Shown here one piece after another: positions 1 through 64,000 of a stretch of 64,000 bases of DNA. The notes under the pieces were generated by a model. That model had not been told where the DNA came from. It worked only from the letters and a program-made list of their open reading frames with translations, and did not search any database. Every line of letters begins with the position of its first letter. Position 1 is the first letter of the stretch. The translations under genes and the position numbers were made by a program. Source of the stretch: Minwuia thermotolerans (GTDB lineage: Bacteria > Pseudomonadota > Alphaproteobacteria > Minwuiales > Minwuiaceae); the NCBI RefSeq assembly GCF_002924445.1, contig NZ_PIGG01000031.1, forward strand, positions 186,001-250,000. Direction: 5' to 3'.

Positions 1-99
1 CGTGAGCTGTCATCGCGCTTCGTGGAACATGTGCTGAGTCCGGCCGGCTTCGAAATCCTCGCTGCGGCGGGCTTCATTCCCTGCCCGGATGGCTGCTGA
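1..99 (+). CDS. C-terminal end of a periplasmic substrate-binding protein (ModA-like), partial
   Basis: The window opens inside a plus-strand frame of 32 codons that ends at TGA 97-99. The tail reads FVEHVLSPAGFEILAAAGF, which resembles the end of type 2 periplasmic binding proteins such as the molybdate-binding ModA (a final helix with VLSP.G..IL followed by GF.P). The 5' part lies outside the window, so ligand and signal peptide cannot be judged. It converges on the CRP-family gene at 115-831. The family call is inference from a short tail. Confidence 0.4.
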   Translation, partial: RELSSRFVEHVLSPAGFEILAAAGFIPCPDGC

Positions 100-114
100 G
101 GCGGCCGGCGGCGT

Positions 115-831
115 TCAGCGCGGCGTCAGTTCCGGGGTGGTCAGCTTGTCGGCGCGGATCGCGAGGGCGTCGCGGTCCCAGATATAGAGACTCTTGCCCT
201 TCTTCTTTACCAGACCTTCCTGGGAAAGCTGGCTGATCACGCGGGCCACCGTCTCGCGCGTGGTGCTGGCGCGCGCCGCGATATTGCTCTGGGTCGGCAG
301 GGGATAGATCACCCAGGTCTCGGGGGTCACCGGATCCGCCTCGGCCAGGCGCAGCAGCTCCAGATAGACGCGCTGCACCGCGCCGAGGGTGGAGAGATCC
401 ATGATGCGCTCGTCGCAGGTGCGGATGATCTTCGCCAGGCGGTGGAGCAGCGCCATCGACGCCTCGGGGCGGGATATCACGAAGTCCATGAACACCTGCG
501 GGGCGATCTGCGCCAGCACGCACGTGCCCTGGGCGACCGCCGAGGCCGACCGCGGCAGGCCGTCGATGGCCGCCAACTCGCCGAAATAGCCGCCCTGACG
601 GACCGTCGCATAGGCGATCTCGCGGCCGGAAGTCGAATAGTTGACGATCTGAACCTGGCCTTCGACGACGAACATCACGTCCCGGGAATCGCTGTTGCGG
701 TCGAGGACCTGTTCGCCGTTCTTGAAGCGCCGCCAGGTACAGCGCCGTTCCAGCGTGGCCACTTCCGCCTCGGGCAGTCCCTTCAGGAGCTCGCACCCGG
801 CCAGGGAGCCTATGGTCTGTTGCTGAGACAT
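115..831 (-). CDS. CRP/FNR-family transcriptional regulator, cyclic-nucleotide type
   Basis: A 238-residue regulator starting at ATG 829-831 (MSQQQ), with a GGGGTGG ribosome-binding site upstream. An in-frame start 21 bases earlier is possible but has a weaker site. The N-terminal beta-roll carries the phosphate-binding cassette: GEL at about 84-86 and RSA at 94-96, the residues that hold cyclic nucleotide in E. coli CRP. The winged helix at about 181-210 has a recognition helix TRETVARVIS, whose R-E-x-x-x-R spacing is that of CRP (TGTGA half-sites) rather than FNR (TTGAT). There are no clustered N-terminal cysteines, so an oxygen-sensing Fe-S cluster is unlikely. A perfect TGTGA-N6-TCACA site lies in the gap upstream. 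The target genes are unknown. Confidence 0.88.
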   Translation of the reverse strand: MSQQQTIGSLAGCELLKGLPEAEVATLERRCTWRRFKNGEQVLDRNSDSRDVMFVVEGQVQIVNYSTSGREIAYATVRQGGYFGELAAIDGLPRSASAVAQGTCVLAQIAPQVFMDFVISRPEASMALLHRLAKIIRTCDERIMDLSTLGAVQRVYLELLRLAEADPVTPETWVIYPLPTQSNIAARASTTRETVARVISQLSQEGLVKKKGKSLYIWDRDALAIRADKLTTPELTPR

Positions 832-899
832 GCCGACTGATCCACCCCGCATTGCCGTCTGTCACGCCCGGACGATTCGCGGCCCCAACAGCCGTGATC

Positions 900-905
900 A
901 TTATA
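900..905 (-). promoter_or_regulatory. -10 element (TATAAT) for the CRP-family gene
   Basis: Read on the minus strand, the gap has GGCTATAATGATC, with a perfect TATAAT that also fits the Caulobacter -10 pattern GCTANAWC. A start about 7 bases downstream would give a leader of some 60 nt. No convincing -35 hexamer is seen. Confidence 0.45.
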
Positions 906-1106
906 GCCGGTTGCGCGTCCGTGTCCGCTCCCTTGTCGGTGATGGTGGATGCGGTACGCGGCTGCGCCGAATCCGTACCAGACCGTATCAGTCCGGGCCA
1001 GACGAAACATCTTGCCGACAATTGTTGCCGGAACCGCGCCGTTTTCCTCCGGCGCGTCTGTCACATGAGCGTGATAGGCGAGAATTCGGGCCCTCGCCGT
1101 TCTCCG

Positions 1107-1124
1107 CTGTGACTTGGGTCACAG
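1107..1124. promoter_or_regulatory. Perfect CRP-type palindromic operator
   Basis: CTGTGACTTGGGTCACAG has two perfect 7-bp inverted arms around TTGG and contains TGTGA-N6-TCACA, the CRP consensus. The neighbouring gene at 115-831 encodes a regulator whose recognition helix has the matching R-E-x-x-x-R pattern. The centre (1115.5) is about 42-46 bases upstream of the likely start of the candidate small RNA, near a class II activator position, and over 200 bases from the regulator's own -10 element. Confidence 0.7.
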
Positions 1125-1156
1125 TCTGGCATGGCCGCGTTGTCCGACTATTGTCT

Positions 1157-1237
1157 TGCGCCTTCCCGGAGCAATCCGGGAAACCCAAAACGCCAACTCG
1201 AAAGCCTCGGCCCGGTTCTCCGGCCCGGGGCTTTTTT
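1157..1237 (+). ncRNA. Candidate small RNA, two hairpins with intrinsic terminator
   Basis: No protein is evident here. The stretch holds TTCCCGGA-GCAA-TCCGGGAA (1163-1182), an 8-bp perfect stem closed by a GNRA tetraloop. About 18 nt of A/C-rich, probably single-stranded sequence follows, then a GC-rich hairpin and six T residues ending at 1237. A TATTGT box at 1149-1154 could be the -10 element, with the CRP-type site at 1107-1124 just upstream. The predicted transcript is about 80 nt; its start is approximate. It is not recognised as a known family. It could also be a terminated leader fragment. Confidence 0.5.
1201..1237 (+). terminator. Intrinsic terminator of the candidate small RNA
   Basis: The arm at 1202-1215 (AAGCCTCGGCCCGG) pairs with 1220-1233 (CCGGCCCGGGGCTT) across TTCT, with two mismatches, and is followed by T residues to 1237. 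No gene ends just upstream on this strand, so it most likely terminates the short transcript that begins near 1157. Confidence 0.65.
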
Positions 1238-1269
1238 CGCAGGGCCGCCGGCCCCCTTGGCGCTCCCGA

Positions 1270-1299
1270 TTGTCGAGCCTGCCCGGCCCATGCTACAGC
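1270..1299 (+). promoter_or_regulatory. Caulobacter-type housekeeping promoter for the F420 operon
   Basis: TTGTCGA at 1270-1276 and GCTACAGC at 1292-1299 are separated by 15 bases. They approximate the alphaproteobacterial -35/-10 pattern TTGaCgS / GCtANAWC. A start near 1305 would give a leader of about 25 nt before the ATG at 1330. By-eye prediction. Confidence 0.45.
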
Positions 1300-1329
1300 G
1301 TCGCGTCCTTCGGCGGATGCGGAACCCCC

Positions 1330-2454
1330 ATGACGGAAAAGCAGGAGACGGAGCCGGCGGCCGACGCCCCGGCCGGAAGCGAGGCGGAGAAGCTTCGCCT
1401 GACGCCGTCCAGACAGTTCCCCAACTGGCTCGCCGAACAGGGCGTCAGTCTGGCATTCACGACCTATCAGGCGGGAAAGCTGTTTCTGATCGGACTCAAC
1501 GCAGACGGGCGGCTGTCGATCTTCGAACGCACCTTCAACCGCTGCATGGGGCTCTGGACCGACAGCCAGACGATCTGGATGAGTTCGCTCTACCAGATCT
1601 GGCGGATGGAGAACGTGCTCCCCGCCGGCGAGACCTATCGCGGCCATGACCGGCTGTTCGTGCCCCAGGTCGGCTACACCACCGGCGATATCGACGTCCA
1701 TGACATGGCGGTCGACCGCGACGGACGCCTGGTCTTCGCCGCAACGCTTTTCGGCTGTCTGGCGACGCTCAGCGAAAGCCATTCCTTCAAGCCCCTCTGG
1801 AAGCCTCCCTTCCTCAGCAAGCTGGCGGCGGAGGACCGTTGCCATCTCAACGGCCTGGCGATGCGCGATGGCCGCCCGCGCTACGTCACGGCGGTCAGCC
1901 GCTCCGACGTCGCCGACGGCTGGCGCGACCGCCGCACGGATGGCGGCGTGGTCGTCGACGTCGACAACGGCGAGATCGTCGCGGACGGCCTGTCGATGCC
2001 GCACAGCCCGCGCTGGCATGACGGCCGGCTCTGGCTGTCCAATGCGGGAACCGGCGAGTTCGGGTATATCGACCCGAAGTCCGGCCGCTTCGAACCGGTG
2101 ACGTTCTGTCCCGGCTTCCTGCGAGGCGCGACGATCGTCGGCGACTTCGCCGTGGTCGGACTGAGCTTGCCGCGCGAGAACCAGGCCTTCACCGGGCTGG
2201 CGCTGGACGAGAAACTGAAGGGCGCGGATGCCGAAGCCCGCTGCGCGCTCTATGTCATCGACCTGAAGAGCGGCGACGTGGTGCACTGGCTGCGCATCGA
2301 GGGCGTGGTCCAGGAACTCTACGACGTGGCGGCGCTGCCCGGCGTGCGGCGGCCCATGGCGATCGGATTCATGACCGACGAGATCCGGCGGGTGCTGACG
2401 GTCGACGACAGCGACTGGCCGGACCGGATCGAGAACAAGGGGGAGAAGGACTGA
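1330..2454 (+). CDS. TIGR03032 family protein of unknown function
   Basis: A 374-residue protein starting at ATG 1330 (MTEKQETEPAADAP), with a low-complexity acidic/alanine N-terminus and no signal peptide. The body matches the conserved hypothetical family TIGR03032 (DUF4915-like): FPNWLAEQGVSLAFTTYQAGK near the start, a run of NRCMGL / HDMA / CHLNGLA / SLSMPHSPRWH segments spaced like beta-propeller blades, and GVVQELYDVAALPG near the end. Biochemical function is not known. It is the first gene of a run whose next genes are npdG (2-base gap), cofE and cofD, so a link to F420 or to a redox modification is possible but unproven. A later, cleaner methionine start is not evident. Confidence 0.8.
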   Translation: MTEKQETEPAADAPAGSEAEKLRLTPSRQFPNWLAEQGVSLAFTTYQAGKLFLIGLNADGRLSIFERTFNRCMGLWTDSQTIWMSSLYQIWRMENVLPAGETYRGHDRLFVPQVGYTTGDIDVHDMAVDRDGRLVFAATLFGCLATLSESHSFKPLWKPPFLSKLAAEDRCHLNGLAMRDGRPRYVTAVSRSDVADGWRDRRTDGGVVVDVDNGEIVADGLSMPHSPRWHDGRLWLSNAGTGEFGYIDPKSGRFEPVTFCPGFLRGATIVGDFAVVGLSLPRENQAFTGLALDEKLKGADAEARCALYVIDLKSGDVVHWLRIEGVVQELYDVAALPGVRRPMAIGFMTDEIRRVLTVDDSDWPDRIENKGEKD

Positions 2455-2456
2455 AC

Positions 2457-3131
2457 ATGGCGGACAGGAAACCAGGCATTGCGGTCATCGGCGGCTCCGG
2501 CGACCTTGGGTCGGGACTGGCGCTGCGCTGGGCGCGCGCGGGCTATCCGGTGATCATCGGCTCGCGCACCGAGGAGAAGGCGGTTGCCGCCGCAGAGAAC
2601 ATCCGCGAACGCATTCCCGGCGCGGAGGCTTCAGGCATGGAGAACAGCGCCGCGGCGGCGGCCGGCGAGATCGTCGTCATGACGGTACCCTTCAGCAATC
2701 ACCGCCCGACGCTCGAAGCCGTGCGCGACGCCGTGCAGGGCAAGATCTTCGTCGACGTGACCGTGCCGCTGGTGCCGCCGAAGGTGAGCCGCGTGCAGAT
2801 GCCGCCCGAGGGTTCCGCCGGCAAGCTGGCGCAGGAGATACTTGGCCCCGAAGTGCAGGTGGTTTCCGCCTTCCAGAACGTGGCCGCTGACCATCTCGCC
2901 GATCTCGAACACGACCCGGATTGCGACGTCCTGGTGGCCGGCAACGCGGTCGCCGCGCGCGAGCAGGTGATCGAACTGGTCGAGGCCTGCGGTATGAAGG
3001 GCTGGCATGTCGGGCCAATCGACAACGCCGCGGTCGCCGAAGCCCTGACGTCGGTGCTGATCTTCATGAACAAGCGCTACAAGAGCCCGGGCGCCGGCAT
3101 CCGCATCACCAATATCCCCGGGGCCGACTGA
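2457..3131 (+). CDS. npdG: NADPH-dependent F420 reductase (F420H2:NADP oxidoreductase)
   Basis: A 224-residue cytoplasmic oxidoreductase that exchanges hydride between coenzyme F420 and NADP(H). The Rossmann motif IGGSGDLGSG is at 11-20 and is followed by IIGSR at about 33-37, the basic pair that reads the NADP 2'-phosphate. The tail has AAVAEALTSVLIFMNKRYK, typical of the family. Length fits the usual 210-230 residues. It begins 2 bases after the TIGR03032 gene and is followed by cofE, so F420 use and F420 synthesis are co-encoded. Confidence 0.9.
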   Translation: MADRKPGIAVIGGSGDLGSGLALRWARAGYPVIIGSRTEEKAVAAAENIRERIPGAEASGMENSAAAAAGEIVVMTVPFSNHRPTLEAVRDAVQGKIFVDVTVPLVPPKVSRVQMPPEGSAGKLAQEILGPEVQVVSAFQNVAADHLADLEHDPDCDVLVAGNAVAAREQVIELVEACGMKGWHVGPIDNAAVAEALTSVLIFMNKRYKSPGAGIRITNIPGAD

Positions 3132-3137
3132 CCGGCC

Positions 3138-3890
3138 ATGCCGCAACGCCTCGAGGTCATCGGTCTGTCCGGCCTGCCGGAGGTCCGGGCGGGCGACGAC
3201 CTGCCCGGACTTCTGCGGCAGGCCGCCGATGCCGCAGGCGGATTCTCTGAGGGTGACATACTCGTCGTCGCCCAGAAGATCGTCTCGAAGGCCGAGAACC
3301 GCTTCGTCGACCTGCGCACGGTGACGCCCGGCGAACGAGCCATCAGGGTGGCGCGCCACTGCGACAAGGATCCCAGGCAGGTCGAGGTCATCCTCTCCGA
3401 GAGCACGGAGATCGTGCGCCACCGGCCCGGCGTGCTGATCGTGCGCCACCGGCTGGGCCATGTGCTCGCCAATGCCGGTATCGACGCCTCCAACGTCCCC
3501 CAGCGGGACGGTTCGGAGTTCGTCCTGCTGCTGCCCCGCGACCCGGACGCGAGCGCCGAGGCGATCCGCAGGAGCGCCGGGGCGCGTATCGGCGTCGTCA
3601 TCAACGACAGTCCGGGCCGCGCCTGGCGCGCGGGCTCGGTCGGCATCGCCATCGGCTGCGCCGGCGTGAAGACGGTCGCCGACCTGCGCGGACAGACGGA
3701 CCGCGACGGCCGGACGATGCAGGCGAGCGAACTCGCCATCGCCGACGAACTGGCGGCCGCGGCTTCCATCGTCATGGGCCAGGCCGCCGAAGGCGTGCCG
3801 GCCGCGATCGTCCGTGGCGCGGGCGACATGCTGGGCGAAGGCCGCGCCGCTGACCTGGTTCGCGACCGTGAAATGGATCTGTTCCGATGA
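3138..3890 (+). CDS. cofE: Coenzyme F420-0:L-glutamate ligase (CofE)
   Basis: A 250-residue GTP-dependent ligase that adds L-glutamate residues to F420-0. Family marks are AQKIVSKAE (45-53), HRLGHVLANAGIDASNV, DSPGRAWRAGSVGIAIG and the metal/nucleotide region RGQTDRDGR. It is the single-domain archaeal/proteobacterial form. The C-terminal nitroreductase-like domain that actinobacterial FbiB carries (for reduction of dehydro-F420-0) is absent. It overlaps cofD by 4 bases (ATGA), indicating translational coupling. Confidence 0.92.
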   Translation: MPQRLEVIGLSGLPEVRAGDDLPGLLRQAADAAGGFSEGDILVVAQKIVSKAENRFVDLRTVTPGERAIRVARHCDKDPRQVEVILSESTEIVRHRPGVLIVRHRLGHVLANAGIDASNVPQRDGSEFVLLLPRDPDASAEAIRRSAGARIGVVINDSPGRAWRAGSVGIAIGCAGVKTVADLRGQTDRDGRTMQASELAIADELAAAASIVMGQAAEGVPAAIVRGAGDMLGEGRAADLVRDREMDLFR

Positions 3891-4825
3891 GCGAGCCGAA
3901 TGTGGTCTATCTGTCGGGCGGCGTCGGCGGGGCAAAGCTCGCGCTGGGCCTCTCGCACCTGCTGCCGCCCGAACGACTGACCATCGTCGCCAATACCGGC
4001 GACGATTTCGAGCATCTGGGCTTTCCGGTCTGCCCGGATATCGACACGCTGGTCTACACCCTTTCCGGTCTCGCCAATCCCGCTCTCGGCTGGGGACGGC
4101 GCGACGAGACCTCCGCCTTCATGGAAACCCTGCGCCAGCTTGGCGGGCCCGACTGGTTCTTCCTCGGCGACCGTGACCTTGCCATGCACGCCGAGCGCCG
4201 CCGGCGTGCGGCCGACGGGCATGACCTGACCGAAATCACCGCAGCTCTGGCGCAGGCTCTGGGCGTCGAACATCCGATCCTGCCCATGACCGACGAGCCG
4301 GCGCCGACAATCGTCGAGACGGTCGACGGCCCCCTCGCCTTCCAGGACTATTTCGTTCGATTGCGCGCGGCCCCCCCCGTCACAGGCTTCACGCTGCATG
4401 GCGGGCATATGGCTGCGCCCTCGAAGGCGGTTCTCGATGCCATCCGGGCCGCCGACCTGATCGTGGTCGGGCCATCCAACCCCTATATCTCGATCGACCC
4501 GATCCTGAAGCTCGCCGGCATGGACGCCGCGCTGCGCGAGGCTTCGGCCCCCATCGCGGTGATTTCCCCCATCGTCGGCGGCAAGGCCATCAAGGGGCCC
4601 ACGGCGAAGATGATGGCCGAACTCGGCCGGGAATCGTCAGTAGCGGGCGTCGCGGCGCATTACGGCGCTCTGGCCTCCGTTCTCGTGATCGACGCGGCCG
4701 ACGCGGATCAGGCCGCCGGACTCGCGGAGCTCGTTCCCCGCGTCTCGGTCACCAACACGGTCATGCGCACGCTGGAGGACAGGGTCGCGCTGGCGCGCCA
4801 TGTCCTCGGGCTTCGGGATCCGTGA
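3887..4825 (+). CDS. cofD: 2-phospho-L-lactate (or PEP) transferase CofD
   Basis: A 312-residue enzyme that transfers the activated three-carbon phospho-acid moiety to the deazaflavin Fo, giving (dehydro-)F420-0. It has the N-terminal GGVGGAKLALGL loop (11-22), ANTGDDFEHLG, PDIDT-type region, VVGPSNPYISIDPIL and IAVISPIVGGKAIKGP, all typical of CofD/FbiA. Whether the donor derives from 2-phospholactate, PEP or 3-phosphoglycerate cannot be read from the sequence. No guanylyltransferase (CofC/FbiD) or Fo synthase (CofG/H, FbiC) gene is in this window. It overlaps the next gene by 4 bases (GTGA). Confidence 0.93.
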   Translation: MSEPNVVYLSGGVGGAKLALGLSHLLPPERLTIVANTGDDFEHLGFPVCPDIDTLVYTLSGLANPALGWGRRDETSAFMETLRQLGGPDWFFLGDRDLAMHAERRRRAADGHDLTEITAALAQALGVEHPILPMTDEPAPTIVETVDGPLAFQDYFVRLRAAPPVTGFTLHGGHMAAPSKAVLDAIRAADLIVVGPSNPYISIDPILKLAGMDAALREASAPIAVISPIVGGKAIKGPTAKMMAELGRESSVAGVAAHYGALASVLVIDAADADQAAGLAELVPRVSVTNTVMRTLEDRVALARHVLGLRDP

Positions 4826-5757
4826 GGCTCGGGCCAAGAAGCATTCGGCAGACCGGCGACGACAGGCCGGTCGACAACCTGCTGCAGTTCGTCTGGCGGA
4901 TGAGCGGTCACCACCAGATCTGGCTGTGCCTTCTGGCGCTGACCGTCGCGGCCCTGAGCATGGCGCCGCTGGAACTGCAGCGGCGCATCGTCAACCAGGC
5001 GCTGGACAAGGCGGACCTGGAGCACCTGCTGTTCCTCGGCGGTCTGTTCCTCGCCGTGGTCGTGCTGTCAGGATTGCTGAAATTCACGCTGCGCATGTAC
5101 CAGGGCTGGATCAGCGAGAGCGCCATCCGCTATGGCCGCGGTCATCTGCTGCGGCTCTATCGTGAGAAACCCCACGAGGACAATCACGAGTCCGGCCGCG
5201 CCGTCTCCATCATCAGCGCCGAGATGGACAAGCTCGGCAGCTTCGTCGGCGAAGGCCTGTCCCAGCCGGTCGCCAATCTGGGCATGCTGGTCGCGATCCT
5301 CGGCTACATGCTGGTGGTCGAGCCGCTGGTCGCCCTGCTCGGCGCGGTCCTGCTGGTGCCGCAGGCGCTGCTGGTCCCCGTCGCCCAGCGCCGTATCAAC
5401 CGCCTGATCGAGCGCCGTCTCGAGACCATGCGCGACCTCAGCGACGTCATCGGCGAGGACGCGCGCGACGCCGGCGCCGAGGCGAAGATCGACCGGCTCT
5501 ACGGCAACCGCATGAAGACCTTCCTGGTGAAATTCGCCATGAAGGGCCTGATCAACCTGATGAACGGCCTCGCACCGCTGGGCGTGCTGATCTTCGGCGG
5601 CATCATGGTGATCCGCGACGAGACCAGCGTCGGCGTCATCGTCGCCTTCATTTCCGGCTTCGAGCGGATGGGCAATCCGCTGAGGGAACTGCTGAACTAC
5701 TACCGCGTCGCCGCACAGGCGACGGTCCAGCACCGCATGATTGCGCGCTGGATGTAG
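4822..5757 (+). CDS. ABC transporter transmembrane-domain protein without ATPase domain
   Basis: A 311-residue protein starting with GTG (4822), which overlaps the cofD stop. It is an ABC exporter type transmembrane domain: paired hydrophobic segments at about 32-50, 70-90, 145-190 and 250-280, with cytosolic coupling stretches such as [17 protein letters not shown] and [15 protein letters not shown]. The protein stops after [12 protein letters not shown], where a full half-transporter would continue into a Walker A domain. No ATPase gene is adjacent. The tight coupling to cofD suggests co-expression with the F420 genes. It may work with an ATPase encoded elsewhere or be a degenerate transporter. 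The substrate is unknown. Confidence 0.75.
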
Positions 5758-5827
5758 CTGCTGGCGCGGCCCGGCCAGCTTCGTTATTGGTTGGCACAAT
5801 GCAGTTCTACGGGCAGGAAGCAGCACC

Positions 5828-7000
5828 ATGATCCCGAACCAGTACCCGACCCTCAATTTCTATCTCGGCGAGACCGCGGACATGATCCGCGACACCGTGG
5901 CCAGCTTCGCCGGCGACCGTGTGGCGCCGCGCGCCGAGGAGATCGACCGCACCAACCAGTTCCCGCGGGATCTCTGGCCGGAGATGGGCGCGCTCGGCCT
6001 GCTCGGCATGACGGTCGAGGAGGAATATGGCGGCTCCGGCCTCGGCTATCTGGAGCACGTCGTCGCGATGGAGGAAATCAGCCGCGCCTCCGGCTCCGTC
6101 GGCCTCAGCTATGGCGCGCATTCCAATCTCTGCGTCAACCAGATCCGCTTGAACGGCACCGAAGAACAGCGCCGGAAATATCTGCCGAAACTCGTCTCCG
6201 GCGAACATCTGGGCGCGCTGGCCATGTCGGAACCCGGCGCCGGCTCCGATGTCGTCGGCATGAAGCTCCGCGCCGAGAAGAAGGGCGACCGCTTCGTCCT
6301 CAACGGCAACAAGTTCTGGATCACCAACGGCCCCGACGCCGACACGCTGGTGGTCTACGCCAAGACCGAACCGGACAAGGGCCCGCGCGGCATCACCGCC
6401 TTCATCATCGAGAAGGGCTTCAAGGGTTTCTCCACGGCGCAGAAGCTGGACAAGCTCGGCATGCGCGGCTCGGATACGGGTGAGCTGGTCTTCGAGGACT
6501 GCGAGGTGCCGGAGGACAACATTCTGGGCGGGCTGAACCAGGGCGCGCGCGTTCTGATGTCGGGCCTGGACTATGAGCGCGCGGTGCTGGCCGCCGGGCC
6601 GCTGGGCATCATGCAGGCCTGCATGGACGCCGTGATTCCCTATGTTCACGAACGCAAGCAGTTCGGTCAGGCGATCGGCGAGTTCCAGCTCATGCAGGGC
6701 AAGATCGCCGACATGTACACGACGATGAACGCCTCCCGCGCCTACGTCTATGCGGTGGCACAGGCCTGCGACCGCGGCGAGGTCACCCGCTACGACGCCG
6801 CCGGCTGCATCCTCTACGCCGCCGAGAAGGCGACCTGGATGGCGCTTGAGGCGATCCAGGCGCTGGGGGGCAACGGCTACATCAACGACTATCCGACCGG
6901 CCGCTACCTGCGAGACGCCAAGCTCTACGAGATCGGCGCCGGCACATCGGAAATCCGGCGGATGCTGATCGGCCGCGAGCTGTTCGAGAAGAGCGCCTGA
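5828..7000 (+). CDS. ivd: Isovaleryl-CoA dehydrogenase
   Basis: A 390-residue FAD flavoenzyme that oxidises isovaleryl-CoA to 3-methylcrotonyl-CoA in leucine breakdown. ATG 5828 ([15 protein letters not shown]) was chosen over upstream in-frame codons because the family begins here. [10 protein letters not shown] (132-141) and FWITNG (163-168) are acyl-CoA dehydrogenase signatures. The base is in the isovaleryl-CoA dehydrogenase position: Glu250 in [14 protein letters not shown]. The site used by medium-chain enzymes near the C-terminus reads IGAGTSE, without the Glu. The end [26 protein letters not shown] also matches IVD. The other leucine catabolic genes (mcc) are not in the window. Confidence 0.9.
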
Positions 7001-7011
7001 GGCCGCCCGCG

Positions 7012-8505
7012 ATGACCGGACTGATCCTCGCCATCGACCAGGGCACCACCTCCAGCCGCGCCATCCTGTTCGATGCCGACACCGCGGTCGTCGCCGTGGC
7101 GCAGCAGGAATTCCGCCAGCACTTCCCGCGTTCCGGCTGGGTGGAGCACGACCCGGAGGATCTCTGGCGATCGACCGTGGAGACCTGCCGCGAGGCGATG
7201 AAGACGGCTGGCGTGGACGCCGGCGGCATCGCCGCGATCGGTATCACCAACCAGCGTGAAACGACCGTGGTCTGGGAACGCGAGACGGGACGCGTCATAC
7301 ACAACGCCATCGTCTGGCAGGACCGCCGCACGGCGGGCTTCTGCCAGAAACTGAAGGCGGACGGGCACGAGGATATGGTGGCGGCAAGGACCGGCCTGCT
7401 GCTGGACCCCTATTTCTCCGGCACCAAGATCGCCTGGATACTGAACAACGTGGAGGGCGCGCGCGGACGGGCCGAGCGCGGCGAACTGCTTTTCGGCACC
7501 GTCGATACCTGGCTGCTCTGGCGGCTCACCGGCGGACGGGTCCACGCCACCGACGCGACCAACGCCAGCCGGACGCTGCTCTATGGCATCCGTTCGGGCG
7601 AGTGGGACGACGAGCTCTGCGCGCTGATCGGCGTGCCGCGCGCCATGCTGCCCGAAGTCCGGGACTCGTCGGGCCTTTTCGGGGAGACGGAAGCCGATCT
7701 GTTCGGCGGGGCGATTCCGGTGGCCGGTATCGCCGGCGACCAGCAGGCCGCGACGGTGGGCCAGGCCTGCTTCCGGCCGGGCATGATGAAGTCGACCTAC
7801 GGCACCGGCTGCTTCGCCCTGCTCAACACGGGCGAGACGCCGGTGCCCTCGAAGAACCGCCTGCTGACCACGGTGGCCTACCAGCTGAACGGCCGGCGGA
7901 CCTACGCCCTGGAAGGCTCGATCTTCGTCGCCGGCGCGGCGGTGCAGTGGCTGCGCGACGGTCTCGGCATCATCGGCTCGGCGCCGGAAAGCGGCGCCCT
8001 CGCCCGCCAGGCGGACCCGGCGCAGGAGGTCTATCTGGTGCCGGCCTTCACCGGACTTGGCGCGCCTTACTGGGATGCCGACGCGCGCGGCGCGCTGTTC
8101 GGCCTGACCCGCGGCACGGGACCGGCGGAGCTGGCGCGCGCGGCGCTGGAATCCGTCTGCTACCAGACCCGCGACCTGTTGGAAGCCATGCGCGGCGACT
8201 GGCCGGAAGCGGCGTCGAAGGAAACGGTGCTGCGCGTCGACGGCGGCATGGTCGCCAGCGACTGGACCATGCAGTGCCTGGCCGACATGCTGGGCGCGCC
8301 CGTCGACCGGCCAGAGGTGCTCGAGACGACGGCGCTGGGCGCGGCCTATCTCGCCGGCCTGCACGCCGGCATCTACCCCGAACCCGACCGCTTCGCCGAA
8401 GGCTGGCGGCTGCAGCACCGCTTCGACCCGCAGATGGCCGAGGCCGAGCGGGCGCGCAAATACGCCGGCTGGCAGGACGCCGTCAGGCGCACGCTGACGG
8501 CGTAG
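7012..8505 (+). CDS. glpK: Glycerol kinase
   Basis: A 497-residue FGGY-family kinase phosphorylating glycerol to sn-glycerol 3-phosphate with ATP. Evidence includes the ATP-binding loop DQGTTSSR (9-16), [23 protein letters not shown], the substrate/adenosine segment [14 protein letters not shown] and the second sugar-kinase signature [22 protein letters not shown]. Full length and intact. It lies 11 bases after ivd. No glpF or glpD is nearby. The 3' side faces the convergent thiolase gene across a repeat-containing gap. Confidence 0.96.
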
Positions 8506-8531
8506 GTCAGACCCATGCCGGAATACTGTCT

Positions 8532-8600
8532 CCCTTGGACTTGATCCAAGGGCCCGGTACGGCAGCTCTCCAGACTGGGTCCCGGGGTCAAGCCCCAGGA
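8532..8600. repeat. Inverted pair of REP-like palindromes between convergent genes
   Basis: The first unit CCCTTGGA-CTTGA-TCCAAGGG (8532-8552) is a perfect 8-bp stem with loop CTTGA. The second, near 8582-8599, is CCGGGG-TCAAG-CCCCAGG, an imperfect stem whose loop TCAAG is the reverse complement of the first loop. Two palindromes in opposite orientation between glpK and the convergent thiolase gene resemble REP/BIME elements and may also act as a two-way terminator. Copy number cannot be judged from one window. Confidence 0.6.
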
Positions 8601-8632
8601 AGCCAAGGCGTTAAACCAGATGACGGAAACTG

Positions 8633-9877
8633 CTAGTTCCCCGGGCCGGCCAGCACGGTGATGGCGCAGGTGGCTTCCTCGAAGCGGTAGACGCCGCCGC
8701 CGTTCTCGGCGATGGCGTGGCGCGCGCCCTCGACCTGGCGGCCCCCGGCCTCGCCGCGGAGCTGGCCGACCAGTTCGTAGATCTGCCCCAGGCCCGTGGC
8801 GCCGATGGGATGGCCCTTGGATTCGAGGCCGCCCGAGGGGTTGACCGGCACCCGCCCGCCCAGGCGGGTCTCTCCGGCTTCCGCCGCGCGGCCGCCGTCG
8901 CCGAATTCGCAGAGCCCGAGGTTTTCCACCTGCTGCAGTTCGCCCATCGCCGTCGCGTCGTGCACCTCGGCGACGTCGATGGCGTCCGGGCCGAAGCCCG
9001 CCATGTCATAGGCCCTCTTCGCGGCGAGATGGGTGATGTGCCGGCGGTAGTCGTCGGGCTCCCGGTCGACGCCGGTGCCCATGACCGAGGCGGCGACGCG
9101 CACCGCGCGGGCCTTCTCGAAGCGGTCGAGCAGGTCGCCGGAAACCAGGATCGCCGCCGCCGCGCCATCGGAGATCGGCGAGCACATGGGCAGGGTCAGC
9201 GGCCAGGACACGATCCGCGCCGCCATCACCTCTTCCACCGAGATGTCGTTGCGATACTGGGACTTCGGGTTCAGCGTCGAGTGGAAATGGTTCTTGGCGG
9301 CGACATGGGCGAGCTGCGCCTGGGTCGTCCCGAAGGTCTTCATGTGAAACTTCGCCCAGCTGGCGTAGACGTCCATGAAGGGGCTGCGCTGGGAGTTCGG
9401 CAGCACGGCGTCGGCCGGCGTCTCGACCCCTGCCCCCAGCGCGTTCAGCCGCTCGAAGGTCGCCGCGCGGTCGTGCACGTCGATGGCGCCGTCGAAGATC
9501 TCGAAGCTGCGCGCCTTGTCCTCGTGGTACATCTTGTCCGCCCCGACCGCGAGGGCGATGCCGCATGTGCCGGCCCTGATCGCCGTATAGGCGGCGTTGA
9601 AGGCCGTCGACGCGCTGGCGCAGGCGTTCTCCACATTCGCCATCGGAATGCCCTGGAAGCCCATCTCGCGCAGCGCGATCTCGCCGGGGACGAGATACTG
9701 GCCTTCGAGCACGCCCTGGGTGGTGTTGGAGAACCAGGCCGCCTCCACGTCGCCCACACCCAGACCGCCGTCGGCGAGCGCCTCGTCCACTGCCTCCCGC
9801 GTGAGTTGTTTCACCGATTTCTCGAGAAAACGCCCGAACGGCGTCATTCCGATCCCGACGACATAGACCTCGGTCAT
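8633..9877 (-). CDS. Thiolase (SCP2-thiolase-like acyl-CoA acyltransferase)
   Basis: A 414-residue thiolase-superfamily enzyme. ATG 9875-9877 (MTEVYVVGIGMTPFGRF) has a strong GGGGAGG site 5 bases upstream; an earlier in-frame start lacks one. The acyl-accepting cysteine is present (Cys86 in NVENACASAST), as are the histidine in AEVHDATAMGE and KGHPIGATGLGQIYEL near the C-terminus, so it should be catalytically competent. It is likely a 3-oxoacyl-CoA thiolase for an unusual or branched acyl chain. It is divergent from the P450 gene across 68 bp with a palindromic operator candidate. Confidence 0.85.
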   Translation of the reverse strand: MTEVYVVGIGMTPFGRFLEKSVKQLTREAVDEALADGGLGVGDVEAAWFSNTTQGVLEGQYLVPGEIALREMGFQGIPMANVENACASASTAFNAAYTAIRAGTCGIALAVGADKMYHEDKARSFEIFDGAIDVHDRAATFERLNALGAGVETPADAVLPNSQRSPFMDVYASWAKFHMKTFGTTQAQLAHVAAKNHFHSTLNPKSQYRNDISVEEVMAARIVSWPLTLPMCSPISDGAAAAILVSGDLLDRFEKARAVRVAASVMGTGVDREPDDYRRHITHLAAKRAYDMAGFGPDAIDVAEVHDATAMGELQQVENLGLCEFGDGGRAAEAGETRLGGRVPVNPSGGLESKGHPIGATGLGQIYELVGQLRGEAGGRQVEGARHAIAENGGGVYRFEEATCAITVLAGPGN

Positions 9878-9895
9878 TGCGGCCTCCCCAAACTT

Positions 9896-9909
9896 GTACG
9901 CCTGCGTAC
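9896..9909. promoter_or_regulatory. Palindromic operator candidate between thiolase and P450 genes
   Basis: GTACGC-CT-GCGTAC is a perfect 6+2+6 inverted repeat in the 68-bp gap between the divergent genes at 8633-9877 and 9946-11172. Its position could control both directions. TetR-family regulators often use such sites, but no regulator gene is adjacent. Confidence 0.45.
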
Positions 9910-9945
9910 CATATCGCATGATGGATGCGGGGAGGAAGCGCGACC

Positions 9946-11172
9946 ATGACGATCACAGCGCCAGAACCGGTGGACTTCGCCGATCCGGAAATCATCGCCG
10001 CGCCGCAGCCGGTGCTCGACCGCCTGCGCGAGGAACAGCCTCTGCACTGGAATCCCTCGCTCAAGGGCTGGTTCGCCACCCGCTTCGAGGATGTCCGGCA
10101 GATCCTGTCGAGCCCGCACTTCTCGGTCGAGAAGTTCGGTCCCGTCATCGAACGCGCCGACGGCGAGGCCCGGGCGCGGCTGGAAACGCTGGCGAAGGTG
10201 CTGAGCGACTGGATCGTCTTCATGGACCCGCCGGGCCACACCCGGCTGCGCCGGGCGATGCGCACCGGCTTCATGCCCCGCGACATGGACGCCCTGGAGC
10301 CGAAGGTGCACGAGCGGGTCGACCAGTTGCTGACGCCGCTGGAAGGCTCCAGGGGCGCGGAACTGAAGGCGGCCTTCGCCAACCCGCTGCCGGCCATGGT
10401 GATCGGCGACCTGTTCGGCGTGCCGGAAGCGGACATCCCCGAACTGCGCCGCTGGGCCGATGCGCTGGGCAAGTTCGTGCTCGGCGGCCGGCAGACACCG
10501 GACCGCCACCGCCTCGCCCAGCAGGCGGTGCTCGACTTCGTCGCCTATCTCGAGCGTCTGGTTGCCGAGCGCCGCGCCGATCCCCGCCCCGACCTCACGA
10601 CCCACCTGATCCGCTACGAAGAGGACGGCGACCGACTGAGCAACGAGGAGATCGTCCATTCCATCCTGCTCTGCGTCTGGGCGGGCTACGAGACGACGGC
10701 GAATCTGATCGCCAACGGCACCATGGCGCTGGCCCGTAATCCGGCGCAGGCCGAGCGGCTCGCCGCCGACCCTTCGCTGATCCCCGACGCGATCGAGGAA
10801 TTCCTGCGCTTCGAAGGGCCGGTGCAGGCGCTGGTGCGTGTGGCCAAGCAGGACGAGACGGTGGGCGGCGCGGCCATCAAGGCCGGCGACCGCGTCTTTG
10901 TCTCCCTGTTCGCCGCGAACCACGACCCCGCCCGTTTCGCACACCCGGGCGAGTTCGACCCGGCGCGGCAGCGCAACCGCCACCTCAGCTTCGGTCACGG
11001 CATCCATCTCTGCCTCGGCGCACCGCTCGCCCGTCTGGAGGGCCGGGCGGCATTCGAAGGCCTGCTGCGGCGCTTCGGCGATTTCCGCATCGTCGAGGAG
11101 CCGACCTGGCGGGACGAACTGATCACCCGCACCGCCGAAGCCGTGCACATCGGCTGGACGCCCAGGACATGA
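9946..11172 (+). CDS. Cytochrome P450
   Basis: A 408-residue soluble class I type bacterial P450. ATG 9946 (MTITAPEPVDF) follows GGGGAGG. The family marks are all present: FMDPPGHTRLRRAM, the I-helix AGYETT oxygen-activation motif, the EEFLRFEG (ExxR) helix and the heme loop FGHGIHLCLGAPLAR with the cysteine ligand. No ferredoxin or reductase gene is adjacent, so electron donors must come from elsewhere. It overlaps the next thiolase-like gene by 4 bases. Together with the thiolase, aldolase-like and DUF35 genes it suggests oxidation and shortening of a hydrophobic side chain. The substrate is unknown. Confidence 0.93.
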   Translation: MTITAPEPVDFADPEIIAAPQPVLDRLREEQPLHWNPSLKGWFATRFEDVRQILSSPHFSVEKFGPVIERADGEARARLETLAKVLSDWIVFMDPPGHTRLRRAMRTGFMPRDMDALEPKVHERVDQLLTPLEGSRGAELKAAFANPLPAMVIGDLFGVPEADIPELRRWADALGKFVLGGRQTPDRHRLAQQAVLDFVAYLERLVAERRADPRPDLTTHLIRYEEDGDRLSNEEIVHSILLCVWAGYETTANLIANGTMALARNPAQAERLAADPSLIPDAIEEFLRFEGPVQALVRVAKQDETVGGAAIKAGDRVFVSLFAANHDPARFAHPGEFDPARQRNRHLSFGHGIHLCLGAPLARLEGRAAFEGLLRRFGDFRIVEEPTWRDELITRTAEAVHIGWTPRT

Positions 11173-12317
11173 AGAAGGCATTCATCACCGGCGTCGCCAA
11201 CACCCGCTGCGGGAAGCTGCCCGAGGAAAGCGCCCTGTCGCTGCACGCCACCGTCGCGCGCGAGGCGGCGGCCGACGCCGGCATCGACCTGAAGGACGTG
11301 GACGGTCTGCTCTGCGCCTATTCCTTCACCGAGCCGCATCCGATGCTGGCCCACGTGGTCGCAGAGTATCTGGGCATTCAGCCGGCCTTTGCCGCCTGCG
11401 TATCGGCCGGCGGCGCCACGGGCGCACTGCACGTGATGACCGCGAAGGCTCTGGTCGAATCCGGCATGTGCCGCAACGTGCTGTGTCTCACAGGCGACAA
11501 CCGGCTGACCGGCATGGCGCCCGGCGCGGCAGTGGCCGCGCTCGCCGACTTCGGCCACAGCGAGTTCGAGGTGCCCTATGGCATCACCATTCCGGCCGCC
11601 TACGGCCTGGTGGCGCAGCGCTACATGCACGACACCGGCCTGACGCTGGAGCACATGGCCCACATCGCGGTCACCACCCGCAATCACGCCCGCCGCCACC
11701 CGGACGCCCAGATGCGGAAGCCGCTTTCGGTCGAGGACGTCATGGCCAGCCGCCCCATCGCCGAGCCGCTCCGTCTGTTCGATTGCGCGCTGATTTCCGA
11801 CGGCGCGGCCGGCATTATGGTTTCCGCCGGGTCCACAGGCGGCAAGCCGGCCATCCGCATCCTGGGTGCCGGCCAGAAGGGCACCCACGAGCACCTGATG
11901 GCCGCACCCCGCGACCTGCAGAGCTTCGGCTGCAAGCACTCGGCCGCCGACGCCTTCCGGGAGGCCGGCATGACGGTGAAGAACATCGACGTGGCCGAGA
12001 TCTACGACAGCTTCACCATCACGCTCGCGATCGAGCTCGAATCCATCGGCTTCTTCGAGAAGGGTACGGTGGGCCCGGCCGCCGCCGAGGGCGCGCTGGA
12101 CCTGGGCGGCGCCCTGCCCTGCAACACCCATGGCGGACTGCTGAGCTTCGGCCATTCCGGCGCGGCGGGCGGCGCCTTCCACGTCGTCGAGGGCGTGCGC
12201 CAGCTACGCGGCGAAGCGGGCGAGCGGCAGGTGAAGGACGCCGCCACCTGCTACGTCCACGGCGACGGCGGCACGCTGTCGGCCCATGTCTCCCTGATAC
12301 TGGAGCGCGCGGCATGA
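11169..12317 (+). CDS. Thiolase-fold protein without catalytic Cys/His (Ltp2-aldolase-like)
   Basis: A 382-residue thiolase-superfamily protein. At the place of the nucleophilic cysteine the sequence reads SAGGATGAL (79-87), with glycine aligned to the Cys of the neighbouring thiolase. The usual EVHDA is replaced by AEIYDSFT (Tyr279), the pattern of Ltp2-type steroid side-chain retro-aldolases and related lipid-transfer-protein-like enzymes. The C-terminal THGGLLSFGHSGAAGG is conserved. Ltp2 enzymes act as a complex with a DUF35 protein, and a DUF35 gene overlaps the end of this one. An aldolase role is therefore inferred. It could alternatively be a non-catalytic scaffold. Confidence 0.8.
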   Translation: MKKAFITGVANTRCGKLPEESALSLHATVAREAAADAGIDLKDVDGLLCAYSFTEPHPMLAHVVAEYLGIQPAFAACVSAGGATGALHVMTAKALVESGMCRNVLCLTGDNRLTGMAPGAAVAALADFGHSEFEVPYGITIPAAYGLVAQRYMHDTGLTLEHMAHIAVTTRNHARRHPDAQMRKPLSVEDVMASRPIAEPLRLFDCALISDGAAGIMVSAGSTGGKPAIRILGAGQKGTHEHLMAAPRDLQSFGCKHSAADAFREAGMTVKNIDVAEIYDSFTITLAIELESIGFFEKGTVGPAAAEGALDLGGALPCNTHGGLLSFGHSGAAGGAFHVVEGVRQLRGEAGERQVKDAATCYVHGDGGTLSAHVSLILERAA

Positions 12318-12727
12318 GCGACGCCAGGGCCACGACCAAGCCCGTCCCGGTCCCCACCGTCGATTCGGAAGGCTTCTGGACCGCCTGCGCCGGGGAGCGG
12401 CTGACCGTCCAGCGCTGCGGCGCCTGCGGCGCGGCGCAGTTCTATCCGCGCAACCGCTGCACCGCCTGCGGCTCGGCAGACCTGAGCCTCATCGACGCGG
12501 CCGGGACCGGTACGGTGTTCACCTTCACTGTCAATCACCGCGCCCCGACCGCGGCTTTTGCCGCGGAAGCGCCCTATGTCATCGCGCTCGTCGACCTGGA
12601 CGAGGGGCCGCGCATGATGATGAACGTTATCGGCTGTGCGCCGGCGGAGGTCTCGATCGGCATGAAGGTCCGGATCGTCTTCGAGGCGCGTGGCGGGATG
12701 AAGCTGCCCCAGGCGACACCTGCCTGA
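12314..12727 (+). CDS. DUF35/OB-fold zinc-ribbon protein, partner of the thiolase-like protein
   Basis: A 137-residue protein starting in the ATGA overlap with the previous gene. An N-terminal helix (SEGFWTACAGERLTVQRC) is followed by a rubredoxin-like zinc ribbon with Cys35, Cys38, Cys49 and Cys52, then an OB-fold (GTGTVFTFTVNHR ... VIALVDLDEGPRMMMNVIG). This is the classic DUF35 architecture. These proteins bind acyl-CoA and are essential partners of thiolase-like aldolases and hydratases such as Ltp2/ChsH2 systems. The translational overlap supports a complex with the 11169-12317 product. Confidence 0.9.
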   Translation: MSDARATTKPVPVPTVDSEGFWTACAGERLTVQRCGACGAAQFYPRNRCTACGSADLSLIDAAGTGTVFTFTVNHRAPTAAFAAEAPYVIALVDLDEGPRMMMNVIGCAPAEVSIGMKVRIVFEARGGMKLPQATPA

Positions 12728-12728
12728 C

Positions 12729-12757
12729 TTGCCACGCGGAGCAGGCGCGGCTATCTC
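12729..12757 (+). promoter_or_regulatory. Caulobacter-type promoter before yggT
   Basis: TTGCCAC (12729-12735) and GCTATCTC (12750-12757) are 14 bases apart, close to the pattern TTGaCgS-N10-14-GCtANAWC. It sits 37 bases before the yggT start. By-eye prediction. Confidence 0.45.
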
Positions 12758-12794
12758 TCGCGCGGTAACCACGCCCCGGACCCGAGGATAGCCC

Positions 12795-13094
12795 ATGCTG
12801 GCGATTGCGACCCTGATCGATTACGCGATCACGTTCTACATCATCTGCCTGATCGCGAACGCGATCCTGAGCTGGCTGGTGGCCTTCAACGTGCTGAACC
12901 CGCAGAACCCGATCGCGCGGCAGATCGGCTATTTCCTGTTCCGCATCACGGAGCCGGCCCTGGCGCCGATCCGGCGGCTGCTGCCCGACCTGGGCGGCAT
13001 CGACATCTCGCCGATCGTCCTGATCGTGCTGCTCAGCGTGCTCCGCACCCTGATCATCTGCGACATCATGGGTCTGTGCTCCGGCTACACCTGA
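12795..13094 (+). CDS. yggT: YggT family membrane protein
   Basis: A 99-residue integral membrane protein with two hydrophobic segments: about 5-30 (ATLIDYAITFYIICLIANAI) and 72-92. Between them is the conserved NPIARQIGYFLFRITEPALAPIRRLLP stretch, which defines the YggT family. Family members are linked to membrane and osmotic functions or cell-envelope organisation, but the mechanism is not settled. It is followed 8 bases later by the DUF167 gene, the usual yggT-yggU pair. Confidence 0.93.
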   Translation: MLAIATLIDYAITFYIICLIANAILSWLVAFNVLNPQNPIARQIGYFLFRITEPALAPIRRLLPDLGGIDISPIVLIVLLSVLRTLIICDIMGLCSGYT

Positions 13095-13102
13095 CCGGCC
13101 CC

Positions 13103-13390
13103 ATGCGCCTCGACCTGAAGGTCACGCCCGGCGCGCGGCATGAGGGCTTCGACGGCTGGTTCACGGACGCGGACGGACGCCGGCGGCTTAAGGTCAAGGT
13201 CACGGCCGCGCCGGAAAAGGGCAAGGCCAACTGGGCGGTCATCAAACTGCTGGCGAAGCGCCTCGGCGTCGCGCCGAGCGACATCGAGGTCGTCCACGGG
13301 GAAACCGGCCGCGACAAGACGCTTCAGATTGCCGGCCCGGACGAGGAGTTGCGCCGGCGCATCGAGACCATCGGAGGGGGCACGGGATGA
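13103..13390 (+). CDS. yggU: DUF167 family protein (YggU)
   Basis: A 95-residue protein starting at ATG 13103 ([12 protein letters not shown]). It has the family core [32 protein letters not shown] and [14 protein letters not shown]. The small alpha/beta fold is widespread and has no proven function. It overlaps folD by 4 bases and lies between yggT and folD in a tight operon. Confidence 0.93.
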
Positions 13391-14280
13391 GCGGAGACAA
13401 CATCATCGACGGCAAGGCGTTCGCCGCAGAGGTCCGCGCCCGCGTCAAGGCGCAGGTCGACCGGCTCGTCGCCGAACACGGTCTGAAGCCCGGCCTGGCC
13501 GTGGTGCTGGTGGGCGAGGATCCGGCAAGCCAGGTCTATGTCCGCAACAAGGCGAAGCAGACGGTGGAATGCGGCATGCGCTCCGACGAGATCCGCCTGG
13601 AAGCCACGGCAACCCAGGAGGAGGTGCTGGCCGTGGTCGACCGGCTGAACGCCGACCCCGGCATCCACGGCATCCTGGTGCAGCTGCCCCTGCCCGATCA
13701 GATCGACGAGTCCGCGGTGCTCGACCGCATCGACCCGGACAAGGACGTCGACGGCTTCCACGTCGTCAACACCGGCCGGCTGCAGATCGGCCTGCCGGCG
13801 CTGACGCCCTGCACGCCGCGCGGCTGCATGATGCTGCTGCACGACCGGCTGGGCGACCTGTCGGGCAAGCATGCCGTGGTGGTGGGCCGCTCCAACATCG
13901 TCGGAAAGCCCATGGCGATGCTGCTGCTGCACGCCAACTGCACCGTCACCATCGCCCACAGCCGCACGAAGGACCTGCCCGGCCTCTGCCGCCAGGCGGA
14001 CATCGTCATCGCCGCAGTGGGCCGGCCGAAATTCGTCCAGGGCGACTGGATCAAGGAAGGCGCGGCGGTGATCGACGTCGGCATCAACCGCATTCCGAAG
14101 GAAGACGGCAAGACCCGGCTGGTGGGTGACGTGGACTTCGAGGCCGCCGTTGGCCATGCCGGTCTCATCACGCCGGTGCCCGGCGGCGTCGGCCCCATGA
14201 CCATCGCCTGCCTGCTGGCCAATACGGTCACCGCCGCCTGCATGGCCGCCGGCATTCCCGAGCCGCAGGTGACGGCCTGA
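13387..14280 (+). CDS. folD: Bifunctional methylenetetrahydrofolate dehydrogenase/cyclohydrolase
   Basis: A 297-residue enzyme that interconverts 5,10-methylene-, methenyl- and 10-formyl-tetrahydrofolate using NADP. Motifs include [22 protein letters not shown] with the Tyr/Lys catalytic pair (about 51 and 55), [23 protein letters not shown], the NADP loop [13 protein letters not shown] and the C-terminal [11 protein letters not shown]. Full length. It is the last gene of the yggT-yggU-folD run. Confidence 0.97.
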
Positions 14281-14330
14281 AAGGCCGGGCGTAGACTGCC
14301 TTCCGGGGATTGACGCGGGGGGGCGATCAG

Positions 14331-16253
14331 ATGACCGATCCGAAGACGCCGAAACAAGCCAGCGAAGCCACGCTGGCGGCGAACCGCGGGCTGGCCGGGA
14401 AGCTCAATTTCGCCGACCGCGACGACTTCGAGAACGCCGCCCGCGGCCACGTGGCGAGTCTCGACGGCGGGGTCATCGCCACCGAGCGCGGCACGAAGGT
14501 CTGGGATCTCAACGTCTACGATTTCCTGGACGGCGACGCCGGGATCGACACGATCAACCCCAGCCTGCTTCGCATGGCGCGGCTCAACATGCACAACGGC
14601 CTGTTCACGGTCACTGACCGGGTCTGGCAGGTCCGCGGCCTCGACCTCGCCAACATGACGATCATCGAGGGCGATCAGGGGCTGATCCTGATCGACTGCA
14701 TGACCACCGCCGAGGTCGCCCGCGCCGGACTGGAGCTCTTTTTCGAGCACCGTCCGCGGCGCCCCGTGAAGGCCCTGATCTACACTCACAGCCATGTCGA
14801 CCATTATGGCGGCGCCCGCGGCGTGCTGACGCCCGAGGAGGCCGCCTCCGGTGCGGCGCAGGTCTTCGCCCCCGACGGCTTCCTGGAGGCCGTGGGCGGC
14901 GAGAACGTGCTGGCCGGCAACGCCATGACCCGGCGCGCGCAGTTCCAGTTCGGCGGGCTGCTGAATCCCGGGCCGCGCGGCCAGGTCGACGCCGGCCTGG
15001 GCAAGGTGACGGCGCGCGGCACGATCAGCCTGATCGCGCCGACCGACATCATCGTCCAGCCCGTGGAGCGGCACATGGTCGACGGCCTCGCCATCGACTT
15101 CCACCTCGCGCCCGGCACGGAGGCGCCAGCGGAGATGCACATGTTCTTCCCCGACCTGGGAGTGCTGAACATGGCCGAGAACGCCACGCCGCTGCTGCAC
15201 AATTTCTGCCCGCTCCGGGGTTCGGAGGTGCGCGATCCGCGCATCTGGTCGCACTTCCTGGCGGACGCTGTCGAACGCTTTGGCGCGAAGACGGAGGTGC
15301 TGATCTGCCAGCACCATTGGCCGACCTGGGGACGCGAGAACGTCACCGGTTTCCTGCAGCGCCAGCGCGACCTCTACAAGCACATCCACGACCAGACGGT
15401 CCGGCTGATGAACCATGGCTGGCGGCCGGCGGAAATCGCCGAAGCGCTGGACCTGCCGCCGTCACTGGCCGACGACTGGCGCATGCGAGGCTACTACGGC
15501 ACCGTCAGCCACAATTCCAAGGCCGTCTTCCAGCGCTATCTGAGCTGGTACGACGGCAATCCGGCGAACCTGAACCCGCTGCCGCCCGTCCCCGCGGCGC
15601 GGAAATATGTCGACTACATGGGCGGGGCGGCCGACGTGCTGGCGAAGGCGCGCGCGGATTTCGACGCCGGCGAGTACCGCTGGGTGGCCCAGGTGCTCTA
15701 TCATGTGCTGTTCGCCGACCCCGAGAACGGGGATGCGCGGCACCTGGCCGCCGACGCCTTCGAGCAACTCGGCTACCAGGCCGAGAGCGCGACGTGGCGC
15801 AACGCCTATCTCTACGCCGCACAGGAGCTGCGCCACGGCGTGGTCAAGCTGCCGCCGCGGCCGATCCTGAGCCCCGACCTGCTGGGCGCGGTGGCGACCG
15901 AGACGCTGTTCGACTTCATCGCCGTGAGGCTCGACCCGGCGAAATGCGCCGGCATGAGCTGGCGCATCAACTGGCATCTCACCGACCGCGAAGAGCGCGT
16001 CTGCCAGACGCTGGCCAACGAGACCCTGACCCAGATCATGGGCAAGGTCGCAGACGACGCGCTGGCCACGGTGACGACGCGGCGCGATGTGCTGGTCGCG
16101 CTGATCGTCGGCAAGGCGACCGTTGCCGAGGCTCTCGAAGGCGGCGCGCTCACCGTCACCGGCGATGGCTCGGTCGTGACGGGCCTGTTCGACATGCTTG
16201 ACGGCTTCGACATGCAGTTCGACATCCTGACTCCCGGCCCGGAGCATCTCTGA
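14331..16253 (+). CDS. Linear primary-alkylsulfatase (SdsA/BDS1 family metallo-beta-lactamase)
   Basis: A 640-residue member of the metallo-beta-lactamase alkylsulfatases, which cleave SDS-like alkyl sulfates to alcohol and sulfate at a two-zinc site. The start is ATG 14331 after a G-rich site. The metal motif THSHVDHYGG lies at about 152-161, and further marks are EAPAEMHMFFPD, HHWPTWG, the dimerisation region PVPAARKYVDYMGGA and a C-terminal SCP2-like lipid-binding domain (GMSWRINWHLTDREERVCQTL). No signal peptide is visible, unlike the secreted SdsA1 of Pseudomonas, so a cytoplasmic location is likely. Confidence 0.92.
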   Translation: MTDPKTPKQASEATLAANRGLAGKLNFADRDDFENAARGHVASLDGGVIATERGTKVWDLNVYDFLDGDAGIDTINPSLLRMARLNMHNGLFTVTDRVWQVRGLDLANMTIIEGDQGLILIDCMTTAEVARAGLELFFEHRPRRPVKALIYTHSHVDHYGGARGVLTPEEAASGAAQVFAPDGFLEAVGGENVLAGNAMTRRAQFQFGGLLNPGPRGQVDAGLGKVTARGTISLIAPTDIIVQPVERHMVDGLAIDFHLAPGTEAPAEMHMFFPDLGVLNMAENATPLLHNFCPLRGSEVRDPRIWSHFLADAVERFGAKTEVLICQHHWPTWGRENVTGFLQRQRDLYKHIHDQTVRLMNHGWRPAEIAEALDLPPSLADDWRMRGYYGTVSHNSKAVFQRYLSWYDGNPANLNPLPPVPAARKYVDYMGGAADVLAKARADFDAGEYRWVAQVLYHVLFADPENGDARHLAADAFEQLGYQAESATWRNAYLYAAQELRHGVVKLPPRPILSPDLLGAVATETLFDFIAVRLDPAKCAGMSWRINWHLTDREERVCQTLANETLTQIMGKVADDALATVTTRRDVLVALIVGKATVAEALEGGALTVTGDGSVVTGLFDMLDGFDMQFDILTPGPEHL

Positions 16254-16290
16254 ACCGCCGGGCGGGAAATCCCCCGGACCGGAGGCCGCC

Positions 16291-17139
16291 ATCACCGACG
16301 ACGCCAATCTCGACGACCTGATCGCCGACCTGCGCCGCCAGGACCCGGACCGGCTCTACATCGCCCTGTTCGCGCCGCCGGCCCTGCGCGAGCGGCTGAT
16401 CGGCCTCCATGCCTTCAACCTGGAAGTCGCGGCGACGCGGGAGCGCGTGTCCGAGCCCATGCTGGGCCAGATCCGGCTGCAATGGTGGCGCGACGCGCTG
16501 GACGAGATGCGCCGGGGCGACGAGCCGCGCCGCCATCCGGTGGTTCGATCGCTGGCAGCCTGGATGCCGGCGGCCGGCGAGGCGGCCTTCGATCTCGCCC
16601 TGGAACTCGTCAACGCGCGCGAACGCGATCTGGAGGACGCGCCTTTCGCCACGGTGAAGGACCTCGGCGCCTATGCCGAGGCGACCTCGTCGAACCTGGT
16701 GCGGCTGGGCCTGCTCGCCGCCGGCGTGACGGAGACAGCCGCGCACGATGCGGCGCAGGCCGCGGGCCGCGCCTATGCCCTGGCAGGGCTGCTCCGCGCG
16801 GTTCCGTTTCATGGCGCCCAAGGGCGGATAATGCTGCCGGGCGACCTCCTTGGCCGTCATGGCATTGCCGACGCCCGGCAGTCCATCGGGCGGCGCGATC
16901 CCGGGAAGCTGAAATCGGTGCTGACGGAACTGGCCGAGATGGCGGAGCGCGACCTGATGTCGGCACGGGCCGTTCGCAGCCTCCCGAAAGCGGCGCGGGC
17001 GCCGCTGCTGATCCGCCCCCTTGCCCGGCTCTACCTGAAGCGCCTCCGGCGCGCCCGTTTCGACCTGTCCGAGCCGCGCATCGACCCCGGCAATGCGGCG
17101 AAGATCGCCGCCCTCTGGCGCGCCCGCTTCCTGGCCTGA
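16291..17139 (+). CDS. NDUFAF6-like squalene/phytoene synthase family protein, apparent ATC start
   Basis: The frame runs without an ATG, GTG or TTG from the stop at 16228-16230 to GTG 16447. Yet the conserved N-terminus (DPDRLYIALFAPPALRER, then SEPMLGQIRLQWWRDALDE) starts well before 16447. A GGAGG site at 16281-16285 lies 5 bases before ATC 16291, giving a 282-residue protein, the normal length. The aspartate-rich DxxED motifs of true squalene/phytoene synthases are missing (LLRAVPFHGAQGRIMLPGDLL in place of the second), so it is probably non-catalytic. It matches the alphaproteobacterial homologues of NDUFAF6 (C8orf38), a complex I assembly factor in mitochondria. Role in this organism is inferred. 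Confidence 0.8.
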   Translation: MTDDANLDDLIADLRRQDPDRLYIALFAPPALRERLIGLHAFNLEVAATRERVSEPMLGQIRLQWWRDALDEMRRGDEPRRHPVVRSLAAWMPAAGEAAFDLALELVNARERDLEDAPFATVKDLGAYAEATSSNLVRLGLLAAGVTETAAHDAAQAAGRAYALAGLLRAVPFHGAQGRIMLPGDLLGRHGIADARQSIGRRDPGKLKSVLTELAEMAERDLMSARAVRSLPKAARAPLLIRPLARLYLKRLRRARFDLSEPRIDPGNAAKIAALWRARFLA

Positions 17140-17212
17140 ACCTGGACGACGCTTGCCGCCCGCGCGGGCGGATGCCAAATGCGCCCCGTGGCTTCGAACC
17201 CAGGAGACTTCT

Positions 17213-18202
17213 TTGCATCTCTTCACTTGCCCGGCCTGTGGTGGCCGACTGTTCTTCCGCAACCTGACCTGCGCCTGCGGCGCATCTGTCGTCTTCGACC
17301 CCGAAGCCGGGGGGTTCGCCACAGACGGCGCTGAATGCGCCAACCGGGCGGAGATCGCCTGCAACTGGCTCGCCCGCGATGGCGGCCTCTGCCGCAGCTG
17401 CGCCATGACGGAGGTGGTGCCGGAAACATTCCACGGCGAGAATCGCGGGCACTGGCAGGATGCCGAACTGGCCAAACGCTGGGTGCTGGCCAATCTCGCC
17501 CGCTGGGGCTGGCTGACCGGCGCCGATCCGGGGCCCCGGCCCGTATTCCACATGCTGGCCGAAGCCATGAGCGGCGGCGCGCAAGCGGTTTCCATGGGTC
17601 ACAAATCCGGAATCGTGACCATCAACGTCACCGAGGCCGACGACGTCATGCGCGTGCGGCGGCGGGAGGACTTCGACGAGCCGCTGCGCACCATGATCGG
17701 TCACTTCCGCCACGAACTCGGCCATTTCTTCTTCGAGCGCCTGGCCGTCGACAACGGATTCCCGGAGGGATTCCGCGCGCTGTTCGCCGACGAGCGGATC
17801 GACTACGGCGCCGCCCTGAACGAGTACTACCGTCAGGGCCCCTATCCCGGGTGGGAGGGCCGCCACATCACGGCCTACGCCGCCAGCCACCCGCACGAAG
17901 ACTGGGCGGAGAGCTTCGCGCACCTGCTGCACCTGACAGACATCGTGGACAGTTTCGCGGCCGCCGGGCTGACCGGCGAAGGCCTGCCGACGGCGACTTA
18001 CGACGCCTATGCGGAACAGGATGCGGCGACGCTGCTGGCGTACGGCGCCCGGCTGGGCGTGGCGCTGAACCACGTCAACCGCGCCATGGGGATTTCGGAC
18101 ATCTATCCCTTCGTCCACACGCCGGCGATCGCGGAGAAGCTCCGCTTCGTGCATCGTTGGATGGCGCGCGGCCTCAGCGGCACCGCGTCAGCCGACCGGT
18201 AA
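17213..18202 (+). CDS. Putative zinc-binding metallopeptidase with N-terminal zinc ribbon
   Basis: A 329-residue protein starting at TTG 17213, with AGGAG 6-7 bases upstream. This start yields MHLFTCPACGGRLFF; the ORF continues further upstream without a good site. Cysteine pairs at 6/9, 20/22 and 60/63 form zinc-ribbon knuckles. HELGH at 167-171 in FRHELGHFFFERL is a zincin active site. The third part (EDWAESFAHLLHLTDIVDSF) is conserved in the zinc-binding metallopeptidase family PF10005/DUF2248. Physiological substrates are not known. It stands alone and ends 22 bases before the convergent tRNA gene. Confidence 0.85.
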   Translation: MHLFTCPACGGRLFFRNLTCACGASVVFDPEAGGFATDGAECANRAEIACNWLARDGGLCRSCAMTEVVPETFHGENRGHWQDAELAKRWVLANLARWGWLTGADPGPRPVFHMLAEAMSGGAQAVSMGHKSGIVTINVTEADDVMRVRRREDFDEPLRTMIGHFRHELGHFFFERLAVDNGFPEGFRALFADERIDYGAALNEYYRQGPYPGWEGRHITAYAASHPHEDWAESFAHLLHLTDIVDSFAAAGLTGEGLPTATYDAYAEQDAATLLAYGARLGVALNHVNRAMGISDIYPFVHTPAIAEKLRFVHRWMARGLSGTASADR

Positions 18203-18224
18203 AAGACAAACAGGATCGGAAAAA

Positions 18225-18301
18225 TGGTCGGAGCGGCGGGATTCGAACCCACGACCCCCACACCCCCAGTATGGTGCGCTACCAGGCTGCGCTACGCTCC
18301 G
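18225..18301 (-). tRNA. tRNA-Pro (anticodon GGG)
   Basis: A 77-nt cloverleaf on the minus strand. Acceptor arms CGGAGCG and CGCTCCG pair perfectly, the discriminator is A and the CCA end is encoded. The D arm has GCGC stems around AGCCTGGTA. The anticodon stem CCATA/TGTGG encloses loop CTGGGGG with GGG. The T arm is GTGGG-TTCGAAT-CCCGC. It lies 34 bases downstream of the merR-like gene on the same strand, so it may be processed from the ihfA-merR transcript. A T run follows the 3' end. Confidence 0.97.
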
Positions 18302-18335
18302 ACGCGGGCGAACATAGAGGAGGTTCGCCGGGCTT

Positions 18336-18710
18336 TCAATCGCCTGCTGCAAGGCGCTGCAGATCGGATTTGAGCGTCATCAGTTCGCCGCGCAGTTCGT
18401 CCAGCGCCCGGCGGCGGATCACCGAAAGTTCCTCGGCCGCCGACGCGGTGTTGCCCGCCGGCCGGCCCGAGCCCTGCTCCCGGAACAGCTGCTGCACGCC
18501 CTTGATGGTGTACTTGTCGTCGTAGAGCAACTGGCGGATATGCTGCAGCACCTCGACGTCCTCGGGGCGGTAATAGCGCCGCCCGCCGCCGCGCTTGAGC
18601 GGCCTGATCTGCGGGAATTTCGTCTCCCAGAAGCGCAGCACGTGCTGCTGCACGCCCAGTTCCTCGGCGACTTCGCTGATGGTGCGGAAGGCTTCGGGCG
18701 ATTTGGCCAT
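18336..18710 (-). CDS. MerR-family transcriptional regulator
   Basis: A 124-residue protein starting at ATG 18708-18710 ([10 protein letters not shown]). The N-terminal MerR winged helix is [30 protein letters not shown] (8-37), followed by [21 protein letters not shown] and a C-terminal helical tail. There are no cysteines, so it is not a metal-thiol sensor. It follows ihfA by 20 bases, a pairing usual in proteobacteria. Ligand and targets are unknown. Confidence 0.92.
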
Positions 18711-18730
18711 GCGATCTGCGCGGACGGCCG

Positions 18731-19048
18731 TCAGCCGCGGGCGGGCCGGCCGAGCAGCCCTTCGTTGATCGCGTCCTTGAGCACGTGGCTGGCGCGGAAC
18801 ACCAGGACGCGCCGCGGATCGATCGGCACCTCCTCGCCCGTCTTCGGATTGCGCCCCACGCGCCCGCCCTTCTGGCGCACCTGGAAGCTGCCGAAAGAGG
18901 ATATCTTGACGGTATCGCCCTCCGAGAGGGAGTCGGAGACCTCCTGCAGGATGGACTCGACCAGTTCCGCGGATTCGTTCCGCGACAGGCCGACCTGCTG
19001 GTAGACTGCTTCCGCGAGCTGAGCTCGCGTGACCGTCGAGCCACTCAT
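18731..19048 (-). CDS. ihfA: Integration host factor subunit alpha
   Basis: A 105-residue HU/IHF-fold DNA-bending protein. It shows the dimerisation helices ([20 protein letters not shown]), [25 protein letters not shown] with the Asn-Pro tip that intercalates into DNA, and [12 protein letters not shown]. The partner IHF-beta is not in the window. It has its own promoter candidate at 19096-19124, separate from the fabH-plsX transcript, and an AGGGGGG ribosome-binding site. Confidence 0.96.
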
Positions 19049-19095
19049 CTGAAAACCCCCCTGACACGCTTTGCCGCGTGGATGCCTTTCGACCC

Positions 19096-19124
19096 ATTAC
19101 GCGGGAAAACAACGGGGATGTCAA
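19096..19124 (-). promoter_or_regulatory. ihfA: Sigma-70-type promoter for ihfA
   Basis: On the minus strand, a perfect TTGACA (19119-19124) is followed after 17 bases by CGTAAT (19096-19101). The predicted leader to the ihfA start is about 40 nt. Confidence 0.6.
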
Positions 19125-19161
19125 AGCGTTGCGTGTAATTCGCCGACGCGGGGCGAAGCGG

Positions 19162-20133
19162 CTACCAGCGTACCAGCGCCGAGCCCCAGGTGAAGCCGCC
19201 GCCCATCGCCTCCAGCAACAGCAGGTCGCCGGGTTTGACCCGGCCGTCGGCAATGGCCGCCGCCAGCGCCAGGGGCACGGAGGCGGCTGAGGTATTGCCG
19301 TGCTGGTCGACGGTCACCACCACCTTGGCGGGATCGAGCCCGAACTTGCGGGCGGTGCCGTCGAGAATGCGCTTGTTGGCCTGATGCGGGATGATCCAGT
19401 CGATGTCGCCCGCCTGCAGCCCGGTGGCGTCCAGCGCCTCCTGGATCACGGCCGAGAGGTTGGTGACGGCATGCTTGAAGACCTCCCGCCCGGACATGCG
19501 CAGATGGCCCACGGTCTGGGTCGAGGACGGGCCCCCGTCGACATAGAGCAGGTCGTGATGACGGCCGTCGGAATGGATGTGCGTGGTCAGAACGCCGGGG
19601 CTGTCGTTCCCCCCCTCGCTCTCCTGCGCCTCCAGCACCACCGCGCCGGCGCCGTCGCCGAACAGCACGCAGGTCGTGCGGTCCTCCCAGTCGAGAATGC
19701 GCGAGAAGGTCTCGGAGCCGATCAGCAGACAGCGCCGGAACTGGCCCGCCTTGAGGAAATTGTCGGCGGTGGCGAGGCCGTAGATGAAACCCGAGCAGAC
19801 GGCCTGGATGTCGAAGGCCGCGCCCTGGCGGACGCCGAGCCGCGCCTGTACCTGTGCCGCCGTCGCAGGGAAGGTGTTGTCGGGCGTCGCCGTGGCGACG
19901 ATGATCAGGTCGATATCCTCGGGCCCCACGCCGGCGGCGGTCATCGCCTTGAGCCCGGCGGCCACGGCCAGGTCGCCGGTGGTTTCCCCGTCGGCGGCGA
20001 TATGACGGGTCCGGATGCCCGTCCGGGCGACGATCCACTCGTCGGAGGTGTCGACCCGTTCGGCCAGTTCCGCGTTGGTCACGACGCGCTCCGGCAGATG
20101 GCCGGCGCAGCCGGTGACGACAGTTCGAATCAT
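19162..20133 (-). CDS. fabH: 3-oxoacyl-[ACP] synthase III (KASIII)
   Basis: A 323-residue condensing enzyme that starts fatty acid synthesis by joining acetyl-CoA with malonyl-ACP. The catalytic triad is visible: Cys113 in [10 protein letters not shown], His in [11 protein letters not shown] and Asn in [24 protein letters not shown] and [12 protein letters not shown] are family signatures. It overlaps plsX by 4 bases in the rpmF-plsX-fabH order that links ribosomal protein, phospholipid and fatty acid genes in many bacteria. Confidence 0.97.
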
Positions 20134-21179
20134 GCATTCCCCGCGTTCGGTTGCGGATCTTCAGCCTTGAACCCCGCCTGCTCGAAGTCTCGGGTGATTC
20201 GGCCGACCATGCCATCCCGAACCATGTCGGCCGCCAGCCGGACCGCCGAGGTGAAGCCTGTGGCGTTGGCGCCGCCATGGCTTTTCACGACGACCCCATT
20301 GAGCCCCAGGAAGACCCCGCCGTTGTAGCCATTGGGGTCGAGACGCTCGCGCAGGCGCCTGAAGGCGCCGCGGGCGACGAAGGCGCCCAGGCGACCGGCC
20401 CAGGAGGCCGTCATCGCCTGGCGGAGCGTGTAGGCCACCATGCGCGCCGCGCCTTCATGGCTTTTCAGGGCTACATTGCCACTGAAGCCGTCGGTGACAA
20501 CCACGTCGACCACGCCGCGGGTGATGTCGGTGCCTTCGACGAAGCCGTGATAGCGGAAGCCGGGATTGTCCATCGCCCGCAGGCGTTCGGCGGCGCCGCG
20601 CACCACCTCGTCGCCCTTCAACTCCTCCTCGCCCATGTTAAGCAGGCCGACCGACGGAGTCTCCCGGCCCAGCACGGCGCGGCAGAAGTCGGCGCCCAGC
20701 AGGGCGAACTGCACCAGATTCGTCTCGTCGCAGACCGCGTTCGCGCCCAGATCCAGCATCACGCTTTCGCCCCGCATCGTCGGCATGAAGCCGGCGATCG
20801 CGGGCCGGTCGATGCCGGCGATCGGCCTGAGCGAGAACAGCGACATGGCCATCAGCGCGCCGGTGTTGCCGCCGGAGACGACGCCCTGCGCCTCGCCGTC
20901 GCGCACCGCGTCGATGGCCAGCCGCATGGACGATTTCTTGCCCCGGCGCAGCGCCTGGCTCGGCTTGTCGTCGGACGCTATCACCTGATCGGTATGGCGG
21001 ACCTCGACATAGTCCTTCATGCCATCGTCCATGTAACGGCCGATGGCGTTCCGGTCGCCGAAGAGGATGAACCTGATATCGGGGATCTGCAGCCGGGCGG
21101 AGCGGAGCGCCTCAACCACCACCCTCGGCGCGTGGTCGCCGCCCATCGCATCGAGCGATATGACGATTGAGCGATCCAT
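20130..21179 (-). CDS. plsX: Phosphate acyltransferase PlsX
   Basis: A 349-residue enzyme making acyl-phosphate from acyl-ACP for glycerophospholipid synthesis. It shows [18 protein letters not shown] at the start, [35 protein letters not shown] and a C-terminal [23 protein letters not shown] 21177-21179 (MDRSIVIS) has GGGGA about 9 bases upstream and was chosen over a TTG 18 bases earlier. It lies 26 bases after rpmF. Confidence 0.96.
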
Positions 21180-21205
21180 CCACTGTCCCCGCGGCAACGC
21201 CGCTA

Positions 21206-21391
21206 TCAGGCGATGTCGCCGCCTTCGGTGACTTCGCGTTCACGGTAGTGGCCGCAGGCGGGGCACAGGTGATGCGGGCGCTTGATCTCGCCGCAGTTCG
21301 GGCATTCGTGCGTCTTTGCCGCCGACAGCTTGTCGTGCGACCGGCGCATCCCCCTGCGGGAGGGTGAAATCTTGCTCTTGGGTACAGCCAT
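21206..21391 (-). CDS. rpmF: 50S ribosomal protein L32
   Basis: A 61-residue protein beginning [20 protein letters not shown]. It has a complete zinc ribbon (Cys30, Cys33, Cys43, Cys46), so it is the zinc-containing form. Family length is about 60. It lies 24 bases downstream of the DUF177 gene, the usual yceD-rpmF arrangement. Confidence 0.97.
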
Positions 21392-21415
21392 GTTTCTCGT
21401 TCCCCAACCAGTCCG

Positions 21416-21970
21416 TCAGTTGCCGGAGCCGTTGTCGTCCTTGTCATTCTTCAGTTTCGCCAGGACCTCGAAGGGCCGCTGACGCCCCTCCGGCACATCG
21501 TCGCCGACGCCTTCGGGCAGCTCTGCATCCGGCCGGCGAGGATAAGGATCCAGACCCAGCGCGAGATGTTCCGTCATGGCCGCGCCGACATCGATCTTGC
21601 CATCCACCATGTGTTCTGGCGGATCGTCCTCATCGGTGATGTCGATGACTATCGGGTCAGCGGACGCGGCGGTAGAGGGCGTGTAATGCAAGCTGACACG
21701 CTCGTCAACATCGCAGCTTACCGGCTCCAGGGTCACGACGCAGGCCTGGGTCACGCGGCCCTTCAGCCGGAAATCGACGAAGGCGCCCCCGTCGGCCGGC
21801 CAGACATGCCCGTCCGCCACCACTTCCTCCACGGAAATGACATCGAACGCGTCGGCGACACGTTCGCGTTCGGCCGCGTCGAATTCGATGTGGAAGTCCT
21901 CGCCCTCCGGTCCCAGGCTGTCCACCTTCAGCAGGCGGGAGACCGGCGGCGGGCCGGGCGCATCAGACAT
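21416..21970 (-). CDS. yceD: DUF177 family protein (YceD), large-subunit accumulation protein
   Basis: A 184-residue protein beginning MSDAPGPPPVSRLLKVDSL. The core VDFRLKGRVTQACVVTLEPVSCDVDERVSLHY and DGKIDVGAAMTEHLALGLDPYPRRP are typical of DUF177. The family is tied to 23S rRNA or 50S accumulation and almost always precedes rpmF, as here. Its start lies within the end of the upstream chaperone gene (8-base overlap). Confidence 0.9.
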   Translation of the reverse strand: MSDAPGPPPVSRLLKVDSLGPEGEDFHIEFDAAERERVADAFDVISVEEVVADGHVWPADGGAFVDFRLKGRVTQACVVTLEPVSCDVDERVSLHYTPSTAASADPIVIDITDEDDPPEHMVDGKIDVGAAMTEHLALGLDPYPRRPDAELPEGVGDDVPEGRQRPFEVLAKLKNDKDDNGSGN

Positions 21971-22517
21971 GTTCCTTCTCCCGTTCCGGTTCGCCGAAGA
22001 CGAAGCGCCCGGCGACGATGTCCGCGTCCGCAGCGGCTGCCAGCCGCGCCTCGGCGCCGCGGACATAGGCCGCCATCGCCGGCAGCGTTTCCGGCCGCAC
22101 GTTCCGCGCACGGTAGAGATTGCGGTGCAGGGCATCTTCCAGCGCGCGCCCCTCGCCTTCATCCATGGCGGTGTCGTAGGCGATGACGCGGCCGTAATAG
22201 GCGTTGGACATCTTCTTGACCCGATGGCCGATCCCGATGTCGCCGACGCCGGCAAGGCGCAGGCCCTGGTCGATGTCCTTGATGAAAACGTCGAAAAGAT
22301 GCTGCTGGGCGCGCCGGCCGTCGCGGGACAGCGTCCGCAGCCGACGCATGATCAGGTGAAGATGCAGGACCAGCAGATCAAAGCGGCCATCGAAGCTGTC
22401 CTCGACCTCCAGCGCCTCGTAGAAGGCCGGCAGACGCGCGTGTTCGCCGGCCACGCCATACATGGCGTAGCCTGCCTCCTTGAGTGGATCGGACCGGAAC
22501 AGGCCGAAGAGCGCCAT
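21963..22517 (-). CDS. Ubiquinol-cytochrome c chaperone family protein (CBP3-like)
   Basis: A 184-residue protein with start ATG 22515-22517 (MALFGLFRSDPLKEAG); a TTG 21 bases earlier has a better-placed G-rich site and cannot be excluded. The core ARLPAFYEALEVEDSFDGRFD, RRAQQHLFDVFIKDID and GDIGIGHRVKKMSNAYYGRV matches the Ubiq_cyt_C_chap family, homologues of mitochondrial CBP3/UQCC1, which help assemble cytochrome bc1. This pairing with DUF177 is common in alphaproteobacteria. Confidence 0.88.
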   Translation of the reverse strand: MALFGLFRSDPLKEAGYAMYGVAGEHARLPAFYEALEVEDSFDGRFDLLVLHLHLIMRRLRTLSRDGRRAQQHLFDVFIKDIDQGLRLAGVGDIGIGHRVKKMSNAYYGRVIAYDTAMDEGEGRALEDALHRNLYRARNVRPETLPAMAAYVRGAEARLAAAADADIVAGRFVFGEPEREKEHV

Positions 22518-22632
22518 CGATGCCGTACCTGTTGACAATGCCTGCCCCGAAGGGCAATCGAAGGCTCACAGCTAGGCGTCGCGGCCCGCCCAGTCAATGG
22601 TCGCCATTCCGCGTATTCTGGAACGGAGACAG

Positions 22633-23073
22633 ATGAACCGCGCTATCCTCACCGTCTGCGCCGCCGCGGCCCTGGTCCTGGCGATCGCCGCCTGCACGCC
22701 GGACCGCATCACCCGGGGCCACCACCTCGACCAGCAGGACATCGACAGGGTCCAGGTCGGCGTCACGACCCAGCAGCAGGTCACCGACATCCTGGGCAGC
22801 CCCTCCAGCGTTGCGACCTTCCAGCAGCATTCGGACACCTGGTACTACATCTCGAAACAGTCCGAGCGCTATACGGAGCTGGATGAGGAAACCGTCGCCC
22901 AGCAGGTCGTCGCCATCGATTTCGACGAGACCGGCCGCGTCGCCAACCTGCGCCAGTACGACATGGGCGACGCGCAGCAGGTCGCCTACGTGAAGCGCGA
23001 GACGCCGACCCAGGGGGCCAAGCTCGGCTTCTTCGAACAGCTTCTCGGCAACCTGATCCCCGGCCAGCAATAG
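22633..23073 (+). CDS. bamE: Outer membrane assembly lipoprotein BamE (SmpA/OmlA family)
   Basis: A 146-residue lipoprotein starting at ATG 22633 behind GGAG. The signal peptide MNRAILTVCAAAALVLAIAAC ends in a lipobox with Cys21. The mature part has GVTTQQQVTDILGSPSSVATF and DTWYYISKQSER, the SmpA/OmlA fold that binds BamD in the beta-barrel assembly complex. It is a single-gene unit divergent from cbp3. Confidence 0.9.
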   Translation: MNRAILTVCAAAALVLAIAACTPDRITRGHHLDQQDIDRVQVGVTTQQQVTDILGSPSSVATFQQHSDTWYYISKQSERYTELDEETVAQQVVAIDFDETGRVANLRQYDMGDAQQVAYVKRETPTQGAKLGFFEQLLGNLIPGQQ

Positions 23074-23100
23074 CCGCCGCGCGACGCGACGGTGGGCATC

Positions 23101-23478
23101 TCAGTCGACCGCGATCAGCGCCGCGGCGACCCGGCGGTCTTCCGCCATCAGCACGTTGTAGGTGCGGCATGCCGCGCCCGTGTCCATGACGTCCACGGCG
23201 ATGCCATGGTCCTTCAGGTGCCGGCGCACTGTCGCGGGTACGAAGGCCATGGAGGCGCCGGCGCCGAGCAGCATGATCTCCACCTCGCCGGCGCGCTCGA
23301 TCATCGGACCGAGACTTTCCGGCGACAACTCGTCCATGGTGCCGACCGGCCAGGACAGCACTTCCCTGGGAAAGACCAGCAGCGATCCCTCCAGGCGCCG
23401 TCCCGACACGCGGAACCCCCGGTCCCCATAGGCCTCCAGAACCTGCCTGTCGGCCGGCACCTTTGGCGTCAGGTCCAT
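23101..23478 (-). CDS. Mth938-like/NDUFAF3-like protein (DUF498)
   Basis: A 125-residue protein of the Mth938/DUF498 fold. It has GSLLVFPREVLSWPV, EIMLLGAGASMAFVPATVRRHLKDHGIAVDVMDTGAACRTYNVL, which is the family core. Human NDUFAF3 (C3orf60) is a homologue needed for complex I assembly. The gene overlaps secF by one base (TGATG). The secD-secF-DUF498 order is common in alphaproteobacteria, but the role of the bacterial protein is not established. Confidence 0.88.
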   Translation of the reverse strand: MDLTPKVPADRQVLEAYGDRGFRVSGRRLEGSLLVFPREVLSWPVGTMDELSPESLGPMIERAGEVEIMLLGAGASMAFVPATVRRHLKDHGIAVDVMDTGAACRTYNVLMAEDRRVAAALIAVD

Positions 23479-24422
23479 CAGGTGGTCTCCGCGGCCTCTT
23501 CTTCGGCATCATCCTCGCGCTGATTGCGCTGCAGGCCCAGCGCCGGCAGCATCGGCGCGGCGATGAAGATGGAGGAATAGGTGCCGATCACGATGCCCCA
23601 GATCAGGGCCGCCGAGAACCCGCGGATGACCTCGCCGCCGAAGAAGAACAGCGCGCCAAGCGCGAGCAGCGTCGTCACGCCGGTCACCACCGTGCGGGAC
23701 AGGGTGTCGTTGATCGACCGGTCGAGCAGGTCTCCGAGCGGCATCTGCTTGAACTTGCGCAGGTTCTCACGGACACGGTCATAGACGACGACCGTGTCGT
23801 TGATCGAGTAGCCGACAATGGTGAGGATCGCCGCAACGGAAGCCAGGTTGAACTCTGTCCGGGTGATCGCGAAGAACCCGATGGTCAGGATCACGTCATG
23901 GACCAGCGCCGCCACGGCGCCCAGGGAGAACTGCCACTCGAAGCGGAGCCAGATGTAGAACAGCATGGCGACCACCGCCGTCAGCACGGCAAGCACGGCG
24001 GCCTCCACCAGTTCGCCGGAAACCTTCGGTCCGACGAACTCGACGCGGCGATAGCTGATGCCGGGATTGGTCGGCTCGAGCGCCGCCTTGACCGTGTCGA
24101 TCGCCGCCTCCTGCGCCTCGGCCTCCCCGGGCTGCCGTTCAACGCGGATCAGGACGTCATTGGCGGCGCCGAACTCCTGCAGCGCCACTTCGCCGAGACC
24201 CAGCCCGCCCAGCGTGTCGCGCATCTCGGCCAGGTCGGCCGGGCCCTGGGTGGCCACCTCGATCAGGATGCCGCCCTCGAAGTCGATGCCCCGGTTGAGC
24301 CCGACGCCGAAGAACAGGCCGGCGGAGGCCAGCGCCAGAATCGACGACAGCGCGAACGCGGCGATGCGGAACTTCATGAAGGAGATGGCGGTCTTCTCGG
24401 GGACCATTCTCAGACGGAACAT
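23478..24422 (-). CDS. secF: Protein translocase subunit SecF
   Basis: A 314-residue membrane protein that, with SecD, uses proton motive force to help pull exported proteins through SecYEG. It has an N-terminal membrane helix, the periplasmic domain beginning GIDFEGGILIEV, and a block of five membrane segments with VHDVILTIGFF, VGYSINDTVVVYDRVREN and TLSRTVVTGVTTLLALGALFFFG, the RND-like SecF signature. The start MFRLRMVPEKTAISFM is normal. It lies 12 bases after secD. Confidence 0.97.
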   Translation of the reverse strand: MFRLRMVPEKTAISFMKFRIAAFALSSILALASAGLFFGVGLNRGIDFEGGILIEVATQGPADLAEMRDTLGGLGLGEVALQEFGAANDVLIRVERQPGEAEAQEAAIDTVKAALEPTNPGISYRRVEFVGPKVSGELVEAAVLAVLTAVVAMLFYIWLRFEWQFSLGAVAALVHDVILTIGFFAITRTEFNLASVAAILTIVGYSINDTVVVYDRVRENLRKFKQMPLGDLLDRSINDTLSRTVVTGVTTLLALGALFFFGGEVIRGFSAALIWGIVIGTYSSIFIAAPMLPALGLQRNQREDDAEEEAAETT

Positions 24423-24434
24423 GCGGCAATCCCC

Positions 24435-26060
24435 CTAGATGTTGAGCAAGGCCGGACGCCGCCGGCGCAGCCACGTCGCAATGATCATGCGGCTGAGCAG
24501 GATGGCCGTGAACATGGAACTGACGATGCCGATGCCGAGCGTCACCGCAAAGCCGCGCACCGGGCCGGAGCCCATGCCGAACAGGATCGCCGCAGCAATC
24601 AGCGTGGTCACGTTGGAGTCCACGATGGTGACGAAAGCGCGCTTGTAGCCGGCCTCGACCGCGTTGATCGGAGAGCGGCCGTTCGCCAGTTCCTCCCGGA
24701 TGCGCTCGAATATCAGCACGTTGGCGTCGACCGCCATGCCGATGGTAAGCACGATGCCGGCGATCCCGGGCAGAGTCAGCGTGGCCTGCAGGCTGGAAAG
24801 CGTACCCATGATCAGCACCAGGTTGGTCACCAGCGCCACGTTGGCCGCCATGCCGAAGACCGGCCCGTAGGACACGACCATGAAGATGACGACGAAAAGG
24901 AACCCCAGGCCGGCGGCCAACTCGCCGGCGGCGATCGAGTCGGCACCGAGATCGGGGCCGACCGTCCGTTCCTCCAGGATGGTCAGCGGCGCAGGCAGCG
25001 CGCCCGCACGCAGCAGGACCGCCAGGTCGTTGGCGGTCTGGGCGGTGAAGCCGCCGGTGATGATGCCGCTGCCCTGCAGGATCGGGCTGTTGATGCGCGG
25101 GGCCGAGATGATCTCGTCGTCCAGGACGATGGCGAAGGGCCGGCCGACATTCTCGCTGGTTATCTTGCCGAAACGCTTGGCGCCGACGCTGTCGAAGCGG
25201 AACGACACCACGGGCTGTCCCTGATCGAAGGTCGGCTGGGCGTCGACCAGATGCTCGCCGGAAACCTCCACCTTCTTGCGGATGATCCATGGGCGCGCCT
25301 GGCCGCCTTCGACGTCGGGCTGCTCGTAGAGCCGCATCGACCCCGGCGGCACGCGATCGTCGAACGGATCGGCCGACTGGTCGACCAGATGGAAGGTCAT
25401 CTTCGCGGTCTTGCCGAGAATCTCCTTGAGGCGTTCCGGATCGTCCAGGCCGGGCGCCTGCACGATGATCCGGTCCAGGCCCTCCTGCTGGATCGTCGGC
25501 TCCGCGACGCCCAGTTCGTCAACGCGCTTGCGAACGATCTCGATGGATTGCTGCACCACCTGGACCATGCGCTGGGCCACGCCGTCGTCGGTCAACCGCA
25601 CGGTGATCCGGTTGCCTTCCGTCTCGACCTCTGCCTCGGCCCCGCCGCCGCCAAAGCCGGCCGCGAAGCCGCCGCCGACGCCGGTGCTGGTCTGCACCGT
25701 ATCGCGGACGACCTCGACGGCCTCATCCAGCCGCGCGGGATCGCGAATCTCGAAGGCGATGGTCCGGCCGTCGCGCTGGAAGCCGGAACGGCGGATGCGC
25801 GGCGAGACGTCGCCCAGATCGGTGCGAATCGTCTCGACGATGTCTGTCATCCGGTCGTCAATCACCGCCTCGCGGTCGACCTCGAGCAACAGGTGAGAGC
25901 CGCCGCGCAGGTCAAGGCCCAGATTGATCGACTGGTTGGGCAGCCAATCGGGTATCTCCGACCGGGTGTCCTCCGACAGGAAGTTGGGAATCGTGAAGGC
26001 GAGCCCCAGCAGGCAGACCAGGGCGATGACCGCGATCTTCCACTTCTCGAAATGCAGCAT
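24435..26060 (-). CDS. secD: Protein translocase subunit SecD
   Basis: A 541-residue partner of SecF. After the first membrane helix comes NLGLDLRGGSHLLLEVD. A large periplasmic region includes a glycine-rich insert (GVGGGFAAGFGGGGAE). The C-terminal membrane domain has GTLSSLQATLTLPGIAGIVLTIGMAVDANVLIFERIREE with the conserved Asp, and GFAVTLGIGIVSSMFTAI. Full length for the alphaproteobacterial form. Confidence 0.97.
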   Translation of the reverse strand: MLHFEKWKIAVIALVCLLGLAFTIPNFLSEDTRSEIPDWLPNQSINLGLDLRGGSHLLLEVDREAVIDDRMTDIVETIRTDLGDVSPRIRRSGFQRDGRTIAFEIRDPARLDEAVEVVRDTVQTSTGVGGGFAAGFGGGGAEAEVETEGNRITVRLTDDGVAQRMVQVVQQSIEIVRKRVDELGVAEPTIQQEGLDRIIVQAPGLDDPERLKEILGKTAKMTFHLVDQSADPFDDRVPPGSMRLYEQPDVEGGQARPWIIRKKVEVSGEHLVDAQPTFDQGQPVVSFRFDSVGAKRFGKITSENVGRPFAIVLDDEIISAPRINSPILQGSGIITGGFTAQTANDLAVLLRAGALPAPLTILEERTVGPDLGADSIAAGELAAGLGFLFVVIFMVVSYGPVFGMAANVALVTNLVLIMGTLSSLQATLTLPGIAGIVLTIGMAVDANVLIFERIREELANGRSPINAVEAGYKRAFVTIVDSNVTTLIAAAILFGMGSGPVRGFAVTLGIGIVSSMFTAILLSRMIIATWLRRRRPALLNI

Positions 26061-26084
26061 GCCGGCTGAGGTCCCCGGACCGGG

Positions 26085-26477
26085 TTATTTCTTGAGGCCG
26101 AGCTTGCCCATCAGGCCGCCGCCGCCTTCGCCGCCGTCCTTGTTGGCGGGCGCGGGATCGTTCGCCGGCGCCGTCTTGGAGCGCACGTCGGCCAGGGTGC
26201 CCTTGACCACGTCGATGCGGACGCCCTCGGCGATCTCGAGCTGAATGGTCTGCTCGTCCTTGACCTTGGTCACCTTGCCCACGATGCCGCCGCCAGTGAC
26301 CACCGTGTCGCCGCGGCGCACGTTCTGCACCATCTGGCGGTGCTCCTTGGCCTTCTTCTGCTGCGGACGGATCAGCAGGAAGTAGAACACCACGAAGATC
26401 AGGATCAGCGGCAGGAAGGTCATCAGACCGCCGCCATCGCCGCCGGCGGCCTGCGCATATGCCGGGGAAATCCACAT
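26085..26477 (-). CDS. yajC: Preprotein translocase subunit YajC
   Basis: A 130-residue protein with one membrane helix (GLMTFLPLILIFVVFYFLLI, about 17-36) followed by RPQQKKAKEHRQMVQNVRRGDTVVTGGGIVGKV. The C-terminal tail is lysine/glycine-rich, longer than in E. coli (about 110). It binds SecDF. It is the first gene of yajC-secD-secF-DUF498, with its own promoter at 26550-26577. Confidence 0.95.
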   Translation of the reverse strand: MWISPAYAQAAGGDGGGLMTFLPLILIFVVFYFLLIRPQQKKAKEHRQMVQNVRRGDTVVTGGGIVGKVTKVKDEQTIQLEIAEGVRIDVVKGTLADVRSKTAPANDPAPANKDGGEGGGGLMGKLGLKK

Positions 26478-26549
26478 GAGATAGGCTCCATCTAGCAGGA
26501 GAGGTGTCAGGAGGCCTCCGCCCAGCGCGGCCTCCGCAAAGGTGCCGGG

Positions 26550-26577
26550 AATATATACGGCCTCACACCGATTTCAA
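26550..26577 (-). promoter_or_regulatory. yajC: Sigma-70-type promoter for yajC-secD-secF
   Basis: On the minus strand TTGAAA (26572-26577) and TATATT (26550-26555) are 16 bases apart. The box lies in a locally AT-rich patch. A start near 26543 leaves a leader of about 65 nt. Confidence 0.65.
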
Positions 26578-26627
26578 CCGAACCCGCAATGGCGCCCCGA
26601 TCGGGCCGGCAAGCCGCTCTCCGGCTG

Positions 26628-28133
26628 CTACCAGATCGGCTTTCCCGAGCCCGGCAGACCGAGGCGCGGCCACTTCTCGCTCACCGTTTCGACGACCTCG
26701 TCGGACATGCGGATCTTCGTGCCCCAGTCGCGCTTCGTCTCGGGCGGCCACTTGTTGGTGGCGTCCAGGCCGATCTTGGAACCCAGCCCGTCCTCGGGGC
26801 TGGCGAAGTCGAGATAGTCGATCGGCGTATTCTCGATCATGGTGACGTCGCGGGCCGGGTCCATGCGGGTCGAGATCGCCCACATCACGTCCTTCCAGTC
26901 GCGGGCATCGATGTCGTCGTCCACGACGATAACCCACTTCGTGTACATGAACTGGCGGAGATAGGACCAGACGCCCAGCATCACCCGCTTGGCGTGGCCC
27001 GGATAGGCCTTCTTCATCGACACCACCGCGATGCGGTAGGAGCAGCCCTCGGGCGGCAGCCAGAAGTCGACGATTTCCGGAAACTGCTGGCGGAACAGCG
27101 GCACGAAGACCTCGTTCAGCGCCTCGCCCAGCACGCTCGGCTCGTCGGGCGGACGGCCGGTGAAGGTGGAGAGGTAGACCGGATCCTTGCGCATGGTGAT
27201 CGCGGAGACGTGGAAGACGGGGAAGCGTTCGACGGCGTTGTAGTAGCCCGTGTGATCGCCATAGGGCCCCTCCTCGGCCGTCTCGTCCAGGCTGACATGG
27301 CCTTCCAGGACGATCTCGGCCTCCGCCGGCACTTTCAGCGGCACGGTCTGGCAGTCGACCAGTTCCACCTTCCGGCCGCGCAGCAGGCCGGCGAACTGGT
27401 ATTCGGAGAGCGTATCCGGCACCGGCGTCACCGCCGCCAGGATGGTGCCCGGATCGGCCCCGATCACGGCTGCGGCGGGCAATGGTTCCGGCCTGGCCCC
27501 CTTCCAGCGCTGATGGTGCTGCGCCCCGCCCCGGTGTTTCAGCCAGCGCATGATGGTGCGGTCGCGGCCGATCACCTGCATCCGGTAGATGCCGAGGTTG
27601 AAGTCGTCCTCCTTCGCCTCGGACGGGCCTTTCGTGACCACCAGCGGCCAGGTGATCAGCGGCGCCGGCTCGCCCGGCCAGCAGGTCTGCACCGGCAGGC
27701 GGTTCAGGTCGATCTGTTCCCCGGTCAGGATGACGTCATGGACCGGGCCATAACCCTTCGTTCTGGGCCGCATGGCGAGCACGGTCTTCAGCAGCGGCAG
27801 CTTGTCGATGGCGTCGCGGAACCCGCCCGGCGGCTCCGGCTGGCGCAGGAAGGCGAGCATCTCGCCGACCTCGCGCAGTTCCGACGGCTTGCGGCCCATG
27901 CCATTCGCCACGCGTTCGACCGTACCGAACAGGTTGACCAGGACCGGCATCTCGGCGCGCGTGCCGTCGGGTTTGACCGGGTGTTCGAACAGTACCGCCG
28001 GCCCGCCTTCGGCCAGCAGCCGGGTCTGGATCTCGGTCATCTCCAGTTCGGTCGAAACCGGTTCCTTCACGCGGACCAGTTCGCCCGCCTGCTCCAGGCG
28101 GGTCATGAATTCGCGAAGGGACTGATCGGCCAT
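26628..28133 (-). CDS. ubiD: UbiD family decarboxylase (prenyl-4-hydroxybenzoate decarboxylase)
   Basis: A 501-residue prFMN-dependent decarboxylase, start ATG 28131-28133 ([19 protein letters not shown]) behind AGGA. Length and the N-terminal [30 protein letters not shown] fit ubiquinone-pathway UbiD. Further marks are [31 protein letters not shown] with the catalytic E-x-x-x-D/R region, and [19 protein letters not shown]. The prFMN-making UbiX is not in the window. Confidence 0.93.
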
Positions 28134-28211
28134 GTTGTTCCTGTCAATCTGGACGCCGCAGGGCGACAATCCCGCAAACTATGCGGTTTCGGCAAGTGGG
28201 GGTGAGACCTG

Positions 28212-29331
28212 ATGTCCGACAATGGCGCGCCCGAACAGATCCGCATCGACCTCGACCGGGCGGAGACCGCCCGGATCGAGCGGCTGCTGACGCCCCTTCT
28301 GGAGGCTCTGACCGCGCTGCAATCCGTGGCGCGGCGGCTGCACCCGGCGGCGATCGCCGGGCTGGCCGTCGAGGCGGCGGAGGCCGAGGAAGCCGTGCGC
28401 GCGGCCCGGACCGACACACCCGAATGGCCCGAGCGCCTGTCGCCGCTCGGCGCGCAGCTGGAGCTTGCGGCCGGCCACGCCGAGGCCGCCCTCTCCGGCC
28501 TGCGCGACGCCGCCGCCGCGCCCGAAGGCATCCGCATCGCCTACGGGGCGCTGCGGCATCTGCCGAAGGCGCTGGAGGCGCTCTATCCGATCGCGGGTTT
28601 CCTGCCACCCGTCAGCCGCTTCTTTCTGGATCCCGCGGTCCGGGACGATGAGTCCCTGGCGCAATCGCTTGCGGGCGCAGCGCCGGAGGGAACCGGCATC
28701 CTCGCATTCGGCCCGGACCTCGACAGCCGGCAGACCTTCTGGGTCTATGTGCCGGAGTACTACGGCCCGGACCGCGAGTGGCCTCTCATCGTCGCACTGC
28801 ACGGCGGCGCCGGCCGTGGCCGCGGCTTCCTGTGGAGCTGGCTTCGCGACGCCCGCAGCCGCGGCGCGATCCTGATCGCACCCACCTCTCTGGGCGGCAC
28901 CTGGGCGCTGCAGGGCGACGACATCGATTCCCCGCATCTCGACCGCATCGTGGCGCTGGCGCGGGAGAAATGGCGCATCGATGCGGGGCGGATGCTGCTG
29001 ACCGGCATGAGCGACGGCGGCACCTTCACCTATGTCTCGGGGCTCCGGGCGCGTTCGCCGTTCACGCACCTCGCCCCGTTCTCCGCCGCCTTCCACCCCA
29101 TGCTGGGCGCATTCGCCGACTTCGGCCGGGTCCAGGGCCTACCCGTCCACCTGGTTCACGGCGCGCTCGACTGGATGTTCCCGGCGGACATGGCGCATGG
29201 CGCATCAGTGGCTGCTGAGCGCCGGAGCGACCGTCACCTATCGGGAGATCGCCGACCTGAGCCACACCTATGCCCCGGACATGAACGGCGAGGTGCTGGA
29301 CTGGATGGACGCTACTGCCGCAGGGGGTTGA
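28212..29331 (+). pseudogene. Alpha/beta hydrolase (esterase/phospholipase-like), frameshifted by a 7-bp duplication
   Basis: The intact gene would encode about 370 residues: an N-terminal alanine-rich helical part, then an alpha/beta hydrolase with LIVALHGGAGRGRGF and the nucleophile elbow TGMSDGGTF (G-x-S-x-G). At 29190-29203 ATGGCGC occurs twice in tandem. Removing one copy joins HLVHGALDWMFPADMAH to QWLLSAGATVTYREIADLSH, which ends at TGA 29329-29331 and carries the likely catalytic His. As sequenced, the frame shifts after the duplication and runs as nonsense to 29702, inside the next gene. So the product probably lacks the catalytic His. It may be a real mutation, a slipped-strand variant or a sequencing error. 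Confidence 0.8.
29190..29203 (+). repeat. 7-bp tandem duplication causing the frameshift
   Basis: ATGGCGC ATGGCGC, followed by ATCAG. Collapsing it to one copy restores the downstream hydrolase frame exactly. Confidence 0.85.
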
Positions 29332-29397
29332 GCAAGGACGCCCGGACACCCGATATTGAAGGTCTGCACAAGCAACAAGAACGGAGCCAAGCGTATC

Positions 29398-30021
29398 ATG
29401 GCCGCCAAACGATATTTCGACCGCGCCTACGAGGTGCAGAACAAGCGCGAGACCCGCGCCCTCTACGAGGATTGGGCCGAAGTCTACGACCAGGAACTGG
29501 AGGAAAAGCAGTACGCCCAGCCCGGGCGCTGCGCCGAGGTACTGCGCGAGATGCTGCCCGACGGCGAGGCGCGCATCCTGGATGTCGCCTGCGGCACCGG
29601 GCTTTCGGGGCGGGCGCTCAGGGCCCACGGCTACGCCCATGTCGAGGGATGCGACTATTCCCCCGAGATGCTGGAGAAGGCGAAGCTCTCGAAGGCCTAT
29701 GACGCACTGTTCGAGACCGATCTGAACGAGCCGCCGATGGACGCCGTCGACGAGAGCTATGACGCCGTCACCGCTGTCGGTGCCTTCAGCTTCGCCCATG
29801 TGGACCCCGACGCGCTGGAGGAGATGATCCGCGTGCTGAAACCCGGCGGGCCGCTGATCATCGGCATCAACGAGAAGTACCACGACGAAGGCAGGGTATC
29901 GGCGAAACTGGAGAGCCTGGAAGCCCAGGGCAAGCTCGAGGTCATCAAGAAGGAGAAGGGCGCCCACCTGCCCGGCGCCGACGTCGACGGCTGGGTGATC
30001 GCGGCCCGCAAGGCTGCATAG
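29398..30021 (+). CDS. Class I SAM-dependent methyltransferase
   Basis: A 207-residue methyltransferase starting at ATG 29398 (MAAKRYFDRAYEV). A TTG 42 bases upstream is possible but less likely. Motif I ILDVACGTGLSGRAL binds S-adenosylmethionine, followed by VEGCDYSPEMLEKA and LKPGGPLIIGINEKYHDE. The overall pattern (YDQELEEKQYAQPGRC near the N-terminus) recalls the METTL27/WBSCR27-like group. The substrate is unknown. The tail of the broken upstream frame reads into this gene. Confidence 0.88.
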   Translation: MAAKRYFDRAYEVQNKRETRALYEDWAEVYDQELEEKQYAQPGRCAEVLREMLPDGEARILDVACGTGLSGRALRAHGYAHVEGCDYSPEMLEKAKLSKAYDALFETDLNEPPMDAVDESYDAVTAVGAFSFAHVDPDALEEMIRVLKPGGPLIIGINEKYHDEGRVSAKLESLEAQGKLEVIKKEKGAHLPGADVDGWVIAARKAA

Positions 30022-30125
30022 CCCCTCCCCGCCTCCCCGTCTGTACGCCGCGCCACGGGCCTGAGATACTGCCCTCCTTGCGCGCGGGGAGACGCGCATA
30101 GTGCGCCACAGCGGGGACAGGGGCC

Positions 30126-31862
30126 ATGCATGATCTGGTGATACGGGGCGGCCGCATTCATGACGGCACCGGCAAGGATGCGTTCAGCGGCGATGTCGCC
30201 ATCGAGGACGACCGTATCGTCGCGGTGGGCAAGGTCGACGGTCCGGCGCGGCGGGAAATCGACGCCGACGGATTGATGGTCGCGCCCGGCTGGGTCGACA
30301 TCCACACCCATTATGACGGTCAGGCCCTCTGGGATCCCTACCTGACGCCCTCGTCCTGGCATGGCTGCACCACGGTCGTGATGGGCAATTGCGGCGTCGG
30401 CTTCGCACCGGTCCGTTCCGGCGAGGAAAACTGGCTGATCGAACTCATGGAATCGGTCGAGGACATTCCCGGCGCGGCCCTGGCCGACGGGATCGAGTGG
30501 GGCTGGGAGGATTTCCCCGGCTATCTCGATGCACTCGACGGCAAGCAGCGCGCCATCGACATCGGCGCGCAGGTGCCGCACTGCGCGGTCCGCGCCTATG
30601 TCATGGGCGAACGCTGCATCGAGGAGGAAACCGCGAACGAGAACGACATCGCCCGCATGGCCGCGATCGTCCAGGAGGGACTGGAAGCCGGCGCACTCGG
30701 CTTCTCCACTTCGCGGACGATCTTCCACAAGACAAGGGCCGGCGAGTATGTCCCCGGCACCTGGGCCGGCGCGCCGGAGATGTTCGGCATCGCGGACGGC
30801 ATGCGCCGGGCCGGCCACGGCGTGCTGGAAATGGCCACCGATCTGACCTTGAAGGAAGGCGGCGGCGACCTGGAATGGATCCGCGAACTGTCGGCGCGCT
30901 ATGGCGTGCCGGTCAGCCTGCTGCTGTTCCAGAACGACGAAGCGCCGCGCAAGTACCGCCAGCTGCTGCAGGGCATCGCCGAGGCCAACGCGAAGGGCGG
31001 ACGGATCTACGCCCAGGTCTCGGGCCGCACGGCGGGCCTCCTGCTCTGCCTCGACGGCTCATTGCATCCCTTCCAGGGCAAGCCGAGCTACCGCGCGCTG
31101 CGCGACCTGCCGCACGAGGAGAAGATCGCGCGGATGAAGGATCCGGCGGTGCGCGAGGCGATCATCACCGAGGAATCCGGCGGCAAGGGCGGAGAGATGT
31201 CCGACTTCTTCCTGCGCGGCTGGCACAAGATGTTCCGTCTCGGCGATCCGCCGAACTACGAGCCCGACCGTTCCGAGTGCTTCGCCGAGCGGGCGAAGGC
31301 CGAAGGCCGCCGTCCCGAGGACATCGCCTATGACGCGCTGCTGGAGTTCGGCGGGCGCGGCCTCATCTATTTCCCGCTGCTGAACTATTCGGACTACGGC
31401 TTCGAAGCGGTCCGCGAGATGCTGGAGGCGCCCTACACGCACTTCAGCGGCTCCGACGGCGGCGCCCATTGCGGCGTCATCTGCGATGTCAGCCTGCCGA
31501 CCTTCAACATGGCCTACTGGGGCCGCGACCGGAAGAAGGGCGGGCTGCTGCCGCTGGAATGGCTGGTCCACAAGCAGACGCAGGGCACTGCATCGCTGCA
31601 CGGCCTCAACGACCGCGGCGTGCTGGCCCCGGGCTATCTGGCGGACATCAACCTGATCGATTTCGACAGCCTGGGCATCGACGCGCCGCGCATGGCATGG
31701 GATCTGCCGACCGGCGCCCGGCGCCTGATCCAGCGGGCCAGCGGCTATCGCATGACGATCAAGTCGGGTCAGCCCATATTGGCCGACGGCGATCCGACGG
31801 GTGCGTTGCCGGGCGCGCTGCTGCGGGGACCGCAGGGGCCACGGGGGTCGGGACCGTCCTGA
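30126..31862 (+). CDS. N-acyl-D-amino-acid deacylase family amidohydrolase
   Basis: A 578-residue metal-dependent amidohydrolase of the D-aminoacylase type. The start MHDLVIRGGRIHDGTGKDAFSGDVAIED is the amidohydrolase composite beta-sandwich. VAPGWVDIHTHYDGQALWD carries the metal-binding HxH, GNCGVGFAP is conserved, and HFSGSDGGAHCGVICD supplies the catalytic Asp. The C-terminus (RGVLAPGYLADINLIDFD) returns to the sandwich domain. The exact substrate may be an N-acyl-D-amino acid or a related amide. A monocistronic gene; the 104 bases before it hold no clear feature. Confidence 0.88.
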   Translation: MHDLVIRGGRIHDGTGKDAFSGDVAIEDDRIVAVGKVDGPARREIDADGLMVAPGWVDIHTHYDGQALWDPYLTPSSWHGCTTVVMGNCGVGFAPVRSGEENWLIELMESVEDIPGAALADGIEWGWEDFPGYLDALDGKQRAIDIGAQVPHCAVRAYVMGERCIEEETANENDIARMAAIVQEGLEAGALGFSTSRTIFHKTRAGEYVPGTWAGAPEMFGIADGMRRAGHGVLEMATDLTLKEGGGDLEWIRELSARYGVPVSLLLFQNDEAPRKYRQLLQGIAEANAKGGRIYAQVSGRTAGLLLCLDGSLHPFQGKPSYRALRDLPHEEKIARMKDPAVREAIITEESGGKGGEMSDFFLRGWHKMFRLGDPPNYEPDRSECFAERAKAEGRRPEDIAYDALLEFGGRGLIYFPLLNYSDYGFEAVREMLEAPYTHFSGSDGGAHCGVICDVSLPTFNMAYWGRDRKKGGLLPLEWLVHKQTQGTASLHGLNDRGVLAPGYLADINLIDFDSLGIDAPRMAWDLPTGARRLIQRASGYRMTIKSGQPILADGDPTGALPGALLRGPQGPRGSGPS

Positions 31863-31885
31863 CCCGCCCGGTGCCCAAATCGACG

Positions 31886-31914
31886 TAGACGGACCTTCGC
31901 ATAGGCCTTACATA
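31886..31914 (+). promoter_or_regulatory. lepA: Promoter of lepA predicting a near-leaderless mRNA
   Basis: TAGACG (31886-31891) and TACATA (31909-31914) are 17 bases apart. Transcription would start at about 31921, only about 2 bases before ATG 31923. No ribosome-binding site precedes the ATG (ATAGCCGCCGC). Confidence 0.5.
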
Positions 31915-31922
31915 GCCGCCGC

Positions 31923-33722
31923 ATGGACCGCACGCATATCCGAAATTTCGCCATCATCGCTCACATTGATCATGGCAAGTCGACGCTCGCCGATCGCCTG
32001 ATCGAGATGACCGGCGGCCTCGAAAGCCGGGAGATGCAGCAGCAGGTGCTCGACTCCATGGACCTGGAGCGCGAGCGCGGCATCACCATCAAGGCGCAGA
32101 CCGTCCGGCTGCTGCACAAGGCCGCGGACGGCGAGATCTATCAGTTGAATCTGATCGACACGCCCGGACATGTCGACTTCTCCTACGAGGTCAGCCGCAG
32201 CTTGTCGGCCTGCGAGGGCGCGCTGCTGGTGGTCGACGCCAGCCAGGGCGTCGAGGCGCAGACACTGGCCAACGTCTACCTCGCCATCGAGAACGACCTC
32301 GAGATCGTGCCCGTGCTGAACAAGGTCGACCTGCCGGCGGCCGAGCCGGAGCGCGTGAAGGAGCAGATCGAGGACGTGATCGGCATCGACGCCTCCGACG
32401 CCATCGAAATATCCGCCAAGACCGGCCAGGGCGTACCCGACGTGATCGAGGCGCTGATCCGACGCATCCCGGCGCCGGCCGGCGATTCGACGGCGCCGCT
32501 GAAGGCCCTGCTGGTCGACAGCTGGTACGATCCCTATCTGGGCGTGGTCGTGCTCACAAGGCTTTACGACGGCAAGTTGAAGAAGGGCATGAAGATCAAG
32601 CTGATGTCCACCGGCGCCACGCACCAGATCGACCGCGTCGGCATCTTCACCCCGAAGATGACCGTGCTGGACGAACTGGGCCCGGGCGAGATCGGCTTCT
32701 TCACCGCCTCCATCAAGACGGTCGCCGAGACCGACGTCGGCGACACCATCACCGAGGAAGGCAAGCCCACGGCGAAGCCCCTGCCCGGCTTCAAGCCCTC
32801 CATCCCGGTGGTGTTCTGCGGCCTGTTCCCGGTCGACACCTCGGACTATCAGGATCTGCGGGACAGCCTGGCCAAGCTCCGCCTCAACGATTCCAGCTTC
32901 CATTTCGAACCGGAGAGCTCGGCGGCGCTGGGCTTCGGCTTCCGCTGCGGCTTCCTGGGTCTGCTGCACATGGAGATCGTGCAGGAGCGGCTGGAGCGCG
33001 AGTTCGACCTCGACCTGATCACCACGGCGCCTTCGGTGATCTTCAAGCTGCACATGACCGACGGCACGCTGGTGGAACTGCACAATCCCGCCGACATGCC
33101 CGATCCGGTCAAGGTCGACTACATCGAGGAGCCCTGGATCAAGGCGACGATCCTCTGCCCCGACGAGCATCTGGGCGCGGTGCTGAAGCTCTGCGAGGAG
33201 AAGCGCGGCGTCCAGACCAACCTGACCTATGCCGGCGCCAGGGCGATGATCGAATACGAACTGCCGCTGTCGGAAATCGTCTTCGACTTCTACGACCGGC
33301 TGAAGTCCGTCAGCCGTGGCTATGCCAGCTTCGACTACGAACTGATCGGCTACCGCCGGGGCGACCTGGTCAAGATGTCGATCCTGGTGAATGCGGAGCC
33401 GGTCGACGCGCTGGCCCTGATCGTCCACAGGGACCGGGCCTACGAACGCGGCCGGATGCTCTGCGAACGGCTGAAGGACCTGATCCCGCGCCAGATGTTC
33501 AAGATCCCGATCCAGGCCGCCATCGGCGGCTCGGTGATCGCGCGAGAGACCATCTCGGCGATGCGCAAGGACGTGACCGCGAAGTGCTATGGCGGCGACG
33601 TCACCCGCAAGAAGAAGCTGCTGGAGAAGCAGAAGGCCGGCAAGCGGCGCATGCGCACCTATGGCAAGGTCGACATCCCGCAGGAGGCCTTCATGGCCGC
33701 ACTGCGCATGGGCGACGAGTAG
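31923..33722 (+). CDS. lepA: Elongation factor 4 (LepA, ribosomal back-translocase)
   Basis: A 599-residue translational GTPase. G1 [14 protein letters not shown]2 [13 protein letters not shown]3 DTPGHVDF, G4 NKVDLP, G5-like ISAKTG, then beta-barrel and EF-G-like domains. The LepA-specific C-terminus is present ([21 protein letters not shown] and the end [17 protein letters not shown]). Full length. It has no visible Shine-Dalgarno, consistent with leaderless translation. Confidence 0.97.
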
Positions 33723-33729
33723 CCCTGCC

Positions 33730-35142
33730 TCAGAGCGCCCGCGCCGTCCTTCCGATCAGATCCCAGGCCGCGTCGACATGGCGGGCTTCGGTGCGGGCCT
33801 GACCGATCGAAATGCGGATGGCGTAGCGGCCGCGCACGCGGTTGGGCGTGAAATAGGCCTCGCCTGAATCGTTCAGCGCCAGCAGCAGCCTCTCGTTCAG
33901 TTCGTCGCAGGCCGCGTCGTCCGCGCCTTCCGGGCGGTAGCGGAAGTTGATCAGCGAGAGCACCCGGGGCGCGACCAGCTCGAAATCCGGCTCGGCGGCG
34001 ATGCGCCGCTCCAGGTCCTCGGCCAGCGCGATATGGCTTCGCAGGAATGCCTGAAGCCCCTCGACGCCATAGCTCCTGAGCACGAACCAGAGCTTCAGGG
34101 CGCGGAAACGGCGTCCCAGCGGCACGCCCCAGTCGCGGTAGTCGGCGACCTGCCCGGTTTCGGGGCCCTGGTAGTAGGTGGCGTCGATGGCGAAGGTGCG
34201 GACCAGCGCCTCCGGGTCGCGCACGAAATGGGCGGCGCAGTCGAAATTGGTCAGCAGCCACTTGTGCGGGTTGAAGACGAGGCTGTCGACGTTCCCCTGT
34301 CCCTCCAGCATCCAGCGGCACTCGGGCAGGATCAGCGCCGCGCCTGCCCAGGCGGCGTCGACGTGCAGGAAGACGCCGCGGGCGGCGCAGATCTCCCCGA
34401 CCGACTTCAGATCGTCGATGGCGCCGACGCCGGTCGCGCCGAGCGAGGCGACGACGCAGGCCGGCTTGCGCCCCGCAGCGATGTCGTCGTCGATCGTCCG
34501 CGCCAGTTCGCCGGGCACGATGGCGAAATCGTCGCCGGTCGCCACCTTGCGCACGTTCCGCCGCCCGTACCCGGCGATCTTCGCCCCCTTCTCGATCGAG
34601 GTGTGTGTCTGGTCGGAGCAGTAGACGACGAGTTCCGGGCCGCCGGCCAGGCCGGCTTCGTTCGCCATGTCGTCCGTGGCCCGTTCCCGCGCCGTCAGCA
34701 GGGCGCAGAGGGTCGCGCCCGAGGCCGAATCCTGGATCACGCCGGTGAAGCCCGCGTCCAGGCCGATCATCTGCCGCAGCCAGTCCAGCACGCGGCCCTC
34801 CATCTCGGCGGCCGCCGGCGAGGTCTGCCACATCATGCACTGGGCGCCGAGCGTGGCCGTGAGCATCTCCGCCAGCACCGAAGGCGGGCTGGAATTGGCG
34901 GGGAAATAGGCGAAGAAGGACGGATGCTGCCAGTGGGTCATGCCCGGCAGCACGTCGCGGACGAAGTCGCTCATGATTGCGTTCATCGATTCGCCCGCCG
35001 CCGGGGCGCTCGCTGCCAGTTTCGCCGCGACCTCTCCCGGCTTCGTCTGCGCCCGCACCGGAAAATCCTCGACGCGCGCCATGTAGTCGGTCATCCAGTC
35101 GACCATCTGATGGGCGTGGCTGCGGAACTCGTCGATATCCAT
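33730..35142 (-). CDS. Pyridoxal-dependent (aromatic-L-amino-acid type) decarboxylase
   Basis: A 470-residue group II PLP decarboxylase, start ATG 35140-35142 (MDIDEFRSHAHQMVDWM) behind GGAG. It contains HWQHPSFFAYFPANSSPPSVLAEML, the SGATLCALLTAR phosphate region, DQTHTSIEKGAKIAG and HVDAAWAGAALILPE. The PLP lysine is in FNPHKWLLTNFDC. This pattern matches aromatic amino acid (Phe/Trp/DOPA) decarboxylases more than glutamate decarboxylase. Convergent with lepA (7-base gap). Confidence 0.9.
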   Translation of the reverse strand: MDIDEFRSHAHQMVDWMTDYMARVEDFPVRAQTKPGEVAAKLAASAPAAGESMNAIMSDFVRDVLPGMTHWQHPSFFAYFPANSSPPSVLAEMLTATLGAQCMMWQTSPAAAEMEGRVLDWLRQMIGLDAGFTGVIQDSASGATLCALLTARERATDDMANEAGLAGGPELVVYCSDQTHTSIEKGAKIAGYGRRNVRKVATGDDFAIVPGELARTIDDDIAAGRKPACVVASLGATGVGAIDDLKSVGEICAARGVFLHVDAAWAGAALILPECRWMLEGQGNVDSLVFNPHKWLLTNFDCAAHFVRDPEALVRTFAIDATYYQGPETGQVADYRDWGVPLGRRFRALKLWFVLRSYGVEGLQAFLRSHIALAEDLERRIAAEPDFELVAPRVLSLINFRYRPEGADDAACDELNERLLLALNDSGEAYFTPNRVRGRYAIRISIGQARTEARHVDAAWDLIGRTARAL

Positions 35143-35174
35143 GGGGCAGTCTCCGGCGTGTGACGGCGGCGAAC

Positions 35175-35203
35175 TTGACACGGCCCCGCCCTTGACGAAA
35201 TAG
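35175..35203 (+). promoter_or_regulatory. trxB: Promoter candidate for trxB
   Basis: TTGACA (35175-35180) with a weak -10 AAATAG (35198-35203) 17 bases downstream. The predicted leader is about 40 nt. Confidence 0.4.
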
Positions 35204-35248
35204 GTGATCCCTTCATCCTGCGCCCCAGCCTCACCAGCGGAGACTCCC

Positions 35249-36211
35249 ATGGCCGAAACCATCGAGACCAAGGTTCTGATCATCGGGTCGGGTCCGGCCG
35301 GGTGCACGGCGGCGATCTATGCCGCGCGCGCGGGCCTGCAGCCGGTCATGGTGCATGGCATCCAGCCTGGCGGTCAGCTCACCATCACCACCGACGTCGA
35401 GAACTACCCCGGCTTCGCCGACGTCATCCAGGGCCCGTGGCTGATGGAGCAGATGGAAAAGCAGGCAGCCAATGTCGGCACCCGGATCGTCCACGACATC
35501 GTCGCCGAAATCGATCTGTCGAAGCGGCCCTTCGTGGCGAAGGGCGACGGCGGCAACACCTATGTCGGCGAGACCGTGATCATCTCCACCGGCGCCTCGG
35601 CCAAATGGCTCGGCCTGCCCAGCGAGCAGAAGTTCCAGGGCTTCGGCGTCTCGGCCTGCGCCACCTGCGACGGCTTCTTCTACCGCGGCAAGGAAGTCTG
35701 CGTCATCGGCGGCGGCAACACCGCGGCCGAGGAAGCCCTGTTCCTGACCCACTTCGCCTCGAAGGTCTGGCTCATCCACCGCCGCGATTCGCTCCGCGCC
35801 GAGCACATCCTGCAGCAGCGGGTGCTGAAGCACGACAAGATCGAGGTGGTCTGGGATCACGTCCTGGACGAGGTTCTCGGCGACGAGGATCCGCTGGGCG
35901 TCACCGGGGTGCGCATCCGTCACGCGACCAGCGGCGAGACCCGGGAGATCCCGGTGCATGGCGTCTTCGTCGCCATCGGGCACAACCCGAACACCGAGCT
36001 GTTCAGGGGCCAGGTCGACATGGACCATGAAGGCTACATCCTCACCGCGCCGGATTCGACCGCCACCAACATACCCGGCGTCTTCGCCTCGGGCGACGTC
36101 CAGGACAAGATCTACCGCCAGGCCGTGACGGCCGCGGGCACCGGCTGCATGGCGGCGCTGGAGGCCGAAAAGTTCGCCGCCGCCGCCGAACTGCCCCAGG
36201 CCGCGGAGTAG
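35249..36211 (+). CDS. trxB: Thioredoxin reductase
   Basis: A 320-residue FAD/NADPH enzyme that reduces thioredoxin. ATG 35249 (MAETIETKVLIIGSGPAGCTAAIYAARAG) follows GGAGA. The redox-active CATC sits in SACATCDGFFYRGKEVCVIGGG, next to the NADPH-binding GGGNTAAEEA. HRRDSLRAEHI reads the NADP phosphate, and GVFASGDVQDKIYRQAVTAAGTGC closes the FAD site. The following lysR-type gene is a frequent neighbour in alphaproteobacteria. Confidence 0.97.
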   Translation: MAETIETKVLIIGSGPAGCTAAIYAARAGLQPVMVHGIQPGGQLTITTDVENYPGFADVIQGPWLMEQMEKQAANVGTRIVHDIVAEIDLSKRPFVAKGDGGNTYVGETVIISTGASAKWLGLPSEQKFQGFGVSACATCDGFFYRGKEVCVIGGGNTAAEEALFLTHFASKVWLIHRRDSLRAEHILQQRVLKHDKIEVVWDHVLDEVLGDEDPLGVTGVRIRHATSGETREIPVHGVFVAIGHNPNTELFRGQVDMDHEGYILTAPDSTATNIPGVFASGDVQDKIYRQAVTAAGTGCMAALEAEKFAAAAELPQAAE

Positions 36212-36284
36212 AATTCGCGCCCGGCGGCGGGCCTGCCCGTCGTTTTTGCTTGTCGACTCGTGCGCACTGGATATTTTCGGCCCC

Positions 36285-37175
36285 ATGGATTGGGACAAGT
36301 TGCGCATTTTTCACACGGTCGCGGACGCCGGAAGCTTCACTCATGCGGGTGAACTATTGAACCTCAGCCAGTCGGCGGTCAGCCGGCAGGTAAGCGCCCT
36401 GGAGGAGAGCCTTCGGACGACGCTGTTCCGCCGACACGCCCGCGGCCTCATCCTCACCGAACAGGGCGAATTGCTCTACAAGACCGCCCGCGAGGTGTTC
36501 TCCAAGCTGGCCATGGCCGAGGCCATGCTGACCGACGCCAAGGAGAAGCCGCGCGGCGACCTGACGGTCTCGACCACCGTCGGCCTCGGCTCGACCTGGC
36601 TGACACCGCGCATCCGCGCGTTCATCGAGGCCTACCCGGACATCTCGGTCCATCTCGTGCTGACAGACGGCGAGGTCGACCTGACGATGCGCGAGGCCGA
36701 CATCGCCATCAAGCTCCGGCCGCCGACCCAGCCGGATCTCATCCAGCGCAAGATGAACTCGATGAACTTCCACCTCTACGCCTCGCCCGACTACATCAAG
36801 CGGCGCGGCACACCGAAGGCCCCGGAAGATCTCGACAAGCATGCCCTGATCATCTACGGCGCGGAAACGGTGACCCCGGTGCCGACCAGCAACTGGGTGA
36901 TGGAGCTGGGCGCCAACCCCAACCGGCCCCGCCGGCCGGTGCTGACCGTCAACAACGTCTACGGCCTGCTGCTGGCCGTCGAAAGCGGCCTCGGCATCGC
37001 CGCCCTGCCCGACTACATCGTCCAGGGCCACAGCAAGGCCGTACGCGTGCTCGATGACATCGCGGGCCCGAGTTTCGACACCTATTTCGTCTATCCGGAG
37101 GAACTCCGGAACTCGAAGCGAATCGCGGTCTTCCGGGACTTCCTCATCCAGCAGGTCTCGGATACCCAGTTCTGA
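36285..37175 (+). CDS. LysR-family transcriptional regulator
   Basis: A 296-residue LysR-type regulator starting at ATG 36285 (MDWDKLRIFHTVADAGSFTHAG). The helix-turn-helix is AGELLNLSQSAVSRQVSALEESLRTTLFRRHARGLILTEQG (about 20-60), followed by the effector-binding domain (GDLTVSTTVGLGSTWLTPRI ... GLGIAALPDYIV). It is 73 bases after trxB on the same strand. This trxB-linked regulator is conserved in alphaproteobacteria. Effector and targets are unknown. Confidence 0.92.
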   Translation: MDWDKLRIFHTVADAGSFTHAGELLNLSQSAVSRQVSALEESLRTTLFRRHARGLILTEQGELLYKTAREVFSKLAMAEAMLTDAKEKPRGDLTVSTTVGLGSTWLTPRIRAFIEAYPDISVHLVLTDGEVDLTMREADIAIKLRPPTQPDLIQRKMNSMNFHLYASPDYIKRRGTPKAPEDLDKHALIIYGAETVTPVPTSNWVMELGANPNRPRRPVLTVNNVYGLLLAVESGLGIAALPDYIVQGHSKAVRVLDDIAGPSFDTYFVYPEELRNSKRIAVFRDFLIQQVSDTQF

Positions 37176-37209
37176 GAGTGGCAGAAGGGCAACATTTTTT
37201 AATAAATCA

Positions 37210-37221
37210 GTTTACGTAAAC
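37210..37221. promoter_or_regulatory. 12-bp perfect palindrome in AT-rich gap
   Basis: GTTTACGTAAAC, a perfect palindrome, lies immediately before the GGAAG box of the promoter candidate at 37222-37246. It could be an operator. It sits in an AT-rich island (about 37190-37300) unlike the surrounding DNA. Confidence 0.4.
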
Positions 37222-37246
37222 GGAAGTTGTGCTTTTTCAGTACGTT
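37222..37246 (+). promoter_or_regulatory. EcfG-like (general stress response) promoter candidate
   Basis: GGAAG (37222-37226), 16 bases, then CGTT (37243-37246). The alphaproteobacterial general stress response sigma factor EcfG reads GGAAC-N16-17-CGTT, so there is one mismatch. A start near 37253 would transcribe the structured region to the terminator at 37419-37449. Confidence 0.4.
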
Positions 37247-37252
37247 ATAGCT

Positions 37253-37449
37253 CTGCGACATTTGCATAGCTGAATTTCGACTGTACCACTTTATTTCACC
37301 ACGCCGACGACCTACATCTCGCGCATGGATGTTGCATCGCAGCATCGACGGGCGATCCGGCGCCTCCCTGTCGGATTGTCCGACGTCTCTTGAGACGTGA
37401 AGCCTCCCTGTTAGACTCGGCGGGTCCACTTGTTGGACCCGCCTTTTTT
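37253..37449 (+). ncRNA. Candidate structured small RNA or regulatory leader upstream of the GNAT gene
   Basis: The 292-base gap between lysR and the GNAT gene has no plausible protein. Its second half has, in order, GCCTCCCTGT (37362-37371), hairpin TCGGA-TTG-TCCGA (37371-37383), hairpin ACGTCTC-TT-GAGACGT (37383-37398), a second exact GCCTCCCTGT (37402-37411) and a strong terminator. CCTCCC is an anti-Shine-Dalgarno-like motif, as in CCUCCUCCC-type stress sRNAs of Rhodobacter. The two hairpins share one base. The terminator ends 6 bases before the GNAT ribosome-binding site, so a terminated leader controlling that gene is an alternative. Confidence 0.5.
37419..37449 (+). terminator. Strong intrinsic terminator between lysR and the GNAT gene
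   Basis: GGCGGGTCCA-CTTGT-TGGACCCGCC is a perfect 10-bp stem with 5-nt loop, followed by TTTTTT and CTTTT. Confidence 0.9.
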
Positions 37450-37467
37450 CTTTTCGGGGACAGAACG

Positions 37468-37917
37468 GTGCAGATTCGCCCTGCCGTAGCCGCAGACTCC
37501 GCCGTGCTGACGGAACTCGCTCTCCGCTCCAAGGCCCACTGGGGCTATGACGCCGCCTTCATGGATGCCTGCCGCGACGAGCTGACGGTGACCCCCGACC
37601 AGATCGTCGAACGGACGATGCTGGTAGCCGAGGAAGGCGGCCGGCTCGTCGCCATGGCGGGGCTGGAACCGGACGCGGACGTGCTGGGCCTGTGGAACAT
37701 GTTCGTCACACCCGAATGCATCGGCACCGGTCTGGGTGGTGTGCTTTTCCGCGCCATCGCCGACAAGGCGCGTGAGGCCGGCGCGCGCTGCCTCTACATC
37801 GATTCCGATCCCAACGCCCGGCCGTTCTACGAACACATGGGCGCAAGACTGGTCAGCGAGTCGCCCTCCGACTCGATTCCGGGCCGCACACTGCCCCGCC
37901 TTCGACTGGACCTGTAG
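37468..37917 (+). CDS. GNAT family N-acetyltransferase
   Basis: A 149-residue acetyltransferase starting at GTG 37468 (VQIRPAVAADSAVLTELALRSK), with GGGGA 7-8 bases upstream. No ATG lies in a suitable position. The acetyl-CoA loop region is ECIGTGLGGVLFRAIADKARE, preceded by LWNMFVTP, and the fold closes with IDSDPNARPFYEHMGARLV. The substrate is unknown. It begins 18 bases after the intrinsic terminator at 37419-37449, so transcription must either read through it or start very close to the gene. Confidence 0.85.
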   Translation: MQIRPAVAADSAVLTELALRSKAHWGYDAAFMDACRDELTVTPDQIVERTMLVAEEGGRLVAMAGLEPDADVLGLWNMFVTPECIGTGLGGVLFRAIADKAREAGARCLYIDSDPNARPFYEHMGARLVSESPSDSIPGRTLPRLRLDL

Positions 37918-37990
37918 CTGCGCTGGCCGCCCCTCCGCGCACGGCCTATTCTCGTTCCCCAGGTGGATGGTGGAACGACGGGAGGCGGAC

Positions 37991-38746
37991 ATGGCGACAG
38001 CGGATGCACGGACTGCATGGATCACCGGCGCGGGCAGCGGAATCGGTCAGGCGGCCGCCGTCGCGCTCGCCCGTGACGGCTTCGCAGTCGTCGCCAGCGG
38101 ACGCCGCCCCGAACCGCTGAACGAAACCGCCGCGATCATCGCGGACGGCGGCGGAACCTGCGTGGTCGAGCCTCTCGACGTGGCCGACCCGGACGCCTGC
38201 GCCGCGGTCGCCGGCCGCACCCAGCAGCGCTTCGGGGGCATCGATGTGCTGGTCGCCAACGCCGGCCTCAACGTGAAGGACCGTCATCTGGACAGCCTCA
38301 GCGTCGCCGACTGGCGGCAGGTCATCGACGTCGACGTCAACGGCGTCTTCCAGTGCATCCATCCGGTGCTGCCGATGATGCGCGCCCGGGGCGGCGGCCT
38401 GATCGTGAACGTCTCCTCCTGGGCGGGCCGCTGGCCCGCCTATCTGGCCGGGGCCGCCTACAACGCCGCCAAGCATGCGGTCAGCGCCATGAACGAGCTG
38501 ATCAACATGGAGGAAGGCGGCAACGGCATCCGCGCCACGGCACTCTGTCCGGGCGAGGTCTATACGCCCATCATGGACGCCCGTCCCGTGCCACCGCCGC
38601 CGGAGGAACTGGAAAAGATGGTGCAGATGGCCGACATGGGCGAGGTCATCGCCTGGCTGGCCGCACTGCCGCCCCATGTCTGCATCAACGAACTGGTGAT
38701 CAGCCCCACCGACAACCGCATCTACCGGGCCCAGCGCATCCGCTGA
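37991..38746 (+). CDS. Short-chain dehydrogenase/reductase
   Basis: A 251-residue classical SDR, start ATG 37991 behind GGGAGG. It shows the NAD(P) loop TGAGSGIG (about 12-19), NAG in VLVANAGLN, catalytic Ser in VNVSSWAG, and Tyr/Lys in YNAAKHAV. SGRRPEPL after beta-2, with a basic pair, suggests NADP preference. The substrate is unknown. It is near the GNAT gene but with a 73-base gap. Confidence 0.9.
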   Translation: MATADARTAWITGAGSGIGQAAAVALARDGFAVVASGRRPEPLNETAAIIADGGGTCVVEPLDVADPDACAAVAGRTQQRFGGIDVLVANAGLNVKDRHLDSLSVADWRQVIDVDVNGVFQCIHPVLPMMRARGGGLIVNVSSWAGRWPAYLAGAAYNAAKHAVSAMNELINMEEGGNGIRATALCPGEVYTPIMDARPVPPPPEELEKMVQMADMGEVIAWLAALPPHVCINELVISPTDNRIYRAQRIR

Positions 38747-38851
38747 CGCTGCCGGGGCGACCGGTACGTTTGGACGCACGGGGGTTGGCGCGGCCCGGCG
38801 CCCTTCCCCATCTTTCGCCGCAAGCGATCAAGAAGACGAAGGGGAAACAAG

Positions 38852-39397
38852 ATGAACAGGAATCGCAATCTCCTCACCACGACCTGCATCGCCGCCATGC
38901 TGGCGATGCCCATGGCCGTCCAGGCCGGCGACAGCAAGACCGACATGAATGCTGGCAATCAGCATGAAGTCTCCGACGCCGGCAGCGCGGCAGGCGAAGC
39001 CCCGACCGGCGAGCGCTCCGAACTTCAGAAGGCCTGGGACGAGTTCGCAAGATTCACTGCCGAGCAGAAGGACGCGGCCGTTCAGGCAGGCGACGACATG
39101 CTGAACGCCATGGACGAACGCATCGCCGGTTGGCGCGAAGCTGCCCGCGAGGATGGCGTGTCACCGGAAGAGGAAGAAGATCGCGTCGCGGAAATGCGCT
39201 CGGTTCGACGGGACATCTCCTCGCAACTGGACGAAGCCAGGGTCACGCACGACGAAGACTGGAGCGCCGAGGTCTGGCGCGATTTCAAACAGGCGGTCGG
39301 CGAGGCCGTCGACACATTCGAATCCCAGTTCGACGACGACACCGCCTACGAATCGGGCGAGAAGCCCTATCAGGAAGGGGCCGCAGGCGGCAACTGA
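38852..39397 (+). CDS. Exported acidic coiled-coil protein of unknown function
   Basis: A 181-residue protein with a clear Sec signal peptide (MNRNRNLLTTTCIAAMLAMPMAVQA, cleavage after VQA). The mature part is highly charged and acidic, mainly helical (LQKAWDEFARFTAEQKDAAVQAG, EEEEDRVAEMRSVRRDISSQLDEA), ending with a disordered acidic tail. It has no cysteines after the signal and no enzyme motif. It is not recognised; a periplasmic stress or chaperone-like role would be a guess. It starts after AAGGGGAAACAAG and is followed by the inverted repeat at 39426-39460. Confidence 0.75.
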   Translation: MNRNRNLLTTTCIAAMLAMPMAVQAGDSKTDMNAGNQHEVSDAGSAAGEAPTGERSELQKAWDEFARFTAEQKDAAVQAGDDMLNAMDERIAGWREAAREDGVSPEEEEDRVAEMRSVRRDISSQLDEARVTHDEDWSAEVWRDFKQAVGEAVDTFESQFDDDTAYESGEKPYQEGAAGGN

Positions 39398-39406
39398 TCC
39401 ACGATT

Positions 39407-39425
39407 TCATCCACATTGTGGACAA
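39407..39425. promoter_or_regulatory. Inverted pair of DnaA-box-like 9-mers upstream of dnaB
   Basis: TCATCCACA (39407-39415) and, on the other strand, TTGTCCACA (39417-39425) each match the DnaA box TTATCCACA at 8 of 9 positions and face each other one base apart. A weaker ATCCACG lies just before. The pair is about 77 bases before the dnaB start. Confidence 0.45.
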
Positions 39426-39460
39426 AACGATCCCCGCCTGATTTCCGGGCGGGGATCGTT
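39426..39460 (+). terminator. 13-bp inverted repeat, terminator candidate
   Basis: AACGATCCCCGCC and GGCGGGGATCGTT form a perfect 13-bp stem with a 9-nt loop, 28 bases after the exported-protein stop. Only TT follows, so it may be a weak or bidirectional terminator (the left side has AAAA). Confidence 0.6.
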
Positions 39461-39501
39461 CGATCCTGATCCGCGTGGCGCGCCGTGATAGGATCGGCAC
39501 C

Positions 39502-41013
39502 ATGTCCGACAACATCACAGCGTTCCCCGGCGATGCGCCGGACCACGAAGGCGGCGACGCCGCGCCGAAGGTCCTGCCCCATAATCTCGAGGCCGAGCAG
39601 CAGCTTCTCGGCGCCCTGCTCTACAACAACGACGCGGCGGCGCGGGTGCTCGACTTCCTGAAGCCGGAGCACTTCTTCCAGCCGCTGCACGGCCGCATCT
39701 ACGAATCCATCCTTACACTGATCGAACGCGGCGAACTGGCCAATCCGGTCACGCTGAAGACCCGCTTCGAACAGGACGCGGCGATCAGGGAACTGGGCGG
39801 CCCCGGCTACCTCGTCGACCTGACGGCGCGCGCGGTCAACGTCATCCGGGCGGAGGAATACGCCCGCATCCTCTACGATCTCTTCCTCCGCCGGGAAATC
39901 ATCCTGCTCAGCGAGGAAATGGCCGAGCGCGGGCGCACGGCGGACCTCACCGACGCGGCGAGCCAGCAGATCGAGGATGCGGAATCGCGCCTCTACACCC
40001 TGGCCGAAGCCGGCGAGGTGAAGAACGACTTCCGATCCTTCAAGATCGCCGTGGCCGAGAGCCTCGACCGCATCGAGGCGGCGTACAAGCGCGAGGGCCA
40101 ACTCGTCGGCGTTACCACGGGTCTGCGCGAGATGGATCAGCGCCTGGGCGGCCTGCACCGCACGGACCTGCTGATTCTCGCCGGCCGACCAGGCATGGGC
40201 AAATCTGCGCTGGCCATGACCATCGCGCTGAACGCCACGCGCGCCTACCGGCCGATCTACAACGACGCCGGCGATATCGTGGACGCCGAAGGCGCCGTGG
40301 TCGGCGTCTTCAGCCTGGAAATGAGCCGCGAACAGCTCGCCACCCGCATCGTCTCCGAACAGACCCGGATCAGTTCCAGCGATCTCCGCACCGGGCGCAT
40401 CGACAAGAACGCGTACCTCAACACAGTGGTGCCCGCGACGCAGGAACTGATGGATCTGCCGCTGTTCATCGACGACACGCCAGCACTCTCCATCGCCCAG
40501 CTACGCTCCCGCGCCAGACGGCTGAAACGCCAGCACGGTCTTGGCCTCATCATCATCGACTACATCCAGCTCATGCGGCCGTCCGGGCAGAAGCGCGTCG
40601 AGAACCGGGTCCAGGAACTGACCGAGATCACCCAGGGCCTCAAGGCGGTCGCCAAGGAACTGAACGTGCCGGTCCTCGCTCTCTCACAGCTCTCGCGCCA
40701 GGTGGAGCAGCGCGAGGACAAGCGGCCGCAGCTCTCGGACCTGCGCGAATCCGGCTCCATCGAACAGGACGCCGACGTGGTCATGTTCGTCTACCGCGAG
40801 GCCTACTACGCCCAGAAGGACAAGCCCGACGAGGAGAACTTCGCCGAGATGGAGCAGTGGCAGCAGAAGATGGCGCAGATATACAACCGCGCGGAAATCA
40901 TCATCGGCAAGCAGCGCCACGGCCCCACGGGCACAATGGAAGTCTTCTTCGAGCCGGAGTTCACCATCTTCCGCAACCTGGATACCCACCACGACCCGAG
41001 CGAGATTCACTGA
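39502..41013 (+). CDS. dnaB: Replicative DNA helicase DnaB
   Basis: A 503-residue hexameric helicase, start ATG 39502 (MSDNITAFPGDAPD) behind AGGA. The N-terminal domain starts at VLPHNLEAEQQLLGALLYN; the RecA-like domain has Walker A AGRPGMGKSALAM, VFSLEMSREQLATR, Walker B LIIIDYIQLM and SQLSRQVEQREDKRPQLSDLRESG. Full length, no intein. In many alphaproteobacteria alr follows on the same strand; here the next conserved block is in reverse. Confidence 0.97.
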   Translation: MSDNITAFPGDAPDHEGGDAAPKVLPHNLEAEQQLLGALLYNNDAAARVLDFLKPEHFFQPLHGRIYESILTLIERGELANPVTLKTRFEQDAAIRELGGPGYLVDLTARAVNVIRAEEYARILYDLFLRREIILLSEEMAERGRTADLTDAASQQIEDAESRLYTLAEAGEVKNDFRSFKIAVAESLDRIEAAYKREGQLVGVTTGLREMDQRLGGLHRTDLLILAGRPGMGKSALAMTIALNATRAYRPIYNDAGDIVDAEGAVVGVFSLEMSREQLATRIVSEQTRISSSDLRTGRIDKNAYLNTVVPATQELMDLPLFIDDTPALSIAQLRSRARRLKRQHGLGLIIIDYIQLMRPSGQKRVENRVQELTEITQGLKAVAKELNVPVLALSQLSRQVEQREDKRPQLSDLRESGSIEQDADVVMFVYREAYYAQKDKPDEENFAEMEQWQQKMAQIYNRAEIIIGKQRHGPTGTMEVFFEPEFTIFRNLDTHHDPSEIH

Positions 41014-41089
41014 GCCAAGGGTTGAACGGGCGGGTTCGGATCGACAGTTAACGACGGGAGCGTCACCGACCGCGAAGGGCCGCAGACAG

Positions 41090-41938
41090 ATGAGACCGAC
41101 GATGGCGGCCCTCTCCCTGCTGACGCTGTGCGTGGCGGCCGCCTGCGGCGATGAAGGCGGCGCCCGCAACAACACCGGCCCGCCCTCGATCAACAGCGTT
41201 CCGCAGACGGCATCGACACTGCCGCCCGAGGCCCGGATCGTCGACAGCCCCGACGTCATCGACCGGCCCGGAAGCGCCATCGTCGTGATCTACAACCACG
41301 GAACTGAGCGGCCCCAGCGCCGCGAGGACTGCGACGCCTACCACAACAGCGTACCGCCGAGTCTCCGCCGACTCAGGATGGAGCGCCTCCATGTCTACAA
41401 GCTCTGTTCGGAAACGCTCGAGGACCGCGACCGGCCGACGGGCAATTACGTCTATCACCGCGTCGACGAGATCGCCGAGGCGATTGCGCGGCTGAACGCC
41501 CTGGGCGTCACAGCCGAGCGCATCTTCGTGGCAGGCCATTCGGCCGGCGGCTGGTCCTCACTCATGGCCGCCATCGAGCATGGCGACAGCTTCAATGGTG
41601 CAATCGCCTTCGCCCCGTCCTTTGCCGGCCCCCGCGACGAGATCAACGTCTACCCGCGCTGGCGGCAGGAGGCGCGGCCAAGGCAGATCGCGCACATGAA
41701 GACGGCGGAGAGGATGGACGCGCTGGTCTTCGCCTATGAGGGCGACCCGTTCAACCGGCCGCAGGAACTCCGCTTCCTGACCGAGACCTGGCCCGATTCA
41801 GTGCAGCTCGTGGGCTATGACTGCAATGGTCCTGGACACCTGACGCATCTGCGCGACTGCCGGGAGGCGGCGACACGGCACATGATAGCCACCTTCATCG
41901 AGTCCGAACTGGCGGAAGCGCGGCCCCAGGGTCAGTAG
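41090..41938 (+). CDS. Lipoprotein alpha/beta hydrolase of unknown substrate
   Basis: A 282-residue protein with a lipoprotein signal (MRPTMAALSLLTLCVAAAC, lipobox Cys19). The mature part has VVIYNHGTERPQ, then AGHSAGGWSS, a G-x-S-x-G nucleophile elbow, an acidic residue near FAYEGDPFN and His in GPGHLTHLRDC, so a hydrolase triad is plausible. Six or more cysteines (CDAYH, KLCSE, YDCNG, RDCRE) suggest disulfides in the periplasm. The gene converges on purF with a 7-base overlap and sits between dnaB and the inverted block. Confidence 0.7.
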   Translation: MRPTMAALSLLTLCVAAACGDEGGARNNTGPPSINSVPQTASTLPPEARIVDSPDVIDRPGSAIVVIYNHGTERPQRREDCDAYHNSVPPSLRRLRMERLHVYKLCSETLEDRDRPTGNYVYHRVDEIAEAIARLNALGVTAERIFVAGHSAGGWSSLMAAIEHGDSFNGAIAFAPSFAGPRDEINVYPRWRQEARPRQIAHMKTAERMDALVFAYEGDPFNRPQELRFLTETWPDSVQLVGYDCNGPGHLTHLRDCREAATRHMIATFIESELAEARPQGQ

Positions 41939-43476
41939 CCGAGTTCGCGGAACAGGTCCTTCTGGTTGACGCTGCCTTCGGAATTGTCGACCAGGCGGAT
42001 CGGGTACTTCCCCGTGAAGCAGGCATCGCAATAGCCGGCCTTTGCGCCGCATTCGGTCTCGTCCTCGGGGATGTCGGTCTCGCCGACCGCCCGGTACATG
42101 CCCGGAACCGAGAGATAGCGCAGGCTGTCGACGCCCAGATGACGCTCCATCTGCTCAAGATTGGCGTACTGATTGAAGATCAGTTCCCCCTTGGAGGGCG
42201 TGTCGACGCCGTAATAGCAGGGGCTGCGCGTCGGCGGGCTGGCGATGCGCATGTGAACCTCGCGCACGCCGGCGTCCCGGAACATCTTCACCAGGATCTT
42301 CGACGTGGTGCCGCGGACGATGGAATCGTCGACCAGGACCACGCTCTTGCCCCTGACCATGTCGCGGTTGACGTTCAGCTTGCGGCGCACGACCTGCTCG
42401 CGGCTTTCCTGATCCGGCTCGATGAAGCTGCGGCCGGCAAGCTGGCTGCGCGTCACCGCCAGTTCGAACGGGATACCGCTTTCCTTGGCGTAGCCCACTG
42501 CGGCCGGCGTGCCTGAATCGGGCACCGGGATGACCATGTCGGCGCTGTGCGTCTCCTCCTTCGCCAGCTCCCGGCCGATGGCCTGGCGGATGCTGTAGAC
42601 GTTGCGGCCTTCGACGAAGGAATCGGGACGGGAGAAGTAGATGTATTCGAAAATGCAGAAGCGCCGCGGCGCGGCGCCGATGCGGCGCGTCTGCATGCCG
42701 TCCTCGTCGATGACGATCATCTCGCCGGGCTCGATATCACGCACGAAAGTGGCGCCGACGATATCCAGCGCGCAGGTTTCCGAGCAGATGATCCAGGCGT
42801 TGTCGAGCCGGCCGAGCACCAGCGGCCGGACGCCGGAGGGATCGCGCACGCCGATCAGCTTCTTGGCCGAAAGGCCGACGATCGAGTAGGCGCCCACGAC
42901 GCGGCTCAGCGCGTCGATCAGGCGGTTGGCGAGCCGGCGCTCCCGGCTGCGGGCCATCAGATCCAGGATCACCTCGGTGTCGCTGGTCGACTGGAACCGG
43001 CGTCCCTCGGCGCGAAGTTCCGCCTTCAGGGCCATCGCGTTGGTCAGATTGCCATTGTGGGCGAGCGCGAAGCCGCCGGTCTCGTCCAGATCGGTCCAGA
43101 GCGGCTGGATATTGCGGATCGACGCCGGCCCCGCTCCCTTGCCGGACGTGGCGTAGCGCGTATGGCCGATGGCCGACGAGCCGACCAGCCGGGTCAATGG
43201 GCCGGCGCCGCCACGATCTGCCTTGCCCTTGCCGAAGACGTCGCCGACCAGGCCGACGGCCCGGTGGACCAGGAACTGGCTCTTGTCGAAGGCGACGATG
43301 CCGCAGGCCTCCTGGCCGCGATGCTGCAGCGCGTGCAGTCCGGTCGCGGTGATGGCGGCGGCGCGGCTGGGGTTGTCCTCGTCGGATCCCGCGCCCCAGA
43401 TGCCGAAGACGGCGCATTCCTCGTGGAAATGATCGTCGTCGGCATCGAAGGGACGCGTCGTCAGCATGTCATTCAT
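41932..43476 (-). CDS. purF: Amidophosphoribosyltransferase
   Basis: A 514-residue enzyme starting purine synthesis by making phosphoribosylamine from PRPP and glutamine. The nucleophile is Cys21 after a 20-residue propeptide (FHEE|CAVFGIWG), exposed by self-processing. LHALQHRGQEACGIV and GHTRYATSG belong to the glutaminase domain, VVLVDDSIVRGTTS is the PRPP loop. Extra cysteines including YCDACF near the end match the Bacillus-type enzyme with a 4Fe-4S cluster. Confidence 0.97.
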   Translation of the reverse strand: MNDMLTTRPFDADDDHFHEECAVFGIWGAGSDEDNPSRAAAITATGLHALQHRGQEACGIVAFDKSQFLVHRAVGLVGDVFGKGKADRGGAGPLTRLVGSSAIGHTRYATSGKGAGPASIRNIQPLWTDLDETGGFALAHNGNLTNAMALKAELRAEGRRFQSTSDTEVILDLMARSRERRLANRLIDALSRVVGAYSIVGLSAKKLIGVRDPSGVRPLVLGRLDNAWIICSETCALDIVGATFVRDIEPGEMIVIDEDGMQTRRIGAAPRRFCIFEYIYFSRPDSFVEGRNVYSIRQAIGRELAKEETHSADMVIPVPDSGTPAAVGYAKESGIPFELAVTRSQLAGRSFIEPDQESREQVVRRKLNVNRDMVRGKSVVLVDDSIVRGTTSKILVKMFRDAGVREVHMRIASPPTRSPCYYGVDTPSKGELIFNQYANLEQMERHLGVDSLRYLSVPGMYRAVGETDIPEDETECGAKAGYCDACFTGKYPIRLVDNSEGSVNQKDLFRELGY

Positions 43477-43483
43477 TCAGGGG

Positions 43484-44134
43484 TCACCGGTCATTGGTGT
43501 TACCGTCGATCATCCGCTCGAGCTGGCGGCTGTCTTCTTCGCTGTAGCCCTTGCCGGGCGTCTCGTCCTGGCCTTGCAGACGGCGGCCCGCGTCAATCAT
43601 GTCTTCGGCCGCCCCGGCCTTGTCGCGGGCATCGTCGCTCGCGGCGCGGGCGCGCTCCTTCAGCGCCTGCGGCACCGTGGAAAGCACTGTCTCGGCGGCC
43701 TGCTTGATCAGCGGCAGGCTGCGCGCGTCCCTGACCGTTTCGGGCGGATCGTCGGGGGCGATGTAGTCGATCACCAGCCAGAGCGCAATCACCACGAGCG
43801 CACCCCGGGCTGCGCCGAACAGGATGCCCAGCAGCCTGTCGGCGATGCTGACCGCGCCGCTGCGGCGCACGCGGCCGGCAATGAACTGGGTAACGATCAT
43901 CAGGATGACAAGGGCGGCGATGAAGATCGCGACGGCCGACACGATGTCGGCGCCGAGGCCGTAGCCGATCTGCGCCTCGACCCACGGGCTGACATGGGGA
44001 AAGCCGAAATAAGCGGCCAAGGCCGCTCCGACCCAACTGGCGAAGAACAGCACTTCCCAGACGAAACCGAAGAAGAAGCTGAACAGCACCGAAATGGCGA
44101 TGATGCCGATGACGACGAGGTCGGCGAAGGTCAT
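43484..44134 (-). CDS. cvpA: CvpA family membrane protein
   Basis: A 216-residue protein with four predicted membrane segments within the first 125 residues (MTFADLVVIGIIAISVLFSFFFGF, VLFFASWVGAALAAYFGF, IVSAVAIFIAALVILMIVTQFI, ILFGAARGALVVIALWLVI) and a charged C-terminal tail of about 85 residues. CvpA family members are linked to colicin V production and envelope stress. It sits directly between radA (4-base overlap) and purF, the usual place. Confidence 0.93.
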   Translation of the reverse strand: MTFADLVVIGIIAISVLFSFFFGFVWEVLFFASWVGAALAAYFGFPHVSPWVEAQIGYGLGADIVSAVAIFIAALVILMIVTQFIAGRVRRSGAVSIADRLLGILFGAARGALVVIALWLVIDYIAPDDPPETVRDARSLPLIKQAAETVLSTVPQALKERARAASDDARDKAGAAEDMIDAGRRLQGQDETPGKGYSEEDSRQLERMIDGNTNDR

Positions 44135-45510
44135 ACGCCCGGTTCCTCGTCCAGGGGGAAAAGGCTGAACAGCCTGTGCAGCCCGTCGATCTCGGTCGTT
44201 TCCAGCAGATCCCGCCCCTCGGAGCCTGACGGCGCAATGGCGCGGCGGAAACCCAGCTTGGCCGCCTCCTTCAGCCGCGCCTCGGCCCGGGCGACACGGC
44301 GCACTTCGCCGGCCAGCCCGACCTCCCCGAAGACCACGGTGGCCGCCGGCAACGGCCGGTCCGCCAGCGACGAAAGCAGCGCTGCGGCGACGGCCAGGTC
44401 GGCGGCGGGCTCGCCGATGCGCAGCCCGCCCGCGACGTTGAGATAGACTTCGTTCTGACCCAGCGAGAGCCCGAGACGGGTATCGAGCACGGCCAGGATC
44501 ATGGCCAGCCGACCGCTGTCCCAGCCCACGACGGCCCGCCGGGGCGTTGCCAGCGGCGATGGCGCCACCAGCGCCTGAATCTCCACCAGGATCGGCCGGC
44601 TCCCCTCCATGCCGGCGAATATCGATGCGCCCGCCACCGGCTCGTCGCGGTCGCCCAGGAACAGCGCCGAAGGGTTGGGTGTCTCCATCAGCCCCTTCTC
44701 GGCCATCTCGAAGACTCCGATCTCGTCGGCGGCGCCGAAGCGGTTCTTGACCGCGCGCAGGATCCGGAACTGGTGGCTGCGGTCGCCTTCGAAGTACAGC
44801 ACCGTGTCGACCATGTGCTCCAGCACGCGGGGTCCCGCGATCTGCCCGTCCTTGGTGACGTGACCGACCAGGACTACCGCCGCGCCCGACTGCTTGGCGT
44901 ACTGCACCAGTTCGTGGCCGCAGGCCCTGACCTGGGCGACGGTGCCCGGCGCGCTGTCGAGATTCTCGGAGAAGACGGTCTGGATGGAATCGATCACCAG
45001 CAGATCGGGCGTCGGCCCCTGATCCAGAGCCGCCATGATCTCGCCCAGCGCGTTGGCGTTGGCGACCTTCATCGCGGCGCCGTCCACGCCCAGCCTGCGG
45101 GCGCGCATGGCGATCTGCGCCGTCGCTTCCTCTCCGGAGATGTAGACGACCTTCTGGCCGGTCGCGGCCATCCGGGCCGCGGACTGAAGCAGCAGCGTCG
45201 ACTTGCCGATACCGGGGTCGCCGCCGATCAGGATGGCCGAGCCGCGCACCAGCCCCCCGCCCAGAACGCGGTCCAGTTCGCCGACCCCGCTGGTGCGGCG
45301 CGGCTCATCCAGTGTCTCGACGGAAAGATCGGTCAACTCGGCGGCCCGCTTGCGGCCGCCGCCCTGGATCACGCCGAAGGCTCGGGGCCGCGCGCTGGCC
45401 GTTTCCTCCTCGACGCTGTCCGACGCGCCACAGGAGTCGCAGAAGCCGCGCCATTTCGGATAGACCGCGCCGCATTCGCGGCAGACATATCGGCGGCTCG
45501 CCCTGGCCAT
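44131..45510 (-). CDS. radA: DNA repair protein RadA
   Basis: A 459-residue RecA-like branch migration helicase. An N-terminal zinc finger (Cys10, Cys13, Cys24, Cys27) is followed by Walker A GGDPGIGKST (96-105), Walker B LLVIDSIQTVF, the RadA-specific KNRFG motif in RILRAVKNRFGAADEIGVFEM, and a Lon-like C-terminal domain (DLAVAAALLSSLADRPLP). Full length. Confidence 0.97.
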   Translation of the reverse strand: MARASRRYVCRECGAVYPKWRGFCDSCGASDSVEEETASARPRAFGVIQGGGRKRAAELTDLSVETLDEPRRTSGVGELDRVLGGGLVRGSAILIGGDPGIGKSTLLLQSAARMAATGQKVVYISGEEATAQIAMRARRLGVDGAAMKVANANALGEIMAALDQGPTPDLLVIDSIQTVFSENLDSAPGTVAQVRACGHELVQYAKQSGAAVVLVGHVTKDGQIAGPRVLEHMVDTVLYFEGDRSHQFRILRAVKNRFGAADEIGVFEMAEKGLMETPNPSALFLGDRDEPVAGASIFAGMEGSRPILVEIQALVAPSPLATPRRAVVGWDSGRLAMILAVLDTRLGLSLGQNEVYLNVAGGLRIGEPAADLAVAAALLSSLADRPLPAATVVFGEVGLAGEVRRVARAEARLKEAAKLGFRRAIAPSGSEGRDLLETTEIDGLHRLFSLFPLDEEPGV

Positions 45511-45531
45511 CTCAGCCCTGAACTGCCTCCA

Positions 45532-46308
45532 TCACAGCTTGCGGACCTGCATCTGAATCGGTCCCTCGGCCCGGCCGTGGACGAACTGGTCGACATAATC
45601 GTTGCCCGAATCGTCGATGTCCTCGGCGGCGCCGGCCCAGAGGATACGCCCTTCGTAGATCATCGCCACCCGATCGGCGATCTTTCGCGCCGAGGCCATG
45701 TCATGAGTGATCGAAACCGCGGTCGCGCCCAGTTCCCGCACGCATTTGACGATCAGGTCGTTGATCACGTCGGCCATGATGGGATCGAGCCCGGTCGTCG
45801 GCTCGTCGAAGAAGATGATCTCCGGGTCCGTGGCAATGGCGCGGGCCAGCGCCACGCGCTTCTGCATGCCGCCCGACAGTTCCGCCGGCATCAGTTCGCC
45901 GACTTCCGCGTTCAGGCCGACCTGCGCCAGCTTGGCCTCCGCGGCCTCCCGCGCTTCCGAGCGCTTCATACGCCGGCCCTGGATCAGGCCGAAGGCGACG
46001 TTCTCCCAGACCGGCAGGCTGTCGAACAGGGCCGAGCCCTGGAACAGCATGCCCATCTTCTTCATGTGCTTCTCGCGCTCGGCGGGCCCGGCGTCGGCGA
46101 TTTCCTCGCCATCGATCCGGATCGAGCCGCCGTCGGGACGGACGATGCCCAGGACGGTCTTGATCATGACCGACTTGCCGGTGCCGGAACCGCCGATCAC
46201 AACCAGCGATTCGGCTTCGCCCACTTCCAGGTCGATGCCGCGCAGCACCTGCTTCGAACCGAAGGACTTGGTGACGCCCTTCATGGCGATTTTCGGCTGG
46301 GCGTTCAT
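45532..46308 (-). CDS. mlaF: Phospholipid transport ATP-binding protein (MlaF-type)
   Basis: A 258-residue ABC ATPase, start ATG 46306-46308 (MNAQPKIAMKGVTKSFG), overlapping mlaE by 4 bases. Walker A GGSGTGKS (39-46), signature LSGGMQKRVALARAIA (from 144), Walker B IIFFDEPTTGLDP and THDM switch. LFQGSALFDSLPVWENVAF is typical of Mla importers, which keep outer membrane lipid asymmetry. The C-terminus extends to IQMQVRKL. MlaD and MlaC are not in the window. Confidence 0.94.
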   Translation of the reverse strand: MNAQPKIAMKGVTKSFGSKQVLRGIDLEVGEAESLVVIGGSGTGKSVMIKTVLGIVRPDGGSIRIDGEEIADAGPAEREKHMKKMGMLFQGSALFDSLPVWENVAFGLIQGRRMKRSEAREAAEAKLAQVGLNAEVGELMPAELSGGMQKRVALARAIATDPEIIFFDEPTTGLDPIMADVINDLIVKCVRELGATAVSITHDMASARKIADRVAMIYEGRILWAGAAEDIDDSGNDYVDQFVHGRAEGPIQMQVRKL

Positions 46309-47090
46309 TGCGCGAAGAAGAGCTCCGTGACCACGTAGTTGGAAATGAGAATCAGGATCGAAGCGCTGACCACCGCGTTGGTGGTGGCGCGGCCGACGCC
46401 CTGGGCGCCGCCGCGGCTCATGAAGCCGTGATAGCAGCCCATCAGCGAAATCAGGAAGCCGAAGATCGCCGCCTTCACCAGGCCGGAAACGACGTCGTCC
46501 ACGTGCAGGAAGTTGATGGTGCTGGAGATGTAGTTGCCGATGTTGAAGCCCAGCTTCTGGGTGCCGATCACGAAGCCGCCGAAGACGCCGATGATGTCGG
46601 CGACGAGCACAAGCAGCGGCAGCATGGTGGCCCCGGCGATCAGGCGCGGCGCGACAAGATACTTGAACGGATTGGTCGACAGCGTGGTCAGGGCATCGAT
46701 CTGCTCGGTCACCCTCATGGTGCCGATTTCGGCCGCCATGGCGGCGCTGACCCGGCCTGCGACCATCAGGCCGCCGATGACCGGCCCCAGTTCGCGCGTG
46801 ATGCCCAGCACCACGATCGAGGAGACGAGGCTTTCGGCATTGAACCGCGACCCGCCGATGTAGATCTGCAACGCGAGCACTGCGCCGGTGAAGAACGCGG
46901 TCAGACCGATTACCGGCAGCGAGTAGTAGCCGATCTGCAGCATCTGCCGCAGCAGCAGCCGAGGATACCAGGGCGGGGTCACGCAATGACGCAGCCCATG
47001 GCCGGTAAAGACGCACAGGCGACCGATGGCCGCCAGGAATTCGAGAATGACACGTCCGACCAGCGCGAAGATATTCCAGCGCGAATTCAA
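46305..47090 (-). CDS. mlaE: Phospholipid transport permease (MlaE-type)
   Basis: A 261-residue permease of the MlaE family with membrane segments around 60-80, 150-175, 195-220 and 235-258. RQMLQIGYYSLPVIGLTAFFTGAVLALQ, ITRELGPVIGGLMVAGRVSAAMAAEIGTMRVTEQIDAL and GAQGVGRATTNAVV are the family core. It forms the membrane part of the Mla transporter with MlaF. Overlaps alr by 4 bases. Confidence 0.95.
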   Translation of the reverse strand: MNSRWNIFALVGRVILEFLAAIGRLCVFTGHGLRHCVTPPWYPRLLLRQMLQIGYYSLPVIGLTAFFTGAVLALQIYIGGSRFNAESLVSSIVVLGITRELGPVIGGLMVAGRVSAAMAAEIGTMRVTEQIDALTTLSTNPFKYLVAPRLIAGATMLPLLVLVADIIGVFGGFVIGTQKLGFNIGNYISSTINFLHVDDVVSGLVKAAIFGFLISLMGCYHGFMSRGGAQGVGRATTNAVVSASILILISNYVVTELFFAQ

Positions 47091-48193
47091 ACAGATGCTC
47101 CCACATAGTCGCGGGCGTAGCGTGCGCCCAGACCCGTGAGCAGTTCATAAGCGATCGTGTCGCCCTTTGCAGCAAGTTCGTCGATATCGACGCCGTCGCC
47201 GATGAGCGAAATTTCCGCTGCCGGCTCCACCCGGCCCTCCGGCACACCGGTGATGTCAAAGCTGATCAGGTCCATGGAGACGCGGCCGACCAGCGGCACG
47301 CGATGGCCGGCAATCACACCGAAACCGCGGTTTCCGAAGGATCTGAGGTAGCCGTCGCCATAGCCGACGCCGCAGGTGGCGATGCGGCCGGGCCCGCCGA
47401 GCCGATGGGTCGCGCCATAGCCGATGGTCCGCTCCCCCGTGACCTCGTGCACCTGCAGGACGCGCGCCTTCAGGTGCACGACTTCCTTCATCGCGCCACG
47501 ACAGAGGGGCGAGGGATTCGAGCCGTAAAGCGCAACGCCGGGACGGACCAGGTCCATGTGCCATTCCGGATCGAGGAAGATGGCGGGCGAATTGGCCGCG
47601 CTCCGCGCCGCGCGGGGCAGCCTTCCGGTGCGCTCGCGGAACAGCGCGAGCTGGTGGGCGTTCATCTCGTGCCCCGGCAGGTCGGCGCAGGCCGGATGGG
47701 TCAGCCAGGCCCGGACGTCGAGCCCGTCGAGCAGCGCGGGCTCGGCGATCAGCCGCTCCACCGCCTGCCCCAGCAGGCCGAGACGCGTCATGCCGGTGTC
47801 GAGATGAATGGCGCAGGCAAGCCGCCGGCCCAGCGCCGCGGCATGGCGCCGCCAGCGTTCGATCTGGCCCAGGTCGTTCAGCACCGGAATCAGGCCCAGC
47901 GCGGCGTAGTCGTCCTCCGCCCCGGGCAGAAGGCCGTCCAGAACGTAGACGACCGAATCCGGCGCATGGCGGCGGACCTGCTCGCCCTCGTCCGGCAGGG
48001 CGGTGAAGAACGTCCGGCAGCCGGCTGCGGCGAGGGCCGGGACGGCATGGGCGATGCCGATCCCATAGGCGTCGGCCTTGACCACCGCCGCCGTCTCTGC
48101 GCGACCGGCAAGCCGATCCAGCAGCCGCCAGTTGTCAGCCAGCGCGCCGAGGTCGATGGTCAGGGTCGCTGCCGCGAGACGTTTCGGGATCAT
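47087..48193 (-). CDS. alr: Alanine racemase
   Basis: A 368-residue PLP enzyme that makes D-alanine for peptidoglycan. ATG 48191-48193 (MIPKRLAAATLTIDLGAL) has GGA at proper distance. Upstream in-frame ATGs (48199, 48205) and GTG (48211) are possible. PLP lysine is Lys39 in AAVVKADAYGIG; HLDTGMTRLGL, RPGVALYG and the second catalytic Tyr region near VGYGDGYLRSFGNRG are present. VSMDLISFDITG closes the site. Divergent from the SDR at 48330. Confidence 0.94.
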   Translation of the reverse strand: MIPKRLAAATLTIDLGALADNWRLLDRLAGRAETAAVVKADAYGIGIAHAVPALAAAGCRTFFTALPDEGEQVRRHAPDSVVYVLDGLLPGAEDDYAALGLIPVLNDLGQIERWRRHAAALGRRLACAIHLDTGMTRLGLLGQAVERLIAEPALLDGLDVRAWLTHPACADLPGHEMNAHQLALFRERTGRLPRAARSAANSPAIFLDPEWHMDLVRPGVALYGSNPSPLCRGAMKEVVHLKARVLQVHEVTGERTIGYGATHRLGGPGRIATCGVGYGDGYLRSFGNRGFGVIAGHRVPLVGRVSMDLISFDITGVPEGRVEPAAEISLIGDGVDIDELAAKGDTIAYELLTGLGARYARDYVGASV

Positions 48194-48329
48194 GACCATG
48201 TCCATTCGCACCGGATCGCGGCGAATTCAAGACGCGCATCGTGGCCGCGCGGTGCGGCGACAGGACCTTTGCGATTCCGGCCCCGGCAGGCGATTGTCCG
48301 CCCGTTGCGAACTCCAGGAGGCCAGCGTC

Positions 48330-49082
48330 ATGAACGATCGGAACCGGCTGAAACGACTCGAGGGCCGAATCGCCCTGGTCACCGGCGCCTCCCGCGGCAT
48401 CGGCGCAGCCATCGCGCGGCGCTACGCCGCCGAAGGCGCGCACGTCGTCGCAGTCGCCCGGAACGCCGGGAAGCTGGAGGAACTGGACGACGAGATCGCC
48501 CGGCTCGGCGGCAGCGCCACGCTGGTGCCCATGGATCTGAAGGAATGGCAGTCGATCGACGGGCTCGCCGCACCGCTGGCCGAACGCTTCGGCCGCCTCG
48601 ACATACTGGTCGGCAATGCTGGCCTGCTCGGCACGCTGACGCCGATGGCCGAAATCCAGCCCGACGAATGGGAGAGCGTGTTCCGCGTCAACGTGCACGC
48701 CAACTGGCGGCTGATCCGCGCCACGGACCCGCTGCTGCGCCGTTCCGACGCGGGACGCGTGCTTTTCGTCACCTCGGGCATCACTCGCCGCGCGGCGCCC
48801 TACTGGGGCGTCTATGCCACGACCAAGGCGGCGCTGGAGAAGCTGGCGCAGACCTACGCCGCCGAGGTCGATAAGACCGCCGTCCGGGTCAATGTGATCA
48901 ATCCCGGCCCGACGCGGACAGCCATGCGGGCGACGGCCTTCCCCGGCGAAAACCCCGACACGCTGCCCCATCCCGACGAGATCATGGAGGCCTTCGTCGC
49001 CGCCGCCATGCCCGACTTCCAGGGCAACGGCCTCTGGATCGCCGCCGACGAGACGGCGCAGGCGGCCGGGCCGGCCAACTGA
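48330..49082 (+). CDS. SDR family oxidoreductase (purF-linked type)
   Basis: A 250-residue SDR, start ATG 48330 behind AGGAGG. TGASRGIG binds the dinucleotide, VGNAGLLGTLTPMAEI and VTSGITRRAAPYWGVYATTKAALEKL give the Ser/Tyr/Lys triad, and NPGPTRTAMRATAFPGENPDTL is typical of the SDR that commonly follows purF in alphaproteobacteria. Here it sits beyond alr at the far end of the inverted block. Substrate unknown. Confidence 0.9.
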   Translation: MNDRNRLKRLEGRIALVTGASRGIGAAIARRYAAEGAHVVAVARNAGKLEELDDEIARLGGSATLVPMDLKEWQSIDGLAAPLAERFGRLDILVGNAGLLGTLTPMAEIQPDEWESVFRVNVHANWRLIRATDPLLRRSDAGRVLFVTSGITRRAAPYWGVYATTKAALEKLAQTYAAEVDKTAVRVNVINPGPTRTAMRATAFPGENPDTLPHPDEIMEAFVAAAMPDFQGNGLWIAADETAQAAGPAN

Positions 49083-49159
49083 ATCCCGCCGCTTTACTTG
49101 GCTCGCCGCTCCACTACCCTTCGGCCCTGAACAACAGTCCGACCGGGGGGACAGACGAC

Positions 49160-50185
49160 ATGACCATCACGAATCGCCGCGTGATCTTCGAGAAGCGGCC
49201 CGAGGGCTGGGTGAGCGAGGATTGCTTCCGCGTCGAAGACGCGCCGGTGCCCGAACTCGGCGATGGCGACGTGCTGGTACGCAACATCTACATGTCCGTC
49301 GATCCCTACATGCGCGGGCGCATGAATGACGAGAAGTCCTACACGGCCGGTTTCGCGCTGGGCAAGGTCATGCAGTGCGGCGCGGTCGGCGAGATCGCCG
49401 AAAGCCGCAACCCGAAGTTCGAGGCCGGCCAGATCGTGACCGGCATGCTGAACTGGGAAACCCACACCGTGGTGCCTGGCGGCGCGGGGATCGTGCGGAT
49501 CGACCCCGCCCTGGCGCCCCTGCCCTATTTCCTCGGCATCCTCGGCATGCCGGGCTTCACCGCCTGGTACGGCCTGCTGAAGATCGGCGAGCCGAAGGCA
49601 GGCGAGACGGTCTATGTATCCGCCGCTTCCGGGGCCGTCGGACAGGTCGTGGGGCAGATCGCGAAGCTCAAGGGCTGCCGCGTCGTCGGCTCGGCGGGCG
49701 ACGACGCCAAGTGCAAATGGTGCGTGGAAGGCTGCGGCTTTGACGCCTGCTTCAACTACAAGACCGTCGACAGCGTGGAAGATGCACTGAAACAGCACTG
49801 CCCCCACGGAATCGACATCTATTTCGAGAACGTCGGCGGGCGGATGCTCGACGCCGTGCTGACGCGGCTCAACCCGTTCTCCCGCATCGCGCTGTGCGGA
49901 ATGATCAGCCAGTACAACCTGAAGCAGCCCGAAGGCATCCACAACGTCCGCAGCCTGCTGGTCAACAAGGTGAAGCTGCAGGGCTTCATCATCTCCGACC
50001 ATTTCGACCTGCAGCCCGAATTCATGCGTGACGTGGGCGGATGGCTGAAGGACGGAAAGCTGACCTACCGCGTCGACGTCGCCGATGGCATCGACAATGC
50101 GCCGAAGGCCTTCATCGGCATGCTGAAGGGCGAGAACTTCGGCAAGCAGGTGGTGAAACTCGGCGACGACCCGTATCAGGCGTAG
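49160..50185 (+). CDS. NADP-dependent oxidoreductase, zinc-independent MDR (CurA-like)
   Basis: A 341-residue medium-chain reductase. NRRVIFEKRPEGWV at the start, YMSVDPYMRGRM, LGILGMPGFTAWYGLLKIG and VYVSAASGAVGQVVGQIAKLKGCRVVGSAG (NADP loop AASGAVG) match the curcumin/prostaglandin reductase-like group, which reduces enones. No zinc ligands. A GGGGGGACAG site precedes the ATG. Substrate unknown; the gene stands alone. Confidence 0.92.
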   Translation: MTITNRRVIFEKRPEGWVSEDCFRVEDAPVPELGDGDVLVRNIYMSVDPYMRGRMNDEKSYTAGFALGKVMQCGAVGEIAESRNPKFEAGQIVTGMLNWETHTVVPGGAGIVRIDPALAPLPYFLGILGMPGFTAWYGLLKIGEPKAGETVYVSAASGAVGQVVGQIAKLKGCRVVGSAGDDAKCKWCVEGCGFDACFNYKTVDSVEDALKQHCPHGIDIYFENVGGRMLDAVLTRLNPFSRIALCGMISQYNLKQPEGIHNVRSLLVNKVKLQGFIISDHFDLQPEFMRDVGGWLKDGKLTYRVDVADGIDNAPKAFIGMLKGENFGKQVVKLGDDPYQA

Positions 50186-50215
50186 TCCGACCGGCGCGCG
50201 GACGACGGCGTCCGC

Positions 50216-50488
50216 TCAGGTCACCGCCGCGATGTCGTGCATGAGCTGACGCCAGTCGACCCAGTCGAAGAACACGCTGGCCCAGATCAGGGCGAAGATG
50301 GCGGCGGTAATCGCCGTGGTCAGCGCGAACTTGAACAGGATGCGCGGACGCACGGGTGCGCCGTCGGCCTGTCCGGGCACCAGTTCGATCCCCTCCTCAT
50401 AGGCGTTGCGCACGCCGATGGGCAGCACCGCGAACAGCACCACCCACCAGATGATCACGAAGATGACGATGCCGCCGACGACCGACAT
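50216..50488 (-). CDS. DUF1467 family membrane protein
   Basis: A 90-residue protein with two membrane helices (IVIFVIIWWVVLFAVLPIGV, about 7-26, and FALTTAITAAIFALIWASVFF, about 54-74). FVIIWWVVLFAVLPIGVR is the DUF1467 signature. The family is found almost only in alphaproteobacteria, usually after mce/rnj, as here (2-base gap). Function unknown. Confidence 0.9.
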   Translation of the reverse strand: MSVVGGIVIFVIIWWVVLFAVLPIGVRNAYEEGIELVPGQADGAPVRPRILFKFALTTAITAAIFALIWASVFFDWVDWRQLMHDIAAVT

Positions 50489-50490
50489 GT

Positions 50491-50898
50491 TCAGGCGACC
50501 TGTTCCAGCTCCACCAGCGTGCCGCAGAAGTCCTTCGGATGCAGGAACAGCACCGGGTTGCCATGGGCCCCGATCTTCGGCTCGCCATCGCCCAGCACCC
50601 GTGCGCCCTCACCCTTCAGCTGGTCGCGGGCGGCGATGATATCGTCGACCTCGTAGCAGACATGGTGCATGCCGCCCGAAGGATTGTTCTTCAGGTAGTT
50701 GGCGATCGGCGAGTTCTCGCCCAGCGGATGCAGCAGTTCGATCTTGGTGTTCCCCAGATCGACGAAGATGACGGTGACGCCGTGATCGGGCTCCGGCTGC
50801 GGCGCGGAAACCTTCGCGCCGAGCGTGTCACGGTATGTCGCCGCGGCTGCCTCCAGATCGGGCACGGCAATGGCGACATGGTTCAAGCGTCCGATCAT
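50491..50898 (-). CDS. mce: Methylmalonyl-CoA epimerase
   Basis: A 135-residue VOC-family enzyme, start ATG 50896-50898 ([20 protein letters not shown]), sharing one base with the rnj stop. RLNHVAIAV provides the first metal His, VIFVDLGNTKIELLHPLGENSP the Glu, GMHHVCYEVDDI the next His, and FLHPKDFCGTLVELEQ the last Glu. It interconverts the methylmalonyl-CoA epimers in propionate metabolism. Confidence 0.95.
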   Translation of the reverse strand: MIGRLNHVAIAVPDLEAAAATYRDTLGAKVSAPQPEPDHGVTVIFVDLGNTKIELLHPLGENSPIANYLKNNPSGGMHHVCYEVDDIIAARDQLKGEGARVLGDGEPKIGAHGNPVLFLHPKDFCGTLVELEQVA

Positions 50899-52613
50899 CA
50901 GACGGCCTCCTTCAGCTTCTTCACAGACACCTGTTCGCCGTCTTCCAGGCGAACGACCTCGCATTCGGTGATCGGTCGGCGGCCGTTGATCTGCCGCACG
51001 ACGCGGCGCAACGCCCGAACCGCCGCTTCCGCCAGCGCGTCATCGTCGGCCGGACGGCGGCCGTTGACCCTGGCGATCTCCTTGTCGATGGCGATCTCGA
51101 TATCCTCGGTGAGCTGGCGCAGGCCCTTGCCATCGGCCACGCCGAGCAGCACGACCCGGGGATCCTCCACCAGCTCGCTGTCCTCGTCGACGACCAGGAC
51201 GATCATGGCCGCGCCGTTGAAGGACAGCTTGCGGCGGTGCTGCAGCATCGCCGAGGCCATGACGACCAGACCGGACGGATCGACGGCCAGGCGTCCGGTC
51301 GGCACCTCACCCACCAGCTGCGGTTTGCCAGGGGCCAGGCGGAGCACGTCACCGTTCAAAATCACCTGAGCCGCCGGCACACCTCCCTCCTCGACGCCGA
51401 AGCGGGCCTGTTCGATCAGGTGGCGCGCTTCGCCATGGACGGGCACGAGCAGCTCGGGCCGGACAAGCTCGTACATGCGTTTGAGTTCTTCCCGGGCCGG
51501 ATGACCGGAGACATGGACCATGTGCTCCTTTTCCGTGATCACCTCGACGCCGGCCAGCGCCAGGGCGTTGTGCACGCGCATCAGGGTGCGCTCATTGCCG
51601 GGAATGATCTTGGAGGAGAAGATCGCCGTGTCGCCCCGGCCCAGCGCGATCGTCGGATGGTCGTCGAAGGCGATGCGGGCCATGGCGCCGCGTTGCTCGC
51701 CCTGGCAGCCGGTGCAGAGGAACAGGACCTTGTCCGAGGGCAGATCCGCGGCTTCGCGGTCGGAGAGCGGCGGGCGCATCTTCTTCAGGTATCCGCATTC
51801 CCGCGCGGCCTCGTAGAACTTCCACAGCGACCGGCCGACCAGGGCGAAACTGCGGTTCGCCGCCTCCGCCGCCGCCGCCGCGCTTTCCAGACGCGCGACG
51901 TTGGAGGCGAAGGAGGTGATCACGATACGGCCCGTCGGACGGGCCTTCACCAGGTCGATGAGGGACCGGCGGACATCCGCCTCCGACCCCGATGTGCCGG
52001 GCGTGAAGACGTTCGTTGAATCGCAGACCAGTGCCAGCACGCCCCGGTCGCCCCAGGCCTTAAGCGCCGCTTCGTCGGACATCTCGCCCAGCAGCGGGTC
52101 GGGATCCAGCTTCCAGTCGCCGGAATGAAGCACTGTGCCATGGCGGGTCTCGATCGCCAGCGCCTGCATTTCGAGGGTCGAGTGGGTGAGCCCGATCATG
52201 GTGACCCGGAACGGGCCGAGATCCAGAGGCGCTTCGTCACGCACGATGTGCACCGGCACTTCGTCGCGCAGCCCCGCTTCCTCCAGCTTCAGCCGCAGCG
52301 ATTCGGCGGCGAAGGGCGTGACGTAGACCGGGCAGCGGAAGCGTTCCCATAGATGGTGGATGGCGCCCAGATGGTCCTCGTGGGCATGGGTCACCACCAG
52401 GCCGACCAGATCGTCGGCCTCCGATGCGATGAAGCTCGGGTCCGGGACCACGAGGTCGATGCCGGGAAGGGATTCGTCGGCGAAGGTCATGCCGCAGTCG
52501 ACCATCAGCCATTTTCCCTCCGCACCGTAGAGGGTCAGGTTCATGCCGATCTCGCCGCAGCCGCCCAGCGGCGCGATGACCAGCCCGTCGCGATGGGGAT
52601 GGGCGGCGCTCAA
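50898..52613 (-). CDS. rnj: Ribonuclease J
   Basis: A 571-residue metallo-beta-lactamase/beta-CASP RNase with 5'-exonuclease and endonuclease activity. [11 protein letters not shown] (75-85) is the metal motif, [12 protein letters not shown] and [13 protein letters not shown] are beta-CASP marks, and [14 protein letters not shown] is conserved. It overlaps coaX by 4 bases. The RNA role in an RNase E background is known for other alphaproteobacteria, not visible here. Confidence 0.95.
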
Positions 52614-53389
52614 TTCATCGTCCTCGGGTTGCGCCGCGCGATCATAAGCAGTCCCTTCATTGTCAGGTCGCGATCGATCATGTCGATCTCGTCGGTTCCG
52701 TCGTCGAACATGGCGGCCAGTCCGCCGGTCGCCACCACTTTCATCGGCTTGCCGAAATCCTGCTTGATACGGGCGACCAGGCCCTCGATAAGGCCGACAT
52801 AGCCGTAATAGACGCCCGACAGCATGGCCGACTGGGTGTCGTTGCCGATCACGCGGGTCGGACGCTCGACGGCGATGCGCGGCAGCTTCGCGGCAGCCAT
52901 GTGCAGGGCCTCCAGGCTGAGATTGATGCCCGGCGCGATGACGCCGCCATGATAATTGCCGTTCTCGTCGATCACGTCGAACGTCGTTGCGGTGCCGAAA
53001 TCCAGGATGATCGCGGGTCCGCCATAGGCATGATGGGCGGCGACGGCGTTGACCAGGCGGTCGGCGCCGACGTCCCTCTCCTTCTCGATCAGGATGCGGA
53101 TGCCGATGTCGACGTCCGGATCGCCGACGACCAGCGGTTCACAGTTGAAATAGCGCCGGCAAAGCGTGCGCAGGTTGAACAGGCCCTGCGGCACCACGGT
53201 GGCGATGATGGCCGTGTCGACATTGGCGAACTTCAGGTTCACCAGCTGCATCAGGCTCGACAGCCAGACGGCGTACTCATCGGCCGTGCGCGCGGTGTTC
53301 GTGCCCGCGCGCCATTCGCCGACGATCTCCTCACCGTCGAAGACGGCGAAGGTGGTATTCGTGTTGCCCGCATCGATCGCGAGTAGCAT
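52610..53389 (-). CDS. coaX: Type III pantothenate kinase
   Basis: A 259-residue ASKHA-fold kinase for the first step of coenzyme A synthesis. [14 protein letters not shown] (6-19) is the phosphate-1 loop, [33 protein letters not shown] holds the catalytic Asp and second loop, and [23 protein letters not shown] follows. Full length. In a birA-coaX-rnj run, close to the common alphaproteobacterial order. Confidence 0.96.
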
Positions 53390-53402
53390 TTCTCGTTCTT
53401 TC

Positions 53403-54152
53403 CTAGCTTTCCGTTCTCGGGCGGAAGACGTCGCCGGCGGCGATGCGTACCATGTCCCCCAAGTCGTTTTCCAGCATCAGCGCGCCGTCCGGGGCGAGGT
53501 CGACGAAGCGGCCATGCACTTCCCGGTCCGAAAGCCGCGCGACGACCGGCTCGCCCAGACCGTCGGCGCGCTCCAGCCACGCGTGCCGGATGGCGGCGAA
53601 ACCCTTGCGCTCCCACCTCCCGATGCGCGCCGTGAGAGCTTCCACCAGCGCCGCAAAGACCTGCTCCGAGGTGGCGTCCGGGGCGTGCTCGGTCAACGCC
53701 GTTGCCGCATAGGGCGTATCCGTCGGTCTGGAGGCGACGTTGACTCCGATGCCGACGATCACCGCAGTGCGCCCCTCGGCCTGCGCGGTCTCGAGCAGAA
53801 TGCCCGAGACCTTGGCGCCGTCGATCAGCACGTCGTTGGGCCACTTGCATCTTACGCGGCCGGCTTCATGCACGAAACTCCGCGCCGCATCCGACACCGC
53901 CAGTGCGGCGACAAAGGACAGTTCCGGATAACGGCTGAGCGGCGCTTCGGGCGTCAGCGTGAAGGACGCGTAGACATTGCCCGCCGGGCTGACCCAGTTC
54001 CGGCCGCGGCGCCCCCGGCCCGAAAGCTGGCGAACGCCTGTCACCACATAGGGTCCGCCAGACAGCATGTCCAGCCGCGCCCGCGCCTCGTCATTGGTGG
54101 AGCCGACATCGCCGAGCGAAACGCGGCGGAAGCGAAAGGCTGGCGCGGTCAT
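53403..54152 (-). CDS. birA: Biotin-[acetyl-CoA carboxylase] ligase
   Basis: A 249-residue ligase without an N-terminal DNA-binding domain (monofunctional). The biotin loop is in [20 protein letters not shown], lysine-containing [21 protein letters not shown] follows, and [11 protein letters not shown] and the small SH3-like C-terminal domain ([22 protein letters not shown]) complete it. 13 bases before coaX and 75 bases after nuoN. Confidence 0.94.
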
Positions 54153-54227
54153 GCGTGCGGTACCAACCTCATCGGGACGCCACGGAGGTCCGCGCCGCCG
54201 CCGAACGCCCCCATGGCGTCCGGCCCC

Positions 54228-55667
54228 TCAGCCGAAGAGAGCGCGCGCGGCCGCGCCGGCGCTGTCGACCAGCCAGGACGGCACGATGACGAAGGCAACG
54301 ATCAGCACGGCGCTGACGCCCATGATCAGGCCCAGATCCCGTCCATAGCCTCGGGAGAGCGGCTCCTGGGCCTCATCGAAGTACATCAGCTTGATGATGC
54401 GCAGATAGTAGAAGGCACCGACCACGCTGGAGACCACGCCGATCACAGCGAGGACGTAGAGCCCCGCGTTCACGGCGGACATGAAGACGTAGAACTTGCC
54501 GAAGAATCCGGCCAGCGGCGGGATGCCGGCCAGCGAGAACATGAACACCGCCAGCGCCAGCGCCATGCCCGGGTGGGTCTTCGCCAGCCCCTTGAGGTCG
54601 TCCAGCCCCTCGACCATGTGTTCGCCGCGGCGCATCGCCAGGATACAGGCGAAGGTGCCGAGGTTCATCACCAGGTAGATGGCGACGTAGATCAGCACGC
54701 CGCGCACGCCTTCCGGCGTCGCCGCCGCCAGACCGATCAGGGCGTAGCCGACATGGCCGATCGAGGAATAGGCCATCAGGCGCTTGATGTTCGTCTGGCC
54801 GATGGCGGCGAAGGCGCCGAGCACCATCGAGAGCACCGAGATGAACCAGATGATCTGCCGCCAGTCCGCCTCCAGCCCACCGAAAGGCTCCAGGAAGGCG
54901 CGCATGAACAGCGCCAGCGCGGCCACCTTAGGCGCGGCGGCGAAGAAGGCCGTGACCGGCGTCGGCGCGCCCTCGTAGACATCGGGCGTCCACATGTGGA
55001 ACGGCACGGCCGAGACCTTGAAGGCCAGGCCGGCCGAGAGAAAGACGATACCGATGATCAGCCCGAGCCCGGCGCGCTCCGAGCCCTGCAGCGCAGCCGC
55101 GATGCCTTCGAAACCGGTCGAGCCGGTGAAGCCGTAGATCATCGAGCAGCCGTAGAGCAGCATCCCCGACGACAGGGCGCCGAGGACGAAGTATTTCAGC
55201 CCCGCCTCCGTGGCGCGCACCGAATCGCGGCGGAATGCGGCCAGCACGTAGAGCGGCAGGCTCTGCAGTTCGAGCGCGAGATAGAGCGAGATCAGGTCGC
55301 TGGCCGAAACCATCATCATCATGCCGAGCGTGGCGATGGTGATCAGCACCGGATATTCGAATCGGTTCATCTGCTCACGCTCGATGAACGACATGGACAT
55401 GATGATGGAGACCGCGGAGCCGGCGAGGATCAGCACCTTCACGAAGCGGGCGAAGGCGTCGGAGACGAACATGCCGGCGAAGGTCACCCCGTCCTGCGGG
55501 CTGCTGACCACCAGCACCAGTGCGACGATCATCGACAGCACCGCCAGCCAGCAGGTGATCCGCACGGCCGAGGCGCTGCGGCTGAAGACGCCGACCATGA
55601 GCAGGACCATGGAGGCGATGGCCAGGAAGATCTCCGGACCGGCGAGACCGTAGTCGTGGATCATCAC
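54228..55667 (-). CDS. nuoN: NADH-quinone oxidoreductase subunit N
   Basis: A 479-residue antiporter-like membrane subunit of complex I, about 14 helices in the family. [68 protein letters not shown] and [14 protein letters not shown] are diagnostic. It overlaps nuoM by 4 bases and ends the nuo operon, followed by birA. Confidence 0.97.
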
Positions 55668-57220
55668 TTCAGCCCCGGTTCGTTGGCGGCCAGATCGGCG
55701 GCGGACATGGCTTCGGCCGCGGCGATCGCCTTGTCATGGTTGTCGAGCAGATGCATCACCGACGGCTCCATGATGTCGAGGAAGACCGAGGGATAGATAC
55801 CCATCCAGATCACGGCGGCGCAGATCGGCGCGAAGATCGCGATCTCGCGCGGGCTGAGATCGCGCAGCGCCTTCAGATCCTCCTTCTCCAGCTTGCCGAA
55901 GATCACGCGGCGATAGAGCCAGAGCGCGTATGCTGCGCCGAGGATGACCCCTGTGGTCATCAGCACGGCCACCCAGGTATTGGCTTCGAAGGCGCCGACG
56001 ATGGCAAGGAACTCGCCGACGAACCCCGCGGTGCCGGGCAGGCCGATCGAGGCCATGGTCATCAGCATGAACACGAAGGCGTAGCGCGGCATGTTGTCGG
56101 CCAGGCCGCCATAACGGGCGATCTCGCGCGTGTGCAGCCGGTCGTAGATCACGCCGACGCAGAGGAACAGCGCGCCCGAGATCAGCCCGTGCGCCAGCAT
56201 GACGAAGATCGCGCCCTCGATGCCCTGCGGATTGAAGGTGAACAGCCCAATGGTGACGAAGCCCATGTGCGCCACCGACGAATAGGCGATCAGCTTCTTC
56301 ATGTCCTGCTGCATCAGGGCGACCAGCGAGGTGTAGATCACCGCGACGACCGAGAGCGCGAAGATGAACGGCGCGAACTCCATCGAAGCGACCGGGAACA
56401 TGGGTAGGCTGAAGCGCAGGAAGCCGTAGCCGCCGAGCTTCAGCAGCACGCCGGCCAGGATCACGGAACCCGCCGTGGGCGCCTCGACATGGGCGTCGGG
56501 CAGCCAGGTATGGACCGGCCACATGGGCATCTTCACCGCGAAGGAGGCGAAGAAGGCGAGCCAGAGCCAGGTCTGGACACTTGCCGGGATCGCCGTATCC
56601 GGCGAGGTCGCCCGCGCGATCAGCTCCGGAATGCTGGTGGTGTCCGCCTGGAAGTAGATCCAGAGGATCGCCAGCAGCATCAGCACCGAGCCGAGCAGAG
56701 TGTAGAGGAAGAACTTGAAGGAGGCGTAGATGCGCCGGCCGCCGCCCCAGATGCCGATGATCAGGAACATCGGGATCAGGCCGCCCTCGAAGAACAGGTA
56801 GAACAGCACCAGATCCAGCGCGCAGAAGACGCCGATCATCAGCGTCTCCATCAGCAGGAAGGCCACCATGTATTCCTTCACGCGCACCTGGATCGCGTCC
56901 CAGCTGGCCAGGATGCAGAGCGGCATGAGGAAGGTGGTCAGCATCACGAACGGCATGGAGATGCCGTCCAGGCCCATGCGATAGGTGATGCCGAAGCCGA
57001 TCCAGTCGCTCTCCTCGACGAACTGGTATTCGTGCGTGGAACTGTCGAACAGGAACCACACCACCAGCGACAGCGCGAAGGTGACGCCCGTGGTCCAGAG
57101 CGCGGCCCAGCGGTAGTTGCGTTTCACCGCCTCGTCGTCACCGCGGATCAGCAGCAGGATGATCACCGCCCCCGCCAGCGGGGCGAAGGTCAGAATGCTG
57201 AGAAGGGGGAAATCCGTCAT
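55664..57220 (-). CDS. nuoM: NADH-quinone oxidoreductase subunit M
   Basis: A 518-residue proton-pumping membrane subunit of complex [44 protein letters not shown] with the conserved Glu, [28 protein letters not shown] with the lysine, and [16 protein letters not shown] are visible. 5 bases after nuoL. Confidence 0.97.
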
Positions 57221-57225
57221 CAGTC

Positions 57226-59175
57226 TCAGACCCCGATGGCATAGAAGTAGAAGGTCACCAATACGGCGATGCCGATCAGCATGGCGAAGGCGTAGTGGTA
57301 GACGTAGCCCGTCTGCAGCATCGTGATCCGCCGGGTGGCTCTGAGGACGCTGGCGGAAATGCCGTCGGGTCCCAGCCCGTCGATGATCCGGCCGTCGCCA
57401 CCCTTCCAGAGGATACGGCCGAGCGCCTTGGCGGGCCGGACGAAGATCCAGTCATAGAGCTCGTCGAAGTACCACTTGTTCAGCAGGAACAGGTAGAGCG
57501 GCCGATGGGTGTTGGCGAAGTTGCCCGGCAGATCGGTCTTGCGCACGTACATGACCCAGGCGATCAGGATGCCGACCAGCGAGGCCACCAGCGGCGACAG
57601 CTTGACCCACAGCGGCACCTCATGGGCCGCCTCCATGGCGCCGTGCTGGGGCAGGATCAGGATCGAGTCGCCCCAGAAATCGTGCCAGTGATGCCCGGTG
57701 AGCGGACCGATGAACAGCAGGCCGGAGAACACCGCGCCGACCGCCAGGATGTAGAGCGGGATCATCATCACCGGCGGCGAGTCGTGTATGTGGGCCATGG
57801 TTTCCCGCGGCGCGCGCGGCTTTCCGTGGAAGGTCATGAACAGCAGCCGCCAGGAGTAGAAGGCGGTCATGATCGCGGCCCCCACACCCATGATATAGGC
57901 GAACTGCCCGACCCCGCTGCCGGCGCCGAAGGCGCTCTCCACGATCAGGTCCTTGGAATAGAAGCCGGCGAAGCCAAAAACATAGGGTATGCCGATGCCG
58001 GCGAGCGCCAGGCTGCCGATCCACATCATGATGTAGGTCTTCTTGATGTGGCGGGCGAGCCCGCCCATCTTGCGCATGTCCTGTTCGTCCGCGACGGCGT
58101 GAATGACCGAGCCGGCGCCCAGGAACAGCAGGGCCTTGAAGAAGGCGTGGGTGAACAGGTGGAAGATCGCCACCGGATAGGCCGAGAGGCCGGCGGCGAA
58201 GAACATGTAGCCCAGCTGGGAGCAGGTCGAGTAGGCGATCACCCGCTTGATGTCGTTCTGCACCAGTCCGATGGTGGCGGCGAAGAACGCCGTCGACGCG
58301 CCGACCACCGTGACCACGGCCAGGGCGTCCGGCGAGTATTCGAACATGTGGCTGCAGCGCACCACCAGAAAGACGCCGGCCGTGACCATGGTCGCCGCGT
58401 GGATCAGCGCGGAGACCGGCGTCGGGCCTTCCATCGCGTCCGGCAGCCAGGTGTGCAGCGGCAGCTGCGCCGACTTGCCCATCGCGCCCATGAACAGCAG
58501 CAGGCAGATGGTCGTCAGGATGTCCACTTCGTAGCCCAGGAACTGGAAGGTCTGGCCCGCGACTTCCGGCGTGGCCGCAAAGACCCCGGCGAAGGTCACG
58601 TCCTCGAACACCAGGAAGATGCCGGCAATGCCCAGGGCGAAGCCGAAATCGCCGACGCGGTTGACGATGAAGGCCTTCATCGCCGCGGCATTGGCCGAGG
58701 GCTTGTGGTACCAGAACCCGATCAGCAGGTAGGAGGCGAGACCGACGCCCTCCCAGCCGAAGTAGAGCTGCACGAAGTTGTCGCTGGTCACCAGCATCAG
58801 CATGGCGAAGGTGAACAGCGACAGATAGCTGAAGAAGCGCGCCTTGTGCGGATCGTGGGCCATGTAGCCGATCGAGTACCAGTGCACCAGGCAGGCGACC
58901 GTGTTGACCACGATCAGCATCACGGCCGTGAGCTGATCGACCTGCAGGGCCCAGTTCACCCGGAACTCCCCGGCGGTGATCCAGGTCAGAAGCTCGACGT
59001 GGGTCGGCGCGTGGCCGAAGGTCACGTCTAAGAAGACGATCCACGACAGCACCGCCGCCAGGGTCATCAGGCCGGAAGTGACCAGCATCGAGCCCCGGTC
59101 GCCGATCATGCGGCCGAAGAAGCCGGCCAGGATGGCGCCCAGAAGCGGGGCGAAGACGATCAGCGAATAGATCAT
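57226..59175 (-). CDS. nuoL: NADH-quinone oxidoreductase subunit L
   Basis: A 649-residue distal pump subunit with the long lateral helix at its C-terminus. [80 protein letters not shown] and [19 protein letters not shown] are family marks. Length is normal. 10 bases after nuoK. Confidence 0.97.
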
Positions 59176-59185
59176 GGAGCGCCCC

Positions 59186-59494
59186 TCAGCCCTTCATCAT
59201 GTTGATGTCTTCGACCGCGATGGAGCCGCGGTTGCGGAAATAGACCACCAGGATGGCAAGGCCGATGGCCGCCTCCGCGGCCGCGACGGTCAGCACGAAC
59301 ATGGCGAAGATCTGGCCGACCATGTCCCCCAGATGCGCCGAAAAGGCCACCAGGTTGATGTTGACCGCCAGCAGCATCAGCTCGATCGACATCAGGATGA
59401 TGATGACGTTCTTCCGGTTCAGGAAGATGCCGAAGATGCCCAGCGTGAACAGGATCGCCGCGACGGTGAGATAATGGCCGAGACCGATTTCCAT
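59186..59494 (-). CDS. nuoK: NADH-quinone oxidoreductase subunit K
   Basis: A 102-residue subunit with three membrane helices. The two conserved membrane glutamates are in [11 protein letters not shown] and [11 protein letters not shown], and [13 protein letters not shown] is typical. It helps couple quinone chemistry to proton transfer. Confidence 0.97.
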
Positions 59495-59513
59495 GACTGT
59501 TTCTCCCGTCCCC

Positions 59514-60128
59514 TCAGATGCCCTGCCCGGGGCGGATCTTCCTGACCTCGACCGAATCGGCGCGGCTGCGCGAGATCTGCGCGGAGATTTTCTGGCGCTT
59601 GACGCCGGGCCGGCTTCGCAGCGTCAGCACGATGGCCCCGATCATCGCCACCAGCAGGATCATGCCAGCCGCCTGGAACAGGTAGATGTAGCGGGTGTAG
59701 ACGAGGTCGCCGAGCGCGGCCGTGTTCTCGCGCACGCCGGGTGGCGGCGCGGGCGCGGCGACGGTTCCCGCCGTTTCCGGCGCGATGATCCAGGCGCCGA
59801 CAACCATCAGGATCTCGATCAGCAGAACGACGCCGACCAGCAGCCCGACTGGCAGGTACTGCAGGAAGCCCTGGCGCATCTCGACAAAATTGATGTCGAG
59901 CATCATGACCACGAACATGAACAGCACGGCCACCGCGCCGACATAGACGATGACCAGGATCATCGCGAGGAATTCGGCGCCCATCAGCACGAACAGCCCG
60001 GCCGAGTTGAAGAAGGCCAGAATCAGGAACAGCACCGAATGGACCGGATTGCGCGCGGCGATGACCATGAAGCCGCACGCCACGGTCACGATCGCGAACA
60101 GGTAGAATGCGATAGTCGGCAGTATCAC
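59514..60128 (-). CDS. nuoJ: NADH-quinone oxidoreductase subunit J
   Basis: A 204-residue membrane subunit. [37 protein letters not shown] and [31 protein letters not shown] are the core with the pi-bulge helix region. The soluble tail ([28 protein letters not shown]) is the usual alphaproteobacterial one. Confidence 0.96.
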
Positions 60129-60170
60129 CAGCCGGTCCCCTCTCCTTGCCTCAGCCTCGCCCGCAGGCCC

Positions 60171-60659
60171 TTACCGATAGGGCGCGTCGGCCGCCAGATT
60201 GGCCGCGATCTCGCGTTCCCAGCGGTCACCGTTCGCCAGCAGCTTCTCCTTGTCGTAGAAGAGCTCCTCGCGCGTTTCGGTGGCGAATTCGTAGTTCGGC
60301 CCCTCCACGATGGCGTCCACCGGGCAGGCCTCCTGACAGAAGCCGCAATAGATGCACTTCGTCATGTCGATGTCGTAACGGGTCGTGCGCCGGCTGCCGT
60401 CATCGCGTGGTTCGGCCTCGATCGTGATGGCCAGCGCCGGGCAGATCGCCTCGCAGAGCTTGCAGGCGATGCAGCGCTCCTCGCCGTTGGGATAGCGCCT
60501 GAGCGCGTGCTCGCCGCGGAAGCGCGGGCTGAGCGGCCCCTTCTCGTAGGGGTAGTTCAGCGTCACCTTCTTCGTGAACATGTATTTCAGCGTCAGCCAG
60601 AAGCCGTTGCGGAAATCCTGCAGCAGTATCGAACGTGCGGTGCGGTCGAGAGCGCCCAT
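60171..60659 (-). CDS. nuoI: NADH-quinone oxidoreductase subunit I
   Basis: A 162-residue peripheral-arm subunit with two 4Fe-4S clusters (N6a, N6b): [12 protein letters not shown] and [12 protein letters not shown], each with the four needed cysteines. Start ATG 60657-60659 ([16 protein letters not shown]) behind AAGGAGG; an earlier in-frame start without a site was rejected. It passes electrons toward NuoB. Confidence 0.97.
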
Positions 60660-60672
60660 CGAGGGACCTCCT

Positions 60673-61731
60673 TCAGCTCGCCATGCCGGGCAGCCACCCG
60701 GCATAGACCAGAATGCCCGAATAGATCACCACGGCCGCGAGCGAGATGGGCAGGAACACCTTCCAGCCCAGCCGCATCAGCTGATCGTAGCGGTATCGGG
60801 GCAGGGTCGCGCGGACCCAGATGAAGACGAACAGCAGCATGCTGATCTTCAGCGCGAACCAGATGATGCCCGGAACGAAGGTCTCCCCCGGGATCGGCGA
60901 GTGCCAGCCGCCCAGGAACAGGATCACCGTCAGGCCGCTCATCAGGATCATGTTCATGTATTCGCCCAGAAAGAACAGGGCGAAGGTCATGGAGGAATAT
61001 TCGGTCTGGTAGCCCGCGACCAGCTCGGCTTCGGCCTCCGGCAGATCGAAGGGATGGCGGTTCGTCTCCGCCAGCGCCGAAATGAAGAAGATGATGAACA
61101 TCGGGAACAGCGGGATGAAGTACCAGCCGAGGATGCCGCCGTTCTCCAGACCGAGCAGCGACGCCACCCCGGCGTTCGACTGCGCCGCCACGATCTCGGA
61201 AAGGTTCAGCGTGCCGGCGCAGAGCAGCACGGTGATGATGACGAAACCGATCGAGACCTCGTAGGAGACCATCTGCGCCGCCGAGCGCATGGCGCCGAGG
61301 AAGGCGTAGCGCGAATTGGACGCCCAGCCGGCCATGACGATGCCATAGACGCCCAGTGACGAGACCGCGAACAGGTAGAGCACCCCGACATTGATGTCGG
61401 CCAGCACCCAGCCCTCGTCGAAGGGAATCACCGCCCAGCCGATCAGCGCCAGGATGAAGGTCAGCATCGGCGCGATGACGAATATCGCCTTGTCCGAGCC
61501 GGTCGGAAGGATGGTTTCCTTGAAGAACAGCTTGGCGCCGTCGGCCAGCGGCTGCAGCAGGCCGAAGGGGCCGACCACGTTGGGGCCGCGGCGGATCTGC
61601 ATCCAGCCCATCACCTTGCGCTCGGCCAGCGTCAGATAGGCCATCGCCAGCAGCATCGGCACGACGATCAGCAGGATCTTGCCCAGGATGATGATGAAGG
61701 GCAGAAGGTATCCGCTCCAGAAGTCAGCCAT
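60673..61731 (-). CDS. nuoH: NADH-quinone oxidoreductase subunit H
   Basis: A 352-residue membrane subunit forming the quinone chamber. [64 protein letters not shown] and [30 protein letters not shown] are the classic motifs. Its start overlaps the end of nuoG by 8 bases. Confidence 0.97.
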
Positions 61732-63793
61732 CGGTGCCCGTCGCCTCCGCGCCGCCGCCGCCGACCGAGTAGAGCGCCGAGCACTTGGCCATGGTCTCGC
61801 TCGCCCGGGCGATGGGATTGGTCAGGTAGTAGTCGCCGACGACCGGCCGGAACGGCGCGTCGCCGGGCTCGCCGCCGCCTGCTTCACCGAGAGCGCCGGG
61901 TCGCGGTACGTCCGGCATGTCAATGCCTTCGACGATTTCCTTCATGCGGGATCTGACGCCCTCGAGGTCGTCATAAGGCAGCGTCCGGCCCAGCTCGCCC
62001 GACAGCGCCCTGAGAACTTTCCAGTCCTCGCGCGCCTCGCCCGGCGGATGCACGGCGAAATCGGTCCGCTGAACGCGGCCCTCGGTATTGATGTAGATCG
62101 CCGATTTCTCGGTATAGGCGGCACCGGGCAGGATCACGTCGGCGGCGTGTGCGCCGGCGTCGCCATGACTGCCCTGGTAGATGACGAAGGCCTTCTCCAG
62201 CTTCGAAAAGTCGACCTCGTCGGCGCCGAGCAGATAGACGACTTCGACCTCGCCGACTGCCGCGCCGTCCAGGATCGCGGTCGTGTCGCGGCCGCCCTCG
62301 CCCGGCACCAGTCCGAGCTCCAGGCCGGCGACACGGGACGCCGCGTTGTGCAGCATGTTGAAGCCGTTCCAGTCATCGGCGACGGCGCCGGCCATGTCGG
62401 CGACGCGCCGGGCGGCGGCGTGGATGGCCAGACCGTCTTCCCGGGCGACCGCGCCTGCGCCCAGGATGATCATCGGCCGCTCGGCGCCCTTCAGCACCTC
62501 CGGGAAACCGATCCCGCCGCCGGCGAGCTCGGTCAGGGTCTGCGGGCCCGCGCCGAGATATTCGTACGGGTAGGTCAGATCGGCCTGCTCGCCGATGACG
62601 CCGATCTTCAGCGTCCCCGCCGACTGCACCCACGCCTTGCGGATACGGGCATTCAGCACCGCCGCTTCCTTGCGGGGGTTCGTGCCCACCAGCAGGATTG
62701 CATCCGCGTCCTCGATGCCGGCGATGGTCGAGTTGAACAGATAGTCGCCGCGCGCGCCGCCGCCGACCCTGCCGCCATCCTGACGGCAGTCGACATTGCC
62801 GGAACCCAGCGCGTTCATCAGATCCTTCAGCGCCATCATTTCCTCGGCGCCCGCCAGGTCGCCCGCGATGGCGCCGATGCGGTCGCCCGAAACGCCGTCG
62901 AGACGCGCCGCGATCGCCTGGAAGGCCTCCTCCCAGCTCGCCGGCTTCAGCCGTCCGTCGCGGCGCACATAGGGCCGGTCCAGACGCTGGCGGCGGAGGC
63001 CGTCGCAGGCGTAGCGCGTCTTGTCGGAGATCCACTCCTCGTTGACGTCGTCATTGAGGCGCGGCAGCACGCGCATGACCTCGCGGCCGCGCGCATCGAC
63101 CCTGATATTGGAGCCCAGCGCATCCATGACGTCGATCGTTTCGGTCTTGCGCAGTTCCCATGGCCGCGCCTCGAAGGCATAGGGCCGGCTGGTCAGTGCG
63201 CCGACCGGGCAGAGGTCGATGACATTGCCCGACAGCTCCGAATCGACCACCTGCTCCAGCGCGGTGATCTCCATGTCCTCTCCGCGGAAGATGGCGCCGA
63301 TTTCGGGCACGCCGGCGACTTCCTCGACGAAGCGGATGCAGCGCGTGCAGTGGATGCAGCGGGTCATGATCGTCTTGATCAGCGGGCCCATGTACTTCTC
63401 GGAGACCGCGCGCTTGTTCTCCTCGAAGCGGCTGCCGCCCCGGCCATAGGCCATGGCCTGATCCTGCAGATCGCACTCGCCGCCCTGGTCGCAGATCGGA
63501 CAGTCGAGCGGATGGTTGATCAGCAGGAACTCCATCACGCCCTCGCGGGCCTTCTTCACGGTCTCCGTATTGGTGTGGATGACCATGTTGTCGCCCGCCG
63601 GCATGGCGCAGCTCGCAATCGGCTTCGGCGAACGCTCCATCTCGACCAGACACATGCGGCAATTGCCGGCGATCGAGAGCCGCTCATGATAGCAGAAGCG
63701 GGGAATCTCGGCGCCGGCGGCCTCGCAGGCCTGCAGCACCGTGGCGCCCTGGGGCACCTCCACTTCCATTCCGTCGACCGTCAGCTTCGGCAT
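61724..63793 (-). CDS. nuoG: NADH-quinone oxidoreductase subunit G
   Basis: A 689-residue subunit. The N-terminal 2Fe-2S ferredoxin domain has Cys34, Cys45, Cys48 and Cys62. [18 protein letters not shown] gives cluster N5 (His/Cys), and [10 protein letters not shown] with [12 protein letters not shown] gives N4. The rest is a molybdopterin-oxidoreductase-like domain without cofactor. Length fits the short alphaproteobacterial/mitochondrial type; the extra N7 cluster of E. coli is not evident. Confidence 0.96.
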
Positions 63794-63836
63794 GACTTCG
63801 CGCCGTCCCTCGTTCGTACTTCCAGTCCAGTCGGCC

Positions 63837-64000
63837 TCAGGCCGCCTGTTTGCGATAATCCAGGATCCGCTGCTCCAGCACGGGCCGGAAATGCCGGATC
63901 AGGCCCTGGATCGGCCACGCCGCGGCATCGCCGAGGGCGCAGATCGTATGGCCTTCCACCTGCTTGGTGACGTCGTGCAGCTTGTCGATCTCCGCGATCG
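63837..64000 (-). CDS. nuoF: NADH-quinone oxidoreductase subunit F, C-terminal part
   Basis: The window ends within this gene. The visible 53 codons end at TGA 63837-63839 and read [20 protein letters not shown] then [31 protein letters not shown] carries the last cysteine of the N3 4Fe-4S cluster of the NADH/FMN-binding subunit. The FMN and NADH domains lie beyond position 64000. Confidence 0.92.

Follow-up and report, generated by a model that had tools for sequence, protein, structure and literature searches.

A thiolase-fold protein and its DUF35 partner in Minwuia thermotolerans: a predicted acyl-CoA retro-aldolase whose active-site residues differ from those of Ltp2 and Sal

The window, a stretch of 64 000 nucleotides from Minwuia thermotolerans (genome G000 of our set), carries three genes which, because of their 4-base overlaps, constitute one tight run on the same strand; they code for a cytochrome P450 (P0004), a thiolase-fold protein (P0001) and a DUF35 protein (P0002). 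A divergent gene codes for an SCP2-type thiolase, P0003 (Table 1). The 4-base overlap between the 3′ end of P0001 and the start of P0002 had been part of the original prediction; it reads ATGA, and the coordinates and frames of the two genes proved right; the overlap of the P450 gene with the 5′ end of P0001 had not been mentioned. P0002 is a stand-alone protein in which Pfam recognizes a zinc ribbon and an OB fold only, with no MaoC fusion. Its zinc motif, CX2CX10CX2C, has four cysteines, and its best solved relatives are 6ok1_B and 9myr_B. These features are not due to chance, as can be judged from the Pfam values for Thiolase_C_1 in P0001 and for the ChsH2 OB fold in P0002 (Table 1) and from the dN/dS values relative to the orthologues in G006, which amount to 0.076 for P0001 (strong purifying selection) and 0.227 for P0002 (purifying selection).

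Table 1. Genes of the locus and codons of the predicted active site (positions in the window)
Feature	Position	Strand	Remarks
SCP2-type thiolase P0003, divergent gene, probably outside the unit	8633..9877	-	Intact Cys86/His306/His356
Cytochrome P450 P0004, opening the three-gene run	9946..11172	+	Pfam p450 2.4e-30; link with P0001 lineage-specific
Thiolase-fold protein P0001, predicted acyl-CoA beta-hydroxy retro-aldolase	11169..12317	+	382 aa; Pfam Thiolase_C_1 3.2e-51
Gly82 codon, at the site of the nucleophilic Cys in thiolases	11412..11414	+	Aligned with CtSal Gly89 and thiolase Cys
Tyr279 codon, predicted catalytic base, HDxF His column	12003..12005	+	Aligned with TcLtp2 Tyr294 and CtSal Tyr302
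Ser281 codon, position of TcLtp2 His296 / CtSal Cys304	12009..12011	+	Ser in 23/23 rows of the P0001 clade
His329 codon, proposed general acid, aligned with TcLtp2 Tyr344 / CtSal Gln352	12153..12155	+	His in 23/23 rows of the P0001 clade
DUF35 subunit P0002 (zinc ribbon + OB fold), predicted partner	12314..12727	+	137 aa; Pfam OB_ChsH2_C 9.8e-27, zf-ChsH2 2.2e-11

The original prediction started from two replacements in P0001, Gly at the position of the thiolase nucleophile (SAGGATG) and Tyr for the histidine of EVHDA (EIYDSFT), and from the adjacent thiolase keeping both residues. All of this is borne out: in an alignment of 144 rows, Gly82 lies on the column of the nucleophile Cys and Tyr279 on that of the HDxF His, and P0003 has Cys86 and His306. 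The Tyr-Asp of P0001 is followed by a serine, Ser281, on which the prediction was silent, and the GHP histidine of thiolases, likewise not mentioned there, is retained as His329. The alignment puts Gly82, Tyr279, Ser281 and His329 on Gly89, Tyr302, Cys304 and Gln352 of CtSal and on Gly83, Tyr294, His296 and Tyr344 of TcLtp2; its register could be checked, since the published numbers (Y302, C304, Q352, R216 and G89 for CtSal; Y294, H296 and Y344 for TcLtp2) were reproduced. According to PMC12329534, the Tyr is the catalytic base in both Ltp2 and Sal, the part of the acid is played by Tyr344 in Ltp2 and by Cys304 in Sal, and activity of CtSal is abolished by the C304S change. Thus, P0001 has kept the predicted base, Tyr279, but both known acids are absent, since His329 and Ser281 stand at the positions of Tyr344 and Cys304. 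By alignment, then, its active-site set, Tyr279/Ser281/His329, differs from those of both characterised aldolases. As C304S inactivates CtSal, Ser281 alone would not stand in for Cys, and the mechanism would have to lean on His329. The best database matches of P0001 bear such names as thiolase or acetyl-CoA acetyltransferase, although in P0001 the residue that defines thiolysis is missing.

The aligned sequences were picked by similarity to P0001 and to a paralogue, P0007 (see below), and near-duplicates were dropped (169 hits reduced to 138); the counts are those of related sequences and not of independent events. Gly goes with Tyr in 139 rows out of 139 and Cys with His in 5 out of 5, with no mixed row, and ten further P0003-like thiolases out of ten are of the Cys/His type. 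At position 280, all but one of the 139 Gly/Tyr rows have Asp or Glu. The pairs formed by residues 281 and 329 in the 144 rows are Ser/His (51), Ala/His (39), Cys/His (15), Cys/Tyr (14), Asn/Tyr (9), His/Tyr (5) and Cys/Gln (2), to which are added four single oddities and the five thiolases. Within the Gly/Tyr rows, Ser281 is accompanied by His329 in 51 cases out of 51 and Ala281 in 39 out of 40, a pattern among related sequences that fits a putative role of His as the acid where the neighbouring residue cannot serve. On the tree, the fewest changes are 12 at position 281 and 5 at position 329. A literature search over titles and abstract openings, with subscription journals mostly outside its coverage, returned no description of a Tyr/Ser/His thiolase-fold aldolase; the motif string ‘ydsf’ did not occur in the 11 papers that it listed for this motif, and it found no published test of the residue at the His329 position as an acid.

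In the tree, a quick one with long-branch warnings which was computed after removal of the four diagnostic columns, P0001 falls in a clade of 23 rows, all of them Gly/Tyr/Ser/His (SH-aLRT 99), and TcLtp2 in a separate clade of 19 rows (SH-aLRT 97), together with P0007. The latter is an Ltp2-type paralogue, with YDHF, the equivalent of Tyr344 and a DUF35 gene of its own, and is encoded elsewhere in the same genome, on contig C45, not at the P0001 locus. CtSal is on a long branch of this quick tree and is not grouped with P0001 either. The designation ‘Ltp2-like’ in the original prediction is not well supported, given the position of P0001 outside the Ltp2 clade and its Ser and His at the positions of His296 and Tyr344. 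The Tyr/Ser/His set is found beyond the P0001 clade too, including in a solved ‘putative thiolase’, 4U4E.

Structural superposition had been proposed as a check. The AlphaFold2 model of P0001, which is of good quality (pLDDT 89.7, pTM 0.92), aligns with Ltp2 6ok1 (VIA-align Z 51.0, rmsd 2.3, 366 aligned); the thiolase 6esq scores higher, coming top (Z 54.3, rmsd 1.9, 379 aligned) and tied with Sal 9myr (Z 54.2, rmsd 2.2, 375 aligned) and with TbSLP (Z 53.9, rmsd 1.9, 372 aligned). Because 6esq ties with Sal, the fold alone does not discriminate between aldolase and thiolase, and we abandoned the comparison for this purpose. The Foldseek ranking has 4u4e, Sal and TbSLP at the top, and the closest solved chains overall are 4u4e, 9myr (Sal), 5ab4-7 (TbSLP) and 6ok1 (Ltp2), with thiolase 6esq tied.

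In all 23 members of the P0001 clade, a DUF35 gene is located directly downstream on the same strand, and for 17 of these 23 a possible start codon would give the 4-nt overlap. Over 36 loci, the distances among aldolases and among their DUF35 partners correlate (Spearman 0.65, a value reached in none of 500 permutations), which may come from shared ancestry alone. The four-Cys zinc motif is kept in 34 of the 36 DUF35 proteins, the exceptions being L084 and L039. Judging from these comparisons, the P0001-type gene and the DUF35 gene are inherited together. The predicted assignment of P0001 as a retro-aldolase with a DUF35 partner, rather than an enzyme of thiolysis, is well supported, because its residues map onto those of characterised enzymes and the DUF35 gene accompanies the whole clade. 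The prediction went too far in stating that such aldolases need a DUF35 partner: according to PMC11321319, the domain mediates complex formation and is apparently not important for activity.

The P450 and the thiolase had been viewed as parts of one module with the pair. We reject this as a conserved arrangement. A P450 gene adjoins the aldolase gene in two of the seven genomes of the genus only, G000 and G006. A P0004 orthologue was found only in G006 (98%), the best P450 of the other five genomes being 38–39% identical. In these five, the P0003 orthologue (82–84%) is present but not beside the aldolase gene: it lies 3.4 Mb away in G003, which is in one contig, and on contigs other than that of the aldolase gene in the drafts G001, G002, G004 and G005. 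Among 26 P450 loci (L173–L198, the window's own locus being left out; flanks of ∼1.5 kb), a P0003-like thiolase is close by at two, L185, which is the G006 orthologue, and L179; only L185 has the aldolase and DUF35 genes in addition.

Hydratase genes (ECH or MaoC) occur at most three genes away in 6 of 30 regions (L031, L038, L046, L077, L083 and L087), corresponding to fewer than six independent cases since L031 and L077 are close relatives; none was seen within three genes in the other 24, where unlabelled genes were searched only in part. Genes are arranged as ACAD, ECH, aldolase, DUF35 in a Sneathiella MAG (L031) and in G332 (L077), a related genome, with more CoA genes besides, and an example of the order among relatives is ACAD-ECH-aldolase-DUF35-MaoC-ACAD. 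The order is aldolase, DUF35, ECH in G008 and MaoC, HpcH/HpaI lyase, CoA transferase, DUF35, aldolase in G259. These arrangements are compatible with a hydration step that precedes retro-aldol cleavage, the substrates being varied. The search for MaoC in the genome of M. thermotolerans itself listed 18 places and gave no guidance. Genes for a LigB-family dioxygenase and PPOX follow the pair in G001 and G002 and are a few genes away in G003; the dioxygenase gene was not found in G000 or G006, and for this reason the clue to an aromatic substrate was dropped for this genome. We also considered whether a thiolase-like retro-aldolase is encoded in the phd operon for phenylpropanoids; this turned out to be wrong, PhdB and PhdC being described otherwise in the literature.

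We think that P0001 and P0002 probably form a two-subunit enzyme that catalyses the retro-aldol cleavage of a beta-hydroxyacyl-CoA to an aldehyde or ketone and a short acyl-CoA. Tyr279 would take the proton from the beta-hydroxyl, the oxygen of which would be lodged next to Gly82, where the absence of Cys leaves room. Cleavage of the C-C bond would then give an acyl-CoA enolate, to which His329, the GHP histidine kept from thiolases and standing in the place of the Ltp2 acid Tyr344, would donate a proton, with the thioester oxygen held by Ser281 and the C-terminal GG loop. P0002 may support the fold and the pocket wall, as the DUF35 domain of ChsH2 does. The hydroxyl could be supplied by a hydratase in several relatives and possibly by the P450 in this genome.

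Other explanations have to be considered. Since the nucleophile Cys is lost, and since Ser stands where CtSal needs Cys304 (the C304S enzyme is dead according to PMC12329534), P0001 could be an inactive scaffold with a thiolase fold, whose task is binding or regulation and which, for instance, carries acyl-CoA between enzymes. But such a protein would have no need to hold exactly the aldolase base, and the invariance of Tyr and Gly, the near-constant Asp or Glu at 280, the fixation of Ser281 and His329 throughout the clade and the strong purifying selection on P0001 all argue against it; we regard it as unlikely. Another enolate chemistry on the same fold, either decarboxylation of an acyl-CoA or synthesis by aldol condensation, is conceivable insofar as the same residues would serve either direction and a relative of the Tyr type, TbSLP, is able to decarboxylate malonyl-CoA, though very slowly. 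However, CtSal is described as having no malonyl-CoA decarboxylase activity (both in PMC12329534), and the genes found nearby in several relatives (ACAD, ECH, MaoC, CoA transferase) seem to be catabolic, which leaves this explanation with quite a small chance.

We consider it very improbable that P0001 is a true side-chain aldolase for steroids or sterols, of the same kind as Ltp2 or Sal and acting together with the P450 and the thiolase. It does share with these enzymes the catalytic Tyr, the Gly and a partner with a C4-zinc DUF35 domain, and reconstructed CYP125 as well as CYP124 are among the matches of P0004. Yet these are only some among many, the matches being broad, generic CYP107-like chains, and the P450 linkage is restricted to the two genomes mentioned. 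P0001 is outside the Ltp2 clade and not grouped with CtSal, and its residues 281 and 329 are unlike those of both Ltp2 and Sal. A search of 60 genomes for the steroid-ring marker KshA_C (PF19298) gave 283.6 bits in G050 and, in M. thermotolerans, a partial, marginal match of 23.6 bits (cut-off 23.3) over positions 5–67 of 207, although a single marker is no proof of absence. The sterol- or terpenoid-like substrate of the original prediction is a weak proposition, as we found no positive support for a sterol, no result points to such compounds and the neighbours elsewhere include general CoA-pathway genes. P0001 belongs to a widespread, mislabelled bacterial group, and nothing ties it to steroids.

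If the retro-aldolase reading of P0001 and P0002 is extended to the family, it is possible, rather than probable, that the thiolase fold has come to catalyse retro-aldol cleavage by means of no fewer than three acid-base sets, all built around an invariant Tyr/Gly core: Tyr and Tyr (Ltp2), Tyr and Cys (Sal), and Tyr with the old thiolase His, Ser being beside it, in P0001 and about one-third of the sampled family. Were this tentative view true, many annotated thiolases and acetyl-CoA acetyltransferases would turn out to be acyl-CoA aldolases that have a stand-alone DUF35 partner and act on substrates other than steroids. A simple residue code (Gly with Tyr; the residue after Asp; the His/Tyr/Gln position) sets such proteins apart and predicts the acid completing the reaction. 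If His329 acts as the acid, the steroid enzymes would be two particular instances within a wider family of CoA-linked aldolases.

By its thiolase fold, its Gly and Tyr at the switched positions and its adjoining DUF35 gene, P0001 falls within the Gly/Tyr aldolase-type group. With the SCP2-type and archaeal thiolases (6HSJ, 6ESQ) it has the fold in common, and with 6ESQ also the GHP histidine, whereas their nucleophile Cys and HDxF His are both replaced. The TcLtp2–ChsH2 complex (6OK1), which contains the best solved relative of P0002, shares with our pair the Gly, Tyr294 and a four-Cys DUF35 partner; it differs by its separate clade, by His296 and Tyr344 in place of Ser and His, and by ChsH2 being a hydratase subunit with DUF35 fused to MaoC. 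CtSal also has a DUF35 partner, and its Gly89, Tyr302 and CoA-contacting Arg216 and Tyr165 are conserved in P0001; Cys304 and Gln352 are replaced by Ser and His, its YDCY motif corresponds to YDSF here, and its DUF35, in contrast to the stand-alone, four-Cys P0002, forms part of a fusion with a MaoC hydratase, its zinc site being of the Cys3His type (PMC12329534). A precedent for an aldolase with a stand-alone DUF35 protein, encoded likewise in one operon, is provided by Atf1–ChsH4 of Mycolicibacterium neoaurum, a Sal-like enzyme of a sterol pathway, which we set beside P0001–P0002 from its description in PMC10398937. The best Foldseek and phmmer match of P0001 is the putative thiolase 4U4E of Sphaerobacter thermophilus, a structure only: at ∼39% identity, and from a different part of the tree, it agrees fully with P0001 in the Gly at the nucleophile position, in Tyr-Asp-Ser-Phe and in the His that stands where the acid is expected.

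Nine loci (L145-L152 and L163) encode a subgroup of the proteins with Gly at the thiolase nucleophile position and Tyr at the HDxF histidine position, in which position 281 (numbered on P0001, the predicted retro-aldolase of the window) is Asn and the acid position (His329 in P0001) is Tyr. The Asn281/Tyr combination is a further active-site set of Gly/Tyr proteins, and no characterised member was seen in it. A promising place to look for a substrate is locus L083 of genome G259, where an IclR regulator adjoins the five-gene run that includes the aldolase.

The F420 genes of the window, which follow a TIGR03032 gene, encode NADPH-dependent F420 reductase (npdG), CofE and CofD, and the NCBIfam search gave no match for the ORF behind CofD, its sole match being to ABC_membrane. 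The P450 paralogue with one in-frame TGA is common to G000 (the own genome), G006 and likewise G003, all of the same genus.

Coordinates of the features
Feature	Location	Strand	Remark
P450 paralogue	G000:C34:41995-43173		single in-frame TGA
P450 paralogue	G006:C1:4342736-4343914		single in-frame TGA
MaoC, HpcH/HpaI C-C lyase, family III CoA transferase, DUF35, aldolase	L083:8195-12324 (G259)	all one strand	
Alkyl-sulfatase-like metallo-beta-lactamase protein	window 14331-16253	+	close to aldolase pair P0001/P0002
Coenzyme F420 gene row	window 1330-4825	+	NCBIfam matches over cut-off
311-aa ORF, 3′ of CofD	window 4822-5757	+	modest ABC_membrane match
Ltp2-type pair P0007 + P0008	L041:8555-10151 (G000 contig C45)		residue motif + DUF35
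Alkyl-sulfatase-like gene	L041:10215-11480		adjoins P0007/P0008

Of the alkyl-sulfatase-like genes listed, the second lies beside the paralogous pair of L041, which TRAP transporter genes also adjoin. This pair occurs in the own genome besides P0001 and its DUF35 partner P0002, and consists of P0007, paired with the DUF35 protein P0008; P0007 has Tyr at the acid position and carries YDHF, the motif of Ltp2.

Follow-up and report, generated by a model that had tools for sequence, protein, structure and literature searches.

Within the 64-kb window (the whole stretch of Minwuia thermotolerans DNA that was analysed, 64,000 nucleotides), a forward-strand thioredoxin-disulfide reductase gene, trxB (35249-36211; NCBIfam TIGR01292, 404 bits against a cut-off of 343), precedes the gene of a LysR-type transcriptional regulator (36285-37175, +; Pfam HTH_1 and LysR_substrate), its partner in most related loci too. 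Directly 3' of this pair and on the same strand sits the gene of a predicted small RNA (sRNA) of about 125 nt, which ends at 37449, starts near 37324 as judged from a -10-like hexamer, and recurs class-wide. A palindrome resembling an operator begins 77 bases past the stop codon of the regulator gene, and an incidental neighbour encoding a GNAT acetyltransferase (37468-37917, +; Pfam Acetyltransf_1; GTG start at 37468) follows the RNA. An earlier, sequence-only reading had taken 37253-37449 as a single structured RNA; the 3' end stands, whereas position 37253 is the start of the operator and not of the transcript. Elsewhere in the window, a tRNA gene (18228-18301, -) is the sole Rfam match over cut-off.

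In a phmmer comparison with proteins of solved structure, the regulator matched PDB 9HH1, the LsrB of A. tumefaciens (PMC11975290), at an E-value of 2e-92, against 1e-33 for the next LysR-type regulator (LTTR), and the two proteins are 49.5% identical. Closest to LsrB among the LTTRs of solved structure and encoded behind trxB, it is by sequence an LsrB ortholog (lsrB, or vtlR). The redox-active cysteines C144, C236, C244 and C273, through which the A. tumefaciens protein is reported to work (PMC11975290), are absent from the window ortholog, which contains no cysteine at all. Because 54 of 82 lsrB-linked orthologs likewise have none, thiol sensing, on the evidence of these protein sequences, cannot be the general input of LsrB, a regulator previously termed unique to Rhizobiales (PMC11975290).

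The RNA segment folds better than all 200 of its shuffles, the z-scores being -3.9 (37253-37453) and -5.0 (37315-37453), bearing out the proposal that it is structured. All of its elements lie on the plus strand, beginning with hairpin SL1 (GATGTTGC-ATC-GCAGCATC, 37328-37346), followed in the minimum-energy fold by the 14-bp hairpin SL2 (37349-37382), which displays CCUCCC in its loop at 37363-37368, and by hairpin H3 (ACGUCU-CUUG-AGACGU, 37383-37398). Two exact copies of GCCTCCCTGT, at 37362-37371 and 37402-37411, are 40 bases apart, with no others in the 64-kb window. Both had been spotted from the letters and described as flanking two small hairpins, a picture that holds in part: the first copy (aSD1, for anti-Shine-Dalgarno) forms the loop of SL2 itself, and the second (aSD2), near invariant in relatives, occupies the linker before the terminator. 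The latter, also recognized earlier and confirmed here, combines a perfect 10-bp stem and a 5-nt loop (37419-37443) with a T6 tract (37444-37449); it is the sole terminator-like site in the region and ends 6 bases 5' of the GGGG in the GNAT Shine-Dalgarno (SD) sequence. SL2 with its CCUCCC loop is retained in other Minwuia genomes (L003-L006). The H3 loop is CUUG in the window versus CCC in relatives (ACGUCUCCCAGACGU), such that an extra aSD motif has been lost here. Across 85 related loci, CTCCC occurs 2.34 times per predicted RNA against 0.45 expected, an excess that is partly selection because the loci were picked by a motif that itself contains CTCCC; the count indicates that the two-aSD pattern is not due to chance.

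Alignment of 45 loci by MAFFT and RNAalifold recovered H3 alone, because terminators of differing length were misaligned, and stems were instead counted per locus by script. The SL1 stem comprises 8 or more pairs in 34 of 85 loci (4.6 in shuffles), and a hairpin just before H3, termed H2, reaches at least 6 pairs in 65 of 103 thinned loci (11.9 expected), each with many pair types, while in 94 of 103 loci the terminator stem comprises 7 or more pairs, which again change. H3 is nearly invariant across loci, with one C-G to U-A pair, and therefore contributes almost no covariation evidence. Conserved motifs and paired changes in relatives, on which the sequence-only reading had staked its RNA, are both present, the former in aSD2 and the latter in SL1, H2 and the terminator.

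BLAST with the segment returned homologs within the genus and short class-wide matches located behind trxB-lysR. A 28-nt core, ACGTCTCCCAGACGTGAAGCCTCCCTGT, is present in 54 of the 190 alphaproteobacterial genomes when up to 2 mismatches are tolerated, and a reversed-pattern control in 0; among the matches listed, its holders include Azospirillum, Roseomonas, Reyranella, Nisaea, Kiloniella, Magnetovibrio, Inquilinus, Acidiphilium and Caedibacter, the window copy being diverged at its H3 loop. Azospirillum brasilense is one of the species with the motif (L163); the main text of an sRNA study of this bacterium describes nothing identifiable as this locus (PMC7685610). lsrB lies at most 700 nt upstream in 91 of 118 distinct loci, and when counting is confined to the 105 loci whose upstream DNA exceeds 900 nt, it is just upstream in 84, with 21 lacking an adjoining lsrB. 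Because the RNA motif had served to select the 118 loci, a reverse test was run from the LsrB ortholog, called at E-values up to 1e-70 in 106 of the 190 genomes. Our covariance model R1 matches in 83 of the 190 genomes, and in 60 of the 106 ortholog-bearing genomes an R1 match follows the ortholog on its own strand at a distance of under 700 nt. Among 28 ortholog genomes without an R1 match, 7 have a perfect palindrome behind lsrB, most of them also with CTCCC motifs; the rest include some with neither palindrome nor CTCCC. Tandem copies behind lsrB occur at two loci (L080 in G049 and L104 in G175), where every copy comes with a separate palindrome and several hairpins that contain CTCCC.

In only 2 of the 118 loci, those of the window and of the sister genome G006, does the GNAT gene come next. 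This bears on the alternative offered in the sequence-only reading, in which the RNA is a cis-acting leader and its terminator attenuates GNAT. The 6-base distance from the terminator end to the GNAT SD, with no promoter-like site between them, speaks for such a leader, yet RNA and terminator persist beside other neighbours, conservation is strongest in the aSD motifs and in the lsrB-tied operator and promoter, and the folds of 37253-37453 and 37315-37453 show no alternative antiterminator pairing; we consider it very improbable. Read-through into GNAT is possible in the Minwuia species of the window. Besides, a promoter-like TTGAGA-N16-TAGACT at 37390-37417, within H3 and the linker, is a possible source of GNAT transcripts and probably a chance occurrence.

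The palindrome between lsrB and the RNA, CTGC-GACATTT-GCAT (37253-37267, +), is one mismatch away from a class-wide ATGC-N7-GCAT and, as a single site within the window, is not significant by itself. Upstream of 46 related RNAs, the perfect form occurs in 27 against 0.31 expected from dinucleotide shuffles, and with up to one mismatch in 42 against 6.85. Positions 37264-37276 (+) of the window agree exactly with the VtlR box in the literature, GCAT-N3-TG-N3-T (PMC7486931), and the palindrome, a putative LTTR operator, fits this VtlR/LsrB box. The palindrome-aligned consensus reads AGCCATGC-R-N5-Y-GCATGGCTG-N3-TG; its right half is the published box, considered perhaps special to Rhizobiales (PMC7486931), and the G of the box's TG and its last T are conserved columns class-wide as well. 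A promoter made of CTTGAC-like and CTATAT-like hexamers separated by N17 follows throughout the class, beginning 36 bases after the palindrome start. In the window, its counterparts are a partly conserved -35-like CTTTAT (37289-37294, +; columns 36-41 from the dyad start) and, 17 bases further on, a -10-like CTACAT (37312-37317, +; columns 59-64, CTATAT-like), the class-wide hexamers being comparable with the alphaproteobacterial sigma-70 consensus. From these hexamer positions, the RNA would therefore start near 37324 and the palindrome would be centred near -64, which is the usual position for an LTTR activator. A perfect ATGC-N7-GCAT also stands at 38004-38018, near the start of an SDR gene, the number of such sites in the window being not above chance.

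The arrangement of operator and promoter also weighs on the view that the RNA is processed from the 3' UTR of the trxB-lsrB mRNA and has no transcription of its own. The RNA lies on the same strand as lsrB and in its 3' region, with the operator at that 77-base distance from the stop codon, and its closest Rfam model is SorX, described as the product of an mRNA 3' end. SorX is listed in reviews such as PMC9438474. However, the palindrome keeps a fixed spacing from the -35 and -10 elements between lsrB and the RNA class-wide, and it is kept even in loci without an adjoining lsrB (L014, L016, L019, L023), leaving processing from the mRNA an unlikely origin.

Targets were sought by two genome pattern searches, one for ACAGGGAGG-N3-9-ATG and one for the same SD core with other flanks. 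The first pattern has 15 distinct sites in the genome, and solute-binding-protein genes stand behind 5 of these 15, encoding DctP (L235, L240, L246), an NMT1-like protein (L247) and SBP_bac_5 (L249), versus 1 of 25 scanned controls (L279), an enrichment of modest significance (Fisher one-sided p = 0.02) in a small set whose classes were viewed with the AbcR parallel in mind. Pairing of the aSD motifs with the SD sites of solute-binding-protein mRNAs is thus suggested, not proven. A multi-target sRNA whose CCUCCC motifs act on ribosome-binding sites had been one of the earlier proposals, and it gains from the conservation, the lsrB linkage, the RNA's own operator and promoter, and the AbcR-like predicted targets. 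Its companion, a sponge or decoy titrating another RNA, found no evidence: the motifs are repeated and sponges of aSD sRNAs are known, such as CrfA and SisA-D (PMC12559287), but the repeated motif is SD-binding rather than an SD-like decoy and the predicted partners are mRNA starts, so that we give a sponge next to no credence.

Our preferred reading, to which we assign a probability of roughly 0.72, is that of a trans-acting sRNA resembling AbcR, which LsrB activates and which represses nutrient uptake. LsrB, whose gene follows trxB and adjoins the sRNA gene on the 5' side, would bind the palindrome (37253-37267, centre near -64) and activate the sigma-70 promoter of the sRNA gene. The resulting RNA of about 125 nt would terminate at the intrinsic terminator and expose CCUCCC twice, in the SL2 loop and in the linker, for pairing with SD sequences of the ACAGGGAGG type. 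Translation of a set of mRNAs, including those of TRAP and ABC solute-binding proteins, would thereby be blocked, with Hfq probably engaged via the U-tail. The anatomy, the lsrB linkage, the conserved operator and promoter, the hairpins retained through pair changes and the excess of solute-binding proteins among predicted targets are observed; transcription of the sRNA, its activation by LsrB, its use of Hfq and the repression of its targets are inferred.

A covariance-model search, which had been proposed along with the sequence-only reading, gave the R1 matches described above and, at the window locus, no Rfam sRNA family over cut-off, the best scores being 32 bits for SorX (cut-off 46.6), 30.1 for suhB (41), 26.3 for SorY (111) and 13.4 for BjrC1505 (50); in 19 scanned relatives, too, every sRNA family stayed below its cut-off. 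SorX (RF02784) and SorY (RF02651) of Rhodobacter have in common with the window RNA a 3' half containing CCUCCCUGUUNGAC and a terminator, whereas their 5' parts are unlike it and it scores below both cut-offs. The lsrB-linked RNAs of two genomes score 62 bits (G030) and 53 bits (G161) against SorY, and 41.5 and 52 bits, respectively, against SorX, the last value being over cut-off. These SorY-like RNAs (L102 in G030, L103 in G161) are located directly behind an lsrB ortholog and have a perfect palindrome, which suggests that SorX/SorY-type RNAs and the lsrB-linked RNA are of the same origin.

The suhB/MmgR/SisA-D RNAs (ar8, RF00519) resemble the window RNA in a linker CUCCCU motif and a terminator, and the target set of SisA is transporter-rich (PMC12559287); the window RNA nonetheless stays below their cut-off. 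It is not the suhB gene, because the same genome has a separate suhB/MmgR copy over cut-off (G000:C26:241323-241401, 55 bits). A further aSD-like candidate in that genome lies at C26:236624-236696 (32 bits). In BjrC1505 (RF02356), the consensus holds CCUCCCuGUuAucaAcUU and a terminator, and the score of the window RNA is far from the cut-off of that family.

AbcR RNAs have been studied for symbiosis and virulence. Of the AbcR1 and AbcR2 RNAs of Rhizobiaceae and Brucella (RF02345), those of rhizobia are, like the window RNA, encoded directly downstream of lsrB/vtlR, the order in A. tumefaciens being trxB-vtlR/lsrB and then AbcR1/2 (PMC7486931). The AbcR RNAs are about 114-121 nt long and silence transporter mRNAs, and AbcR1 is activated by LsrB/VtlR (PMC8844928, PMC7486931, PMC5461406), on which its expression depends (PMC8844928, PMC7486931), although for S. 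meliloti the literature disagrees on the part that LsrB plays in AbcR expression (PMC7486931 vs PMC8844928). Each kind of RNA carries a pair of aSD motifs, the first displayed in a hairpin loop and the second lying between hairpins. In AbcR, however, the loop motif belongs to the 5' hairpin and not, as in the window, to the second, the second motif (M2) is UUCCCCUC/GUUCCC instead of CCUCCCUGUU, and the window RNA is single copy and has other hairpins.

The window RNA could be a true AbcR, that is, a diverged member of the ar15 family, which has been described from Rhizobiaceae and Brucellaceae (PMC3712013). It resembles AbcR in gene position, in the number of aSD motifs and in the logic of its terminator, and the hairpin CUCCCA of the relatives is as in motif M1 of Brucella AbcR. 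Against this, RF02345 (AbcR/ar15, cut-off 40 bits) found nothing at the locus even at E-values as high as 10, and its best score elsewhere in the genome was 19 bits; over cut-off it was found in 0 of 190 and 0 of 385 genomes, a result uninformative on absence because the sample includes no genome known to hold AbcR. We regard direct membership in RF02345 as doubtful, with a real chance of being correct.

The best explanation is that the window RNA acts like rhizobial AbcR1/2, and the two may go back to a common ancestral lsrB-linked gene. On a broader scale, we lean slightly towards an ancestral class-wide circuit in which LsrB and a neighbouring multi-aSD sRNA are joined by one operator, with AbcR in Rhizobiales and the SorY-like lsrB-linked RNAs as its local versions. 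If so, the circuit would reach, beyond Minwuia, Azospirillum, Roseomonas and Reyranella, into many further families of the Alphaproteobacteria, and its original LsrB input would not be thiol redox sensing, because most LsrB proteins there have no cysteines, opening the question of what cysteine-free LsrB senses. The analysis yields a full consensus operator for LsrB and a new RNA family for Rfam. Compared with the known systems, the mode of action is presumably ordinary; what is new is the RNA family and the breadth of the circuit, with regulator, operator and aSD sRNA co-located across many non-rhizobial alphaproteobacterial families.
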